DNA from: Pirellulales bacterium
GTDB lineage: Bacteria > Planctomycetota > Planctomycetia > Pirellulales > Lacipirellulaceae
Assembly: GCA_022448265.1 (NCBI GenBank)
Contig: JAKVCC010000019.1
Coordinates: 12,573-70,275, forward strand
Direction of reading: 5' to 3'
DNA: 57,703 nt
Part shown: positions 1 to 57,703 of the stretch, one piece after another
Position numbering within the stretch: the first letter of the stretch is position 1
Layout of the letters: the number at the start of each line of letters is the position of its first letter
The notes under the pieces: generated by a model
Databases searched by the model: none
Seen by the model: only the letters and a program-made list of their open reading frames with translations
What the model was told of the DNA's origin: nothing
Program-made: the position numbers and the translations under genes

Positions 1-1019
1 ACGCGGTCACCATAGGATTTCGCCAGATCCTCCGCTTCGATCACCATGTCTCCCAATCGAGGCCCCGGCGGGATTTGGATTTCTAGCTCGTCGGGCCGAT
101 CCTCAAACTGCTCGGCCGCCATTTTTTCATAAGCTTGTACCCGCGCTTTGTTTTTTGCTTGCCGCGCCTTGGGTGCCATCCGCACCCATTCGAGCTCTCG
201 CTTCAGCGAGCGCTGGCGCGCACTGGCTTTCTTTTCCTCTTGTTCCAGACGTTTTCCTTTTTGCTCCAGCCACGAAGTGTAATTCCCCTCCCAAGGAATT
301 CCTTGTCCGCGATCGAGTTCCAAGATCCAACCCGCGACGTTGTCGAGAAAATAGCGATCGTGGGTCACTGCGACAATCGTGCCGGAATACTCGGCCAAAT
401 GGCGTTCCAACCAGGCAACACTCTCGGCGTCGAGATGATTGGTCGGCTCATCCAGGAGCAACAGATCGGGCTTTTCCAAGAGAATCTTACAGAGCGCGAC
501 GCGACGCTTCTCCCCACCTGACAAATGCGCCACCGGCGAATCACCTGGGGGCAAATTCATCGCATCCATCGCAATCTCGACCTGCCGATTGATCTCCCAC
601 GCATCTGCCGCGTCAATCTTGTCCTGCAGAGCGGCCTGCTGGTTCATAAGCTTTTCCATCGCCTCGGGGTCATCGGCGACTTCGGCATACTTCTCGCCGA
701 TCGCTGTAAACTCCTCAAGCATCGCACGCATGGCCGACACCCCATCCTCGACATTGGACTGCACGTCCTTGTCAGGATCGAGATGCGGCTCTTGCTCCAA
801 CAACCCAACCGTGAACCCATCTGTTAAACGGACATCCCCTTCAAAATCAGTGTCCTTGCCGGCCATTATCCGCAGCAGCGTACTCTTTCCAGACCCATTA
901 CGACCGAGCACGCCAATCTTTGCGCCGGGGTAGAAAGCCAAAGAAATGTTTTTCAGCACCTCGCGCTGGCCAATTTTTTTGGTCAGGTCGGTGATTTGGT
1001 AAATGTATTTTTGTGACAT
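1..1019 (-). CDS. ettA: Energy-dependent translational throttle protein EttA (ABC-F ATPase), partial
   Basis: The protein begins MSQKYIYQITDL and runs off the left edge of the window, so about 339 codons of the N-terminal part are present. The first ATPase module is complete, with Walker A GRNGSGKST, signature LSGGEKRR and Walker B LLLLDEPTNHLD. A long charged inter-domain linker follows, rich in K, R and E, and the second module is just starting. The N-terminus with the PGAKIGVLG stretch is typical of EttA among ABC-F proteins. Family members bind the ribosomal E site and gate the first elongation steps according to ATP/ADP level; they have no membrane domain. The ATG lies two bases after the guaA stop codon, so the two genes are almost certainly co-transcribed and translationally coupled. 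The C-terminus cannot be judged. Confidence 0.93.
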   Translation of the reverse strand, partial: MSQKYIYQITDLTKKIGQREVLKNISLAFYPGAKIGVLGRNGSGKSTLLRIMAGKDTDFEGDVRLTDGFTVGLLEQEPHLDPDKDVQSNVEDGVSAMRAMLEEFTAIGEKYAEVADDPEAMEKLMNQQAALQDKIDAADAWEINRQVEIAMDAMNLPPGDSPVAHLSGGEKRRVALCKILLEKPDLLLLDEPTNHLDAESVAWLERHLAEYSGTIVAVTHDRYFLDNVAGWILELDRGQGIPWEGNYTSWLEQKGKRLEQEEKKASARQRSLKRELEWVRMAPKARQAKNKARVQAYEKMAAEQFEDRPDELEIQIPPGPRLGDMVIEAEDLAKSYGDR

Positions 1020-1021
1020 CC

Positions 1022-2605
1022 CTATTCCCACTCAATCGTAGCCGGCGGCTTAGAACTGATATCGTAAACGACCCTATTCACGCCTTTCACTTCGTTAATG
1101 ATGCGCGTCGAGATCTGCGCCAGGAGCTCGTAAGGCAAATGACTCCAGTCGGCGGTCATAAAATCGTCGGTATTCACACAGCGCACCGCCAGTGCATCGT
1201 CGTAGGTGCGGCTATCGCCCATGACACCTACGCTTTGGACAGGCAGCAAGACCGCAAATGCCTGGGACGTTTCGCGATAGAGGCCGGCAGCTTGAATCTC
1301 ACTAACAACTATCGCGTCGGCGCTGCGCAGCGTTTCCAGACGCGACCTGGTCACTTCGCCCAAACACCGCACCGCCAAACCAGGCCCCGGGAAGGGATGC
1401 CGCCAAACAATTTCCGGCGGCAGACCGAGCTGCAATCCAAGCCTGCGGACTTCGTCTTTGAATAAATCGCGGAGCGGTTCAATCAACTCGAAACCCAGTT
1501 CCTCCGGAAGACCGCCAACGTTGTGATGCAACTTAATCGTGTCTGCCGGGCCGTCAATCGCCGCACCGCTTTCGATCACGTCCGGATAGAGCGTCCCCTG
1601 CGCAAGATATTTCGCCCCGTCGACTATGGCAGCTTCGGCCGCAAAACACTCGATAAACGTGTGCCCGATGCGGCGCCGCTTTTCCTCAGGGTTGGTAATG
1701 CCCGCCAGCGCCTGCAGAAAACGGTCCTCTGCTTTGACGACGTGCAGGTCTGTTTGGAAGTGGTTGCTGAACTCTTGGATGACGGACTTTTCTTCATCCT
1801 GACGCAGCAGTCCGTTATCGATCAAAATGCAAGAAAGCTGGGGACCAATCGCCTCTGCCAACAGGGCTGCAACAACCGAAGAGTCGACGCCGCCCGACAA
1901 ACCACAAATGACCCGCTTCTCACCTACTTGCGCGCGGATTCGGGCAATGGACTCAGCCGCAAAGTCGCCCAGCTTCCAGGTCCCAGTAGTGCCACAAATC
2001 TGATGCAGGAAGTTGGCCAGCACCTTGCCCCCTTCGGGCGTGTGGGTTACCTCGGGATGAAACTGGAGGCCGTAAATGGGGAGCTGCTTGTGCTTAACGG
2101 CCGCATAAGGACAAGTTCCCGTGCTTGCCAGTGGCAAAAAATTATCGGAGATGTTGGCCACTTGATCGCCATGACTCATCCATACTTCGGTTTGGGGGCT
2201 GACACCAGCAAATAGTCGATCCTTGTGGTTGATTCGGCACCCCGCGCGTCCGTACTCGCGGGAAGGTGCGTTGTCGACTTGGCCGCCCAGCGCCTGGCAG
2301 GCCAACTGCATGCCGTAACAGATGCCCAAAATGGGCAATCCAAGATCAAACAACCCCGCGTCGCATTGCGGCGCACCGACTTCGTACACGCTCGCCGGGC
2401 CACCGGAAAGAATCAGACCCAAGGGCGCGAGTTCCCGCACCCGATCGGCCGAGATATCGTGGCGGACGATTTCGCAGTAAACGTTTTGCTCGCGTACCCG
2501 ACGGGCAATCAATTGGGCGTATTGCGAACCGAAATCGAGTACCAGTACGCGCTGCGCGGCTACGGAACTCGGAATATCGGTAGGCGACGAAGCCGTCGCT
2601 GTCAT
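1022..2605 (-). CDS. guaA: GMP synthase, glutamine-hydrolysing
   Basis: A 527-aa protein of normal length that converts XMP to GMP with ATP and glutamine in cytosolic purine synthesis. The class I amidotransferase domain occupies about residues 18-205, with nucleophile Cys96 in GICYGMQ and His183/Glu185 in LQFHPEVTH. The ATP pyrophosphatase P-loop is SGGVDS at 237-242. The C-terminal dimerisation domain ends in the family-typical KPPATIEWE. An AGGAG sequence lies six bases before the ATG. The stop codon is followed after two bases by the ettA start. Another purine gene, purF, lies about 24 kb away, so this is not a purine operon. All expected catalytic motifs are visible. Confidence 0.97.
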
Positions 2606-2916
2606 CGCAGTCTCCTGGCGGGGAAACCCAGCATTATAAGAGGGGCTGGGGGTGAGGGGCTAGGGGCGCGAGTGGTCAGACCTGGTGATCTCGCACCGCG
2701 CACCTCGCACAGGCGGTTCTAACGACATTTGCCTCGATCATCGGTCACTGGGCCTTGGTGGTAGGTCATTCCATATACCTGGGCCCCTTACAGCTCTCTC
2801 CTAGGCCCCGCTCGTTGCCGCAAAGGCAACAGCACGTTGCCGTTTCGCCACGGTACGGATTATGATGGTCACCAAGCCCGATCGACGAAACCTTCTGGTA
2901 CAAGGACATTTACGAC
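2606..2916. other. Divergent guaA/surE intergenic region
   Basis: About 311 bases without a credible gene. The guaA-proximal part is a G-rich, semi-repetitive stretch (GAGGGGCT followed by GAGGGGCT-like copies). A short hairpin is present at 2814-2830, with GTTGCC and GGCAAC around a five-base loop. Promoters for both divergent genes must lie here, but no confident -35/-10 pair was found. Confidence 0.5.
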
Positions 2917-3693
2917 GTGCAAATCTTGCTCACCAACGACGACGGCATCTATGCCCCCGGTTTGGCAGCCTTGGAGCGCCAGTTGCGAAAGATAGGGGAC
3001 GTGACCGTGGCCGCACCTCTCACCGAGCAAAGCGGCGTTGGCCACTCGATCACCTACCTGACGCCGCTGATGGCCCGCAAGGTGTTTGACGACGCGGGGC
3101 AACGGCGCGGCTGGGCCGTCGAAGGCAGCCCCGCCGATTGTGTAAAATTGGCCGTCAGCGAGCTTTGCCAGGCACGGCCTGAGCTGGTAGTCAGTGGAAT
3201 CAATAGCGGACTGAACGCCGGAATCAACGTGCTCTACTCAGGCACGGTGGCCGCGGCAATCGAGGGAGCATTTTACGGGATCACGAGTGTGGCCGTGTCG
3301 CTTGAATACGACGAAGCGGCCCGGTACGATGCGGCGGCCCGAATCACCGCTGGCATTATCCAACAGATACTTGCTCAGCCTAACTCCGAGCAACAACTTT
3401 ATAACATGAACATCCCCAGCAGCGCGCTGGCCACCGAGGCAGACGTCCATGTGGTACCTGTGGCGACCGCTCCCTGGGGAGAGGATTTTGAGCGCCGCTG
3501 CGATCCCCGCGGCCGGAACTATTACTGGGCAACCGGCATGGCCCCCGACCCACCCAGCGACACCGAAACCGACCTCTCCGCTTTGCGAGCAGGACACATC
3601 ACACTGACTCCGTTGCAATTCGATATGTCCCATCGTGACCAGATAGAACAAATGCAAACATGGAAGATCGGACCGACGGCTGCACAGACATGA
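2917..3693 (+). CDS. surE: 5'/3'-nucleotidase SurE
   Basis: A 258-aa protein. SurE dephosphorylates nucleoside monophosphates in a divalent-metal-dependent reaction and is a cytosolic stress-survival enzyme. The N-terminus ILLTNDDGIYAPG carries the metal ligands Asp8 and Asp9. Ser39 in EQSGVGHSIT and Asn96 in VSGINSGLNAG complete the metal site, and VEGSPADCV is a further family signature. Translation starts at GTG, with AGGA about ten bases upstream; there is no better in-frame ATG. A lipoprotein gene follows on the same strand after 56 bases. The classical partners pcm and rpoS are not present here. Confidence 0.95.
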   Translation: MQILLTNDDGIYAPGLAALERQLRKIGDVTVAAPLTEQSGVGHSITYLTPLMARKVFDDAGQRRGWAVEGSPADCVKLAVSELCQARPELVVSGINSGLNAGINVLYSGTVAAAIEGAFYGITSVAVSLEYDEAARYDAAARITAGIIQQILAQPNSEQQLYNMNIPSSALATEADVHVVPVATAPWGEDFERRCDPRGRNYYWATGMAPDPPSDTETDLSALRAGHITLTPLQFDMSHRDQIEQMQTWKIGPTAAQT

Positions 3694-3749
3694 AAACCAA
3701 AGCTCGAGCACGCTTCCCAATCCACCCCCCACTCCGGTGAAAGCCAATT

Positions 3750-4247
3750 ATGAAAAATCCCACGCTACTCGCGGCCATCAGTTTGCTGACACTCTCGGCA
3801 GGTTGTGAAGTCCCGGAGCTGGACGTGCCAGAGAGCGCAGCCCCCATAGCGGAACCGTCGCAGAAAAGCACCCCTGAACAAGCGGCTGCCGTCTCGCCGG
3901 ACGCCACCTCATCTGAGCCGCGCGAAGTGACCGGGCGTGACCCCAAGAAGGGCAAACTTTCACGCGAAGAAGGCGGTTATTTGGGATCCGTACTGGGAGC
4001 CGGCATGTACGCCAAGCATCAAATTATATTTGACCAAGTCAAGCACGCGATCAATATCGACTACGGGCTCAACGAAGACTTTCCTAAATCGCACGAAGAG
4101 TTTATGGAACGGGTGATCAAGTTCAACAAGATTCAATTGCCCGAATTGGATGAAGGCGACGAGTACCTGTACGACCCTGCAGACCACACGCTCAAGATTT
4201 ATCGACCCGCGGCAGCCGACAGTCCCGACCAGCAAGACGCAAAATAG
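3750..4247 (+). CDS. Putative lipoprotein of unknown function
   Basis: A 165-aa protein that I do not recognise as a named family. Residues 1-19 form a lipoprotein signal peptide with hydrophobic core LLAAISLLTL and lipobox LSAGC, so the mature protein starts at Cys19 and is probably membrane-anchored. A Pro/Ser/Glu-rich linker follows up to about residue 60, then a charged globular part (about 65-155) with DEGDEYLYDPADHTLK, which resembles the tail of small planctomycete secreted proteins. It lies 56 bases downstream of surE and could be co-transcribed with it. The function is unknown; the gene call is well supported by the signal peptide and codon structure. Confidence 0.75.
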   Translation: MKNPTLLAAISLLTLSAGCEVPELDVPESAAPIAEPSQKSTPEQAAAVSPDATSSEPREVTGRDPKKGKLSREEGGYLGSVLGAGMYAKHQIIFDQVKHAINIDYGLNEDFPKSHEEFMERVIKFNKIQLPELDEGDEYLYDPADHTLKIYRPAAADSPDQQDAK

Positions 4248-4513
4248 ACACCAACGTATAAAACACTATCCGGCATCCGCACCCCACCATCGGCCCCAAC
4301 CATGCACTAATCCCTCTTCATCGCGCATTGCACGCTGCTCCTCCTGCATCCCTCATCTCTCAACCCTCTAGCCCCTCACGAATCCCCTCCTCTGACATCC
4401 GGATCTTTCTTGGCATCTCCTAGCGAGATGATCGCTGCCGCACACCGGATCGGGCATTTTTCAACCACGGCTTGCCGTCGGTTGCAACTCCTTAATAGGG
4501 CCCGATTACGACG

Positions 4514-5082
4514 TTAGCGCGATACCGGTCGGTTTCCTCGCACGCTTTCGACCACACTGATAGGGCGCCCCCGATGCATGGGCATATAATCGGTAAGCAG
4601 CCACCGGCCATCCTTGTTCGCCCACGTCACGGCGATCTGATCGAAATAAAAAATCCGCTCGCCGCTCGAGATACGAATGCCATCGACCTTGCCGCGAAAA
4701 CTGCTCACTGCCACCGGCGGCACGACCGACGCATCCACTTGTACTTGAATCGATCCCGCGCCTGTGCCGCTAACGCGGACCAAGGGCATCAGCGATTCTA
4801 CATCGGAGCGTACCTGGGACGCCGTCGGATTGATCGATGCGAGTACACCCGACATGTCGTTCCTTCCAATGGCCGCCATCAAAGCGGTGGTCGCGGCTTG
4901 AACCTCTTCCGAGTCAGTGACGACCACCCGTTCTACAACGATCATCACCAACACTAAGACCACCACTCCCACCAGCACCAGCAGAGACCGCGCCGTGCGG
5001 CGTGCGAAAACCACAAACCCACAAAGGGTCGCAAGCGCTGCGCCGGACACATAGATCGGCCAGGGGTTTTCAAGCAGTGTGT

Positions 5083-5086
<4 letters not shown>
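4514..5086 (-). CDS. Membrane-anchored protein of unknown function, third gene of the eno operon
   Basis: The preferred start is GTG at 5086, giving 190 aa beginning MNTLLENPWPIYVSG. This GTG overlaps the TGA of the upstream gene as GTGA. A longer reading from ATG 5125 is possible but overlaps the neighbour by 43 bases and has no Shine-Dalgarno sequence. Two closely spaced hydrophobic helices at the N-terminus are separated by an Arg-rich turn (ARRTARS). The remaining 120 residues are predicted soluble and end in a beta-rich segment with WANKDGRWLLTDY, a pattern often seen in NTF2-like folds such as SnoaL/DUF4440-type proteins. That fold assignment is inference only. Genetic coupling suggests co-expression with enolase, not a glycolytic role. 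Confidence 0.7.
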
Positions 5087-7020
<1,934 letters not shown>

Positions 7021-8214
7021 GTGCTGGAGCAAGACGGTGAGCTAGTGGATTTGAACCGGCATCTGCTTGACGTAGAACGGGCGGTGCGTGAGCGATACGG
7101 CTCGGCCGCTCTGGAAGCGGAGCCAGCCCTTTGCTGCCCTGTGGACTACGATGCTCAGTATCTGGACGCGATCCCCGCGGAGATCATTGAGCGTGACTAC
7201 GGCTGCGGAGATCCCTCTAAGCATGTCGCCCAGGGCGAAACCGTACTCGACTTGGGGAGCGGTGGAGGCAAGATCTGTTATATCGCAGCCCAAGTGGTAG
7301 GTGCGGCGGGAAAGGTCATTGGCGTTGATCGCAACGACCAAATGCTTGAACTGGCCCGCAAATACCAAACCCCGATCGGGGAAAAACTTGGCTACGCAAA
7401 TGTTGAGTTTCGCAAGGGAAGCATTCAAGACCTGGCTCTCAATCTGGAAACGTTTGAGGCCTATCTGTCCGAGAACCCCATCACCTCGACCGATGACTGG
7501 TTGCGCGCCGAGGCCTATGCCGACTCATTGCGTTCCAAGGAGCCCCTAGTGGCCAGCGACTCGGTCGATGTAGTCGTGTCGAACTGTGTGCTCAATCTGG
7601 TCAGCAAAGCTGATCGAAGCCATCTTTTTTCCGAAATATTCCGCGTTCTCAAGCGGGGTGGCCGTGCCGTGATCAGCGATATTGTGTGTGACGAGCCGGT
7701 CCCTGCGCACTTGCAAAACGATGCCCGGCTGTGGAGCGGCTGCATGAGTGGGGCCTTCATCGAACACGAACTTCTTCAGGCCTTTGCGCTGGCGCAGTTT
7801 TACGGGATCGAAATTCTCTCGCGACAGAAAGAAGCTTGGGCTACCGTCGAGGGAATCGAATTCCGTAGCGTGACGATTTGCGCATACAAGGGAAAAGAGG
7901 GCCCCTGCCTCGATCAAAAGCAGGCGGTTATCTACAACGGCCCGTGGGCCCAGGTTATGGACGACGATGGCCAGACCCTCTACCGGGGTCAGCGAATGGC
8001 CGTCTGCGGCAAGACCTATGAAATCTATAATCGTGAGCCGTACGCTCAGCAGATTACGCCGGTTCCGGCGGCCGAGTCGGTGCCGCTGTCCGAAGCCAAG
8101 GAGTTCGACTGCCGCCAGAACGCCGTTCGCCCTCCGAGTACCACCAAAGGGAGGGACTACCTAGTCACACAGCTCCCTGGTGACAGCTGCTGCGGTGACG
8201 TTGACTGCTGCTAA
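7021..8214 (+). CDS. ArsM-like arsenite S-adenosylmethionine methyltransferase (arsenosugar-type family)
   Basis: A 397-aa protein. I chose GTG 7021 because AAGGAG lies seven bases upstream; ATG 7000 and GTG 6943 lie in frame upstream but have no comparable site. A class I methyltransferase fold is evident, with motif I VLDLGSGGGK at residues 75-84 and the acidic VIGVDRND. Cysteines at places conserved in arsenosugar-pathway ArsM proteins are present: LCCP (38-39), DYGCG (62) and SNCVLNL. Also present are the downstream EGPC and AVCGKT segments and a C-terminus with DSCCGDVDCC. Family members methylate As(III). No arsR, arsB/acr3 or radical-SAM arsS gene is adjacent, so arsenic is inferred from the cysteines alone; another thiophilic substrate is possible. 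Confidence 0.65.
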   Translation: MLEQDGELVDLNRHLLDVERAVRERYGSAALEAEPALCCPVDYDAQYLDAIPAEIIERDYGCGDPSKHVAQGETVLDLGSGGGKICYIAAQVVGAAGKVIGVDRNDQMLELARKYQTPIGEKLGYANVEFRKGSIQDLALNLETFEAYLSENPITSTDDWLRAEAYADSLRSKEPLVASDSVDVVVSNCVLNLVSKADRSHLFSEIFRVLKRGGRAVISDIVCDEPVPAHLQNDARLWSGCMSGAFIEHELLQAFALAQFYGIEILSRQKEAWATVEGIEFRSVTICAYKGKEGPCLDQKQAVIYNGPWAQVMDDDGQTLYRGQRMAVCGKTYEIYNREPYAQQITPVPAAESVPLSEAKEFDCRQNAVRPPSTTKGRDYLVTQLPGDSCCGDVDCC

Positions 8215-8225
8215 AGGCGTGTCGC

Positions 8226-8256
8226 AAAAAAAACAGCGGGCTGCGTATGTAGCCCG
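8226..8256 (-). terminator. Hairpin plus T8, oriented on the minus strand
   Basis: Read on the minus strand, CGGGCT and AGCCCG (8251-8256 with 8237-8242) enclose an eight-base loop. After three bases comes a run of eight T's (complement of A at 8226-8233). This is a good intrinsic terminator, but no minus-strand gene ends just upstream of it; the flanking genes are on the plus strand. Confidence 0.6.
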
Positions 8257-8382
8257 ATACGGTATTCCCCGGACAATTCTGAGGCAGGCGCCGAGGAAGT
8301 GCACTGGCGGCGACTTCCCCGTCGACATGGCATAGGATAGCGTGGGGTTAGGCTCAAAGGCCCTTTTGAACATCAGGGCGAC

Positions 8383-9207
8383 ATGCGGAAATTTTGCCCG
8401 TACTTGCAAGACTACCTCCCCCAGAACTTAGCTATGTCGCTGCCCGTGATTTCCAGATCGTCTGCTGACCTAGTGTGCCGTAGGCTCCAGCGCGCTTTCA
8501 TTGCGTACTGCTGCCTTACATTTTGGGGAGCGCTGCCACCCGGAAGTATGGCCGCGGGCGAAGCAGAATCAATAGCTCTGTTTAACGGCCGGAATTTGGA
8601 GGGTTGGGTCCAGCGGGGCGGCAAGGCCCAATACAGTGTGGAAGGTGACACCATCGTGGGGACTTCGGTTCTTGATACACCCAACAGTTTCTTATGCACC
8701 GATCGCGAGTACGCCGACTTCATCCTGGAACTTGAGCTCAAGGTGGATGAGGGCCTCAACTCCGGCATCCAAATCCGTAGCCACTGCTTCGACCAACAGG
8801 TAACCGCCGCCTTTCAGGACGGTCAGGGAAAAGGGGTAACCAAGCAGATTCCTGCCGGCTGCGTCCATGGCTACCAAGTTGAAATCGACCCTACGGATCG
8901 CGCCTATTCCGGCGGCATCTACGACGAAGGCCGGCGCGGATGGCTCAACGACTTGAAGGGCGAGGAAAACCGGGCCGCACGCGAGGCCTTTCAGAGGGCC
9001 GGGTGGAACAAGTATCGAATCGAGGCGATCGGCAACTCGATTAAGACTTGGGTTAATGGCGTGCCGGCGGCGAATCTGACCGACGACATGGATGCCGCCG
9101 GATTCATCGGGCTCCAAGTACACGGCGTCGGCAATGCACAGGAAATGGTGGGCAAGCAGGTGCGGTGGCGCAAAATCCTTATCCGAGACTTGGCCTGCGC
9201 TGAGTGA
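8383..9207 (+). CDS. Secreted DUF1080 protein (3-keto-disaccharide hydrolase-like, LamG-type fold)
   Basis: A 274-aa protein. The first ~60 residues form an export signal, with hydrophobic core FIAYCCLTFWGALPPG before AAGEAES; ATG 8434 would give a shorter version of the same signal. The family motif FNGRNLEGW follows. The rest is a concanavalin-like beta-sandwich with LELKVDEGLNSGIQIRSH, HGYQVEIDP, GWNKYRIEAIGN and GFIGLQVHG. DUF1080 proteins are abundant in planctomycetes. Some characterised members cleave or modify 3-keto-glycosides, and others are associated with carbohydrate-degrading complexes. The enzymatic role here is not shown. It stands alone after the ArsM-like gene. Confidence 0.85.
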   Translation: MRKFCPYLQDYLPQNLAMSLPVISRSSADLVCRRLQRAFIAYCCLTFWGALPPGSMAAGEAESIALFNGRNLEGWVQRGGKAQYSVEGDTIVGTSVLDTPNSFLCTDREYADFILELELKVDEGLNSGIQIRSHCFDQQVTAAFQDGQGKGVTKQIPAGCVHGYQVEIDPTDRAYSGGIYDEGRRGWLNDLKGEENRAAREAFQRAGWNKYRIEAIGNSIKTWVNGVPAANLTDDMDAAGFIGLQVHGVGNAQEMVGKQVRWRKILIRDLACAE

Positions 9208-9440
9208 TTTCCGGTCACGCCCGGGGGAGGCGGCAGAGCACCGACAACAACTGGCCACATGATGGACACTGCGTCCCGTAGCGGAACAGCCACATCGCCA
9301 CACAGAGCCCTAACGCGATAGCCCGAAAACTTCATCCCCCTCTGCTGCGTTAAGCGGTAATTCTGGGTTACTCACCTATCATCACCCGAAAACTGCTCAA
9401 TTGGGGAGTATGCCACAAGCCAGGACGTCCTGACTACATC

Positions 9441-9965
9441 TCACTGTTTGGACGTTGGCCTCACTCTGGGTGTGCGGCCTATTTCACCTTCGAGCTTGAA
9501 GTCATACTCTCCTGGGGGAGCATTTTCCCGCGCTTCCACCGTCAGGCCTGAGCTGGCCGGGTTCTGGTACTTGAGCGGGATGAGCGGGATGTTTGGAGGC
9601 GGGAAGCCCCTGTAGTTCGGGTCAGTAACCCCGGGCGGGCGTTTCGACGAAACCACACCGACCATGTAGTGGCCGGGTGGCGCACCCTCCTTGTCCAGGG
9701 TTTTGAGCGAATAGTGCCCCGAAGCGTCGATCGCCCCGCGGCTATCGTACTCCGCCGCATTTCCCTTACTGGCGTCAGGGAGGAAAATGACGGTGCCCGT
9801 GGTAACCTCGTTGCCTTTCCACGTGATCTGGCCCTCCACCGGCACGGTAGGGCCCACCAGGTCTTCTCCGGCGCAGCCCGAGAGCAGCAGAGCCACTAGC
9901 GGCGCGCTGCACGCCGACAACAGCGCCGGCCGGGGGCCTCGCCGTGCAGCCATCATGCCAGGCAT
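9441..9965 (-). CDS. Lipoprotein paired with a DUF1559 protein (carboxypeptidase-regulatory-like)
   Basis: A 174-aa protein when started at ATG 9965, four bases after the upstream DUF1559 stop; the frame extends further upstream only through that gene. The signal peptide has core ALLSACSAPLVALLL and lipobox LLSGC. The mature part begins PTVPVEGQITWKGNEVTTG and continues with DASGHYSLKTL, GHYMVGVVSSKR and PPGEYDFKLEG, which is the beta-sandwich pattern of carboxypeptidase-regulatory-like or transthyretin-like domains. Small lipoproteins of this type commonly follow DUF1559 genes in planctomycetes. The function is unknown; an envelope location is likely. Confidence 0.8.
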   Translation of the reverse strand: MPGMMAARRGPRPALLSACSAPLVALLLSGCAGEDLVGPTVPVEGQITWKGNEVTTGTVIFLPDASKGNAAEYDSRGAIDASGHYSLKTLDKEGAPPGHYMVGVVSSKRPPGVTDPNYRGFPPPNIPLIPLKYQNPASSGLTVEARENAPPGEYDFKLEGEIGRTPRVRPTSKQ

Positions 9966-9969
9966 GAAA

Positions 9970-10920
9970 TTACTCGCCTGTACTGACTTCCCCACCATTG
10001 ATGGTTCCCCATGCACGATAAACAACCCGAGAAATTGAGTCCGGGACAAACTCGACGTGGCCGTCGCCAAAAACAAACTGAACTCCGCCGGGGTGGCTAC
10101 TCCGAGCCCCCGAGGTATTCGCCCAATCGTTGCGATCGTAGTCTGAGCCGTCTGCTTTACGCGCATTAGGAGGAATCGCCATAACGAACATATGGCAGCC
10201 ATGTGCCCACTGCGACCATTGGCTCATTTCCGGCAGGATTTCACCCATCATCACCGTATTGCTCAGACCGTCCTCGACCTTGGCAAATGTCAGCCGGCGT
10301 CTGTGGTCGGAGCGATACATCATCCCCTGGCCGGCGTCGATGCTATCCTGGTTGCCGGTGGGGTCCGTGTAGGGGTAGTCGGTGCTGAATGGCCATCCGC
10401 CACTCGGATCGAGCGAGTAGACTATTCCATGCCCCGAGCCGCCAACGCCGACGTAGTTGGTAATCGCCCCTTTGTCGAAGACATCGGGATTGTAGGAGTT
10501 TACGTTTTCGTGGGTTCGCGGTGAGCCGTCGGAGGCGCAAAAGAATGCCGGAACTTCCAAACTCGCAAGGAAGTAGTTGGCCTGGCTTTGGGTGCCCGGG
10601 TTTTCATTAACTCGGCCGCGCTCGTAGGCGCTTTGCAATTCGAGATACGGCAGGAGGTGGGGCAAGTGGCTGTAACTATGGGCCCACCTCGACTGAGGCA
10701 GGAACCCCTGGGTATCGTGGTGCTGATGGCAGGCCAAGCCGATCTGCTTGAGATTGTTGGTGCAACTCGCGCGCCTGGCCGCTTCGCGGGCCGCCTGGAC
10801 GGCGGGAAGGAGCAGAGCTACGAGCACGCCGATGATGGCGATCACCACCAGCAATTCAACGAGGGTGAACGCGCGGCGTCGGAGGCTGAGTCGCAATTGG
10901 GGTCGGCGTCGAACGCTCAT
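9970..10920 (-). CDS. DUF1559 prepilin-type pseudopilin-like protein
   Basis: A 316-aa protein. ATG 10920 is preferred because GGAG lies eight bases upstream; ATG 10926 is too close to it. The N-terminus has a type IV prepilin cleavage and methylation signal, [18 protein letters not shown], followed by a long hydrophobic helix and the [20 protein letters not shown] stretch typical of DUF1559. The C-terminal H-X9-DG motif reads [17 protein letters not shown]. These proteins are hugely expanded in planctomycetes and are thought to be processed by a prepilin peptidase and exported, but their role is not established. A lipoprotein gene follows four bases later. Confidence 0.93.
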
Positions 10921-11246
10921 TGTCATCACTCCGATATCTACCATTTGTATTGAGCTTGGTCCCAATCCAGCCGCTACGTGTCGCGATTATAACGCGATCC
11001 CCCCCCCCCGGCATCACGCGAGGCGATAATTTCGCCTATTCGCGACTGCGCACCCGATTGCCGCGCTTTCCGCAGTAGGAAAGTGCATTTCGCCAGGTTC
11101 GGAGGAGCGACATACAGCCGTTTCGAATTCCTGCCAAACTCTGCCTGTACGAATTTGGGCCTACGCTTTTGCGCCGCCTGGGCTGCTCAGCGCAAGAATT
11201 GGCATCGTTCGCAATGACGGTTTCGCCACCTTGGTGTCATTGCGCT
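10921..11246. other. Region between the DUF1559 gene and the type VII-like locus, with C11 tract and hairpins
   Basis: About 326 bases with no gene. It contains an 11-base C homopolymer (10999-11009). Two hairpins are present: AGGCGA/TCGCCT at 11021-11037 and CTTTCC/GGAAAG at 11066-11083. The hairpins lie downstream of the 1322-aa ATPase gene on the minus strand and might end its transcript, though neither has a T tract. Confidence 0.5.
10999..11009. repeat. Homopolymeric C11 (G11) tract
   Basis: Eleven consecutive C's on the plus strand, about 80 bases upstream of the DUF1559 start. Tracts of this length are prone to slipped-strand mispairing. Its position could place it in the DUF1559 promoter or 5' leader. 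Confidence 0.9.
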
Positions 11247-14200
11247 CTACTTGTTGAGCCGCCTTTGAGGATCGGCGCAGTTCTCTTCGACCAGGCAGCT
11301 ACTTACCCAGCCCAACCACTGGGCCGTTGGTCGCCCGTAGGGGCGGAACTTAACTTGCGTGCCCAAATCGTCGCGGTAGAGAAGTGCCCGGTGCTCGCCC
11401 AGGTGGCCGGCGGCGGGAGAATCGATAAAGCTTGTGGAGTCGCCGGCACTCATTTGCAGTGCCACCCGATAGTCGACCTCGCGCAGGGTGAGCCGATCCA
11501 GAAACCGGGTTAGGGTGTTGTAGGAGTCGCACCAAAGAAGCACATGCACGCCTACCGACGGACCCTCTCGCAACAGATTGCGAAACTGCTTAGCGATCGG
11601 CACCTGGTGGCCGTTGGTACCGCTGGCGTCAAACGACGAAAAGCTATAGTCGTCCTCCGTCAGGCGCAGCGCGCGGAATTGGGCCAAATCGTGTACGATC
11701 AAGAAATAGGGCGGATGCGTGGCGCCGGATGATTCGCTGCGGCGGGTCACCTCTTCGGCAAGGGCCGTAATGGTCGCCTCCGCAGAAGAGGGCTCCACCC
11801 GCTTGACCGTCTTCGGCAGCGCCGCGACGATTTTCTCCCAGGCTCCCTGGTCGGCTGACTCGGGTCTTGACCCATCCAGTACCGTGTAGCGGGCCTCGCC
11901 GGCGGCGCCCTGCGCGGCCAGCGCAACGAGCGCCGAGGCCAAGATTCCCAGTGCCAGCGGTTCGTCCTGTCCCACCACCAGTAAATGGTTTCCCCCTTGT
12001 CGGCGCAATGTCAGCTCCGTGGGCGGTTCGATCCGCACGGCGCTGCCCAGCCAAATGGTTGGCTCCGCCATGTCGTGGTTGCCGAAGCGCTCGACCGTCG
12101 AAACCAGCGCCTCGTTGGCGCTTGGGTCCGCCGGTACATTGCCTTCAAACACGATTGCCGGCTCGTGTGAGTCACCGCCGGCCGCATGCCGACTGCGAAT
12201 CTCGGCCAAATAGTGCTGCCGATCTTGGTTCGGGAGCCAGACAACCTGGAAGGGGCTGTTGCCCTCCAATAACCCATTCTGATCGTTGTAAATCGCCTCC
12301 CCGGGCCGGTTCAGCAGACGAGCGGCCGTGTTTTCGTCGCTCAGGATCAGGTGCGCATCGGCTTCGCTACACTCCAGCGCTATCCGCACCGCCATCTGTC
12401 CAATGGTGCTGCGTGCGAGCGAGTAAGCCCCAGCGAGCGTTTGTGAGCCCAACAGCACATGAATTCCAAACGCGCGGCCTTGCCGGACAAGACGATCCAG
12501 TAGCAGGGCCGCGTCCTGTGCCAACTTGTCGTCGGTCACAAATAACTCTTGAAATTCGTCAACGATCAGCAGCACGCGCGGTAGCCGCTGGTCGCCCGCA
12601 CTTCTTGCCCCAGCTAGGTCTTGGGCCCCCAGTCGGCGAAACAAGTCGCCCCGCTGGCGCAGTTCCTCGTCCAAACGTTCCAAGACGCTCACGCCAAATT
12701 CCCGCTCGCTCTCAATGGCGATCACTCGGGCATGTGGCAATTCGCCCGTCGCGTAGGCTTTGAATTCAACGCCCTTCTTGAAGTCGACCAGATAGAACTC
12801 GACTTCGTCAGGACTGTAATGCAAGGCCAGATTGGTGATCAGCGCATGCAACAACGTTGATTTTCCCGAGCCGGTTTTACCGGAAATCAGCGCGTGCTGC
12901 GCAGTGCCGCGTCCCAGCCGGAGCGTCTGCAGGTCGTTTGCCCCCGCGCACCCCACCGGTACCACCAATTCGCGGGCAGTGCTGCCGGCCCACATGTTGC
13001 CATTTTGCGGGGCCACCACCGAGAATGGCACCTCCACCCGGCTGGCCAAACGCGACTCCTGTCCTGTGGCACGGAGCAATTCTCCCAGTTGCTGGCGGGG
13101 TGGCAGGCGGTCCCAATAAAGGGGCAGCTTTTCGTAAAGCGGATAGTTCCAACGCAGTCGATCTTCCACCCACTCCAGATGGACCATGCCACCGAGCAGT
13201 TCGTCCAAATCAAGGTCGCTCGGCAGCTTGCGCGATCCGTCAATGCTCAGTAGCGTGTAGACGCCGCAACGTGGCCCCATCTTGGCGATCGTATTCAGCC
13301 TGCGCAAGGCAGCGTCGCTGAGTCCGACCGGCGCGTTGGCCACCACCAAAACCTGGTAGGGCTCGGCAACTTCGCCGGCCTGCGCGTTGTAATCATGAAT
13401 CGACTCGAAGTCGTTGCGCAGATACTTTTGCAGCACCTTTTCCATGTGGTCCGACAGGAGCATCAATCGCTCGTCGATCTTGCGGGAGTCGGTCCAAATT
13501 TGTCCGCCAACTAATTGCTCGTCGTAATCGGCCAGTTGCATGAAGGTGGCAAAATTCTCTCCTAGAGCTGACGGGTCGATAATGGTGAACCGCAACTTCC
13601 CGGCCGGCATCACTGTGAGAAAACGCACCATCATGGCCCGCAGCAGCTCACACGCCACCGCCTGCCCCCTACCACTGGCGGTGATGGCTAGCCCCGGCAA
13701 TTCATCCATCGCCATTAGCGCGGGAAGCTGGATTTCAGTTTGGGCGGGCACCAAACGCGAATCGGCCGAAATGCCGTGTTTCACCGCCTGCAGCGGCAAT
13801 TGGCAATGACCAAACTGGATTGCCGGCGGGGGTTTGGCAGGGCGTTGCCAATCCTCCCAGGAGGTGGTCGACCAGTCGGGAAAATATTGATTGCATGCCG
13901 CCTCCATGGCAGCCAGCTCCTTGCTAATCGCTTGAAAACCGTTCTGCCAGGCCGCGGCCAGCGACTGCCAACTAGTTTCGTGTGTCTCTTGGGCAGCGGT
14001 CTTTCGTGCTTCGTAGCGCGCCAGATGCTCCTGTTCGGCAAGCTGCCGGTCCTGAGACAACAGATCCAGGAGGGGCGGATAGTGTTTGTCAGCTGCGGCC
14101 TGAGCACGCTGGCATTCGTCCGTCGCTTCTTGGAGACCTACATCTCGCTCCGATTCGGCCTGCCTCAACTCGGCTTGCAAGGTGGCATTGTTTTGCTGAA

Positions 14201-15215
14201 CCGCAGCATCACGGGCCCGACCGGCAGTAGCCAATGCGTTGTGCTTCCGAAGGTTAATATCTTCGGCCGCTTTTCGGCTCAACACCTCGGCCTCCGTTTG
14301 CGCCTCCTGCTCAAGAGATCGTGACCGCGCGAGTGTCGCAAGAATTTGCGCGTACTGATGAAGCGACTCATTCTGAGCTCTCTTACCGAGAAGCCAGTAC
14401 GCCACTACCGTCACTAAGGTTCCCACCCCGAATGCTGCCACGAGCCACGCCCCCGGCGACCAACCTGTTGGCAAACCAGTCAATACGGCACTCACCACGC
14501 AAGCCAGTAGCCACCAGCCCACGAATCGCAGACCTTCCAACATCAGGCTCGGCAGCCGCTGCGCTTGCAATCGGAGTACCTCTTGATGCAACTGATTGAG
14601 ACAGATTTGCTGACACTCTTCTGCCGTCGGCTTCACCTCAACCGAATCGTCGGGTGCAGGCCCGGGTACTGCATTCTCGGGTGCTGGATCCACAAGCTCG
14701 GCAGCTTGGGCCAAGCGGCGCATGGCCATGAGCGTGCTGGCATCGCGCTGCAGTCCATCAACTTGCAGGCGGCGAGCATGAAAGCGGCGGCCCGCTGCGT
14801 CGAGCATTTGCTGCGGACTATCCTTGGCGGCATCGAAGACAGCCAGCGTCTGCCACTCGCTTTCCTTCTTTTTTCGTTCAATCGCCAAAGCGGTTTGCTT
14901 GAACGCTAAATCAGCGCGAAGGCACCAGCGGTCATAATCCGCCTGAAGCTGTTTTTTGGCCAGGCGACTCTTCTCCGCGGCAACATTCTTTGCTGCAGCG
15001 TACTGATTCTCCAAATCGCGACGGTCATGTGCCATATCCCCCGCCAATCGCTGCAGCGACACCTCCCGGCTATCCTCAGCCCCCTTCAGTTCCGATTGCA
15101 AAGTCGCGGCAACGGCTGTCTCCTCTTGCGCGCGCGCGTCGGCCAGCTCCTGCAGTTTCTGCATGAGTTCCAATTGACGACGGGTGGAGAGTCGCACGTC
15201 TTGCAAAGGGACCAA
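11247..15215 (-). CDS. EccC/EssC-like FtsK/SpoIIIE ATPase of a type VII-like locus
   Basis: A 1322-aa protein. It starts at TTG 15215 with GGAG four bases upstream; no in-frame ATG is available nearby. Residues ~12-170 form a long charged coiled coil. Two membrane helices lie at ~230-250 and 255-276, and a second coiled coil at ~283-440. A RecA-like module without Walker motifs follows at ~495-700. The central FtsK/SpoIIIE module carries Walker A GKTGSGKST at 779-787 and Walker B RVLLIVDEFQE with Asp886/Glu887. A third, degenerate module starts near 1077, where GQDEPLALG replaces Walker A. Two N-terminal helices plus three serial ATPase modules match EccC/EssC motors of type VII secretion rather than FtsK; there is no gamma DNA-reading domain and no FHA domain. 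The upstream genes encode WXG100-like proteins, which supports a secretion motor. Confidence 0.75.
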   Translation of the reverse strand: MVPLQDVRLSTRRQLELMQKLQELADARAQEETAVAATLQSELKGAEDSREVSLQRLAGDMAHDRRDLENQYAAAKNVAAEKSRLAKKQLQADYDRWCLRADLAFKQTALAIERKKKESEWQTLAVFDAAKDSPQQMLDAAGRRFHARRLQVDGLQRDASTLMAMRRLAQAAELVDPAPENAVPGPAPDDSVEVKPTAEECQQICLNQLHQEVLRLQAQRLPSLMLEGLRFVGWWLLACVVSAVLTGLPTGWSPGAWLVAAFGVGTLVTVVAYWLLGKRAQNESLHQYAQILATLARSRSLEQEAQTEAEVLSRKAAEDINLRKHNALATAGRARDAAVQQNNATLQAELRQAESERDVGLQEATDECQRAQAAADKHYPPLLDLLSQDRQLAEQEHLARYEARKTAAQETHETSWQSLAAAWQNGFQAISKELAAMEAACNQYFPDWSTTSWEDWQRPAKPPPAIQFGHCQLPLQAVKHGISADSRLVPAQTEIQLPALMAMDELPGLAITASGRGQAVACELLRAMMVRFLTVMPAGKLRFTIIDPSALGENFATFMQLADYDEQLVGGQIWTDSRKIDERLMLLSDHMEKVLQKYLRNDFESIHDYNAQAGEVAEPYQVLVVANAPVGLSDAALRRLNTIAKMGPRCGVYTLLSIDGSRKLPSDLDLDELLGGMVHLEWVEDRLRWNYPLYEKLPLYWDRLPPRQQLGELLRATGQESRLASRVEVPFSVVAPQNGNMWAGSTARELVVPVGCAGANDLQTLRLGRGTAQHALISGKTGSGKSTLLHALITNLALHYSPDEVEFYLVDFKKGVEFKAYATGELPHARVIAIESEREFGVSVLERLDEELRQRGDLFRRLGAQDLAGARSAGDQRLPRVLLIVDEFQELFVTDDKLAQDAALLLDRLVRQGRAFGIHVLLGSQTLAGAYSLARSTIGQMAVRIALECSEADAHLILSDENTAARLLNRPGEAIYNDQNGLLEGNSPFQVVWLPNQDRQHYLAEIRSRHAAGGDSHEPAIVFEGNVPADPSANEALVSTVERFGNHDMAEPTIWLGSAVRIEPPTELTLRRQGGNHLLVVGQDEPLALGILASALVALAAQGAAGEARYTVLDGSRPESADQGAWEKIVAALPKTVKRVEPSSAEATITALAEEVTRRSESSGATHPPYFLIVHDLAQFRALRLTEDDYSFSSFDASGTNGHQVPIAKQFRNLLREGPSVGVHVLLWCDSYNTLTRFLDRLTLREVDYRVALQMSAGDSTSFIDSPAAGHLGEHRALLYRDDLGTQVKFRPYGRPTAQWLGWVSSCLVEENCADPQRRLNK

Positions 15216-15250
15216 GTCACTCCATCAGGGCTGAAAATTCTATAGCCAAT

Positions 15251-15475
15251 CTATTGTTCACAATCTCGCTGCATTTGATTTAACAGTTGCTGCATCCTAG
15301 CTACTGCGTCGATCGTCAACTTTATCGCTGGACCAATGGGCTCCAACTCTGATTCACAAAAATTTTGGCTAACGGCATCTTGCCACAACTGCTCTGTTTG
15401 TTGCCAGGCAATCTGCAAATCGTCTTTCGCATCACGCAAGTGGGCGGCACTTGTATCTAAATCCCAGCGTCGCAC
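15251..15475 (-). CDS. Small helical protein with W-x-D-x5-F motif, second WXG100-like candidate
   Basis: A 74-aa protein starting at GTG 15475, with GGAG eight bases upstream, 15 bases after the preceding gene. It is predicted to be almost wholly helical, with a break around SELEPIGPAI, giving two helices as in a helical hairpin. Trp31, Asp33 and Phe39 form W-x-D-x5-F at the same spacing as in the 90-aa WXG100-like protein of this locus. It is shorter than canonical WXG100 proteins (about 100 aa) and has no C-terminal Y-x-x-x-D/E. I infer that it is a secreted partner or an adaptor of the downstream ATPase. The gene call rests on the good ribosome-binding site and operon position. Confidence 0.65.
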   Translation of the reverse strand: MRRWDLDTSAAHLRDAKDDLQIAWQQTEQLWQDAVSQNFCESELEPIGPAIKLTIDAVARMQQLLNQMQRDCEQ

Positions 15476-15490
15476 GATGGCATCTCCAAA

Positions 15491-16099
15491 TCAAACATCC
15501 TCGGCATGACGATCGCTCCGCTCACGTTTGGCCCCGGGCTCCTCGGGAGCTACCGGCGTTGCCTGCCCCGGAGCTGACGGACCGGATACCACTGGGCGGA
15601 CACCCGCATCCGTGGGCGGTCGTTCTATCTGATACTCGTCCAGGCGACGCACGATGGATTGCAATTTAGCCCGCGCAGCGGGCAGATCTGCCTCCAATAG
15701 CCGCTGCAACTGGCCCAATCGCCCCGAAAACTCGAACTGCTCGTGCTGCATCTGGCGGTTCCATCGCTGAACGCAATGGCTCTGCTCTCGGCAATAATTC
15801 AACCGCGTTTGGGCTTTCTTGAGCGCCGCGCGCTGATCGCGACATACCGGGCGTTCATCCGCCACGGGAAAGGCCAGGCAACGTTCTAAATCCAGCTTGG
15901 CCTGATGCACGTTATCCTCTGCACGCTTAGTCTGTTTTTTCCAATCCGCCGGACAGTCGTACTCCAGCCAATCCAAGGCGCGGCGCATTTCTGCTGAGAG
16001 CGTATCGAGGGCATTCTGAGCGCGCACCTCAAACCGGTAGATTGCTTCACGGAAGTCATCAATCGCGTCAGTTGATCGAATATTGGCTGGACGAGTCAT
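15491..16099 (-). CDS. Coiled-coil protein of the type VII-like locus
   Basis: A 202-aa protein. It is helical and strongly charged from about residue 8 to 160, with heptad-like patterning (ALKKAQTRLNYC, RLGQLQRLLEADLPAARAKL). Four Cys residues are scattered in the middle. The last ~40 residues are Pro-rich and disordered. There is no signal peptide and no membrane segment. It sits between the two WXG100-like genes and is 15 bases upstream of the second one. I do not recognise the family. Helical proteins of this size in type VII-like loci can be substrates or chaperones, but nothing here distinguishes those roles. Confidence 0.7.
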   Translation of the reverse strand: MTRPANIRSTDAIDDFREAIYRFEVRAQNALDTLSAEMRRALDWLEYDCPADWKKQTKRAEDNVHQAKLDLERCLAFPVADERPVCRDQRAALKKAQTRLNYCREQSHCVQRWNRQMQHEQFEFSGRLGQLQRLLEADLPAARAKLQSIVRRLDEYQIERPPTDAGVRPVVSGPSAPGQATPVAPEEPGAKRERSDRHAEDV

Positions 16100-16184
16100 T
16101 CTGCGAGACTCAATCGTTATTCGCTGGGAAACAACAGTAAATTTCCGATGACGGTGTCACCTGACAACCAACTACGTGCCGCGC

Positions 16185-16457
16185 CTATCGCTGCTGCAAA
16201 TACTCCTCTATCCGTTCTGCCTTGCGAAGCAAAAATGGTATGTATTCGCTCGACGATTCCATGGAACGGGCAATAAGTTTGAGATGCTGCTCAAACTCTT
16301 CTGCAAATTTCTTATGCTCTTGATCGCGCCAAGTGTCATTGAGCCCGTGCAACTGGTTGGCCAAAGTTGACAGGCGCCCATCCAGCTCGGTGTTAAAGCT
16401 GCTGAGTTGCTGCGCAAATCGCCTAAGCTCAGCCGGATCGACGATGGCTTGAGACAT
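16185..16457 (-). CDS. WXG100-like protein, first gene of the type VII-like locus
   Basis: A 90-aa all-helical protein. Two long helices flank a turn at LNDTWRDQEHKKF. The WXG turn is W43-R-D rather than W-x-G, followed by Phe51 at the conserved place, then EEFEQHLKLI and a C-terminal helix ending RKAERIEEYLQQR. There is no signal peptide, as usual for this family. No canonical Y-x-x-x-D/E export signal is seen at the C-terminus. WXG100 proteins are helical-hairpin dimers exported by type VII systems or serving as partners of larger substrates. The coding order 90 aa, 202 aa, 74 aa, then the ATPase fits a single operon. The upstream 286 bases are free of genes and probably hold the promoter. 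Confidence 0.8.
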   Translation of the reverse strand: MSQAIVDPAELRRFAQQLSSFNTELDGRLSTLANQLHGLNDTWRDQEHKKFAEEFEQHLKLIARSMESSSEYIPFLLRKAERIEEYLQQR

Positions 16458-16743
16458 ATTCGTTCTTTGACTGGTCGGCCGCTAGCAGCCGCGTCCACAC
16501 GGCCTGCCGCGATGATGAGTCCAGCACGCTGGAATAGCAGCCGTTCCAAGCTGCGTTAAAGATTTAGCTGAATTGCAGATATCGCTTTAAAGGATCGCTG
16601 CAATCAAAACCTAGCTACTTCAAAAAATGCTGCCCGTCTAACGCGATGCTACCACGACGCGAACAGCCTACGGCCGCCTACACTCATTCTAGCCCAGTCA
16701 AAACTAATCGCAAAGAAATTTGAAGGGAATGAGAAATGGCTAA

Positions 16744-19700
16744 CTAGACCCCGGACAACCCCGCCGCAGCCTTGGAAGCCGACTCCAACAAGCCCTGCTT
16801 TGCCCGCTGGTACGCTGGATCAATGGCGCTCAACTCTTCGGCTACGGCCTCAACCGCGGTGCGGATCTGCTCTTCAGTGTGGCTGCTGGTGATAAAGAAT
16901 CGTAGCCGGGCCGCGCTTTCCTCTACTGCCGGATAGAGGATTGGCTGAACATTGATGCCCCGTTCAAAAAGTGCATGTGACAGTTGCACTGCGCGCTCTG
17001 AATTACCCGTGATGACCGGCACGATGGGCGTACCCCGGCTCAGGCCTGTATTAAGTCCCACATTCTTAGCAAGTCGTAAAAACAGGCGTGCGTTCTCCGA
17101 AAGCCTAGCCACGCGATCTGGCTCCTCTTGCAGGAGCACAATGGCAGCTAATGCCGCAGCAGCATTCGACGGACTGAGGCCGACACTGTAGACAAACCCC
17201 GGCGCCGTGAACTTTAAGTATTCGACCATCGCGTGCGAACCGGCGATATAGCCGCCACAACTACCAAACGACTTGCTCAGCGTACCCATCCAAAGATCAA
17301 CATCGCGCGGATTCACATCCAAAAACTCAGACATTCCCCGGCCGTGCAATCCCATCGTGCCAATCGAATGGGCCTCATCTATCATCAAATAAGCTTTATG
17401 CCGCTGCTTGATATCAACGTACTTGGGCAGGTCGGCGTGATCCCCATCCATGCTGTAAACGCCTTCAATGACGATCAGCACGCGACGGTATTCGTGCCGC
17501 ACTTCGCTGAGAATGCGATTGCACTCCTGCCAGTCGTTGTGCGGAAAGGGACGTCGGCGCGCCCCGGACAGCATAGCCCCCTGCAAGATACTGTTGTGAC
17601 AGAGGCTGTCGTGCAGGATCAAATCTCCCGAGCCAAACAAGTGCCCAATCGTCGTCTCGTTGGTCGAGTGTCCGCCCACAAAAACGATGGCGTCTTCTGT
17701 TCCGATAAACTCGGCAATGCTCCGCTCGAGCTGAACGTGAACCGTTTTCTCACCCGAGACCAAACGGCTCGCGGAAACGCTCGTGCCAAATTGACTTACC
17801 GCTTCGCGCGCCGCCTCAACGACACTAGGCTCCCCCGACATTCCAAGATAGTTATAGCTGCAAAAATTCACATACTCTCGGCCACCAATAGTAGTCCGAT
17901 CGCTGGTAATTCCTTCGTGAACCATGAAGAAAGGACTTGTCATACCGTCCTTGCGGGTGACTTCCAGATTCTTCTGGAGTCGCAGGTATTCGGAAGACTT
18001 GGTGAAGATAAAGTCCTCCTCAGGCAAAATAAATTCGCTGGGACGGGCCGTTCGTTTTTTGGCCTCGCTGCCCAGATAATTCTCGATCGCCTCGACCACT
18101 TCGCCGCAGGTCTCCATCGAAGGCAAGACATGCTCTGGAAAGCGTCCGCCAAAGGTTTCTTCGAGCGCAGCAATAATCTCGATGCGCTCGAGCGAATCAA
18201 GTCCTAACTCAACAATATTCGTGTTCCAATCGAGCTGCCCCACGCGCTCGCGACCAATCTCGCGGACCTGCTCGTAAACGATTTCGGCAATTTCAGCAGC
18301 GCGGCCCGACAGCTCGGGCGGACCAGGCTCGGAGGGCGCCACTGCGCCGTTGAACTGGGCCAAAGCTGGCGCACTTTCTCCCGGGATGCCCCCGCCATCC
18401 GCCGAAGCCAGCAGATCACCTTCTTCAACCCAAGTTTCCATCTCCGGCTTGTCACGCTTCTTGCGGGCCGACAAGGCGACATCGACCGCACCAGTTTCCG
18501 CCGACCAGGAAGCCCGCGTGACCAGCGTGCCTGCCAGATAGCCATCGCGACATGCATGACGCTGGATCTTGCCACTGGATGTCTTGGGGATACTGCGCGG
18601 CTTGATGAGCACGATAGCTCCCACTGCCAATTCCAGATCGGCAGCCACCTTTTTTCGGATCGCCTCAATAATCGTCTCGTAATCAAGATCTCGCCGCCGC
18701 GAGGTCTCCTGCACGATGACCAATTTCTCGGCGTCTTCGTCCCCGACAATCACCGCGGCGCCCGCGCCGGTTTCCAGATGCTCATGTGCGGACTGTACGG
18801 CGTGTTCGATATCTTGCGGATAGTAATTCACGCCGCGCAAGATGATTAAGTCTTTGAGACGGCCGGTAACGAACAATTCGCCCTTGGACAAGAAGCCCAA
18901 GTCTCCGGTGCGCAAAAACGGCCCACGGCCATCACTGAGTCGGGCTTGAAAGATTTGCTCGGAAAGCTCTTCGCGCTTCCAATAGCCATTGGCCACGCTC
19001 GGGCCCGAGATCCAAATCTCGCCAACGTGATCGTCGTCAAAGGGCTCACACGTCTCCGGGTCGGCAATCACGATTTGCTGATCCAGCAGGTTTCCGCCAC
19101 TGCCCACGAGTCGGCGGGAGTCCTCTGCCCCCTGCTCCGTTTCCCGCGCCCGGTTTTGTTCGAGCGCAGAAATCTCAAACGAACTGACCTCCGGAGGCGA
19201 TTGCTTATATCCACCCGTCACGATCAGCGTAGCCTCGGCCAAGCCGTAGCAGGGATAAAACGCATCGCGGCGAAAACCACATTCGGCAAAGGCCTCGCTA
19301 AAACGATCCATGGTGTCGGCACGAACCGGCTCGGCGCCGTTAAAGGCCAGTGCCCAGTGACTAAGATCGAGCGTGGTTTTCTGCTCAGGTGTAATCTTTT
19401 CTACACACAAATCATAGGCAAAGTTGGGACCGCCTGAAACGGTGGCGCTGCATTTCGTCATCGCCTGCAGCCAGCGCACGGGTTTCTGCAAAAAATGAGT
19501 CGGCGAAAAGAGTGTATTGGACTTGCCCATATAGAGCGGTTGCAAAATTCCGCCAATCAGCCCCATGTCATGATAGAGGGGCAACCAAAAACACCCGCTC
19601 CCGGATCGCGTGTGCTCAAAGGCATAGGCAATCATCGCTGAGTTGTGCATCAGGTTGGCGTGCGAGAGCATGACCCCTTTGGGGGTGCCGGTCGAGCCGG

Positions 19701-20235
19701 ACGTGTACTGCAAGAAGGCCAAGGTTTCGCCGTGGACCTCGGGACGCCGCCAGCTATCGGCAAGATCGCTGTCCCACTGATCAGTCGACCGCCAACGAAT
19801 CTGCTGGAGCGACGGCGTATCGCCGATCATCGTCCGCACACGTTCCAGGACGTTCAGTGTGGTGAGCGCGATCTTGGCCTCGGCATCGTTGGCAATCGAA
19901 TCGATCCGCGCCATGTTGCGGTTCCGCCGTGGCGGGTAAGCCGGCACGGCCGTCACTCCGGCATACAGGCAGCCGAAGAAGGCTGCCACGAACTCCAGGC
20001 CTGACGGATACAGCAGCAGTGCCCGCTCGCCTTCAAAGCCCATGGCCTGCAACGACGCAGCAATAGCCCGGGCCTTGCGGTCCAAGTCGGCATAGGTCCA
20101 TTCGATGGCCTGACTTTCGCCATCGACAAGAAACCGGAATCCGATGTCCTCACCCTGATGCAAAGCCCGATGCTGCAAGAGTTCGATGAGATTCGATGGC
20201 CCAAAAAAAGAGCCCGGCAGGTGGTCTAGGTGCAC
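16744..20235 (-). CDS. Trifunctional fatty-acyl-AMP ligase / acyl carrier protein / alpha-oxoamine synthase
   Basis: A 1163-aa protein starting at GTG 20235. Residues ~1-575 are an ANL-family fatty-acyl-AMP ligase, with P-loop YTSGSTGTPKG (177-187), YGLAE, LRTGDLGFL and catalytic Lys556 in SSGKIQR. Residues ~640-722 are an acyl carrier domain with phosphopantetheine Ser681 in LGLDSLERIE. Residues ~745-1145 are a PLP fold-type I alpha-oxoamine synthase, with FCSYNYLGMS, DEAHSIG (Asp953) and the Schiff-base Lys988 in TLSKSFGSCGG. The ligase should activate a free fatty acid and load it on the fused carrier. The synthase should then condense it with an amino acid, releasing CO2 and a 2-amino-3-ketone, as serine palmitoyltransferase or BioF does. 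The amino acid used and the product are unknown. No ketoreductase or ceramide synthase gene is adjacent. Confidence 0.85.
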   Translation of the reverse strand: MHLDHLPGSFFGPSNLIELLQHRALHQGEDIGFRFLVDGESQAIEWTYADLDRKARAIAASLQAMGFEGERALLLYPSGLEFVAAFFGCLYAGVTAVPAYPPRRNRNMARIDSIANDAEAKIALTTLNVLERVRTMIGDTPSLQQIRWRSTDQWDSDLADSWRRPEVHGETLAFLQYTSGSTGTPKGVMLSHANLMHNSAMIAYAFEHTRSGSGCFWLPLYHDMGLIGGILQPLYMGKSNTLFSPTHFLQKPVRWLQAMTKCSATVSGGPNFAYDLCVEKITPEQKTTLDLSHWALAFNGAEPVRADTMDRFSEAFAECGFRRDAFYPCYGLAEATLIVTGGYKQSPPEVSSFEISALEQNRARETEQGAEDSRRLVGSGGNLLDQQIVIADPETCEPFDDDHVGEIWISGPSVANGYWKREELSEQIFQARLSDGRGPFLRTGDLGFLSKGELFVTGRLKDLIILRGVNYYPQDIEHAVQSAHEHLETGAGAAVIVGDEDAEKLVIVQETSRRRDLDYETIIEAIRKKVAADLELAVGAIVLIKPRSIPKTSSGKIQRHACRDGYLAGTLVTRASWSAETGAVDVALSARKKRDKPEMETWVEEGDLLASADGGGIPGESAPALAQFNGAVAPSEPGPPELSGRAAEIAEIVYEQVREIGRERVGQLDWNTNIVELGLDSLERIEIIAALEETFGGRFPEHVLPSMETCGEVVEAIENYLGSEAKKRTARPSEFILPEEDFIFTKSSEYLRLQKNLEVTRKDGMTSPFFMVHEGITSDRTTIGGREYVNFCSYNYLGMSGEPSVVEAAREAVSQFGTSVSASRLVSGEKTVHVQLERSIAEFIGTEDAIVFVGGHSTNETTIGHLFGSGDLILHDSLCHNSILQGAMLSGARRRPFPHNDWQECNRILSEVRHEYRRVLIVIEGVYSMDGDHADLPKYVDIKQRHKAYLMIDEAHSIGTMGLHGRGMSEFLDVNPRDVDLWMGTLSKSFGSCGGYIAGSHAMVEYLKFTAPGFVYSVGLSPSNAAAALAAIVLLQEEPDRVARLSENARLFLRLAKNVGLNTGLSRGTPIVPVITGNSERAVQLSHALFERGINVQPILYPAVEESAARLRFFITSSHTEEQIRTAVEAVAEELSAIDPAYQRAKQGLLESASKAAAGLSGV

Positions 20236-20908
20236 TATGAGAAAAACCCTTGGGGCAAATAACGGATCATGAAGACATGCCTATTGTAATTGTAAATCGC
20301 GGCCGCTGCCCAGGCACCCCCTGTGGGAGGGTTTTTTGGGGATGCAGAAGCCCTTCCGCGTCCCTCATCAAGAAGCTCCGATGTGGGCCAACCCTGCAAA
20401 ATACCACCAGATTGGCCTTATTTCAAATCAATACCGGGCTCATTAGCGTGAAAAACGCATGACACACGATTGTCACGCCTAAACGTTCGGCACAAGCAAT
20501 AAGGCTTCGCCGGCCACACCGGTCGCCCCTTTCCTGCCAGGCACTACACACCTTACACATTCGCAAAGTCGCGGGGGGAAATACGAGGGTCCGGCCATAG
20601 ACGGCCGGTCCGACCCATTGGCCATGGATACGGCAATTAGGCCTGTCGGGCAGCGAAGAACAGCATTTGATAGCAACAACAAATTGCGCGGTGAACGTCT
20701 TTCGCCTCGGTATCGAAAACCGAAGCACGGGACGCCGACCATTTTGATCGACTGTGAAACGCGTGACAATTCCACCACATTCACCTGCAATGTACTTGCC
20801 GTACGCTCGCAGAGCAGGAATAATGGAGCCGGTGGAGTGCTACTATTCAATCAGCGCTTTTCCTCCCAAGTAACCGTTTTTCCCCTCGAGAAACAAAGGA
20901 GCAACCTC
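20236..20908. promoter_or_regulatory. Long intergenic region with hairpin and repeated element
   Basis: 673 bases separate the divergent trifunctional gene and the 62-aa protein gene. There is a strong hairpin at 20591-20608, CCGGCC and GGCCGG around six bases. A GC-rich hairpin with T6 at about 20316-20336 may be a terminator on the plus strand. A related element occurs twice: GTGAAAAACGCATGACA at 20448-20464 and GTGAAACGCGTGACA at 20754-20768. Open frames here lack ribosome-binding sites and recognisable products. Confidence 0.4.
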
Positions 20909-21097
20909 TTGCTGACCGAAAGCGAAGTTTCGCGAAGTTGGGCCCGGCTATTCACCGGTGGAGATCATACAGAGGAGGCCTTTGAGAGCGCGGAAAACTT
21001 ACTCGACGCATTGCGACCCGAAAGCCCGCTGCGGCTGCGTCTCTCCCAAGAATTGGAAGAACTTAAAGAAATCTATGACGCGCGCGTGGAAGCCTAA
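20909..21097 (+). CDS. Small acidic helical protein of unknown function
   Basis: A 62-aa protein read from TTG 20909. The start is chosen because AAAGGAG at 20895-20901 lies exactly seven bases upstream; the frame is open further upstream, but without such a site and with non-coding-like composition. The protein begins MLTESEVSRSWARLFTGG, then is helical and rich in Glu and Leu (LRLRLSQELEELKEIYDARVEA). There is no signal peptide or membrane segment. It ends 37 bases before a strong bidirectional terminator shared with the convergent barrel gene. I do not recognise a named family. Confidence 0.65.
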   Translation: MLTESEVSRSWARLFTGGDHTEEAFESAENLLDALRPESPLRLRLSQELEELKEIYDARVEA

Positions 21098-21134
21098 GTC
21101 GCCTCATCCGCTGAAGACTTAGAAGCCTCGCTGC

Positions 21135-21175
21135 AAAAACCGCATAGGGAAAACAAGTTTCCCGGGCGGTTTTTT
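21135..21175. terminator. Bidirectional intrinsic terminator
   Basis: An outer stem pairs ACCGC (21139-21143) with GCGGT (21166-21170). An inner stem pairs GGGAAA (21147-21152) with TTTCCC (21158-21163). The A run at 21135-21139 and the T run at 21170-21175 give U tracts in both directions. It lies between the convergent 62-aa protein gene and the BBP7-type gene and can serve both. Confidence 0.85.
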
Positions 21176-21240
21176 GTCTGCTGCCGGAACTGCGCAAGCT
21201 TGCAGTCCGGGACTGCGCCAACTTGTTCCGCCCTTCGTGT

Positions 21241-22866
21241 TTAGTAAATCACGTCGAAGCCAAAGTTTGCGCCATTGATGAAAATATCTTGGTTGCCATG
21301 GCCCGGCAGCAGGCCCATGTCGGGCAGTGTCCAATTGACCATTTGCGAGGCGCGGGTGATGTTGTCAACAAAGGTCGCCGTGTATCCCAAGCGAGCGGCG
21401 ATCGAACCGGTCACCTGGTAACTCAAGTCTGCCCGCAATTCTGCCACCGGTGAGAAATCATTCTCCTGGCGGCCGGTGGCAAAATAGGTCCGTTGCATGA
21501 TGAGTGATGAATTCAAACCACCCGGGACTAACTGCTCGCCGATTCCGCCGACTTGCTCCAGATCCTGCACGTTATAGCCGAAGAGGAAGCGGCCATCGAC
21601 ACCCAGATTCCACCTGCCGCGTTGGGAACTCCATTTAGCACGAACTTGCGGACCCACGATTTGGTTCTCTGCACTCGTGTCGGCGAATGCATGACCTAGA
21701 AAACTGCTGTCCCCCGAGAAGCCAAACGAATCTCGCAAACGGAGGAAACGTACGCCGTAGGCGACATCCAAATTATTTCCCTGACGCTTGGCCATCTTGT
21801 GAGTGTTTGTCAGGCGATGCGTTTGCATGATCTCAATACCCTGCGTCTCGCTCACATTGCGGACGGACAATGTATCGAAGCGAATGTTGAAAAAGTACAA
21901 GTCGCCAAAATCGACATCGCCAGTAATCGGATTAAAGCCAGCGATCCCATCGCCGTCCACGTCGTCAACGATGCCATCCGCCAATTTAGTTGTCGACGCG
22001 GGATCTGCGTTAGGGTTTTCAATAAATTGGGTACTGGGAATTGGAGTAAAGGGGAAATTGGGGTTGGGAAGTAGCACCTCAACCGGAATAAAGGAATCGG
22101 CGGGGTTGCTATTTCTCGCTTGAGGCCCACTCGTCACTGTATCTGGAATGGTGGGATTTGCGCCTTGTTCGAAGTAGTAATCCCGCCAGCCCAAAAAAAA
22201 TCCCGAGCCTGCTGGTACTGCAAAATTCACATGCACACTACCGAAGCCCCCGCCGTAGTTTGTGCCCCCAAGCTCATCGCCACTGACAGGTTGTGTAGCG
22301 GTAGCAAAGCCGTAGTTAGCAGTGCTAACCGCTTCCGGACCGTCTAAGATACCAACCGACCAGCCAGTGCTGCCGTTGAAATGGCCCAGTTCATAACGCT
22401 CACCCCATGCGAATTTAGCGTTGGGAGGCGCTGACTGCACACCGTTAATAATATCGTACCGAGGGGGGACGCCGCCGGGCGCGGTCACACCTGCCGGACC
22501 GCCCGCTTGGTCCGCCTGGTCCCCGGTGCCTCCAATAATCTGTGGTGCAAGCGGGTCGGCTGTCTCGATGGGGGGATTACCACCGGGGTTATACTCCCAA
22601 ACCTGCTCGGAAGGATAAATCAGGCCACGTTGCCCCAGCGTCACGCGCTCGCCAGTAAATGCCCAGCTCAACTTGTCATAGTGAAAGAAGTATCCACAGT
22701 CTTTGCCAATCGGACGATTATCGAAGTCGAAATCGACGGGCGCAAATAACTGGAGATCATGCGCCGGTGAATTGACCCATTCATTGACTTGACCCCGAGC
22801 GCCGTTCGGTGTCATCAAAAGCAGTAATCCGGTAGCGAGCCACGTACTTATCTTGTGAACGGTCAT
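21241..22866 (-). CDS. BBP7-family outer-membrane beta-barrel protein
   Basis: A 541-aa protein. The signal peptide (residues 1-25, core TWLATGLLLLMTPNGARG) is followed by a mature start at about QVNEWVNSP. The sequence has the amphipathic, Gly/Asn/aromatic-rich pattern of a barrel. A paralogue-typical middle section has FYFHY-like and W-rich strands, GFNPITGDVDFGDLYFFNIRFD and GIEIMQTHRLTNTHKM. The C-terminus ends in an aromatic strand, FGFDVIY. BBP7 barrels are numerous in planctomycetes, where they are predicted outer-membrane proteins without known cargo. It is transcribed alone, convergent with the 62-aa protein gene. Confidence 0.85.
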   Translation of the reverse strand: MTVHKISTWLATGLLLLMTPNGARGQVNEWVNSPAHDLQLFAPVDFDFDNRPIGKDCGYFFHYDKLSWAFTGERVTLGQRGLIYPSEQVWEYNPGGNPPIETADPLAPQIIGGTGDQADQAGGPAGVTAPGGVPPRYDIINGVQSAPPNAKFAWGERYELGHFNGSTGWSVGILDGPEAVSTANYGFATATQPVSGDELGGTNYGGGFGSVHVNFAVPAGSGFFLGWRDYYFEQGANPTIPDTVTSGPQARNSNPADSFIPVEVLLPNPNFPFTPIPSTQFIENPNADPASTTKLADGIVDDVDGDGIAGFNPITGDVDFGDLYFFNIRFDTLSVRNVSETQGIEIMQTHRLTNTHKMAKRQGNNLDVAYGVRFLRLRDSFGFSGDSSFLGHAFADTSAENQIVGPQVRAKWSSQRGRWNLGVDGRFLFGYNVQDLEQVGGIGEQLVPGGLNSSLIMQRTYFATGRQENDFSPVAELRADLSYQVTGSIAARLGYTATFVDNITRASQMVNWTLPDMGLLPGHGNQDIFINGANFGFDVIY

Positions 22867-23295
22867 AAGCTTTCAACTACCCCTGTCGGCGCGCCCGTTG
22901 TCAGGGGGCGCAATGTTGTTGGTCCGTGCCCCCAAAGGGCCCTTTTTCGGACTACCCGTGCCAATAGTATCGGATGCTGCGGTCGAGCGGGTTGAGTAAG
23001 ATCAGTAAAGTCTGCAGGATTTGCGGCTTGCAGCGACAAAATTCGGCGGGCTGATGCTATCGGCTGAATGCCGCCAACACGCTCTGGTCCAGGGCAATCC
23101 GCACCTGGTCCATCGTGTAGCCCCTGGCTATCGACAGTTGGCAGCGGGGGCGCAACAAAAAGGCGCGGTTTTCATGTACAACAAGTACGCAACCAGACCA
23201 CCCCCTAGATTTATTCCATCCGCACCGGCAGGATATACTTTTGCGGGACACGGCCTGTGTCCCCCGGTTTGCCCCCCCGCCTAGCAGAAAAACGC
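22867..23295. other. Divergent barrel / TraB-like intergenic region
   Basis: About 429 bases without a supported gene. It holds GC-rich partial dyads near 22885-22950 (CCCCCAAAGGGCCC-type sequence) just upstream of the barrel gene. No clear promoter boxes or conserved RNA were recognised. Confidence 0.4.
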
Positions 23296-24276
23296 ATGGT
23301 TAAAAATCGCTGTACCCCTGTTGGGCTGTCGCCCACACACATCCTGACACTAGCGGTGCTGGCTTGGTCGTTTCTGACGACATCCGCCGTGACGGCTCCG
23401 CCCAAGGGTGTCGAAGCCCCGGCCCATGCAGAGCAGGGCAAAGCGGCCCTGGGCGAAGACTGGGTCCGCCTCCGCAAGGGAGATCAAGACAATTCGCTGG
23501 CACTCGAAGTGGCAATCGTCCGCTATGTGCCGGCCGAGATTGCCCGGAAAAAAAGTGCCCATGCCAGCTATGCTAGCGCTGAGACGTATGTCGACCTAGT
23601 CGGCGCCGTCCACGTAGGTGATCGCGCGTACTATCAAAAGCTCAATAGGCGATTTCGGGCTTACGATGCGCTGCTATACGAGTTGGTTGCACCAGACGGA
23701 ACCGTTGTCGAGCAGGGCCGGGGCACTTCCAGCGCGCACCCCTTGGGAGCGCTTCAGAATGGCATGAAATCAATGCTGGAGGTCGAACATCAGCTGGAGG
23801 TCATCGATTACACGCGTCCCAACTTTGTCCATGCCGACATGTCTCCCGAACAGTTTCGGCAGTCGATGCAAGATCGCGACGAATCCTTCCTCCAAATGTA
23901 CTTTCGTTTGGCAGGCCAAGCCATTGCCATGCAGAGTCAACAAGCACTGGAAGGGGAGTCGTCAGATCTCGACTTGATGGCGGCCCTTTTCTCCAAGGAT
24001 CGTCCTCGCAAGCTTAAAATCGTACTTGCCAAACAATTCGAATTGATGGAAGCCATGCTCACGAGTATTTCTGGACCTGATGGATCAACCATCATCACTG
24101 AACGCAATAAGCGGGCACTTGAAATACTCCGCGCCCAACAGGCGGCGGGCAAACGTAAAATCGGCATCTTCTACGGGGCCGGCCACCTGGCCGACATGCA
24201 CGAACGGCTGGTTAAAGACTTTCGACTTGTAGCAGTCGACATCACTTGGTTGGAAGCCTGGGATTTGCGTCCATAA
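23296..24276 (+). CDS. Exported TraB/PrgY/GumN (TIKI)-like protein
   Basis: A 326-aa protein from ATG 23296 (MVKNRCTPVG). A GTG at 23257 is in frame, but the export signal (THILTLAVLAWSFLTTSAVTA) fits the ATG. The two signature histidine motifs of the TIKI/TraB superfamily are present: DLVGAVHVGD after a beta strand near residue 100, and IGIFYGAGHLADM near the C-terminus. DALLYELV lies between them. Eukaryotic TIKI members are metalloproteases, and bacterial members are linked to pheromone shutdown or remain unknown. Here the protein is probably periplasmic. It stands alone on the plus strand. Confidence 0.75.
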   Translation: MVKNRCTPVGLSPTHILTLAVLAWSFLTTSAVTAPPKGVEAPAHAEQGKAALGEDWVRLRKGDQDNSLALEVAIVRYVPAEIARKKSAHASYASAETYVDLVGAVHVGDRAYYQKLNRRFRAYDALLYELVAPDGTVVEQGRGTSSAHPLGALQNGMKSMLEVEHQLEVIDYTRPNFVHADMSPEQFRQSMQDRDESFLQMYFRLAGQAIAMQSQQALEGESSDLDLMAALFSKDRPRKLKIVLAKQFELMEAMLTSISGPDGSTIITERNKRALEILRAQQAAGKRKIGIFYGAGHLADMHERLVKDFRLVAVDITWLEAWDLRP

Positions 24277-24710
24277 ACGGATCTTGGGGGCCGAGTGGCC
24301 AGTATAAACTGGAACCTGTTTCAAACCATATCTTTTGGGCAACGCAACGCGATCACTTACGAGCCGGTCACAAGAACTGCCCGTGGGCCCGCTCGTCAAT
24401 TTGCATCCAAGGTCATGCCGCTACGCGGAGCATGATGGCTACAATGGGCCGCTTGGTGCAATGGGATAACTGCCTGCACGCGTCTGACAGAATTGAAAAA
24501 AAGGGGGGGCCGGGATTTTCTCTGGCGACGTCAGGACCTCTGTCAATTGGTTGTTTATCCTGTCGGTAGCTTAAGCTGACCTGCAATGGTCTCCCCCCAC
24601 CCTTTCCAAGCCTGGGCCCAACTGTTAGCATGAGGAACGCTTTTAGTCCTTTTGTCCCCATCCTCAACCCTTGCGTCCCAATCTTTTTGGGCACATGCTG
24701 GAGTCCTGCC
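24277..24710. other. Intergenic region upstream of the 32-aa basic protein
   Basis: 434 bases with no gene found. Immediately after the TraB-like stop are small dyads, GGCC-GAGT-GGCC and CCAGT-ATAA-ACTGG, which may be a weak terminator. An A7G7 block lies around 24498-24510. The promoter of the basic-protein gene should be near 24600-24690, but no clear boxes were found. Confidence 0.4.
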
Positions 24711-24809
24711 ATGGCGAAGCCTGGTCGTAAAGTTAAAAAAGCCAATCACGGCAAACGTCCGGCTTGCAGCCGGCCTCGCAAAAACCGCCGACAAAAAGTG
24801 AAGACGTAG
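24711..24809 (+). CDS. Very small, highly basic protein
   Basis: A 32-aa protein beginning MAKPGRKVKKANHGKRPA and ending RKNRRQKVKT. Fifteen of the 32 residues are Lys, Arg or His. GGAG at 24700-24703 lies exactly seven bases before the ATG, so it has a strong ribosome-binding site. The composition is that of nucleic-acid-binding proteins such as short ribosomal proteins (bTHX type), but there is no real similarity that I can point to. It is followed, after about 90 bases, by a nine-base-pair hairpin. I think the gene is real because of the ribosome-binding site; its role is unknown. Confidence 0.6.
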   Translation: MAKPGRKVKKANHGKRPACSRPRKNRRQKVKT

Positions 24810-24900
24810 TTAAAATAAATGGCCTATGGCCTGATACCAAAATGACTCGAGTAGTCGGGTAGTGAGCCATGGGTCTCCCAGGACGCGTCGTGAATGTGGA

Positions 24901-24923
24901 GGCCCGGTCATGGAGACCGGGCC
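24901..24923 (+). terminator. Perfect 9-bp hairpin between the basic-protein gene and the fabZ-like gene
   Basis: GGCCCGGTC (24901-24909) pairs perfectly with GACCGGGCC (24915-24923) around a five-base loop. GTTGGTTATTTTCC follows, a T-rich but interrupted tail. It is the likely terminator of the small basic gene. Since it lies 57 bases before the fabZ-like start, it could also act as an attenuator for that operon. Confidence 0.6.
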
Positions 24924-24979
24924 GTTGGTTATTTTCCTTCTATAGTCCCATCGATGGCTAGGCGCTGAGGAATATCTCC

Positions 24980-25498
24980 GTGCAAGGCAGGGATTTGATC
25001 GTCGATCCGGCGAATATCAACTATTCGCATATCGTCGCTGATGTGGAGGCGATTCGCCGCTGCAATCCTCAGCGTCACGCTATGGAACAGCTCACCGCGA
25101 TCGTCCATGACGATCCTGAACGTGGAATCTGTGTCGGTTACCGCGATGTGTCGGAGCAGGAGTTTTGGTACTCGGGTCACATGCCGCGCATGCCATTGAT
25201 GCCGGGTGTTATCATGTGTGAGGCCGCTGCCCAAGTTTGTTCCTATCATTCAGCCAAACATGATCTACTCGGTTGCGAGGTGATGGGTTTTGGCGGTCTG
25301 GACAATGTACGTTTCCGCAACGTTGTTGTGCCAGGTGAGCGGCTGGCCATCGCCTGCCAAGTCATCAATGTCCGCCGCGGCCGCATGATGAGTAGCCGAT
25401 TTCAGGGATTTGTCAAAAACTCTTTGGTCTGCGAAGGAGAAATCCGTGGCGTCCCATTGCCGGTCGATCAGTTGAAACAGGACGCTGCAAACGACTAA
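24980..25498 (+). CDS. FabZ-like 3-hydroxyacyl-ACP dehydratase (hotdog fold)
   Basis: A 172-aa protein starting at GTG 24980, with GAGGAA seven bases upstream. The hotdog fold shows the FabZ active-site arrangement: His67 in FWYSGHMPRMPLMPG and Glu81 in VIMCEAAAQ. These correspond to the His and Glu that dehydrate 3-hydroxyacyl-ACP in fatty-acid elongation. It is about 20 residues longer than typical FabZ at the N-terminus, and the sequence around the active site is divergent (MPRMPLMPG where FabZ has FPGxPVMPG). It may therefore serve a specialised lipid pathway instead of the main one. trmB follows after 36 bases. Confidence 0.8.
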   Translation: MQGRDLIVDPANINYSHIVADVEAIRRCNPQRHAMEQLTAIVHDDPERGICVGYRDVSEQEFWYSGHMPRMPLMPGVIMCEAAAQVCSYHSAKHDLLGCEVMGFGGLDNVRFRNVVVPGERLAIACQVINVRRGRMMSSRFQGFVKNSLVCEGEIRGVPLPVDQLKQDAAND

Positions 25499-25534
25499 TC
25501 CATAACTCCCTATTCGCAAGCTGCACTTTTCCGC

Positions 25535-26182
25535 ATGGGCCGTCGCGCACTACGCAAAATAGATCCGCTTCTCGACTTGTCAGCCCATCTCCATAAGGCT
25601 GACGACCTGCCCTGTCCGTGGGATCCTTCCCAGTTTTTTGTCCAAACGGCTCCACTAGAAGTCGAAGTTGGGAGTGGCAAAGGCCTGTTTTTGCAGCGCG
25701 CCGCATCGCAGACTCCTCAGCACAATTTCCTCGGCATCGAGGTTTCGCTGAAATATGCCCGGTTTGCTGCAGCTCGTCTGGCTCAACAGAAGATAACCAA
25801 CGCGGTTGCCGTTCATGGGGACGCGCTGAGACTGTTTCGCGAGCTGGTGCCCGACGGCACCCTCGCGGCAGTTCACGTTTATTTTCCCGACCCGTGGTGG
25901 AAAAAGCGGCATCGGCGACGGCGGGTACTCACGGAGGGATTCTTGTCCGACGTGACCCGCACGCTCCAGCCGCGAGGACAGCTCCATTTTTGGACAGACG
26001 TGAAAGAGTATTTTGATGCCACGCTTGCGCTCATTGCGGAGCAAACGCCCCTGTCGGGCCCTCATGCTGTTGCCGAACGTCCGGCCCAGCACGATCTCGA
26101 CTACCATACGCACTTTGAACGCCGCACGCGATTGAACGACGACTCCGTGTATCGCGCAGAGTTTACGAAGAGTCTGTCTTAG
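25535..26182 (+). CDS. trmB: tRNA (guanine-N7-)-methyltransferase
   Basis: A 215-aa protein of normal size for TrmB, which methylates G46 of tRNA using S-adenosylmethionine. The SAM site is LEVEVGSGKGLFL with NFLGIEV. Downstream come the family signature VYFPDPWWKKRHRRRR, which includes the catalytic Asp, and then LQPRGQLHFWTDVKEYF. It lies 36 bases after the FabZ-like gene and is probably in the same transcript. It converges on purF with only 41 bases between the stops. Confidence 0.95.
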   Translation: MGRRALRKIDPLLDLSAHLHKADDLPCPWDPSQFFVQTAPLEVEVGSGKGLFLQRAASQTPQHNFLGIEVSLKYARFAAARLAQQKITNAVAVHGDALRLFRELVPDGTLAAVHVYFPDPWWKKRHRRRRVLTEGFLSDVTRTLQPRGQLHFWTDVKEYFDATLALIAEQTPLSGPHAVAERPAQHDLDYHTHFERRTRLNDDSVYRAEFTKSLS

Positions 26183-26223
26183 AAATCAATCGCCAAGCGG
26201 TCGTTTCTCCGGCGCGCGATCGA

Positions 26224-27810
26224 CTACGACCCGCCGCTTATGGCCTCATACGTCCGCTGCGATCCGTTGTCCCGATTGGACTGAAAATTGTCGAGCGCGA
26301 CATCGTAGAGTTTTTGACCTGCCGGGGTCGGGTACGTGCCGGTGACACATGCCCGGCAAAGATTTTCCGGTGGTTTTTGCAGCGCCCGAGCGATCGATTC
26401 TACTGGCAAATAGCGGAGCGAATCAGCTCCCAACTCGGCGGCCATTGCGGCAAACGCATCGGGCTTGCCCTGAGTTGCAAGGTCAAAATGGGAAGCAAAT
26501 AACTCACCAATTGTCGACATGTCGATGCCGTAAAAGCAGGGTGCCACAATCGGCGGACAGGCCACACGGACATGAATCTGCTTGGCCCGTCCGACGTCGC
26601 GAATTTTGTCAATGAGCACCCGCATTGTTGTGGAACGCACAATCGAATCCTCGACCAACAACACTCGTTTCCCTGCGAGAACTTCCGGAAGCGGCGTATA
26701 CTTCACGGCGACCTTCGCCTGCCGGTCCGTACCGCCTTCGATAAACGTGCGGCCCAAATAGCGGTTGCGGATAAGCCCTTCCACACACGGCACCCCCAAC
26801 TGATAGGCCATTGCGTCTGCGGCCGCCTTACTCGTGTCGGGGACCGGTACGACCACGGTGTTCTCGTCCGGCTTCACCTCCTCCAGCCGAGCCAGTTCCT
26901 CCCCAAGCGCCTTCCTCGAAAGGTACACGCTCTGCTCATCGAGCGTGCTGGCAACGTTGGCAAAATAAATCCATTCGAAAAAACAATGGGCTCGCCGGGG
27001 ATTGTCGGCAAACCGCTCAACGCTGATCTTTCCGTCATGAATTGTGATCGCCTCACCCGCCGCAAGCGATCGGACCGACGCAGCTGAGAAACCCAGATTC
27101 ACCAGCGCCACACTCTCGCTTGCCGCCGCAAAGAGGGGGCCTTCGACGGCGAAACACATGGGCTTGATCCCGAGTGGGTCGCGGGCCACCAGCATGTCGC
27201 CCTGGGCATTCAATAGGGCCAGCGTATACGCCCCATCAAACCGCGTTGCCAAATGGCGCATGACATCAATCAGCGGCATGCGGCGATCGCCTGACAGCTC
27301 GCGGCTGATCTCGTGCATAATGATTTCTGTATCGTTCGCCCGTGTCAGGTGATGATCGTCCTCGACCAACAGCTTGTCACGCAACTGCGCGTAGTTCGCG
27401 AGTTGACCGTTGAACGCGAAGCTGAACCACTTGTGTTTCTGCAAGTGATGCCGTTCAAACGGTTGTGCGTAGCTACAGTCGTCCGCTCCGCACGTGGCGT
27501 AGCGGACCTGGCCAATCGCTGCCCGACCGGCATATTTCCGCATGAGACTCTCGGCTTTGCCGCGATGGTTCAGCCGGAAGGCCTGGCTCACCGAGCCCAA
27601 TTTGCGATGCGTATCGATCAGTTGCTGACGGGCCGGGTTGTAGCTGGTCATCCCCGCAGAAAGCTGTCCGCGGTTCTGAATATCCAAGAGCATCCGCGGC
27701 ATCAGTCGCGAGATCTCCTCTGGCCCCTGCGTAGGAGCGAGCGGGCTCACAGCGGCGCCCGCCAAATGATAGATGGCAGCAACTCCACACTCGTGATGCA
27801 ATTCACTCAT
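26224..27810 (-). CDS. purF: Amidophosphoribosyltransferase (PurF-type)
   Basis: A 528-aa protein from ATG 27810. An upstream in-frame start would add 35 non-homologous residues. It makes phosphoribosylamine from PRPP and glutamine, the first step of purine synthesis. The Ntn nucleophile is Cys8 ([10 protein letters not shown]), implying removal of a seven-residue propeptide. [27 protein letters not shown] and [10 protein letters not shown] outline the glutaminase domain. [14 protein letters not shown] is the PRPP loop. [16 protein letters not shown] and [10 protein letters not shown] give the cysteines of the Bacillus-type [4Fe-4S] cluster. The glutaminase half carries insertions after residue 15, so it is a divergent member. 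The start has no obvious Shine-Dalgarno sequence. Confidence 0.9.
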
Positions 27811-28406
27811 AGAAAGGCGTTCAGTAAGAAATGGAACGGCGTTCAGTGAAAAAAGATCACTGCAGGGAAATTCGAGCAGGGTTCGCAGGAGCGCTAACAC
27901 ACAATGTAAGCACAAACCGGATTCTACCCCACGACATCCGTTTGCTCAACCAGGCGTGCAACGAACGGTGGTGAGTCCGTTGCCTTCACGGAAAAATTCA
28001 AGTGACCCGAGGACTCCGGGCCCCACCCCACCAACGAAAAGTCCCGAAAATTATCCCAGCTGTTTTATGGGTCCTTGGCCATAAATGATTCAGTCGTCGG
28101 TCAAGAACAGAAAACGACTCCCAACCACCAATCACCCAACCACCAATCACCCAGTCGCCAATCACACAGCCCCTTACAATACTGCCATCCCATCCGGCAT
28201 AGCCAGGCGAAGACCATGCCGTTCACCAGCGCACAACGGCATATTAAAAAAGGCGGGACCGACTGACTACCGCCGAATTCACCAATCCTCCTGCCAAAAC
28301 ATGAGTGCCCCGGGCAGCTCATTGGCTGTGTAGGAGTCAACAGCTCCAGCACTCTAGGCTCGGCTTGAGTTTCCAGTTTGTCGTTTTTTGCTTCCGCCTC
28401 GCTCCT
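27811..28406. other. Intergenic region with 15-bp tandem repeat
   Basis: About 596 bases without a supported gene between the start of purF and the end of the DUF2237 gene. It contains three 15-bp tandem units (28125-28169). The purF promoter must lie near 27820-27950. The remaining sequence looks like unconstrained spacer. Confidence 0.5.
28125..28169. repeat. Tandem repeat, three 15-bp units
   Basis: The units are CCACCAATCACCCAA (28125-28139), CCACCAATCACCCAG (28140-28154) and a diverged TCGCCAATCACACAG (28155-28169). The first two differ at one base. The array lies in a long spacer and translates on neither strand into a gene with a start and ribosome-binding site. Confidence 0.85.
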
Positions 28407-28787
28407 TCACTGTGTAATTTCCACGGCGTGCGCCTGTAAATCTTCCAGGTCCGAAAACTCCAGCGTCGAGATGTGCGTCGCCTCCAGTACCACGGGTGGG
28501 GCCACACCCGCCTTGAGTGCCTGTTGCCAGCGCTGAGCGCACAAACACCACCGCTCCCCAGGCCGCACACCCGGAAAATCGTACATCGGAATCGGTGTAC
28601 TCAAATCGTTGCCAACCTGCCTGGAAAACTCCAGGAACTCGGCCGTCGCCTGAATACAGACGGTATGAATCCCCATATCGTCGCGACCCGTGCGACAACA
28701 GCCGTCGCGGTAAAAACCCGTCATCGGATCCAGAGAACAGGTCTGGAGCTCGGTGCCCAATACATTCTTAGGTGAGGCCATAGCCAT
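28407..28787 (-). CDS. DUF2237 family protein
   Basis: A 126-aa protein matching the compact DUF2237 family over its full length: NVLGTELQTCS, GFYRDGCCRTG, GIHTVCIQAT, FSRQVGNDLSTP, FPGVRPGERWCLCAQRW, PPVVLEATH and LEDLQAHAV. Cys residues in CC, VC and CLC motifs and the conserved His suggest metal or thiol chemistry, but no function is established for the family. There is no signal peptide. It is transcribed alone, divergent from a 57-aa frame on the plus strand. Confidence 0.9.
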   Translation of the reverse strand: MAMASPKNVLGTELQTCSLDPMTGFYRDGCCRTGRDDMGIHTVCIQATAEFLEFSRQVGNDLSTPIPMYDFPGVRPGERWCLCAQRWQQALKAGVAPPVVLEATHISTLEFSDLEDLQAHAVEITQ

Positions 28788-28937
28788 AGAACTCGCCGGT
28801 GTGCAATGCTACAAATTCGAGAAACCCATGGCGCCATTGTAGCACTCATTTTTTTCCTCGTCACTCATCCGCAGAATATTGGGGGTGTGGAATCGTAGGG
28901 AAAAAATGACCGCAGCCAGAAGGTCCCGTGTGATACG

Positions 28938-29111
28938 ATGCTTAAGCACACCAGCAACAAAGAAGGCCCGCACGGCCTCACCCCTTCCAAAGAACAGATC
29001 GCCTACAACCATCAACACAACGGCTTTGACCTCGACTTTGACGATTTCATCAATCGCGATTACCAGGAGGAGTCCTACGACGCGATTTTCTCAGTCGGCG
29101 ATTTGCTCTGA
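28938..29111 (+). CDS. Possible 57-aa protein
   Basis: A 57-aa frame from ATG 28938 with coding-like composition: MLKHTSNKEGPHGLTPSKEQ, then an acidic aromatic stretch FDLDFDDFINRDY and ending SVGDLL. It is hydrophilic and acidic, with no signal peptide. The ribosome-binding site is poor (AAGG about 14 bases upstream). It lies alone between divergent DUF2237 and convergent fetB-like genes. I do not recognise a family; it could be a real small gene or chance. Confidence 0.4.
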   Translation: MLKHTSNKEGPHGLTPSKEQIAYNHQHNGFDLDFDDFINRDYQEESYDAIFSVGDLL

Positions 29112-29170
29112 GATTTATTTCCCTGACTCCATGGATTCCTCTTGTCGGACTAAATTGCAAGACGTTCGAC

Positions 29171-29188
29171 GATGCGAAATTTCGCATC
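29171..29188. promoter_or_regulatory. Perfect 18-bp palindrome
   Basis: GATGCGAAATTTCGCATC reads identically on both strands. It lies between the possible 57-aa frame and the fetB-like gene, which converge. It can be an operator for a dimeric regulator or fold into a seven-base-pair hairpin with AATT loop; no T tract follows on either side. Confidence 0.6.
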
Positions 29189-29408
29189 ATCCATTGCTTC
29201 ATCAATGGCTATCGACCTACCCTCCGTGACTGGCTTGACGATCTGGTTGCCAGCCAACCAGCGCGCGCTGGAGGTGGTCAATGCAAAAACATACAATCGC
29301 TATCTAGCGTTTTTTCCTGCATTTTGGCGCTATTTTAAAGATGTCCTGAGAATGCTCGTGCATTGGACAATGAAGAAGCCCACCTGAGACGGGCAGCTGC
29401 CAGGGTAT

Positions 29409-30122
29409 TTACACTTTTTGCAAACCCTCGTCTTTCAGCAATGTCAAATAATATGCTGCAGATATTCCAGATGAACCGTAGAGCATACACATCACCATGA
29501 TCTGATAGTTGGCCGCCACCAACGGATCGACACCTGACAATATTTGCCCGGTCATCATCCCTGGTAGGGAAACAAGCCCCACTGCAAAAAGCGAATTTGT
29601 AATAGGAATGAGTGCCGCCCGTAAGGCGGCGTTCCGCGCCACGGCATAAGTGGCCGTCGGCACCTCCGCATAGAAGCGATCGGCAGCTAGGCTGATTGCC
29701 GTCATAGAGTTGGCAAAAATCATACCGGCAAGGGGGATCACTTTGCGAGGGTCGAACCAAGGCTGCAAATCTAGCACTCCCTGCGTCACCAATACCAAAG
29801 TCAGCACACCTCCTAAAGCGATCGACCTCAGCGCCTTAAGGTATTGGCTTCCGCTCCGCTCTCGCAGCGGACGCAGAGCGATCCAACTGGCAATGGCAAG
29901 CATCACAAAGAGGACTGCCAGCACAACTACGCTGTGACCGGTCCCAAAAATGAAAGCCAGTACATATCCAATCAAGAGCAGTTGAATCAGCATGCGCCCT
30001 ACGGCATATCCGGCCGTTGGTGCCCCGCACGACCAGCGATAGAGGATCGCCACAACCACCAGCACCGGTAGAAAGGTGAGTGTGAGGCGCTCGAGCGGAA
30101 TTTCCTGTATGGGATTGCTCAT
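29409..30122 (-). CDS. FetB/UPF0014-family ABC permease (orphan)
   Basis: A 237-aa protein from ATG 30122; upstream in-frame extension has no family support. It has about seven hydrophobic helices. The highly conserved C-terminal half reads GMIFANSMTAISLAADRF, PITNSLFAVGLVSLPGMMTG, ILSGVDPLVAANYQIMVM and LYGSSGISAAYYL. FetB is the membrane subunit of an iron export ABC transporter whose ATPase FetA is normally encoded next door. No ATPase gene is adjacent here, and the N-terminal region is longer and differs from E. coli FetB. The permease fold is certain; the transported substrate is not. Confidence 0.82.
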   Translation of the reverse strand: MSNPIQEIPLERLTLTFLPVLVVVAILYRWSCGAPTAGYAVGRMLIQLLLIGYVLAFIFGTGHSVVVLAVLFVMLAIASWIALRPLRERSGSQYLKALRSIALGGVLTLVLVTQGVLDLQPWFDPRKVIPLAGMIFANSMTAISLAADRFYAEVPTATYAVARNAALRAALIPITNSLFAVGLVSLPGMMTGQILSGVDPLVAANYQIMVMCMLYGSSGISAAYYLTLLKDEGLQKV

Positions 30123-30218
30123 GGTGCGCCTGCTTATTTTCTCGGGTTGCAAAAGGGCCTTTGCCAGACGAATCGTGTGTTCTACTTCTAGTAATCGGAA
30201 CCGAGCAATAAGTATCCT

Positions 30219-30276
30219 GCACAGACGCAACGACGCAAAGGGGGTTGTTCCGGCAAAGGCATCTCTGCGTCTGTGC
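30219..30276. repeat. 11-bp inverted repeat with 36-base loop
   Basis: GCACAGACGCA at 30219-30229 is perfectly complementary to TGCGTCTGTGC at 30266-30276. The intervening bases are ACGACGCAAAGG-like. The sequence resembles the dispersed CGCAGAGACGCAAAG-type repeats seen in many bacterial genomes, but I cannot confirm other copies from this window. Confidence 0.7.
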
Positions 30277-30398
30277 GCACCAGTGTGCGTACTGCGCCGA
30301 GTGCCTCGAAGGGGATACGCGAAACTCGCGGGCAACGCAGCCCAGGCAACGCTTCCGAAGCCAAACGAGAACTAGCCACGAACTTGGATGTTCGCGAC

Positions 30399-30415
30399 TG
30401 GTCAATTATTGACCA
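30399..30415. promoter_or_regulatory. 7+3+7 dyad, possible operator
   Basis: TGGTCAA (30399-30405) and TTGACCA (30409-30415) are perfect inverted repeats separated by TTA. The spacing and symmetry are those of a dimeric repressor site. It lies about 280 bases upstream of the fetB-like start. Confidence 0.45.
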
Positions 30416-30595
30416 TTGCACAGCCAATGAGCCACCACCGCAATTGAGCACCGGCTGGAAAGGAGCGCAGTGGCACAAGGGCATTATAAGCGCAGACGTC
30501 AAACCGATCCGGGGAGAGCTTTAGGCGTGGCGTGACGTTGCTTCCTGGAAGCCAAGACAGCTTATCCCAGCCCGGGCCACACAATCGCGCCAGGA

Positions 30596-31744
30596 TCAAC
30601 CCAGGAGTACAAGATTATTGCGGTGCACTACCTCATCGTAGGGGCAGTGGCCCAAAAGTTCGGCGATCCGCTCGGTTGCCTGTCCGGCGATGGTTTGCAG
30701 TTCGGGGGCGGAATAATTGGTCAAACCGCGGGCGAATTCCTGGCCGGCACTGTCCGATAGCGAAACCACATCTCCCTTGGAAAAATCGCCCTCTACATCC
30801 ACTACGCCGACAGCCAACAAACTTCGGCCACGCTGCCCGATCGCCTGGCAGGCTCCTTCGTCGAGTTTTAACTTCCCAGTCGGCTGAGCGCTCCAGCCAA
30901 TCCACCGTTTCCGCGAGTCCACGGCCGGACCTTCTGCCACAATGAGAGTCCCCACATCGGCGCCTGACAATATCTCCTCGAGCACATTGGGGCGACGGCC
31001 ATTGGCAATCACCACGTTTTCTCCGGCCGAGGTTACAATCTGCACGGCCTGCAATTTGCTTGCCATGCCGCCCCGGCTGAGTTCCAGGCCGGATGCCGAC
31101 GCGTCGTGCACAAGTTGCTCCTGGGCATCGTTGAGATCGGTAACCAGGGAGACGATCTGCGTAGCCGGATCGTTCGGATCTCCGTCATACAGACCGTCAA
31201 TATCTGAGAGCAACACCAACAGCGGTGCACGCAGCAGATTGGTGACCAGGGCGGCCAGGCGATCGTTGTCTCCAAAGCTAAGCTGTAATTCTTCGACGCT
31301 GACCGTATCGTTCTCGTTGATAATCGGGATCGCCCCGCTTTGAAAAAGGGCTGTCAGCGCATTGCGCACGTTCAAATAGCGTTTGCGATCTTGCAAGTCA
31401 TCGGCCGTGAGCAGTACCTGGGCAGCGTTCAAACCGTGCGGTTCCAAGGCACGATTGTACGACTCGATGAGCAGGCTCTGCCCAATTGCCGCAGCGGCCT
31501 GCAACGAAGCGAGATCGGTAGGCCGCTGCGATAATTTCAGCCGGGCCAGTCCCGCGCCGACTGCTCCACTGCTGACCAGCGCAACGCGCCGACCCGCATG
31601 CGATATACGGGCCAATTGACCGGCGATATTTGCGACGCGCTGGTCGTCGAGTGTTCCGCCGGCGGTAGCCAGCACGCGGGTACCGACCTTCACAACAACC
31701 AACTCGGCGGCGCTAGTAATTTGCTGGCGCAGGGGGTTCGACAT
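30596..31744 (-). CDS. proB: Glutamate 5-kinase with C-terminal PUA domain
   Basis: A 382-aa protein. ProB phosphorylates glutamate in the first step of proline synthesis. The amino-acid kinase domain occupies about residues 1-255, with LVVVKVGTRVL, VSSGAVGAG, IPIINENDTVSV, FGDNDRLAALV, LLSDIDGLY and RGGMASKLQA. The PUA domain follows at about 285-365, with SLLAVGVVDVEGDFSKGDVVSL. The two-domain form is the usual one. proA is not adjacent. The ATG is not preceded by a clear Shine-Dalgarno sequence. It diverges from lexA across a 345-base region. Confidence 0.95.
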   Translation of the reverse strand: MSNPLRQQITSAAELVVVKVGTRVLATAGGTLDDQRVANIAGQLARISHAGRRVALVSSGAVGAGLARLKLSQRPTDLASLQAAAAIGQSLLIESYNRALEPHGLNAAQVLLTADDLQDRKRYLNVRNALTALFQSGAIPIINENDTVSVEELQLSFGDNDRLAALVTNLLRAPLLVLLSDIDGLYDGDPNDPATQIVSLVTDLNDAQEQLVHDASASGLELSRGGMASKLQAVQIVTSAGENVVIANGRRPNVLEEILSGADVGTLIVAEGPAVDSRKRWIGWSAQPTGKLKLDEGACQAIGQRGRSLLAVGVVDVEGDFSKGDVVSLSDSAGQEFARGLTNYSAPELQTIAGQATERIAELLGHCPYDEVVHRNNLVLLG

Positions 31745-32089
31745 GGGTTAAGACTTTCAGCTTCTCGGGGAGTCTACGCGCGGCATTCGGCCAGGGACTG
31801 GAAATCAGGCGACTTTAGGACTCGAGGGGCTGGAGAGGGCCGGCCGGCACCTCCTCCACCCACTCCCGAGGGTCAAGCGTAACGAAAATAGGTTACTCAC
31901 GCCAGAATCAGCGGCCAGGGCGGGGACCTTGCCCGGCTTTCTTTGGAGTCCTCTCAGAGTAGGGTCAGGAGTGGTATTCCATATACTGTACAGACGCTCT
32001 TGCTATGTGTACGGACGTATATTATCCTGAGGGCGGCCCCCGCGGATGGGGCGCGCTAATATTTGCACAACTTTCCCAAGGGGGAAGCG
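31745..32089. promoter_or_regulatory. Divergent proB/lexA control region
   Basis: 345 bases with no gene. The lexA-proximal half holds two -10-like boxes (TATACT at 31982-31987 and TATTAT at 32020-32025) and the direct repeat described separately. proB-proximal sequence is CT- and GC-rich without clear boxes. Confidence 0.5.
31987..32017 (+). promoter_or_regulatory. Candidate LexA operator: direct repeat TGTAC(A/G)GACG
   Basis: TGTACAGACG at 31987-31996 is repeated as TGTACGGACG at 32008-32017, 21 bases (two helical turns) apart, 73 to 103 bases upstream of the lexA start and flanked by -10-like boxes. The first copy begins with the palindrome CTGTACAG. LexA proteins usually repress their own promoter through dyads, so this is a plausible site; the assignment is inference. 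Confidence 0.45.
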
Positions 32090-32689
32090 ATGGGGATCGA
32101 CCAACTTACGAAGCGCCAGCGAAAAGTTCTCGAATTCATCCGCACCAAGATTACGGGCCGGGGCTACGGGCCTACGGTTCGCGAGATTGGCGAAAATTTC
32201 AAAATCAATTCGCCCAATGGCGTCATGTGCCACCTAAAAGCCCTGGAAAAAAAAGGGCTCATTACTCGCGAACCCAATATGTCGCGGGCCATCCAACTTA
32301 CGAAGGCGGCTCAAGAAGACCGGGGCATGCCCCTGGTTGGTCAAATTTCGGCCGGGAACCTGTCCGAAGCAATTGAACAATCCGAGCGATTCGAATTTAC
32401 CGATTGGTTTGGACAAAAGAACCTGTTTGCCTTGAAGGTAACCGGGGAGTCGATGATCGAAGCGGCGATCGCCGACGGCGATGTAGTCATCTGCCGCCGT
32501 GCCCGCACAGCCGACAAGGGAGATATCGTCGTCGCCCTTACCGACGACGGAGAGGCGACACTCAAGTATTGGCATCCTGAAGCCAACCGCGTGCGCCTAC
32601 AGCCGGCCAACTCATCCATGAAGCCCATTTATTCCCGTCACGTGAAGGTACTGGGTGTCGTGACGGGCGTTGTCCGCAAAGTAACGTAG
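32090..32689 (+). CDS. lexA: LexA repressor
   Basis: A 199-aa protein from ATG 32090, preceded by AAGGGGGAAG. The N-terminal winged helix-turn-helix covers residues 1-70, with RQRKVLEFI, YGPTVREIGENF and GVMCHLKALEKKGLI. The autocleavage bond is Ala88-Gly89 (QISAGN). The protease dyad is Ser121 (TGESMIE) and Lys159 (EATLKYW). LexA represses DNA-damage-response genes and cleaves itself when RecA filaments form. All catalytic residues are present. The direct repeat 70-100 bases upstream suggests autoregulation. No translesion polymerase or recA gene is adjacent, so this is not a lexA-imuAB cassette. Confidence 0.95.
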   Translation: MGIDQLTKRQRKVLEFIRTKITGRGYGPTVREIGENFKINSPNGVMCHLKALEKKGLITREPNMSRAIQLTKAAQEDRGMPLVGQISAGNLSEAIEQSERFEFTDWFGQKNLFALKVTGESMIEAAIADGDVVICRRARTADKGDIVVALTDDGEATLKYWHPEANRVRLQPANSSMKPIYSRHVKVLGVVTGVVRKVT

Positions 32690-33014
32690 ACACGCGACCC
32701 TTGGCCAATCCTGCTGGCTCACGGTTGATTTAAAAGAGTTCGCGAAGAGTTGCTGACAAACTGTCTTAGGGCCACTGATTCGGTCCAGCGGAGTTCGGCT
32801 ATTGCCCCTGCGCTTCCAATAGCCCTGTGCCACCGTTACCGAGGTCAACCGGGAGAGTGACGGAAAAAATGGCGAACAATCACCACGCGCTAGCCGGGGA
32901 GAGCAGCGAGCCGTCCATGATCTTTATGAGGATATCGAGATCCCCCACACCGCTAGCCCAATTGCCGGCAGCGGCCAACCTCGGCCACTGGAGGACCAAT
33001 CTCGAGTCGCGTCC
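32690..33014. other. Spacer after lexA
   Basis: 325 bases. A 49-codon frame at 32869-33018 overlaps the stop of the convergent dehydrogenase gene and has a poor ribosome-binding site, so I do not call it. No clear terminator with stem and T tract was seen. Confidence 0.4.
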
Positions 33015-34532
33015 CTAAACAAAACAACGTCCGCGTCTGGAGAAACCACTGGCGATAATCAGGCTCGCGAGCAGCACTATCGTTGACGGCTCGGGAACAG
33101 CCGAGGCCACCAGCGACGCTTGTCCAAAATTGCCCAGCAAGATGCCGAGATCCAGGCTGTCTACCGGAGGCGTGCCGTTGAGCTCGCCCGTTTCTGACGT
33201 CGCAACGCTTCCAAAATTAGCCAACAGAATTCCAAGATCCATACTATCGACGTAGCCGTCCATGTTGAAGTCCGCAGGAAACAAGGGATCCGCCTCAATT
33301 CGAAATATCTCGCCCGTGCCCGGGCTAGGATTCCAGCCGTCACCGAAGGAAACAACGTAAAGCTCCCCGACGCCATCCTCACCAAATGTGGAAATCCAGT
33401 CGAGTGTGCCGACATTGGCAGGCACCAGCTCAGGCACCCTGTCCGTCACGACGGTGGTCGCCGCGGTGCCACTGTGCTGGAGAGACCAGATGGTTCCGCC
33501 ACCCGTTCCGCCGCCCACAAAGTCGGCAAAGAAGTACTGGCCTTGCAGCTGCGGGATCGAACCACGATAGGCATAGCCACCGGTAACGGACTGGGGTCCC
33601 GACAGGCCAAACGCGTGAATCGGATAGACATTTCCCGGCGGCGGCGGACCGCCGGTTCCCCCAGTGGGCGTCGCACCGAACCCTTCTTGAAGTCGCCAGC
33701 CGTAATTCTCTCCACCGGCACTGGAGGCAGGCTGGAAATTTATTTCTTCCCAGGTATCTTGCCCAACATCACCGATGTAAAAATCGCCGTTTTGACGATC
33801 GAAGCTGGCGCGCCAGGGACTGCGCAGGCCATTGGCCCATATTTCGTCGAGGCCTGGTGTCACGCCGTAAAACGGATTGCTCGTGGGAATGCTGTAGTTT
33901 TTGTTCGGGTCAGACGGAAAATCATCTCCGTTGACGTCGATACGATGGACCTTGCCAAACCAGCTATTTAGATTTTGTGCATCGTTGCCAGGGTCATACC
34001 ATCCCGACCCATCACCAGTGGTCACGTAAAGGTACTGCGGATCGGTTGGATTGACTTTGGGATTAAACCCGATCCAGCTCCCGGTATGGGACGGCTGGCC
34101 GTAGGGGATGCGAAATACTTCCGTGGCAGTCGCGTCGGCTACGTCCGGGTTTCCTGCTGAAACCTGGTACTGCCGGATAACCATGTCAAAATTAGTCTCA
34201 TTGGAGGCCGTGTAGAACAGACCGTTGGTGGCGTAGTCTGGATGAAACGCCATGCTCAGCAACCCGCTGTCTCCCGGATTGGACGGGATCCCATGAACTG
34301 TAAGAAAGGGGGTTGGATTGATAACGCCCGAGTTGAGATCCAGGATCTTGATCTGACCCGTGTGGTGTTCGGTAACAAATAGCCGGTCACCATCGCCGAC
34401 CGGCGAAGTCGCATAGCTTGGCCTAGAAAACCCTGAACCCACACGAGTCGTATAGATGGCTGCCGAGACTTCCAACTGTGCCGCCAAAAAAGCCATGCCA
34501 AGCAGCGATTTACTGAAGGCAAAATATTGCAC
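33015..34532 (-). CDS. Secreted PQQ-dependent sugar dehydrogenase-like protein with dockerin-like and PEP-CTERM segments
   Basis: A 505-aa protein starting at GTG 34532, chosen because AAGGAG lies seven bases upstream; the frame extends to 34571 without such a site. A signal peptide (FSKSLLGMAFLAAQLEVSAA) leads into a six-bladed beta-propeller of the glucose/sorbosone dehydrogenase type: RPSYATSPVGDGDRLFVTEH, LLSMAFHPDY, LYVTTGDGSG, DEIWANGLRSPW and GDVGQDTWEEIN. Near the C-terminus a dockerin-type calcium loop, DFNMDGYVDSMDL, is followed by a second, degenerate copy (VDSLDL). The protein ends with PEPSTIVLLASLIIASGF and basic residues, a PEP-CTERM-like sorting signal. PQQ binding itself is assumed from the family. 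Confidence 0.88.
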   Translation of the reverse strand: MQYFAFSKSLLGMAFLAAQLEVSAAIYTTRVGSGFSRPSYATSPVGDGDRLFVTEHHTGQIKILDLNSGVINPTPFLTVHGIPSNPGDSGLLSMAFHPDYATNGLFYTASNETNFDMVIRQYQVSAGNPDVADATATEVFRIPYGQPSHTGSWIGFNPKVNPTDPQYLYVTTGDGSGWYDPGNDAQNLNSWFGKVHRIDVNGDDFPSDPNKNYSIPTSNPFYGVTPGLDEIWANGLRSPWRASFDRQNGDFYIGDVGQDTWEEINFQPASSAGGENYGWRLQEGFGATPTGGTGGPPPPGNVYPIHAFGLSGPQSVTGGYAYRGSIPQLQGQYFFADFVGGGTGGGTIWSLQHSGTAATTVVTDRVPELVPANVGTLDWISTFGEDGVGELYVVSFGDGWNPSPGTGEIFRIEADPLFPADFNMDGYVDSMDLGILLANFGSVATSETGELNGTPPVDSLDLGILLGNFGQASLVASAVPEPSTIVLLASLIIASGFSRRGRCFV

Positions 34533-35085
34533 TGCGATACTCCTTTTTGCATTTTCGGATGCCTGCCTCACCAGAAGATTTCATCATACCTGCATCTATC
34601 TACTGAAGCAAATTTAGGCCGTTTCACTGCCACACGTTGCGACCCGCTGTGCGTCGTGCTGGGGTACACGTGTGGCCAAGACGTCGCCTGAAGCGGAGAC
34701 AACTACAAATCCCGCCAGGGCAGCGGCCCGAGCAAAAAAATGAATGCCCCGATACGAGAAGAAATCAACGCTCGCTGGCAAACACGATTTTCGAGCTGTC
34801 TGGTAAAAACCGTGTGCCGCGATTGATGATGCCAATCTTTTCTGGCTCGAGCAGGTCGGGAGCCCCGGGTACGGTTATGTTTAGCGAACAAAGGATTTTG
34901 TATCGGCCCAAATCGCGACGCTCTGATCAGCCGACTAGGCACGCCCGCATAGGCAAATCGCAACCATAGCAATGCACACTAACCAATCAACACCTGAGTG
35001 TCATCGAACAATTTCGAAGCATCATCATAGGGACGTGCTTATCGGTAGCATAGGCAGCCGTGCCCGGTGTGCCACGCGGGGTTGT
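34533..35085. other. Intergenic region upstream of the dehydrogenase
   Basis: 553 bases lie between the dehydrogenase and the end of the ThuA-like gene. Only incidental open frames with no family resemblance or ribosome-binding sites are seen. Base composition is mixed and somewhat AT-richer than the neighbouring genes. Confidence 0.4.
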
Positions 35086-35997
35086 TTATTTTCCTTGTTT
35101 AATCACCACCCGCGCCTCATCGATCACCTGCTCTAACTCTTGTTTGCTGGGAGTCTTTGAAGGCACTCCGTCTGCGGGGATCTCCAGCTTGGTTACCCAG
35201 GCAGCCCCATTGAGCAGCACCGTGCGAAAGCTGTCGTTGCACAGGTTTTCGTGCAAGTGGAGTCCCGTAAATCCGAAGCCACGCCCGGCATCCGGACGCA
35301 CGTAAGCCCATGCTAAGTGCTGCGGTTTTTTTTCGGCAACAGCCTTATAAACGTCCGGGTTGCCGGCGTGGTGACTCAACTCCTCTTGCACAGTCTCGAG
35401 CGGTGGTACAGCGGACAGGATGGGTGTCACACCGACCATTCCAGGGACAAAACGCATGTGGTAATACCACTCGTCGCGGACGCCGAATGGCTTAACGCCG
35501 CGCGTCGTCGGGTGCTCCGGAAACGTCTTGAAGTCAGGCGTCCAAAACGGATTGACTGACCAAAACGCCTCAAAGTAGCCGCCCATCCATTGGAGATAGT
35601 TGTCACCTTGAATGCCCTTGTTAACTTCGACACCGTAGTGGATTGCCATGAAACCGGCACCTTTGCGGACTGCAGCAAAGAGATTGGGATCTAGTGCCGC
35701 CTGTTTGCCATGGTTCAAGGCGACAACAATTGCGTCGGCCCCCGACAAGTCGCTCGGCCAATTCTTCGTTGAATGGACCACGATATCCACATGTGGGTAC
35801 GTGGCCTTTAGATAGCGCGACAGCAGCAGCGAACCGGCCACAAACTCATGGTTCCCGCGCGGACCATGAGCTGCAGCGTCAGCGATAAACACAATGCGCT
35901 TCGCCATTTCCCCATCCGGCACCGGTTGCGCAATGGCTCGGTCTGCGGTCGGAACCGACGCCACAAGCGCCGCCAGCAAGAAAAAACAACGGTACAT
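35086..35997 (-). CDS. Secreted ThuA-domain protein
   Basis: A 303-aa protein from ATG 35997 (MYRCFFLLAALVASVP); the longer upstream frame is not homologous. A signal peptide of about 23 residues precedes the ThuA domain (trehalose-utilisation type, class I amidotransferase-like fold). Motifs are RIVFIADAAAHGPRGNHEF, LLSRYLKATYPHVDIVVH, ADAIVVALNHGK, GAGFMAIHYGVEV, EWYYHMRFVPG and GRGFGFTGLHLHENL. The equivalent of the amidotransferase nucleophile is replaced by His (AIHYG), as in other secreted ThuA proteins, so glutaminase activity is not expected. ThuA proteins in planctomycetes commonly neighbour DUF1501/DUF1553 genes, as here. The function is unknown, probably in carbohydrate turnover. 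Confidence 0.85.
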   Translation of the reverse strand: MYRCFFLLAALVASVPTADRAIAQPVPDGEMAKRIVFIADAAAHGPRGNHEFVAGSLLLSRYLKATYPHVDIVVHSTKNWPSDLSGADAIVVALNHGKQAALDPNLFAAVRKGAGFMAIHYGVEVNKGIQGDNYLQWMGGYFEAFWSVNPFWTPDFKTFPEHPTTRGVKPFGVRDEWYYHMRFVPGMVGVTPILSAVPPLETVQEELSHHAGNPDVYKAVAEKKPQHLAWAYVRPDAGRGFGFTGLHLHENLCNDSFRTVLLNGAAWVTKLEIPADGVPSKTPSKQELEQVIDEARVVIKQGK

Positions 35998-36161
35998 TAT
36001 AGGTATTTTCCAAAAATGGCCGCTTACAGGAACGAGCGGTCTGTAGTGCGCAAACATCTTCAATGGCCCCTGACGAGTTGCAGTCAATCTAAATAATCCC
36101 AAAGACGAAAGGTAGGCCGACCGTTGGGACCCCCAGGGTGCCGCGCGCCAGCGGCGCCAGG

Positions 36162-37604
36162 TCAGCTTAGCAATGAGTGGATCACGTTGCCGTGAACATC
36201 GGTCAGACGGTAGTCGCGTCCCTGTTGGCGAAAGGTCAGTCGGCGATGGTCCAGCCCGAGACAATGCAGCACGGTTGCGTTCAGGTCGTGGATGTGAACC
36301 GGGTCGCGGATGATATTGTAGCCGTAGTCGTCCGTTTCGCCGTGCACATGACCACCGCGGAATCCGCCTCCGGCCAGCCACATGGAAAAGCAACGGCCAT
36401 GATGATCGCGCCCGTAGTCATCCTGCAATCCTCCCTGTCCGAAAACCGTGCGACCGAATTCGCCACCCCAAATGATGAGCGTATCGTCCAGCATGCCGCG
36501 CTGCTTCAAGTCTGTGATTAAGGCAGCCTGCGGCTGGTCGATGTCTCGACATTGTTTCGGTATATTGCTCGCAAGGGCGTTATGCTGGTCCCAACCACGG
36601 TGATAAAGTTGTACAAAGCGGACGCCGCGTTCCAGCATACGTCTGGTCAACAGACAGTTGGCGGCGAACGTGCCCGGCTTGCGGGAGTCTTCGCCGTATA
36701 GTTCAAACGTGCTGGCAGATTCCGAAGACACATCGGTCAATTCCGGAACCGACTGCTGCATGCGAAACGCCATCTCGTATTGCGCGATCCTCGCGGCAAT
36801 CTCGGGATTGCCGCTTGATTCCAGTTGCTGCTGATTCAATCGAGCTAGCCCGTCCAGCATTCGGCGGCGAAAGCTGCGGTCGATGCCGGGCGGGTCGCTG
36901 AGATACAGTACGGGATCACCGTTGCTGCGAAGCTTAACTCCCTGGTGACTGGACGGAAGGAAGCCGGCTCCCCAAAGTCGTTCCAGCAGTCCCTGATTAT
37001 TATCGAAGCCGGACCCGTGTGAAATCAGCACTGTGAATACCGGCAAGTCTTCGGCTTCGCTGCCCAATCCGTAACTGACCCACGCCCCCAGCGACGGACG
37101 CCCCGGCTGCTGAGAACCGGTTTGGATCAGTGTGATGGCCGGATCGTGATTGATGGCTTCGGTATTCATGGACCGGATCAGGCAAATGTCGTCCGCCACT
37201 CGGCCCGTGTGTGGCAGCAGTTCGCTGAGCCATGTCCCCGCCTGACCATATCGCTGGAAGCCATACTTCGAGGCAATGACGGGGAAGCTCTCCTGCCCAG
37301 ACGTCATGCCGGTCAGTCGCTGACCACGCCGAATCGAGTCCGGAAGCTCGCTGCCATGCAATTCCTTCAGCTTCTGCTTGGGGTCCAGCAATTCAAGGTG
37401 CGACGGGCCTCCGGATTGAAACAGATAAACCACTCGCTTTGCACGCGGCGCGAAGTGCGTTGTGCCAATATTCAGGCCCGGTGTTCCGCCGCTCGCATCG
37501 CGAGCCAGCAGCGACGACAATGCTGCTATGCCGACACTACAGGCAGACCCCTTAAGCAGAAGTCGACGATTCAGTAGCGCATTGTGTTCAAGAATCGGAT
37601 TCAT
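36162..37604 (-). CDS. DUF1501 protein with twin-arginine-like signal
   Basis: A 480-aa protein from ATG 37604, which overlaps the stop of the upstream gene as ATGA. The N-terminus [23 protein letters not shown] is a Tat-like signal (RR motif). The DUF1501 domain, a sulfatase/phosphatase-like fold, is marked by [41 protein letters not shown]-like [38 protein letters not shown] and [20 protein letters not shown]. Metal-binding His/Asp residues appear conserved. These proteins nearly always pair with DUF1553 proteins in planctomycetes and are found with polysaccharide-degradation genes; their activity has not been established. Translation is coupled to the preceding DUF1553 gene. Confidence 0.92.
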
Positions 37605-40600
37605 GGCTTGGAGATAGATTCGTCCATGTTGAAAAGAATGCTGGCTACCGATGTCCATGCCGCCAATTCGGTCGGTTCGACCTTCACGTCGACGTTTGAA
37701 CTTCCAACAGACAACAGCTGTTGCGCGGCATCGGGTTCTTCTGAAAAACGCTGGCGGGCGGCAATGAGGAGTTCTGCCGCCGCGTCGCGTTCGCGATCAT
37801 CCGGAAGCCGGGCTACGCAACTGCGGAAGGCAAACGTCAGACGCCCGTCATCGTCGGGAACATGTTGGATGATTCGCTGGGCGAAGGCTCGCGCAGCTTC
37901 CACGTAGGTAGGGTCGTTCAGCAGGACGAGTGCCTGCAGCGGCGTGTTGGTGCGGGCGCGACGGACGGTGCAAGTTTCGCGATCGGGTGCACCAAATGCC
38001 GACATGCTAGGCGGTGGGCATGTACGTTTCCAAAACGTGTACATGCTGCGTCGATAGAGGTTTGGTCCGGTGTCGGCAACATACTTGTCGCGACGCGAAT
38101 CCGAGACATCTTCCCACAATCCGGCGGGTTGATACGGCTTCACGCTTGGCCCGCCAACCTGTCGATACAGCAATCCGCTGATCGCCAGCGCGTTGTCTCG
38201 CACCATTTCGGCCGGCAAACGCCACCGTGGGCCGCGTGACAGTAGTCGGTTGTTCGGATCGGCATCCAGCAGTTCGGGCGTCACATCGGACGACTGCCGA
38301 TACGTAGACGACAACACAATCATTTTCAGGATGACCCGTTGATCCCAATTCTGCCGAATCAACTCGGTGGCCAGCCAGTCAAGAAGTTCCGGATGACTCG
38401 GGCGAGCGCCCTGAACTCCAAAATCTTCCGCCGTCTCCACTAGGCCAGTTCCGAACAGCATTTCCCACCACCGATTGACTGCCACACGAGCGGTCAGTGG
38501 GTGCGCAGGATCTGTCAACCAGTGAGCCAGGTCCAACCGGGTTTCTTCGGGCATCTCGTCGTCGCCGACAAGAGAATCCGGTAGCCCTGGCATAACCTCC
38601 TCGCCGAGCTGATCGTACTGCCCTCGAATCAGAATATTCGTCTTACGCCGATCGGTCATCTCCTGCATGACCATCGTTACAGAAATCACACTGTCGATCA
38701 CCTCAACCCGTTTGGTAATCGCGCGTAGCTCTTCACCGTGTTCGATCGATTCAGTGTCGATCTGATTCTTATAGAACTGCTTCAATTGTTCCCGTTGCTC
38801 GTCACTGCGCTCTTCCGGACGAATGGCGAGGATCGAGGGCAGGCGGTTGAGCTTTCCACCTTGGGCCAGTTGCGCCGCTTCAGCAGCGGAAAGGCAAATC
38901 GAGTAGATCTGCACCTCGTCGATCAGCCCATCGAACGGCAAAGACCCATTCCGGCGACCGATACAAAAAGGCTTATCCGTTGTCAAAGGTCCTTCCAGCA
39001 GATTGTTCGTGACGATGTCGACTTCCTGAAGCTCACCATCGATAAACAGCTGCAAGCCAGCTGCCTGTCGCGTGCCGTCGTATGCCACAACAATGTGGTG
39101 CCATTCATTCGGCGAAATCGGATGTTTGGTGACAACTTTCAGCGCCTTGTCCGGCCAGTGGTGAACCAGATGTGATACGGCGTGGCCATTCATCAGCAAC
39201 ACGTCGTATCCGCGGTACGCATTTCCCTCGTCCATCTTTGACAGGATGGCGCCCGACGAAGCCGAATCGGCTTTGAACCACGCCGCGACCGAAAACGGGT
39301 CTTCGCTGTCAAAGCTGCCAACCTGGCCAGCATCAACGTACGTCGCACCATCGCACCCCAGTGCCTGCCCGGACACACCTGCTTTCAGCAATGCTGATCC
39401 GTGGATCATCGCACTGTGGCTCAGGTCGACGGAATTCGGCGTCTTATTTCCATCGATTTCGTCGAGACCGAAGTGCGCCATCAGGCCCACCGCGCCCAGG
39501 TCCGCGATTTCGTCCGGTGCTAGTTCTACTTCCCACGCAGCCAGGTTTGTGTCGATCCGGGCCGCACAAAGCTCTAATTGGGCCGTCAAGTCTTTCTGCC
39601 GGGCCGACAGCGATTCCAGCTCTCTCTGCTGCTCCGGCGATGGTACTTTCAACACGGGATCTGCCATACGGGCCGAACCGTAGGTTGCAAGGCTGTCGCG
39701 AATATTGTTGAAGTATGCGGCAAACCGATAGAAGTCACGTTGAGTGATTGGGTCAAACTTGTGGTCATGACAGCGCGCACACTGCATTGAAATTCCCATG
39801 AACACGGTTGACGCAGTGTGAACTCGATCGGCAACGTATTCCGCTTGATATTCCTCAGGGATGATACCGCCTTCGGTCGTCAACACATGATTGCGGTTGA
39901 AACCGGTTGCGACTCGCTGGCTGATCGTGGGCTCGGGCAGAAGATCGCCAGCCAGTTGCTCAATCAGGAACTGGTCGTAGGGCATCCCGCCGTGAAACGC
40001 CTGAATGGCCCAGTCGCGCCACGGCCACATCGTGCGAACTTCATCGTTGTTGTAACCGTTCGTGTCTGCATACCGCGCGGCGTCCAGCCAGTGCATCGCC
40101 ATTCGCTCGGCATGCGCTTCGGACTTCAACAGTCGATCGACCACGTGGCTTTCCGCATTCGGCGATTGATCGGCCATGTAGTTATCAAGTTCTTCCAGCG
40201 TTGGCGGCAATCCGGTCAGATCCAGCGTGACTCGCCGCAGCCAGATCTCCCGCCCGGCTGCCGGCGATGGCTGCAGACCTGCTGTTTCTAGTCGCTTAAG
40301 AATGAAGTGGTCGATCGTATCCCGCGCCCAGTCGCTCTGACCAGCGACCGGCGGATCGAGTCGAACGGGCGGAGTGAAGGCCCAATGGCCGGCGTACTGT
40401 GCGCCTTCGTCGATCCAACGTTCCAGCATATCCTTCTGGACCGCCGACAGCGGCTTGAGCGCGTCGCGTGGCGGCATAACAATGTCTTCGTCAAATGCCC
40501 GAATGCGGCGGACCAATTCACTGCCTTCCGGCTGACCAGGCACAATCGGCGTGACACGGCCAACCGTTCGCAGCGCCTCTTCGCGAACATCGAGCCGCAG

Positions 40601-40783
40601 GTCCGCCTGTCGACTGGCTTCATCCGGACCATGACAATTGAAACAGTGGTCGGACAGAATCGGCAATACATCGTATGCAAAGCTCAGCGTGGAGCCTTTA
40701 ACGCTTGCCTCTTCCGCTTTGGCCAGCACGGCGTACGCGAAAGTCGCCAGAAAACAGAGAATGGCGGCTAATATAAGCTTCAT
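37601..40783 (-). CDS. PSCyt1 / DUF1549 / LamG / DUF1553 secreted protein
   Basis: A 1060-aa protein from ATG 40783 ([21 protein letters not shown], signal peptide). A planctomycete cytochrome-like PSCyt1 domain at ~35-125 has DHCFNCHG, with CxxCH for covalent haem. DUF1549 (~135-370) has [29 protein letters not shown] and [17 protein letters not shown] LamG/concanavalin-like insertion (~430-620) reads [31 protein letters not shown] and [15 protein letters not shown]1553 (~735-1010) has [19 protein letters not shown] and [22 protein letters not shown]. The carbohydrate-binding-like insert between the two DUF domains suggests glycan contact. Its stop codon overlaps the DUF1501 start. A 240-base gap separates it from the DUF1080 gene upstream. 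Confidence 0.93.
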
Positions 40784-41023
40784 GGATCGCACTATATTAA
40801 TTCCACCTGACAGCTCTTTTAATGCTCGAGTAGTCAATCACTGCGATCGCCAGCCCCGTGGTGAGTGACGACTAGGGCTAATGGCCACCTCTTGGCTAGG
40901 GGGGCATTCACAACAGAATTCATTAGTGGGATTTAAAAGTGGACTACCAATCAATTCGAGTCCGAGCGAAGCCTCAACGTGCAGCAATCTAGCATCAAAA
41001 ATCGCAGGTCGACCTCAAAACCC

Positions 41024-41842
41024 TTACAATGGATTAAGCAGTTTTATGTCGATATTTCGGAAAAACATTTCGGCAGCTTCGATTTCAAGAAGGATGCGGC
41101 CTTGGGTCAATGGGACAAATTCGCCCTTGCTGTCAGGATTGGGTTGGCGTGCCTTTTCCAACTGACACAACAAGTGTCCATTGAGACGATGTTCTGCGCG
41201 ATCCCCACGAGCAATAACCTCGATGACATTCCAACCCGGCTTTTCGTGTAGTTCACGGCGCGCCAAGTAGCTGATTCCACTCAACCCGTGTGTATGCGGT
41301 ATTCCGCCATCTGCCGGCAGCATGAATGTCGGCTTATTGTCTTCTTTCGTTTCTGGATCCACAGTGGTGTCATACTGGATGTTCCCCACCGTTACGATGT
41401 CACCAACGTTAGTAGCTTCGACTTGAAATTGCAATGCGCGAGGCCAGACCATGTCTTCGCCTACCATGTGATAGTAAATGCCGGCATCTTGCAACAATTT
41501 AAATCTCGGTTCGAATTTCTTTTCTCCCCATTTGTACTCAACTCGAAGATGGTAATCCGAGTGTTCAGCAATTGTGCCGATATAACCCATCACGACTTGG
41601 TCGCCGTGCTTGGAGTTTTTGTATAGGTGAATGGTGCCATCCTCGATTGTAACAATCCTCTCCGGATCACTATTGCGACCATGTCCTTGCAGATAGGTGT
41701 ACCAGCCATCGAGATTTTCACCATTGAATATTTTCGTCCAGCCGAAGTCCTCCGCAGTTACCGGACAAGGGATAAGAAAAGTGACAATCACACAAGCAAA
41801 TGCCAAGCATGACTTGAGACCGCGTTGAAGTAGGCATTCCAT
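41024..41842 (-). CDS. Secreted DUF1080 protein
   Basis: A 272-aa protein from ATG 41842, with GGAG eight bases upstream. A signal peptide (LAFACVIVTFLIPCPVTA) leads into the DUF1080 fold: KIFNGENLDGWYTYLQG, YHLRVEYKWGEKKF, AGIYYHMVGEDMVWPRALQFQVE, GWNVIEVIARGD and GRILLEIEAAEMFFRNIDIKLL. It differs clearly from the other DUF1080 protein of this window in the length of the first half. Its DNA is visibly AT-richer than the surrounding genes. It is probably transcribed together with, or next to, the DUF1553-DUF1501 pair and may act on the same glycan; this is inference from context. Confidence 0.88.
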   Translation of the reverse strand: MECLLQRGLKSCLAFACVIVTFLIPCPVTAEDFGWTKIFNGENLDGWYTYLQGHGRNSDPERIVTIEDGTIHLYKNSKHGDQVVMGYIGTIAEHSDYHLRVEYKWGEKKFEPRFKLLQDAGIYYHMVGEDMVWPRALQFQVEATNVGDIVTVGNIQYDTTVDPETKEDNKPTFMLPADGGIPHTHGLSGISYLARRELHEKPGWNVIEVIARGDRAEHRLNGHLLCQLEKARQPNPDSKGEFVPLTQGRILLEIEAAEMFFRNIDIKLLNPL

Positions 41843-42113
41843 TTTTTGTACTCCAATCAAGTTGCGTCACCGACATAAGAAATGTGATTGCCTGGCCCAA
41901 CTATTCTGTCGATATCACACCTAAAACTCCGACAGGGAATATCGCAGGCATACACACCTTCAGCCGAAAACATGCCGAAATCGCACACACTGGGCTCCCC
42001 TAGAAAACAATGTTGCATTGATATCCTCCGGCGCACTAGTTGACGACCAGTTGGGGCCGGCCTGCTGGGCTTCCGCCCGCGTGCGTCGCGCATCAGAAAA
42101 CAGGGATCTCCCG

Positions 42114-43079
42114 CTAGGGACTCGCTTGCTCGATCCGCTTGAGAAACTTAAAGATGTCGCTACCGGTGGTCAGGATAAGCATGGTCTCCCGATCAAGCAT
42201 TTCCTGGTACGTCTCCATCGTCTTGATGAATTCATAAAAAGCCACCGACTGTGCATTCTGGTTGTAAGCTTCCGCGTAGATCTGTGTTGCCTTTGCATCG
42301 GCGGCACCGCGAACTTCTTGCACGCGCCTATAGGCCTCCGATTCAATCTTCATTAGATCGCGCTCTTTTTTGCCCAGGATCTTGGCCGCCTCGCCTGCAC
42401 CCTCAGAACGAAATCGCTCGGCAATCTGTTGGCGTTCACTGATCATGCGTTCGTAAATGCGCTTACGCACACTCTCATTGTAGTTAATCCGCTTAAATCG
42501 AATGTCCAATAGTTCGATTCCGAAGTCGGCAAGCTTGGTTGAAGCCTTCTCGAAAATTTCTTGTTCAATCTTGGCCCGCCCCATCACAATCGGATAGAGA
42601 ATGCCAATATTTCCAGGTGATTCGACCAACGCAGCATCACGATTTGGTTGGCGATCTTTCGTTGTGCGAATAACTTCAATCAACTCATGCTTGGCGATGG
42701 CGTTTCGGGTTTCACTACCCAGAATATCGTCCAAGCGTGATTGAGCACTACGTTCGTCTCGCAAACGAAGGAAGTATTGTTTGGCGTCCTTGATCCGCCA
42801 ACGCCCGAAAGTATCGACGACAATGTACGTCTTATCCTTCGTCGGCATTTCGTTAGGGCGGCCGTCCCATTCCAGGATCCGCTTCTCAATGCCAGTGACC
42901 TCCTGGATGAACGGGGTCTTAAAGTGGAGCCCCGCTTCGGTCACTGGATCGCCAATAGGTTTGCCGAATTGCGTAATGATGATTTGTTCGGTTTCGGAAA
43001 CCGTGTATGCGGCGCTGACAACAAAGAATGCAGCCAAGACACAAATACCGGTTGCAAGGATCTTGAAGAATGGGTTCAT
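42114..43079 (-). CDS. hflC: HflC, membrane regulator of the FtsH protease
   Basis: A 321-aa protein. One N-terminal membrane helix (residues ~6-26, FKILATGICVLAAFFVVSAAY) anchors an SPFH/band-7 domain: ETEQIIITQFGKPIGDP, GLHFKTPF and WDGRPNEMPTKDKTYI. A long coiled coil follows, ending in IYERMISERQQIAERFRSEG and a helical C-terminus. HflC and HflK form a cage around FtsH in the inner membrane and limit its proteolysis. The ATG overlaps the hflK stop as ATGA. ftsH itself is not in the window. Confidence 0.94.
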   Translation of the reverse strand: MNPFFKILATGICVLAAFFVVSAAYTVSETEQIIITQFGKPIGDPVTEAGLHFKTPFIQEVTGIEKRILEWDGRPNEMPTKDKTYIVVDTFGRWRIKDAKQYFLRLRDERSAQSRLDDILGSETRNAIAKHELIEVIRTTKDRQPNRDAALVESPGNIGILYPIVMGRAKIEQEIFEKASTKLADFGIELLDIRFKRINYNESVRKRIYERMISERQQIAERFRSEGAGEAAKILGKKERDLMKIESEAYRRVQEVRGAADAKATQIYAEAYNQNAQSVAFYEFIKTMETYQEMLDRETMLILTTGSDIFKFLKRIEQASP

Positions 43080-44056
43080 CGTCGGCTCCCCTCCGCGTCT
43101 GGTGCCAGTTGCAGCAGCGGCAAAATCTGACTAGCCTCGTCATCCATAATGATCTTCTTGCCCAGTTTCGGCAGAATTTCTCTCATTGTCTCGATGTAGA
43201 TGCGCCGCTTAGTCACTTCAGGCGCTTTAAGGTATTCGGCCAGGACGGCATTGAAACGCGACACGTCACCTTCCGCCTCATTGATGCGCTTCATCCCGTA
43301 CCCCTCGGCGGCTTGTATCTTCTGCTCCGCTTCACCGCTTGCACGAGGAACGACCTTATTGTACTCGCCGTTAGCCACGTTGATCATTTGCTCTCGTTCT
43401 TGCTGCGCCTGGTTTACTTCGTGAAACGACGGCTGAACAGGCAACGGCGGATTGACATTTTTTAGCTGGACCTGATCGATGCTCAAGCCAAGTTCGTACT
43501 TATTCACCAGGCCCTGCAATTGGGTCAGGGCTTCGGCCTCGATCTCCTGCCGCCCCACGGTAATCACCTCGTCAACTGTCCGGTCACCAACCACCGTACG
43601 CATCACAGATTCCGAAATGTCGCGCAGCGTATCGCCCGGGTCACGCACCTTAAAAAGAAATAACTTTGGTTCGCGAATGCGATACTGGATGATCCACTCC
43701 ACCGTCGCGGTGTTGAGATCACCTGTCACCATGTTCCGCTCTTGTTCTTGTTGCTGCTTCGACGAAAACTGAATGGGATTCATCGCGCCGGATGTGCCAA
43801 AACCAAATTCTTGTTTGAGCTGTCGCTTGACCGGAACGATGAACACCTGGTCGATGCCCAGCGGCCACTTAAAACGCAGGCCTGCGTCAGTAGTCTTGAT
43901 GTATTTTCCGAACCTGAGCATGACGCCCTGCGACTCGGCTTGCACCGTGTAGACCGAGGTAAACAGCACAGAGATCAGCAACAGGAGAACAATGCCCCAC
44001 AAAACATAGGAACGGTGCACTCGCACGTCTCGCCAATCATCGATTTCGTAAGCCAT
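43076..44056 (-). CDS. hflK: HflK, membrane regulator of the FtsH protease
   Basis: A 326-aa protein from ATG 44056 (MAYEIDDWRDVRVHRS); the upstream in-frame codon adds residues without family support. A single membrane helix (YVLWGIVLLLLISVLFTSVY) is followed by the SPFH domain (AESQGVMLRFGKYIKT, GLRFKWPLGID, NMVTGDLNTATVEWIIQYRI) and a coiled coil (EVNQAQQEREQMINVANGEYN). The N-terminal Gly/Pro-rich tail present in many HflK proteins is missing. The stop overlaps the hflC start as ATGA, so they form one operon. Confidence 0.93.
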   Translation of the reverse strand: MAYEIDDWRDVRVHRSYVLWGIVLLLLISVLFTSVYTVQAESQGVMLRFGKYIKTTDAGLRFKWPLGIDQVFIVPVKRQLKQEFGFGTSGAMNPIQFSSKQQQEQERNMVTGDLNTATVEWIIQYRIREPKLFLFKVRDPGDTLRDISESVMRTVVGDRTVDEVITVGRQEIEAEALTQLQGLVNKYELGLSIDQVQLKNVNPPLPVQPSFHEVNQAQQEREQMINVANGEYNKVVPRASGEAEQKIQAAEGYGMKRINEAEGDVSRFNAVLAEYLKAPEVTKRRIYIETMREILPKLGKKIIMDDEASQILPLLQLAPDAEGSRR

Positions 44057-44519
44057 GGTCGTGATGGGGTGTAGTGGAGAAAATGGGCGAACAACAGAGT
44101 CAGGAGACAATCGACATTGACGCGCGTTGCGAACGCCTTAAGCAGGACTTCCCAATATAGGGGCAAACGCATTTTCATCAACAACCGCTGCATTCTGGTC
44201 AGCTACAGTATAGGTCGTTTTTCGTGACAAAACGTCCCTCTCGGAAAAAAGAGTCCGTGCATCCCAAAAATCCTCCCACAGACGGATTTTCTGAAAAAAT
44301 ACGTGGCGTTTCGGCGATTCGGCCCCGCAGGATGGCCACGGATACCAAGGCAAAAAGCTGGGATCGTCTGGAAAAGCCGGAAGCTTGCCGATTCTGGGCG
44401 TGATGTATCCCGCCACCTGTCATCCAGATAGCAGCGAGGGCTCTGGGGCTTACCTATACAACAAGAATGTTCTTCGGAAAAATTTCCCGAGTTTACAGTT
44501 GCGAGAAAAGACAACTCCG
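44057..44519. other. Intergenic region between the NtrC-like gene and hflK
   Basis: About 463 bases with no gene. It contains AAGAATGTTCTT (a five-base dyad with two-base spacer) near 44462 and a few partial hairpins. The region should hold the hflK promoter and the end of the preceding two-component operon. No clear boxes found. Confidence 0.4.
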
Positions 44520-45866
44520 CTAGGCAGACTTTTCCAGATCACTCGCTTGATTCAGCTTGTTGTAAAGTGTCTTCAGGCTGACGCCAAGCTGCTCAGCAGC
44601 CTTTGGCTTACTCCCGTCAGTACGATCCAGCGCATCGCGTATGGCTTCCATTTCCATCTCCCGTAAACTCATCGGGCCGCGACGAAAGCGGGCTGCCCCC
44701 TGCAGTTGCCGACTGTCAAAATGCTGCGGCAAATGCTCGCGCCGGATCGGGCCCTCATCGCACAGAATTGTCGCATGCTCAATTACGTTGGCCAGTTCTC
44801 GAACATTGCCCGGCCAAACGTGCCTGCATAACGCCTCTACGGCATCCTCGGCAAGCTGGGCCTGCCCACCGCGGCAATGGCGTGACAACAGATGCCGGGC
44901 CAGATCGGGAACGTCTTCTACCCGCTCGCGCAGAGGTGGCAGGAGGATCTCAAATGTGTTGATGCGGTACATCAAGTCCTCTCGGAACTCTTCCTCGGCC
45001 ACCATACTTGGCAAATCGCGATGTGTGGCGCAAACAACCCGCACATCGACATGGGTGGATTTGTTCTCGCCAACACGACGAATCTCGCCGCTTTCCAGCA
45101 CGCGCAGCAGCTTGGCCTGCATCGCTTTGGGTAATTCGCCAATCTCATCAAGAAAAAGCGTGCCGCCGTGAGCCACTTCGAACAGGCCGATACGGTGATC
45201 ATCGGCGCCAGTAAATGCACCTTTGCGATGCCCAAACAGTTCGCTTTCGATCAGAGTCTCGGGCAGCGCGCCGCAGTTGATCGCGACAAATGGGTTCTCG
45301 GTGCGGGCGCTTTGGTCGTGCAGCGCACGAGCAACCAACTCCTTGCCAGTGCCCGTTTCGCCGAGGATGAGCACGGTTGAATTGGTCGGAGCTACTTTTT
45401 CAACAAGTAGATTCACTTTCTGCATGCCGGGCGTTTTTCCAACCAGTTTGGGGACTCCCTCCAACCGGTTGACCTGGTGCTTGAGGGCGCGGTACTTCTG
45501 CGTAAGTCGCCGTTTGTCGGCGACCCGTTTTAATAGCGATTGCAATTCGATCAGCTTGCAAGGTTTGGTCAAATAGTCAAAGGCCCCGTGGCGGAGCGCG
45601 GCAATGGCGGTGTCCATGGATGACTTACCTGTGAGCACTACCGCCTCAGTCTCGGGCGACATCTCCTTGGCATGCGCGATCACTTCGATGCCATCCTTGC
45701 CGGGCATGTCGAGATCGACCAGGATGCAGTCGTAGGTATTTTTTTCCAGGGCGGCGACCGCGGTCAGGCCATCTGGGCACACCGTCACGCGGTGGCCAAG
45801 CCGTGGCAATTCGAGCTTCATCAGCTCCTGCAACGAGCGCTCGTCGTCGGCAAACAACAGGGTCAA
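44520..45866 (-). CDS. NtrC-family sigma-54-dependent response regulator
   Basis: A 448-aa protein from TTG 45866; no upstream ATG is in frame and the family starts here. The receiver domain (1-115) has the acidic pair ADDE and phospho-acceptor Asp51 in LVDLDMPGKDG. The AAA+ domain (~140-375) carries Walker A GETGTGKE, the sigma-54 contact motif GAFTGA, and FLDEIGELP. The C-terminal Fis-type helix-turn-helix (MEMEAIRDALDRTDGSKPKAAEQLGVSLKTLYNKLNQA is the region) binds DNA. It activates sigma-54 promoters when phosphorylated. The sensor kinase gene ends ten bases upstream, so the two form a pair. Targets are not identifiable; no -24/-12 promoter was spotted here. Confidence 0.93.
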   Translation of the reverse strand: MTLLFADDERSLQELMKLELPRLGHRVTVCPDGLTAVAALEKNTYDCILVDLDMPGKDGIEVIAHAKEMSPETEAVVLTGKSSMDTAIAALRHGAFDYLTKPCKLIELQSLLKRVADKRRLTQKYRALKHQVNRLEGVPKLVGKTPGMQKVNLLVEKVAPTNSTVLILGETGTGKELVARALHDQSARTENPFVAINCGALPETLIESELFGHRKGAFTGADDHRIGLFEVAHGGTLFLDEIGELPKAMQAKLLRVLESGEIRRVGENKSTHVDVRVVCATHRDLPSMVAEEEFREDLMYRINTFEILLPPLRERVEDVPDLARHLLSRHCRGGQAQLAEDAVEALCRHVWPGNVRELANVIEHATILCDEGPIRREHLPQHFDSRQLQGAARFRRGPMSLREMEMEAIRDALDRTDGSKPKAAEQLGVSLKTLYNKLNQASDLEKSA

Positions 45867-45876
45867 TCCATGACCA

Positions 45877-47529
45877 TTAGGCTGCTTCGTAGCGATGATG
45901 ACTCTCCTTGATCTGGTGCTCTACGGGTATCGAAACGACGAAGCGCGATCCGCAACCGGCTCCGTCGCTTGCGGCTTCAATGCTACCCTGGTGCTCTTCT
46001 ACGATCCGATAGGTGATCGACAAGCCCAGGCCGGTTCCCTGGCCGCTACGACGACGCGTAAAGAAGGGCTCAAACAAATGTTTACGCACTTCCTCCGTCA
46101 TCCCGCAGCCATCGTCTTCTACAATGATCTTCGCCGTGGATCCCTGACACACGACCGTAACGCACACCGTCCCACCCGTGTCGACACCTTCCAATCCGTT
46201 GGTAACAAGATTGAGCACAACTTGTTTGAATTCTTGTGCGTTGACTTGCACGATGGCGGGATCACCGGCTAAAAGCTTCAAATTTTTGTCCTGGTACTTA
46301 CCCAGGTGCTGCACCATTTCAATGACACCTGCGGTCAACTCTCGAAGATCCGTACTGTGACGTTGTGAATCCCCCATCCGAGCGAAGTCTAAAAGTTTTT
46401 CGGTAATCTGCTTACAGCGAAATGCTTCGCGCTGGATCATCTGCAAATACTCGCGGACAACTTGTATATCTTCGCCGTGTGAGTCGTTCGATCCATCCAG
46501 AAGCTCTGCAAGACGACTCTCCAGCGATTCGCTGCACAGAGCAATTGAGGCCAGCGGATTGTTGATTTCATGAGACACACCGGCTGCCAGAAAGCCTACG
46601 CTGGCCAGTTGTTCGCTACGCACTACCTGATTAGTCCGTTCCCGAACTTGACGATCAAGGTCGTCGCGGATCTCTCGGAACCGAGCAGTCATTTCGTTCA
46701 TTGCCTCAGCCAATTCGCCAATCTCGTCTTGCGTATCAAGCTGAATGCGATGTTCGAAATTCCCGCCTGCGACCTCGCGCGACCCCAGCACAAGCGTCTG
46801 CAACGGTTTGGCAAACCATTTATAGAACATCCGTATCGAGGTAATAAGCAGAACCAGGGCAGTGATCCCGTTGGTCCAAGCAATCACGATCGCAGTACGG
46901 TATTCGGCCCGCACGTCGACCGCCAGGGCTTGAAACTGTTTGTGCAAATGACTAGGCAGTTCTGCAACGAGTTCTCTGAGTTGTTCCACCTCGTCACGCA
47001 ACGTGCCAATACGCGCGGGATGAAGCAGCCAATCCTCACCCAAACTGGTCGAGAGATTAGCGACACCCATACGTGCTACAACGGCATCGATACGCGCCAA
47101 CGTTTGACGCTCATGCGAGTCGTCGCCCAGGCGGGGATCACGATCGACATTGTTTTGCTCAAGCTGTTTTCGATAACGGTCGAGTGATCCAACAAACTCT
47201 CGCAAGCGAAAACGATATTCTTCCCTCAGCCACTGTGGATCCCACGCATAGCAATCGCCGCTCCGCTGACCATCGTCCGGAATGGATCGTTTCAAGACGG
47301 CAAGCTCGAAGCCTTCGCTTGTTTGGCCAAGTATGTCACGCAAATCCACCAGGTTTCGGCTAACCTGACCCGCCAAGGGCAGTTCTGCAGAACGCGCACT
47401 CAAACTTTTGACCAATCCCCGGTAGGCATACAGACCGTAGAACGCGCTGCCAGACAACGCCAGCACGGTCACCAGAAGCAACCCCAAGCCAAGCTTTAGT
47501 TTCGTACGTAGGGGCCAATGCGAAAGCAC
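45877..47529 (-). CDS. Membrane sensor histidine kinase paired with the NtrC-like regulator
   Basis: A 550-aa protein. GTG 47529 is preferred over the in-frame TTG 47532 because GGAGG lies six bases upstream of it. Two membrane helices (about residues 10-37 and 212-234) enclose a ~170-residue periplasmic sensor region that is helical and Arg/Asp/Glu-rich and has no recognised ligand-binding fold. A HAMP domain follows (~235-290). The HisKA domain has His320 in VSHEINNPLAS. The ATPase domain shows NLVTNGLEG (N box), VEDDGCGM (G1) and GQGTGLGLS (G2). It probably phosphorylates the regulator encoded ten bases downstream. Confidence 0.93.
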   Translation of the reverse strand: MLSHWPLRTKLKLGLGLLLVTVLALSGSAFYGLYAYRGLVKSLSARSAELPLAGQVSRNLVDLRDILGQTSEGFELAVLKRSIPDDGQRSGDCYAWDPQWLREEYRFRLREFVGSLDRYRKQLEQNNVDRDPRLGDDSHERQTLARIDAVVARMGVANLSTSLGEDWLLHPARIGTLRDEVEQLRELVAELPSHLHKQFQALAVDVRAEYRTAIVIAWTNGITALVLLITSIRMFYKWFAKPLQTLVLGSREVAGGNFEHRIQLDTQDEIGELAEAMNEMTARFREIRDDLDRQVRERTNQVVRSEQLASVGFLAAGVSHEINNPLASIALCSESLESRLAELLDGSNDSHGEDIQVVREYLQMIQREAFRCKQITEKLLDFARMGDSQRHSTDLRELTAGVIEMVQHLGKYQDKNLKLLAGDPAIVQVNAQEFKQVVLNLVTNGLEGVDTGGTVCVTVVCQGSTAKIIVEDDGCGMTEEVRKHLFEPFFTRRRSGQGTGLGLSITYRIVEEHQGSIEAASDGAGCGSRFVVSIPVEHQIKESHHRYEAA

Positions 47530-47729
47530 CAACGACCTCCATGTCGCAGGGTGATGCTGAGCAATTCAATAGACCGGCTTCCTCCTGAAGCCCGACGGGT
47601 AGGGTGGGGAAGTGTACCCGGGAAATAGCAGCCCTGACAAGAACAATTATCCCTGATCGCTGGCAACCACCAACATCAAGGACCACCAGAGTTATATCTC
47701 GAGAATCCGCACCGAGCTTTGCCGCGGCG

Positions 47730-48917
47730 CTAAAACCGAACCACACGGCGGACGAGCCAGGCGCCGATTAGTGCTAGCACGATATTGCCCAGCCATACGA
47801 CCTGGGGCGGCATCACCCCGTCTTTTGCCAAGTCAAGACTCCTCACCAGCATCGGATAGTAGATAATAAGAATGGGCAAGAAACACACGAAAAAACTGCT
47901 CCAAATATCTCCATGACTTAGCCGAACGGCCATCGGCGCTCCGATGAGTACAAAGCAAAGACAACTAAATCCGCTAGCCCAGCGGCGATGTGGCTCCGTA
48001 TGCAATCGATGCAAGGTTCGCTGGGCGGCTTGCAAATAGCTTCGCTTAGGCTGCCAGACATCTTGCGACAACTCATACATGCGGCCTGTCATCAGGGCAT
48101 GTGCTGCTTGTGCGCTCATTTCCTGCTTGAGTCGATCGATAACTTCGATTTGCTGCTGTTTTGCAGGCCCAACCTCTCGAAGCGAGTAGTTCGAAGTGCG
48201 GCGAGCTTGGGCCCTTATTCCGGTGAATTGCTCAAGAGAGAATGGAAATTCCTCTTCTCCTGGAAACCAACCGGCAAAACGTTCTCCCATGCTGCCATTC
48301 GCGTTGAGAAAGGTTATCAAGACCCTATTGTTTTCTAAATCAACGTTAAGTTCGGCCTCATCTGCCGTAATCGTCAAGGGTGGATCGTCGTCCACAGAAA
48401 AATAAGTGATGATAGGCTTAACGAGCGTTTTCCCGTGCACGCGTTGAACTGCTACCTTAAGTCGATCGTTGCTATAGGTTCTTGTAGTTCTAAGACGACC
48501 ATAGATGATTTCTTCCAACGATTCGACGATAATTCTTTGAACCCCACCACGTCCCCAGGAAACGGCCACATCGCTGAGGACAACCGCACTAAGACTCACT
48601 AATGTGGCCAAGATGAACGTAGGCCAAAGCATCGTCATGGGTGAGATTCCGAGCGACTTCACGGCGACGATTTCATTGGAAGCGGCAATGCGGCCATAGA
48701 CTGTGGTTGTCGCCAAAAGCATGGTGCCAGGGACAGCAAACTGCATCGCCTGGGGTAAAATATAAGGCACCATCCGCAAGATGGGTAACAGACCCAAACC
48801 GTTTTCCACCGCTTCTTTGCCAATGAGCACGAGAACTACAAACACGGTCATGCTCGTTAATGTGAGCAAGAAAATCGCTAGCAGCTCAAATACAATGTAA
48901 CGAGTGAGGATGCGCAT
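47730..48917 (-). CDS. LptF/LptG-family permease
   Basis: A 395-aa protein. It has three N-terminal helices (YIVFELLAIFLLTLTSMTVF, PQAMQFAVPGTMLLATTTVYG, MLWPTFILATLVSLSAVV) and three C-terminal ones (WASGFSCLCFVLIGAPMAVRL, WSSFFVCFLPILIIYYPMLV, VVWLGNIVLALIGAWLV). Between them lies a beta-rich periplasmic domain with FSVDDDPPLTITADEAELN. This is the LptF/G (YjgP/YjgQ) arrangement. LptF and LptG normally act together with LptB to extract lipopolysaccharide from the inner membrane; only one homologue is seen here and no lptB is adjacent. It lies 200 bases upstream of the sensor kinase, on the same strand. Confidence 0.9.
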   Translation of the reverse strand: MRILTRYIVFELLAIFLLTLTSMTVFVVLVLIGKEAVENGLGLLPILRMVPYILPQAMQFAVPGTMLLATTTVYGRIAASNEIVAVKSLGISPMTMLWPTFILATLVSLSAVVLSDVAVSWGRGGVQRIIVESLEEIIYGRLRTTRTYSNDRLKVAVQRVHGKTLVKPIITYFSVDDDPPLTITADEAELNVDLENNRVLITFLNANGSMGERFAGWFPGEEEFPFSLEQFTGIRAQARRTSNYSLREVGPAKQQQIEVIDRLKQEMSAQAAHALMTGRMYELSQDVWQPKRSYLQAAQRTLHRLHTEPHRRWASGFSCLCFVLIGAPMAVRLSHGDIWSSFFVCFLPILIIYYPMLVRSLDLAKDGVMPPQVVWLGNIVLALIGAWLVRRVVRF

Positions 48918-49185
48918 TCTTGGCCCAAGGGGGCGGCGGGAAGGGGAGGCATCGCAATGCCCGGGCCTACTGTAGCAAGCCGCCCCACGGTCGCAAACGA
49001 CACTTCCTCCGGTGAAAAGCTATTTGCTAGCAGCAGTGAGAGGGGTGCACGGGTTGGCAGTGGCCACCGCTGTAGACGTTTCGTACTCCCTGTTCGCTCC
49101 TGTTAAAAAATGAGCGACCGGCACACTTCCTGCGTAGACCAAGATAATCCTGAGATTTGCGCTGCGCTTTGGCCCCGGATCGGCT

Positions 49186-50502
49186 TTACGAATCGCCGGA
49201 AGTCGAAGGTTCTTTTTCGCGCAAAGCCTGCATTAACTGTCGCACTGCACTACAAAACGCAACAACCGCTTCTTGGTAGGCGCCCCTGGCGATGGCTTGA
49301 TGAGCTTCCGCGCGATCGGAATGAATTCGCTGCCAATCTATGGTCCAATCTCGCTCGCTTTCCAGCTCTTCTAACTGCCGGACAATGTCATTGAGCGGCT
49401 CAAGGTTTTTTGCGATGGGACTGCACTGGTGATGGCGGTAGGGAGCCCTACCTTGCAAACTAATCACCTCCACATCCGGAGCCGAGTCGCAACCATCCTG
49501 ACGGAATAGCCAGTGCAGGAGCCAAATTCCAAATCCGGAAGTCGCCGAGATTGCAGCGGCAAGCTGTTGGCCAGCAAGGCCCAGGGCGAGAGCCCCCAGC
49601 ATACCGAACACCAGCAACAGATTTGCCAGTGTTGCCTGCCAGGTCCGTGGCATCGACCGCTGTATACTTCCGGCGGGTACACAGGAGTCGGCAGCGGCAC
49701 CAAAATCCCCCAGTTGAGTGTCGTCTACCACGTCAGCCACCAGCACAGTGATGTTGTCGGGTCCACCCAGTAAGTTGGCCAGGTCGACGAGCGACTGCGT
49801 TGCTTCGTCTGGTGGCAGCGAGGCTACGATCATTCCAATCAATTCCGGTTTGAGCGGCCCGGTCAAACCATCGCTGCAGAGCAAGAACCGATCGCCAGAC
49901 TGCAAGGCAAACGGGCCTTCCAAATCAACCGAGACGGTCGGATGCGGGCCCAGCGAACGGGTGATGACATTTTTGGGCACAAAGGCAGGAACTTCTTCTT
50001 CAGTCGCGTGACCCGCGGCAGCCATTTCCCAGACCAGACTGTGGTCGAATGTCAACTGTTCCAGACGATCGCCTCGCAAGCGATAGACACGGCTATCGCC
50101 CACATGGGCCGCCACAGCACCAACAGGCAAAAGCAGTAAACAACTGCACGTCGTACCCATTCCATGAAAGTCGACACTATCCCGGCCCTTGGTGTTGATC
50201 ACGGTATTCGCTTCGCGAATCGCTTCGACCAGGGACTCGCCGGGATTATCTTCGTGTCGTTTATGATAGCTGTGGGCGATGGTGTCAGTCGCCATCTTGC
50301 TGGCCAACTCACCTGCGGCATGCGCACCCATACCGTCGGCCACCACTAGCAAGTGCCCATGGCTCTGCCATCGCAGAGCGTTGTCCGCCAAGGCAATCGC
50401 CATAGAATCCTGGTTGCTCGTGCGGCGCATCCCGACATCGCTAACCGCTGCGCAGCGCAGTCCGCCTGCAGTCAGCTCCAGTTTGTTATGCTGGCTAGCC
50501 AT
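49186..50502 (-). CDS. PP2C-family serine/threonine phosphatase with C-terminal membrane segment
   Basis: A 438-aa protein. The PP2C domain (~12-250) has the metal and phosphate motifs SNQDS, VVADGMGAHAAGELAS, HGMGTTCSCLLL, HVGDSRVYRLR, LLCSDGLTGPL and GPDNITVLV. Two hydrophobic stretches at ~285-320 (LLLVFGMLGALALGL and ISATSGFGIWLLHWLF) anchor it, and a ~110-residue helical cytoplasmic tail follows. Bacterial PP2C phosphatases usually reverse Hanks-type kinases, but no kinase gene is adjacent. It is transcribed alone, divergent from the PEGA lipoprotein gene. Confidence 0.93.
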   Translation of the reverse strand: MASQHNKLELTAGGLRCAAVSDVGMRRTSNQDSMAIALADNALRWQSHGHLLVVADGMGAHAAGELASKMATDTIAHSYHKRHEDNPGESLVEAIREANTVINTKGRDSVDFHGMGTTCSCLLLLPVGAVAAHVGDSRVYRLRGDRLEQLTFDHSLVWEMAAAGHATEEEVPAFVPKNVITRSLGPHPTVSVDLEGPFALQSGDRFLLCSDGLTGPLKPELIGMIVASLPPDEATQSLVDLANLLGGPDNITVLVADVVDDTQLGDFGAAADSCVPAGSIQRSMPRTWQATLANLLLVFGMLGALALGLAGQQLAAAISATSGFGIWLLHWLFRQDGCDSAPDVEVISLQGRAPYRHHQCSPIAKNLEPLNDIVRQLEELESERDWTIDWQRIHSDRAEAHQAIARGAYQEAVVAFCSAVRQLMQALREKEPSTSGDS

Positions 50503-50810
50503 GGCGAAAAGCGGAAGGTGGGAAACAGAAATCGGTAGGCTAGAGTGCTAAACAGGGGATAGATGGCCAGCCAGCTACACCGGATTAAAGATTTCTTCTT
50601 CTCAAAAGGCGGGCCAACAGCATGCTAGCATTGGGACCCCTATCTTATCTCCTCCTGCGAATCGGTGATAGGCTGGGCTCTTCCCGCACTTCCAAAAAAA
50701 CAGGGTGTAGTCAGCATGGCCACGACCACGAGCCGTTACTATACTTTCGCGACTTTTCCCAGCCGGCACCGGGCGCTGGCATGTCGAGCGTTTCATCTTA
50801 CGGTGGTGCG

Positions 50811-51449
50811 ATGTTGCATCGAAAAACCGCACAATCAATTCTCCTCGGTTGGGCCCTGGTCTTAATTGTATCGCAACCGGGATGCGTACGTCGCCGGCTG
50901 ATGGTGCGCAGCAATCCTCCGGGCGCAATGGTGTATGTGGACAATCAGCCCATTGGCACCACCCCATGTGCCACCAACTTTGTCTACTACGGCACCCGAG
51001 AAGTCCGGTTGGTGAAGGCGGGCTACGAGACGCTCACGGTGAACCAACCGATTCCCGCCCCCTGGTATCAGATTCCACCGCTAGACTTCATTAGTGAAAA
51101 CCTAGTGCCTCGCAAGATAAAGGATTATCGCACAATCTCTTTCAACATGCAGCCACAGGTGATCGTGCCCGCCGCGCAATTGCTAGCCCGCGCCGAGCAA
51201 CTGCGGCAAAGCACCGGCCACGGTGTCGTGTTGCCACAAGCGGCAACCAGTCTTCCAGGAGTGTTGACTCCGGGCCTGCCTGGAGGGAATTCTCCAATCC
51301 TCCCGCAACCGCCCCTGGGCTCGCCGACTTTCACACCGCCACAGGGCGTCGTGCCGCATGCCCCCATACCTGGCACACAAAACTTGAGCTCAGGCGCACT
51401 TCCTCTGGGCGGACAACCGCTAGGGGCCCTACCGCCGCCGCAACGCTGA
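50811..51449 (+). CDS. PEGA-domain putative lipoprotein
   Basis: A 212-aa protein from ATG 50811 (MLHRKTAQSILLGWAL), with an in-frame ATG at 50781 possible. The signal peptide ends in SQPGC, an unusual lipobox with Gln at -3 where Leu is normal. The PEGA domain (~25-80) reads RRLMVRSNPPGAMVYVDNQ, PIGTTPCATNFVYYG and VRLVKAGYETLTV. The second half is low-complexity, rich in Pro, Gly, Gln and Leu, and probably disordered. PEGA domains are found in cell-surface and peptidoglycan-associated proteins. It is divergent from the PP2C gene. Confidence 0.8.
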   Translation: MLHRKTAQSILLGWALVLIVSQPGCVRRRLMVRSNPPGAMVYVDNQPIGTTPCATNFVYYGTREVRLVKAGYETLTVNQPIPAPWYQIPPLDFISENLVPRKIKDYRTISFNMQPQVIVPAAQLLARAEQLRQSTGHGVVLPQAATSLPGVLTPGLPGGNSPILPQPPLGSPTFTPPQGVVPHAPIPGTQNLSSGALPLGGQPLGALPPPQR

Positions 51450-51591
51450 TCGCTGACTCAAACTCATCGTAAAAGCTTACGCGCCCGGAACAAGCACTGC
51501 ACAGTTCCAGCAAGACCCGCCGCGCTGTCGTTAGAGGGCTACCCCGCAACGATGCATCGAACCAAGGTGAGCTGGTAAAGCACCACGCAGA

Positions 51592-52701
51592 CTACTTGAT
51601 CGGAGTTTCGCGGTTGGTCAGTCCGCGGACGACGCGGGCTGGGTCCCGCGCGATCTTGTCGGTAAACACCCACGTGTTGTAGAGCACCTGCTGGATGCGA
51701 CGGTGAATCATCGGGTCGTTGATCAATGCCTGTACATCGCTCACGGCTGCTGATGCCTGACCAATGGTCCCCGCCAGCCGCCGGTAAAGCTCATCGTCGT
51801 TGATAAGTTTGCCGAGGGTACCGTCGCTCTTGTTGATATTTTTGGCCAATAAAGCCCCCTCGCCAAGCAACTCGCTTAAATTGCCGACACCTGATTCCAT
51901 GGCGTCCACGATCTCAGGTCCCCGCTCGCCGAGCGGTTCAGTAAGACCTTGCAAATTAACCAGATTCTGATCGGCCGACGAGATAGCCCGTTCGAGCGCC
52001 TTCATAATCATATTCACCTCTTCAATCACTGCTGGGAGTTGCGCCAGCCCTTTTTTTAATTCGGCCTTGAATTGGTCGTTGCCAAGCACATCATCGACAT
52101 TAGCCATCACGCTTGCGATGTTGTTCATCGCGTTTTCCGCAGAAAGAAACAACCGATCGATGCGATCGATATCTTGACCGCCCAAAACTTGGTTCAATCG
52201 CTCGGCAAGCAAGCCCACCTCTTCACCAGCACGTCCCAGCGATTGGATGGTCTGCTTCAGATCGCCCTGTAAATTGGCGATCAGATCGAGAGGGCTCGGA
52301 TTATACATACCAGCGAATGGAGGCCCACCTGGCGCAACGACCTGCGCGTTGGGCGATGGCGGGCCCGGCGCAAACTCCACCACCGCGTCACCGATCAGCG
52401 AAGTTTGGATACGGACCACCTCATTTGTCTTGATCTGTTTTCCTTGATCGATGTCCACGGTGATTAGTGCCCCATCATCTGTATCAAGCACCTCGGCCAC
52501 ACGGCCGATAAGGATTCCCCGACGCCGGACGGGCGTATCGGGGGCAACGCCCGGCGCCTGATCCACCAGTACCTGAAGTTGGTACTGATCGCGAAAAGGA
52601 GACCACGAAAAATCGCTGGTCAAAACCACAAGCAGGCCAGTTGCCAGAATTGTCGCAACTAGGACAACACCCACTTTGAATTGCTTGCTACGATCTTCCA
52701 T
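51592..52701 (-). CDS. mlaD: MlaD-type MCE-domain lipid-transport protein
   Basis: A 369-aa protein. One N-terminal membrane helix (VGVVLVATILATGLLVVL) is followed by the MCE domain (residues ~40-120): YQLQVLVDQAPGVAPDTPVRRRGILIGRV and SLIGDAVVEFAPG. A long helical C-terminal region (~150-330) is rich in coiled-coil heptads, much longer than E. coli MlaD (183 aa) and more like Mce/PqiB-type needles. It ends in short conserved helices. AAGG eight bases before the ATG supports the start. It is the last gene of the mlaE-mlaF-mlaD operon, 136 bases after mlaF. MCE proteins form hexameric channels that carry phospholipids between membranes. Confidence 0.9.
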   Translation of the reverse strand: MEDRSKQFKVGVVLVATILATGLLVVLTSDFSWSPFRDQYQLQVLVDQAPGVAPDTPVRRRGILIGRVAEVLDTDDGALITVDIDQGKQIKTNEVVRIQTSLIGDAVVEFAPGPPSPNAQVVAPGGPPFAGMYNPSPLDLIANLQGDLKQTIQSLGRAGEEVGLLAERLNQVLGGQDIDRIDRLFLSAENAMNNIASVMANVDDVLGNDQFKAELKKGLAQLPAVIEEVNMIMKALERAISSADQNLVNLQGLTEPLGERGPEIVDAMESGVGNLSELLGEGALLAKNINKSDGTLGKLINDDELYRRLAGTIGQASAAVSDVQALINDPMIHRRIQQVLYNTWVFTDKIARDPARVVRGLTNRETPIK

Positions 52702-52837
52702 GACTATTGCCTTGATGTTAACGGAGTGGCCACGTTGTTCGTCTCAAAAAATCTCCCGAGAGCCCGTTTCAAAACATAAATATTGGTCACAATATTCGGA
52801 GATCTTGATACCAACTAGTAGTCTTATTTAATGGGTT

Positions 52838-53644
52838 CTACGTGATTCCTTCGCGCATTTCCATGAGACGATCCCCCGCTTCTCCACGGACAAATTGGGA
52901 AACACGGCGATCCGATGTCTGGTCGATTTCGGTCGGTTTACCGTCAAATATGATTTGCTGTTCGTCGGGGTCCAGCCGGGACAGGGGATAGAGCATCACA
53001 ACTCGATCAGCCACTTTGCGAGCCGTCTTCATGTCGTGGGTGATGATAATACTCGTCACGTCGTACGAAGATCGGGTGCGCATCATCAATTCGTTGATGA
53101 CATCGCTGACAATTGGATCGAGGCCAGTGGTGGGTTCGTCGTAGAGCAAGACCTCGGGCTGCATCACCAATGCCCGAGCCAGACCAACCCTTTTGCGCAT
53201 GCCGCCTGAAAGTTCAGCCGGACGTTTGCGCAACACACTGGCAGGCAGACCTACCTCAGCTAACCGGGCCAACATTTCATCTTCGTGCGACGTACGCTGA
53301 TGGCCACGGTGCTGTTGCAAAGGAAACAGAATGTTTTCCGCGACGGTCATGCTGTCAAACAGGGCCGAATTCTGAAAGACAAAACCAAAGCGAGTGCGCT
53401 GCTGGGCCAGCTCTCTTTCCGAAAGCTGATCGATTCGCTGATTGTCAAACTCCACAAAGCCGCGATGCGGTCCGACCAACCCGATCATCGTTTTCAGCAG
53501 CACCGTCTTGCCACACCCACTTTCGCCAATAATGGCGAGGCACTGACCACGAGGCACTACCAAGGAAAGATCTCGCAGCACATGCTGGCGTCCAAAACGG
53601 ACATCCAAGCCACTTGTTTCAATAATTGGTTCAGCGATTACCAT
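52838..53644 (-). CDS. mlaF: MlaF-type ABC transporter ATPase
   Basis: A 268-aa protein from ATG 53644, one base overlapping the mlaE stop (TAATG); an upstream in-frame start inside mlaE is not used. Walker A GESGCGKTVLL, signature ELSGGMRKRVGLARAL and Walker B VLLYDEPTTGLDP are intact. The switch His is in IIITHDMKTA. The C-terminus EIDQTSDRRVSQFVRGEAGD is typical of Mla-type ATPases. It energises phospholipid transport by the MlaE permease. Confidence 0.93.
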   Translation of the reverse strand: MVIAEPIIETSGLDVRFGRQHVLRDLSLVVPRGQCLAIIGESGCGKTVLLKTMIGLVGPHRGFVEFDNQRIDQLSERELAQQRTRFGFVFQNSALFDSMTVAENILFPLQQHRGHQRTSHEDEMLARLAEVGLPASVLRKRPAELSGGMRKRVGLARALVMQPEVLLYDEPTTGLDPIVSDVINELMMRTRSSYDVTSIIITHDMKTARKVADRVVMLYPLSRLDPDEQQIIFDGKPTEIDQTSDRRVSQFVRGEAGDRLMEMREGIT

Positions 53645-54519
53645 TAACCTGCAAACAACCCGGGAGTCAGCGGCCAAATTGCCAGGTAAATTTCGTCGAG
53701 CAAGATGCTTAGGAAAAGATCCAGCACAATAATGATCACAAAGGATTGCACGAAAGCCGCTGTGGCAGCCTGGCCAACGCCCTCCGCACCAGGCTCGCAA
53801 TGAAAGCCACGGTAGCAGCTGACCAATCCAATTGTGGCACCAAAAAACACGCTCTTGACCACGCCGTAGAACAAATCCCAATTCTCAACGAACTTTTTGG
53901 CATTGGCCGTGTAGTGATACATGTCGATGTCCAAAACAAAAACGCAGTACATCTCGCCACCCACGGCTCCCATAAAAACCGCCATGATCGTGAGCGATGG
54001 TATCAACAACAGACAACTGAGAAATCGTGGCACCACTAAATATTGAATGGGATTGGCACCCATGCTGGAGAGGGCGTCGATCTGTTCGGTAACACGCATC
54101 GTGCCGAGTTCCGCAGCCATGGCACTACCGACACGGCCGGCGAGCATCGTGGCGGCAAGCACGGGGCCTAGCTCACGAAACATTGATTTATTAATGACCC
54201 CGCCCAACTGGGTTTCTAATCCAAAATCGCGAAACTGGGTAAACGATTGCACGGCTAGCACCATGCCAATAAATGTACCAGTTAGCGCAACTACGGGCAG
54301 ACTGAGCACCCCTATCTGATACATGTTATTGAACAAGGTGGTACGCTGCGGCAAACGAGTCACAAGCCACAAAAAAGTCCGCCAATTGAACAGCGCCATG
54401 TCGCCCAGGGTTTCGATGGTGCGCTGCACCAACGCGCCCAAATCGGCAATTGAATCATAGATACTACCGAACAGGCCGCGCCGCCGCGCCGCGCCCAATG
54501 GTTCGTGCGTACCTGCCAT
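53644..54519 (-). CDS. mlaE: MlaE-type ABC transporter permease
   Basis: A 291-aa protein from ATG 54519; AGGGG about nine bases upstream supports this start over TTG 54522. Five or six helices include the family signature LSLPVVALTGTFIGMVLAVQ, GPVLAATMLAGRVGSAMAAE, GTMRVTEQIDALSSMGANPI, PRFLSCLLLIPSLTI and SVFFGATIGLVSCYRGF. The helix-EQ-loop region that contacts the ATPase is intact. It is first in an operon of mlaE, mlaF and mlaD. mlaB and mlaC, and an outer-membrane partner, are not seen in this window. Confidence 0.94.
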   Translation of the reverse strand: MAGTHEPLGAARRRGLFGSIYDSIADLGALVQRTIETLGDMALFNWRTFLWLVTRLPQRTTLFNNMYQIGVLSLPVVALTGTFIGMVLAVQSFTQFRDFGLETQLGGVINKSMFRELGPVLAATMLAGRVGSAMAAELGTMRVTEQIDALSSMGANPIQYLVVPRFLSCLLLIPSLTIMAVFMGAVGGEMYCVFVLDIDMYHYTANAKKFVENWDLFYGVVKSVFFGATIGLVSCYRGFHCEPGAEGVGQAATAAFVQSFVIIIVLDLFLSILLDEIYLAIWPLTPGLFAG

Positions 54520-55019
54520 CAATAAAGCCCCTACCTAGTATAAAAAATTCCACCGCGGAAGACACAACGCAAGACGTACCACACAAAGGGCAGCCCCACC
54601 GAATGCCAGCACCAAGCGAGTCGAAAGACACTCCGCGGGAACAACCTCCCGAGCGCAGCGCCTCATGACTCGCAACCGATCGACAAGACCTTGCCCCTAA
54701 GTTTTCGACCGACGCAACCCTGACGCTTGAGTAAAGGCTACCACCGCCGCCGATTTGGGCGGCTGGGTAAAATGAAGGGAACATACGCTAGCAGTTCCAG
54801 CGAGTCCTTAGTCCGGCCCTATTGAAGGTATCCTGCAGGGACAGCGAGTTGCGGCGGGCTCCAGGGCATGCGGGCAACGCCTACCCTAAAGGCCGCATCC
54901 TCGGGCTGACTCACTCCTATTTTGCACCCTGTTATTTTCACTCCATAAACAAAAAACCGCGGCCCATCAGGATAGGCCGCGGCTGGTTTCCACTGAAAAT
55001 CTCAGGCAGACATTCTAGC
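54520..55019. other. Region upstream of mlaE, with clpC terminator
   Basis: 500 bases without a credible gene. It holds the intrinsic terminator of clpC at its right end. The mlaE promoter must lie in the left part; no clear boxes were found. Open frames on either strand have no family resemblance. Confidence 0.45.
54951..54984 (-). terminator. Intrinsic terminator of clpC
   Basis: Read on the minus strand, CCGCGGCC (54982-54975) pairs with GGCCGCGG (54964-54957) around a ten-base loop. A run of six T's (A at 54951-54956 on the plus strand) follows. It lies 36 bases after the clpC stop, in the right orientation for that gene. Confidence 0.9.
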
Positions 55020-57575
55020 TTAGGACTCGTCGTCGCCCGGTTCGCCGTCGCCATCGGCCACAGCACCCACAGGTTCCGGATCAGCCTCCTTGGTAGCGAG
55101 CCCCTCAAAGGAAAGCTGCTTTTTGCCGCCGACCTCTTTCATGGACACGCGAATCGCATCTTTGCCGCTGAACTCGCCTCTCAAAAGCTCTTCTGCCAAG
55201 GGATCCTCAATAAACGATTCGATGGCGCGGCGAAGCGGCCGGGCACCGTAGTCGGTATTCGAACCTTTCTTGATCAGAAACTCCTTGGCTTCGCTGACCA
55301 GGTCGAGTTCTAGCCCTTGCTCACGCAGACGATCGCGGATCTTGGCCAATTCGAGATCGACAACCTCTTTCAAATCGCCAACCGTGAGGTGACGGAAGAC
55401 GATAATGTCGTTCACGCGATTGATGAACTCGGGCCGGAACACCTTTTCAATCTCCTCAGTCACACGCGCTTTCATGTTATCGTAAGAGGCATCTTCGTCC
55501 GGCTTTTGAAAACCAAAAGCCGCTTCATTCTTGATCGCATCAGCGCCGGCATTGGTAGTCATAATGAGAATGACATTACGGAAATCGACGTTGCGACCAT
55601 AGCTGTCGGTCAGCCGACCCTCTTCCATTAACTGCAAGAGCATGTTGAAGACTTCTGGATGCGCCTTTTCAATCTCGTCCAGCAGCACCACAGCGTACGG
55701 GCGGCGGCGAATTTTCTCAGTAAGCTGCCCACCTTCTTCATATCCAACGTATCCGGGTGGCGCGCCAATCAAGCGACTGACATTGTGCTTCTCCATGTAT
55801 TCGCTCATATCAATCTGAATAAGCGCCTCTTCGTCGCCAAACATAAACTCAGCCAAGGCCTTGGCCAGCAATGTCTTGCCAACACCTGTTGGGCCCGCAA
55901 ATACGAAGCAACCCGTGGGGCGCTTGGGATCCTGCAAGCCACTGCGACTGCGGCGCACGGCCTTGGAAATCGCGTGAATCGCTTCGTCTTGGCTGATCAC
56001 GCGGTTGTGCAGCTCTTGTTCCATATTCATCAGGCGTAGCGTGTCCTCCGTACTCATCCGCGTCAGCGGAATGCCGGTCATCTTGGACACGACCTCCGCG
56101 ATCACGTCTTCGTCAACAACACCACCATTCTCGCGCGATTTTTCGCGCCATTCCTTAGTAATCTGCTGCTTCTTCTTTTTGAGTTTGTCGGCGGAGTCGC
56201 GGAGTGCGGCTGCCTTCTCAAAATCTTGATTTGCAACCGCCTCCTCCTTCTCGCGATTCAGTCCTTCGACCTCTTCGTCGATTTCCTTAAGATTGGGTGG
56301 CTTGCTCATCGTCTTCAACCGTACACGGGCACCCGACTCATCGATCACGTCAATGGCCTTATCGGGAAGACAGCGCCCTGTGATATAGCGGTCCGACAAC
56401 TCCACAGCAGCGTTCACTGCGTCGTCAGTAATCTGCACCCGATGGTGTTCTTCGTAACGGTCGCGAAGCCCCTTGAGAATCTCAATCGTGTCGGCGGCAT
56501 TGGTCGGTTCGACCAGTACTTCCTGAAACCGACGTGCCAGAGCCGAATCTTTTTCGATGTACTTGCGGTACTCGTCCATGGTGGTAGCGCCGATGCATTG
56601 GATTTCTCCGCGGGCCAACGCCGGCTTCAACACGTTCGAGGCGTCGATGGCACCCTCGGCACCACCGGCGCCTACCAGCGTATGCAATTCATCGATAAAC
56701 AGAATGGTATTCTTGGCACGGCGAACTTCATTCATTACCGCCTTGATACGCTCTTCAAATTGGCCACGGTATTTGGTGCCGGCCACCATCATCGCTAGGT
56801 CGAGTACGACGATGCGGCGGTCGATCAGTATCTCGGGAACATCGCCCTCGATCACGCGCTGTGCAAACCCTTCGACGATTGCGGTCTTACCTACGCCGGC
56901 TTCGCCCAAGAGGACCGGATTATTCTTTGTGCGGCGACAGAGAACCTGGATGGCTCGTTCAATTTCCTTTGCCCGGCCGATGACCGGGTCAAGCTTATCT
57001 TGCTTCGCAAGTTCCGTGAGATCTCGCCCAAAGCTATCGAGGGCCGGCGTCTTGCTCTTGCTGCCTTTGCTCCTCTCGCGCTCCTCACCCATTTCCCCAC
57101 CTCGCCCACCACGGCCTCCCGATTCTTCACCTTCCAGCCCATGCCCTAGCAGGTTGAGGACCTCCTCGCGCACTTCTTCCAACTTCAGGCCCAGATTCAT
57201 GAGTACTTGGGCTGCGACCCCTTCCTGCTCCCGTAGCAGGCCCAGCAAAATGTGTTCGGTGCCAACATAGTTATGATTTAGTTGGCGAGCTTCTTCCATC
57301 GAGTACTCAATGACCTTCTTGGCACGCGGTGTTTGTGGCAACTTGCCCATCGTGACCATGTCGGGGCCGCTCTGAACCAGTTTTTCGACTTCCAGACGAA
57401 TCTTTCGCAGATCCACGTCCAGATTCTTGAGGACGTTTGCCGCAACTCCACTTCCCTCCTTGATCAGCCCCAGCAAGACGTGCTCGGTACCTATGTACTC
57501 GTGATTGAAGCGCTGGGCCTCTTGGTTGGCCAATTGCATCACTTTGCGGGCTCGGTCGGTGAATCGTTCGTACAT
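55020..57575 (-). CDS. clpC: ATP-dependent Clp protease ATP-binding subunit ClpC
   Basis: An 851-aa protein starting at ATG 57575 ([15 protein letters not shown]), seven bases after GGAG; ATG 57581 also lies in frame but is too close to that site. Two Clp-N repeats cover residues 1-145. A Gly/Glu-rich linker (~148-180) leads into AAA module 1 with Walker A GEAGVGKT (about 224-231). The middle domain has a UVR motif ([22 protein letters not shown]). AAA module 2 has GPTGVGKT and [10 protein letters not shown]. The C-terminus is acidic and poorly conserved. ClpC unfolds substrates for ClpP in general proteolysis. A clear terminator follows the gene. Confidence 0.96.
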
Positions 57576-57703
57576 GGCCATTCTCCGGTGCTTTCTGCTT
57601 CGCTAGGCCGCCTGACGGCGGTGGGGCGCTGCGGTAGTTGATTCTTCTTTGTCAGGTTCTAAACAGTTTTCTTCGCTATTGTCCACAGGGGCACTATCGA
57701 AAG

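What the first reader, a model, noticed from the sequence alone, without database searches (positions are those of the whole stretch)
16744..20235. One polypeptide carrying fatty-acyl-AMP ligase, carrier protein and alpha-oxoamine synthase
Seen: three complete modules in one 1163-aa chain with all key residues (Lys556 of the ligase, Ser681 of the carrier, Lys988 and Asp953 of the PLP synthase). Known: in Caulobacter-type bacterial sphingolipid synthesis a dedicated acyl-ACP synthetase, a dedicated carrier and serine palmitoyltransferase are separate proteins. Inferred: this is the same chemistry fused into a self-loading unit that makes a 3-keto long-chain amino compound, either a sphingoid base or a new lipid head group.
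Basis: partly seen in the sequence, partly recalled or inferred. Interest (0 to 1): 0.8.

Follow-up and report, generated by a model that had tools for sequence, protein, structure and literature searches.

The report
Self-loading sphingolipid synthase in planctomycetes
One bacterial protein joins the three parts needed to start making sphingolipids (a fatty-acid activator, a carrier and a serine-condensing enzyme), and the same genome carries likely genes for the next two steps, so this group of planctomycetes probably makes these normally eukaryote-type lipids in an unusual way; none of it has been tested at the bench.

Summary
In detail: 16744-20235, minus strand, is one 1163-aa ORF with fatty-acyl-AMP ligase (FAAL), carrier and alpha-oxoamine synthase (AOS) domains and the key residues named. 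The AOS groups with AOSs that sit beside type I PKSs (apparent relatives of P. fluorescens SgaB, a purified serine palmitoyltransferase), and in two trees that clade is sister to the eukaryotic SPT subunit LCB2. S987, before the catalytic Lys, is Ser in all 33 clade rows, as in bacterial SPTs; it is Gly in BioF, KBL and HemA. The genome has, on another contig, one N-acyltransferase homologous over full length to E. coli YghO/CerS, head to head with a CerR-like epimerase. In 76 good-quality genomes of the order (hand count) acyltransferase and AOS are both present in 62, both absent in 9, acyltransferase only in 5, AOS only in 0. Best reading: a self-loading serine palmitoyltransferase that makes 3-ketosphinganine for dihydroceramide. 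The architecture was tabulated in 2013 (product unknown) and planctomycete Spt-like proteins in 2024, so it is a new variant of a known kind. Substrate, product and downstream assignments are inferred; no SPT model reaches its cut-off.

The parts
16744..20235 (-). complete gene, 1163 aa, FAAL-ACP-AOS fusion (proposed self-loading serine palmitoyltransferase)
18436..20235 (-). residues 1-600: fatty acyl-AMP ligase domain; K556 at 18568-18570
   Evidence: best PDB hits are FAALs (7r7e 618 bits, FadD32, FadD23)
18061..18315 (-). residues 641-725: acyl carrier domain; phosphopantetheine Ser681 at 18193-18195
   Evidence: S681 invariant in 17 aligned sequences
16816..18030 (-). residues 736-1140: PLP alpha-oxoamine synthase domain; D953 17377-17379, S987 17275-17277, K988 17272-17274

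Best explanation
The protein is a self-loading serine palmitoyltransferase. Step 1: the FAAL domain activates a free long-chain fatty acid with ATP to acyl-AMP and passes it to the phosphopantetheine on S681 of its own carrier domain. Step 2: the AOS domain binds L-serine as a PLP aldimine on K988 and condenses it, with loss of CO2, with the carrier-bound acyl chain to 3-ketosphinganine. Step 3: elsewhere in the genome (G000 contig 45) a YghO/CerS-type N-acyltransferase and a head-to-head CerR-like epimerase/reductase complete dihydroceramide. Shown by computation: the domains and residues, the clade, the homologues, their co-occurrence and the adjacency of the last two. Inferred: the fatty acid, serine as the amino acid, loading in cis, the function of the two contig-45 genes, and the final lipid.
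For: Domains and residues. AOS 53-57% identical to AOSs beside a type I PKS in clusters with an SDR in Pseudomonas, Paraburkholderia and Caballeronia; in a cluster of that kind PfSgaB was purified and shown to use L-serine almost exclusively (PMC12134224 sections 8 and 9). Clade sister to LCB2 (98/92 and 100/94). S987 is Ser in 33 of 33 clade rows and in three bacterial SPTs, Thr in LCB2, Gly in BioF/KBL/HemA, Ala in CapA; the equivalent Ser242 of SPT 3A2B bonds the serine hydroxyl in a docked model (PMC3870968). G000 GNAT vs YghO 35% over 374 aa, E 1e-73; epimerase vs CerR 29%, E 3e-25; FAAL vs AasR 34%, E 1e-82. In L132 the fusion, an ABC exporter and homologues of this GNAT and epimerase lie in one cluster; in L051, within the order, a GNAT paralogue (35%) is the next gene after the fusion. 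Co-occurrence 62 both, 9 neither, 5 GNAT only, 0 AOS only in 76 good genomes (hand count). The GNAT sits beside Sphingobacterium-type SPTs in three other planctomycetes.
Against: No SPT model reaches its cut-off on this protein (NF047599 291-295 of 500 bits, NF047600 306 of 640); the highest AOS model is bioF, 359 of 426. In G000 the gene is not linked to the GNAT/epimerase pair, and of 109 fetched loci with this AOS (>=40%; flanks from almost none to 10 kb) only two, L132 and L051, show a GNAT near it. G000 has no clear RkpH/KDSR-type reductase. CerR similarity is weak, within a large superfamily, and the epimerase co-occurs less well (67 of 97 genomes, four of them without the GNAT). Outside the order, 8 of 8 genomes (59-97% complete) with this AOS type at >=45% identity lack the GNAT. 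G001 and G043 have the GNAT but no fusion. In the second tree the branch that unites all SPT-like rows has only 87/66. PfSgaB itself was in no collection searched.
Confidence: 0.68

Rival explanations
1. The protein makes a free sphingoid-like amino-ketone or amino-alcohol that is exported as a natural product or used as a lipid carrier/anchor for a surface polysaccharide, as proposed for the rkp-1 region, and is not turned into ceramide.
For: Five close relatives on plasmids lie in clusters with capsule or polysaccharide-export genes and an SDR, three of them with an LTA-synthase-like gene; rkp-1 is described as making a specific lipid carrier (PMC4881576, passage). In outgroups the fusion stands near an ABC ATPase and/or an ABC-2 permease (L125, L129, L132), or a split FAAL + carrier-AOS pair stands beside an RkpH-like SDR (L121). 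Eight of 8 genomes outside the order with this AOS type lack the N-acyltransferase.
Against: In the 21 neighbourhoods read within the order I saw no capsule cluster, by gene families and not by full annotation; there the gene is tied to the N-acyltransferase (62 both, 9 neither, 0 AOS only in 76 genomes; hand count).
Confidence: 0.18
2. Same condensation with another amino acid: alanine or glycine (1-deoxysphingoid bases) or cysteate (sulfonolipid base).
For: Sequence alone does not fix the amino acid; 1-deoxysphingolipids are reported from euxinic Black Sea water, where 138 Planctomycetota MAGs hold Spt-like proteins (PMC11334938, abstract and passages).
Against: S987 is Ser as in SPTs; Gly in BioF/KBL/HemA and Ala in CapA. 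CapA is only 26% identical and lies in another clade. PfSgaB, from the same kind of cluster as the nearest relatives, prefers serine.
Confidence: 0.1
3. A housekeeping-type BioF, KBL or HemA with fused loading domains.
For: Highest-scoring AOS model is bioF; pairwise identities to BioF, KBL, HemA and bacterial SPT are all about 31-33%; AU test against the grouping is only just under 0.05.
Against: Separated from BioF/KBL/HemA by 99/95 support, and window clade + LCB2 hold together without them in both trees. G000 has a separate 449-aa AOS with Gly at the S987 position.
Confidence: 0.03

Closest known systems
Pseudomonas fluorescens SgaAB(C), PKS-derived sphinganine pathway (PMC12134224)
   Same: AOS apparently of the same type (cluster organisation; 53-57% identity to AOSs of like clusters on plasmids, SgaB itself not compared); carrier-bound acyl donor; proposed 3-ketosphinganine product
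   Different: There an iterative PKS builds the chain; here a FAAL loads a ready-made fatty acid and all three parts are one chain; no KDSR-type reductase was found in this genome, which instead has CerS/CerR-like genes
Rhodobacterial dihydroceramide pathway: AasR, AcpR, SPT, CerR, CerS (Caulobacter CC_1165, 1163, 1162, 1164, 1154; E. coli BL21 ECD_02851, 02853, 02854, 02852, 02850)
   Same: Dedicated acyl-ACP synthetase, dedicated carrier and AOS; homologues of CerS and (weakly) CerR in the genome
   Different: Three proteins fused into one; AOS from another clade than the Rhodobacterial SPTs; fusion unlinked to CerS/CerR in this genome
Sinorhizobium meliloti rkp-1 region (RkpA, RkpG, RkpH; gene names recalled, the record bears none)
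   Same: The AOS there is 49-50% identical to the window's AOS domain
   Different: No FAAL seen in the locus; a 2,502-aa neighbour in its place; role described as a lipid carrier for K-antigen export (PMC4881576)
A-CP-PLP2 protein of Blastopirellula marina (A3ZWL3) in the 2013 survey PMC3870968
   Same: Same architecture; the B. marina DSM 3645 fusion (L118) is in the window's clade, best segment 55% identical. That L118 is A3ZWL3 itself is likely but was not checked
   Different: The survey gives no product or pathway in the passages read; it names SPT as the closest CoA-family relative of the whole group
Eukaryotic SPT subunit LCB2/SPTLC2
   Same: Sister clade in both trees; GT(F/L)(T/S)KSFG(S/A) round the catalytic Lys
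   Different: 36% identity; heteromeric membrane complex that uses acyl-CoA (recalled)

Membership tests
Fatty acyl-AMP ligase (FAAL) | Closer to FAALs than to acyl-CoA ligases | tested here: met
   Top PDB hits are FAALs (7r7e 618 bits, 3kxw, FadD32, FadD23, FadD28); after one PKS/NRPS model, fatty-acyl-AMP ligase models lead over CoA-ligase models, none over its curated cut-off
Fatty acyl-AMP ligase (FAAL) | Makes acyl-AMP and loads a carrier, not CoA | not testable with these tools
   needs an enzyme assay
Alpha-oxoamine synthase | PLP Lys, Asp, stacking His and substrate Arg | tested here: met
   K988, D953, H880, H956, R1112
Serine palmitoyltransferase (activity class) | Not in the BioF/KBL/HemA group; SPT-type residue before the Lys | tested here: met
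   AU p 0.044 is marginal
Serine palmitoyltransferase (NCBIfam NF047599, NF047600, NF047603) | Score over the curated cut-off | tested here: not met
   291/500, 306/640, 233/670 bits (NF047599 294.5); so not filed under these equivalogs
Serine palmitoyltransferase (activity class) | Condenses L-serine with a long acyl thioester | not testable with these tools
   inferred from the SgaB-type cluster
AOS clade of PKS/capsule clusters (SgaB/RkpG-like) | Groups with AOSs of such clusters to the exclusion of other AOSs | tested here: met
   100/99, 99/99; SgaB itself not in the trees
Rhodobacterial-type dihydroceramide pathway | Acyl-ACP synthetase and dedicated carrier | tested here: met
   fused FAAL and ACP; FAAL 34% to AasR; function untested
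Rhodobacterial-type dihydroceramide pathway | CerS N-acyltransferase | tested here: met
   one full-length YghO homologue, 35%, E 1e-73; function untested
Rhodobacterial-type dihydroceramide pathway | CerR reductase | tested here: inconclusive
   29%, E 3e-25, beside the CerS homologue, but a large superfamily; also 133 bits to HpnA, cut-off 368
Rhodobacterial-type dihydroceramide pathway | SPT of the Rhodobacterial clade | tested here: not met
   AOS in a different, well-supported clade
BioF / KBL / HemA | Groups with these; Gly before the catalytic Lys | tested here: not met

The most novel reading that the evidence does not exclude
Carrier-dependent AOSs of this clade are the bacterial sister group of the eukaryotic SPT catalytic subunit: eukaryotic sphingolipid synthesis would then trace to a lineage that takes acyl chains from a carrier protein (FAAL-loaded or PKS-built), and Pirellulales would still use it, in a self-loading form, to make their own ceramides.
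Probability: 0.2. Interest if true: 0.85.

Novelty: new variant of a known kind. Interest (0 to 1): 0.6.

Why it matters
If right, most sampled members of a planctomycete order make sphingolipids from a single protein that activates, carries and condenses the fatty acid, a compact system for making sphingoid bases in E. coli. It would link two lines of work kept apart so far: PKS-linked SPTs and the Caulobacter-type pathway. It would also make it directly testable whether Pirellulales contain ceramides, for which none of my ten search listings showed a measurement (open-licence papers only, some listings cut).

Tried and rejected
Ideas rejected. (1) A gene cluster round the fusion: 20 relatives plus the window were compared by gene families; the shared neighbours (family of the window's BBP7-like porin, an FtsK/EccC-like ATPase) look like shared descent. 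A later direct search found one lipid-type neighbour that I had first missed, the GNAT paralogue in L051. (2) An RkpH/KDSR reductase in G000: best SDR 33%, without the (F/Y)PPDTxTPQ motif of the four reference SDRs. (3) Domain swaps in G083 and G093: first thought from 33-35% AOS identity, withdrawn because they fall inside the clade as long-branched members. (4) SPT-family scan of the own genome: no match over the cut-off. (5) A fold of the contig-45 acyltransferase from one sequence: mean pLDDT 38, useless, not searched further. (6) The test whether all fusions are one clade did not finish. (7) NCBIfam gave no family for the acyltransferase and the PDB no meaningful hit. (8) Passages of PMC11631085, PMC10896814, PMC3908369, PMC4245539 and PMC12493201 gave nothing on this fusion.

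Rows dropped: for the second tree nine rows of the first were left out (two long or odd ones, seven to thin out) and ten added. One search printed nothing because of a faulty pattern of mine and was redone. L094 was never analysed.
Full report
WHAT IS THERE. The ORF 16744-20235 lies on the minus strand, starts with GTG and encodes 1163 aa without a stop. Pfam finds AMP-binding 37-419, a DIP2-like AMP domain 462-574, PP-binding 664-716 and Aminotran_1_2 787-1131. The best PDB relatives of the first part are FAALs (7r7e, 618 bits); those of the last part are KBL/BioF-like, LCB2 and SPT enzymes at almost equal scores (233-219 bits), so similarity alone does not decide the function.

WHERE IT OCCURS. 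The window lies in a 3.64-Mb planctomycete genome, G000 (97% complete). In 97 genomes (itself and relatives, all in one order) 76 hold an AOS of this type at E<=1e-90, mostly inside ORFs of about 1,120-1,330 aa. A scan of named genomes places the fusion in Pirellulales and kin (Blastopirellula marina DSM 3645, Pirellula, Thermoguttaceae, Rhodopirellula MAGs), two MAGs labelled Phycisphaerales/Phycisphaeraceae and one labelled Desulfobulbaceae; in a Pseudanabaenales MAG (L121) FAAL and carrier-AOS are separate neighbouring genes, and in Limnothrix and Bacteroidetes MAGs (L133, L135) the architecture carries an AOS outside the clade. The scan kept the best 80 of at least 585 places, many of them FAAL only, and MAG labels can be wrong. 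In an even sample of 294 genomes of the phylum, 25 match at E<=1e-100, and single matches over the whole length occur only in members of the order (G000, G056, G058, G092).

WHAT THE AOS IS. Against plasmids the AOS finds relatives at 50-57% identity, while listed hits annotated as KBL, BioF or HemA reach 28-37%. I read eight such loci. In four the AOS gene follows a type I PKS, in one it is the end of a PKS; in S. meliloti its neighbour is a 2,502-aa protein annotated as an SDR oxidoreductase (the match with the rkp-1 region and the names RkpA/G/H are recalled); one is a 1,607-aa Streptomyces protein; one record has no annotation. Five of the eight also hold an SDR and capsule or polysaccharide-export genes. 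The RkpH-like SDR beside the L121 pair has 3-ketodihydrosphingosine reductase TSC10 as its best PDB hit, 99 bits, with other SDRs close behind at 98.

PUBLISHED ANCHOR. PMC12134224 (abstract, sections 8 and 9 and passages read): in P. fluorescens MYb115 an iterative PKS (SgaA) and an AOS (SgaB) make sphinganines; purified SgaB condenses acyl-CoAs with L-serine, almost exclusively over alanine and glycine; a KDSR-like SDR lies nearby; homologous clusters are commonest in Burkholderia. SgaB was in no collection I could search. I infer that the AOSs of L082 (Pseudomonas plasmid), L086 and L088 (Burkholderiales) are its homologues from the organisation: in L082 PKS, AOS and SDR locus tags have the same spacing (RS26445/26440/26415 against RS19805/19800/19775). 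The window AOS is 56-57% identical to L082's and 31-32% to canonical bacterial SPTs.

TREES. A 48-row maximum-likelihood tree puts the window in a 33-row clade (100/99) of fusions, PKS-AOSs, RkpG-like AOSs and a second planctomycete architecture; its sister is human SPTLC2 + Arabidopsis LCB2a (98/92), and KBL/BioF/HemA are split off at 99/95. AU tests: all SPTs as one clade p = 0.018; window clade together with BioF/HemA/KBL p = 0.044, a marginal rejection. A second tree with changed sampling gives LCB2 + clade 100/94 and the clade alone 99/99, but only 87/66 for the branch that unites all SPT-like rows. In the first tree fusions and PKS-AOSs are intermixed (five changes of the fusion label; two forced by starred branches), which suggests that the AOS has been exchanged between the two kinds of loader.

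RESIDUES. Position 987, just before the PLP lysine, is Ser in 33 of 33 clade rows and in three bacterial SPTs, Thr in both LCB2 rows, Gly in BioF, KBL, HemA and the genome's other AOS, and Ala in CapA and two CapA-like rows; the Thermus AOS and two unassigned rows also have Ser. It aligns with Ser242 of SPT 3A2B, which a docking model lets bond the serine hydroxyl (PMC3870968, passages). This favours serine; it does not prove it.

DOWNSTREAM GENES. In one planctomycete contig (L132) the fusion is followed by an ABC ATPase (by its sequence, not scanned), an ABC-2 permease, a gene with a weak UDP-GlcNAc-2-epimerase match below cut-off, a GNAT and, on the other strand, an NAD epimerase. G000 has exactly one homologue of that GNAT (48%, E 5e-120), on contig 45, head to head with a homologue of the epimerase (41%). 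PMC9386255 (introduction and passages) names the E. coli BL21(DE3) genes aasR, epi, acpR, spt and aca (yghO); I read that locus. G000's GNAT is 35% identical to YghO over 374 aa (E 1e-73), its epimerase 29% to CerR (E 3e-25), the window FAAL 34% to AasR (E 1e-82), the window AOS 32% to that SPT. PMC11324152 and PMC11087976 (passages) describe CerS and CerR as the last two steps in Caulobacter and differ on or discuss their order. For G000 the order is unknown.

LINKAGE. Of 109 fetched loci with this AOS at >=40% (151 searched; flanks from almost none to 10 kb), two show a GNAT homologue near it: L132, with the epimerase, and L051 of the window's order, where a 35% paralogue is the next gene after the fusion (also seen as G069:C41). 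In G000 and the other loci it is unlinked or out of reach.

CO-OCCURRENCE. Same 97 genomes: GNAT in 81, AOS in 76: both 74, AOS only 2 (G007, G034, 87% and 86% complete), GNAT only 7, neither 14; counting fragments and the two divergent fusions, 79/2/2/14. The Fisher p-values (4e-10, 5e-13) ignore kinship. The 14 co-absences fall in seven genera of five families plus one lone member of an eighth genus. In the 76 good genomes (>=90% complete, <=5% contaminated), counted by hand: 62 both, 9 neither, 5 GNAT only, 0 AOS only. Of the five, G083 and G093 carry a divergent fusion, G080 a FAAL fragment of 475 aa; G043 has a second GNAT beside another AOS, 39% to Sphingobacterium SPT, whose place in the tree is open; G001 is unexplained. 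The epimerase is less tightly tied: 67 of 97 genomes at E<=1e-45, four of them without GNAT; it lies within 500 bp of the GNAT in 32 of the 63 genomes with both, in four families.

OUTSIDE THE ORDER. The GNAT occurs in 106 of 294 phylum genomes, five of them in the order. In G211, G282 and G381 it is next to an AOS that groups with Sphingobacterium SPT (95/86), which supports the CerS reading. Against a universal link, 8 of 8 genomes outside the order with the window's AOS type (>=45% identity; 59-97% complete) lack the GNAT at E<=1e-30: there the AOS probably serves another route, as the rival reading says.

MECHANISM. Most likely: free fatty acid + ATP to acyl-AMP (FAAL), to acyl-S-ACP in cis (S681), to 3-ketosphinganine with L-serine (AOS, K988), then N-acylation and reduction by the contig-45 pair. 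Fusion would channel the chain. Only domains, residues, clade, homologues and co-occurrence are shown; chemistry and product are inferred.

NOVELTY. The architecture is in print: PMC3870968 lists Blastopirellula marina A3ZWL3 and Microscilla marina A1ZVW4 as A-CP-PLP2, AOS, product '?', and calls SPT the most closely related enzyme of the group (passages). PMC11334938 counts 138 Planctomycetota MAGs with Spt-like proteins (passages). None of ten full-text search listings (open-licence PMC only; some searches showed 20 of 71, 20 of 2,268, 15 of 269 and 15 of 55 papers) pointed to a paper that assigns the fusion to sphingolipid synthesis. Kiss 1997 and Stankeviciute 2022 were not held and bioRxiv was not searched.

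Noticed in passing
G000 contig 34, 96802-98526 (L002:1456-3633): A second FAAL, with a carrier-like GMDSL stretch near its C-terminus (725 aa), is listed at 44-51% identity to the window FAAL in many genomes of the order, also in some without the fusion; role unknown.
   Followed up: partly
L064, L065, L067 (G147, G185, G122; one family; G218/L066 looks alike): An independently built AMP-binding-carrier-AOS protein of about 1,090-1,140 aa: its AOS is in the window's clade but its AMP-binding domain is only 22-23% identical to the window's FAAL or gives no hit; Pfam run on L064 and L067 only.
   Followed up: partly
window 21241-22866 and 20-kb neighbourhoods L037-L056: The gene family of the window's BBP7-like porin lies near the fusion in 13 of 21 loci, also in other families of the order; the copy number of BBP7 per genome was not controlled for.
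   Followed up: partly
L129:7412-8356 and 8369-9484: In a MAG labelled Desulfobulbaceae the fusion is followed by a radical SAM/SPASM protein and an ABC-2 permease.
   Followed up: partly
L245:6365-10000 (G327): A 1211-aa ORF with a Sphingobacterium-type SPT domain (41%); the rest of the ORF was not identified.
   Followed up: no
L133:9949-15985: Limnothrix MAG: FAAL-carrier-AOS with an AOS outside the window's clade, then an RkpH-like SDR and a second FAAL.
   Followed up: partly
window 11247-15215: A 1322-aa FtsK/SpoIIIE ATPase, nearest to type VII secretion EccC models but far below their cut-offs (112 of 509 bits), lies near the fusion in 10 of 21 loci, all in the window's family.
   Followed up: no
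window 6943-8214: ArsM-type arsenite methyltransferase, 334 bits to the arsinothricin ArsM model, below its cut-off of 500.
   Followed up: no
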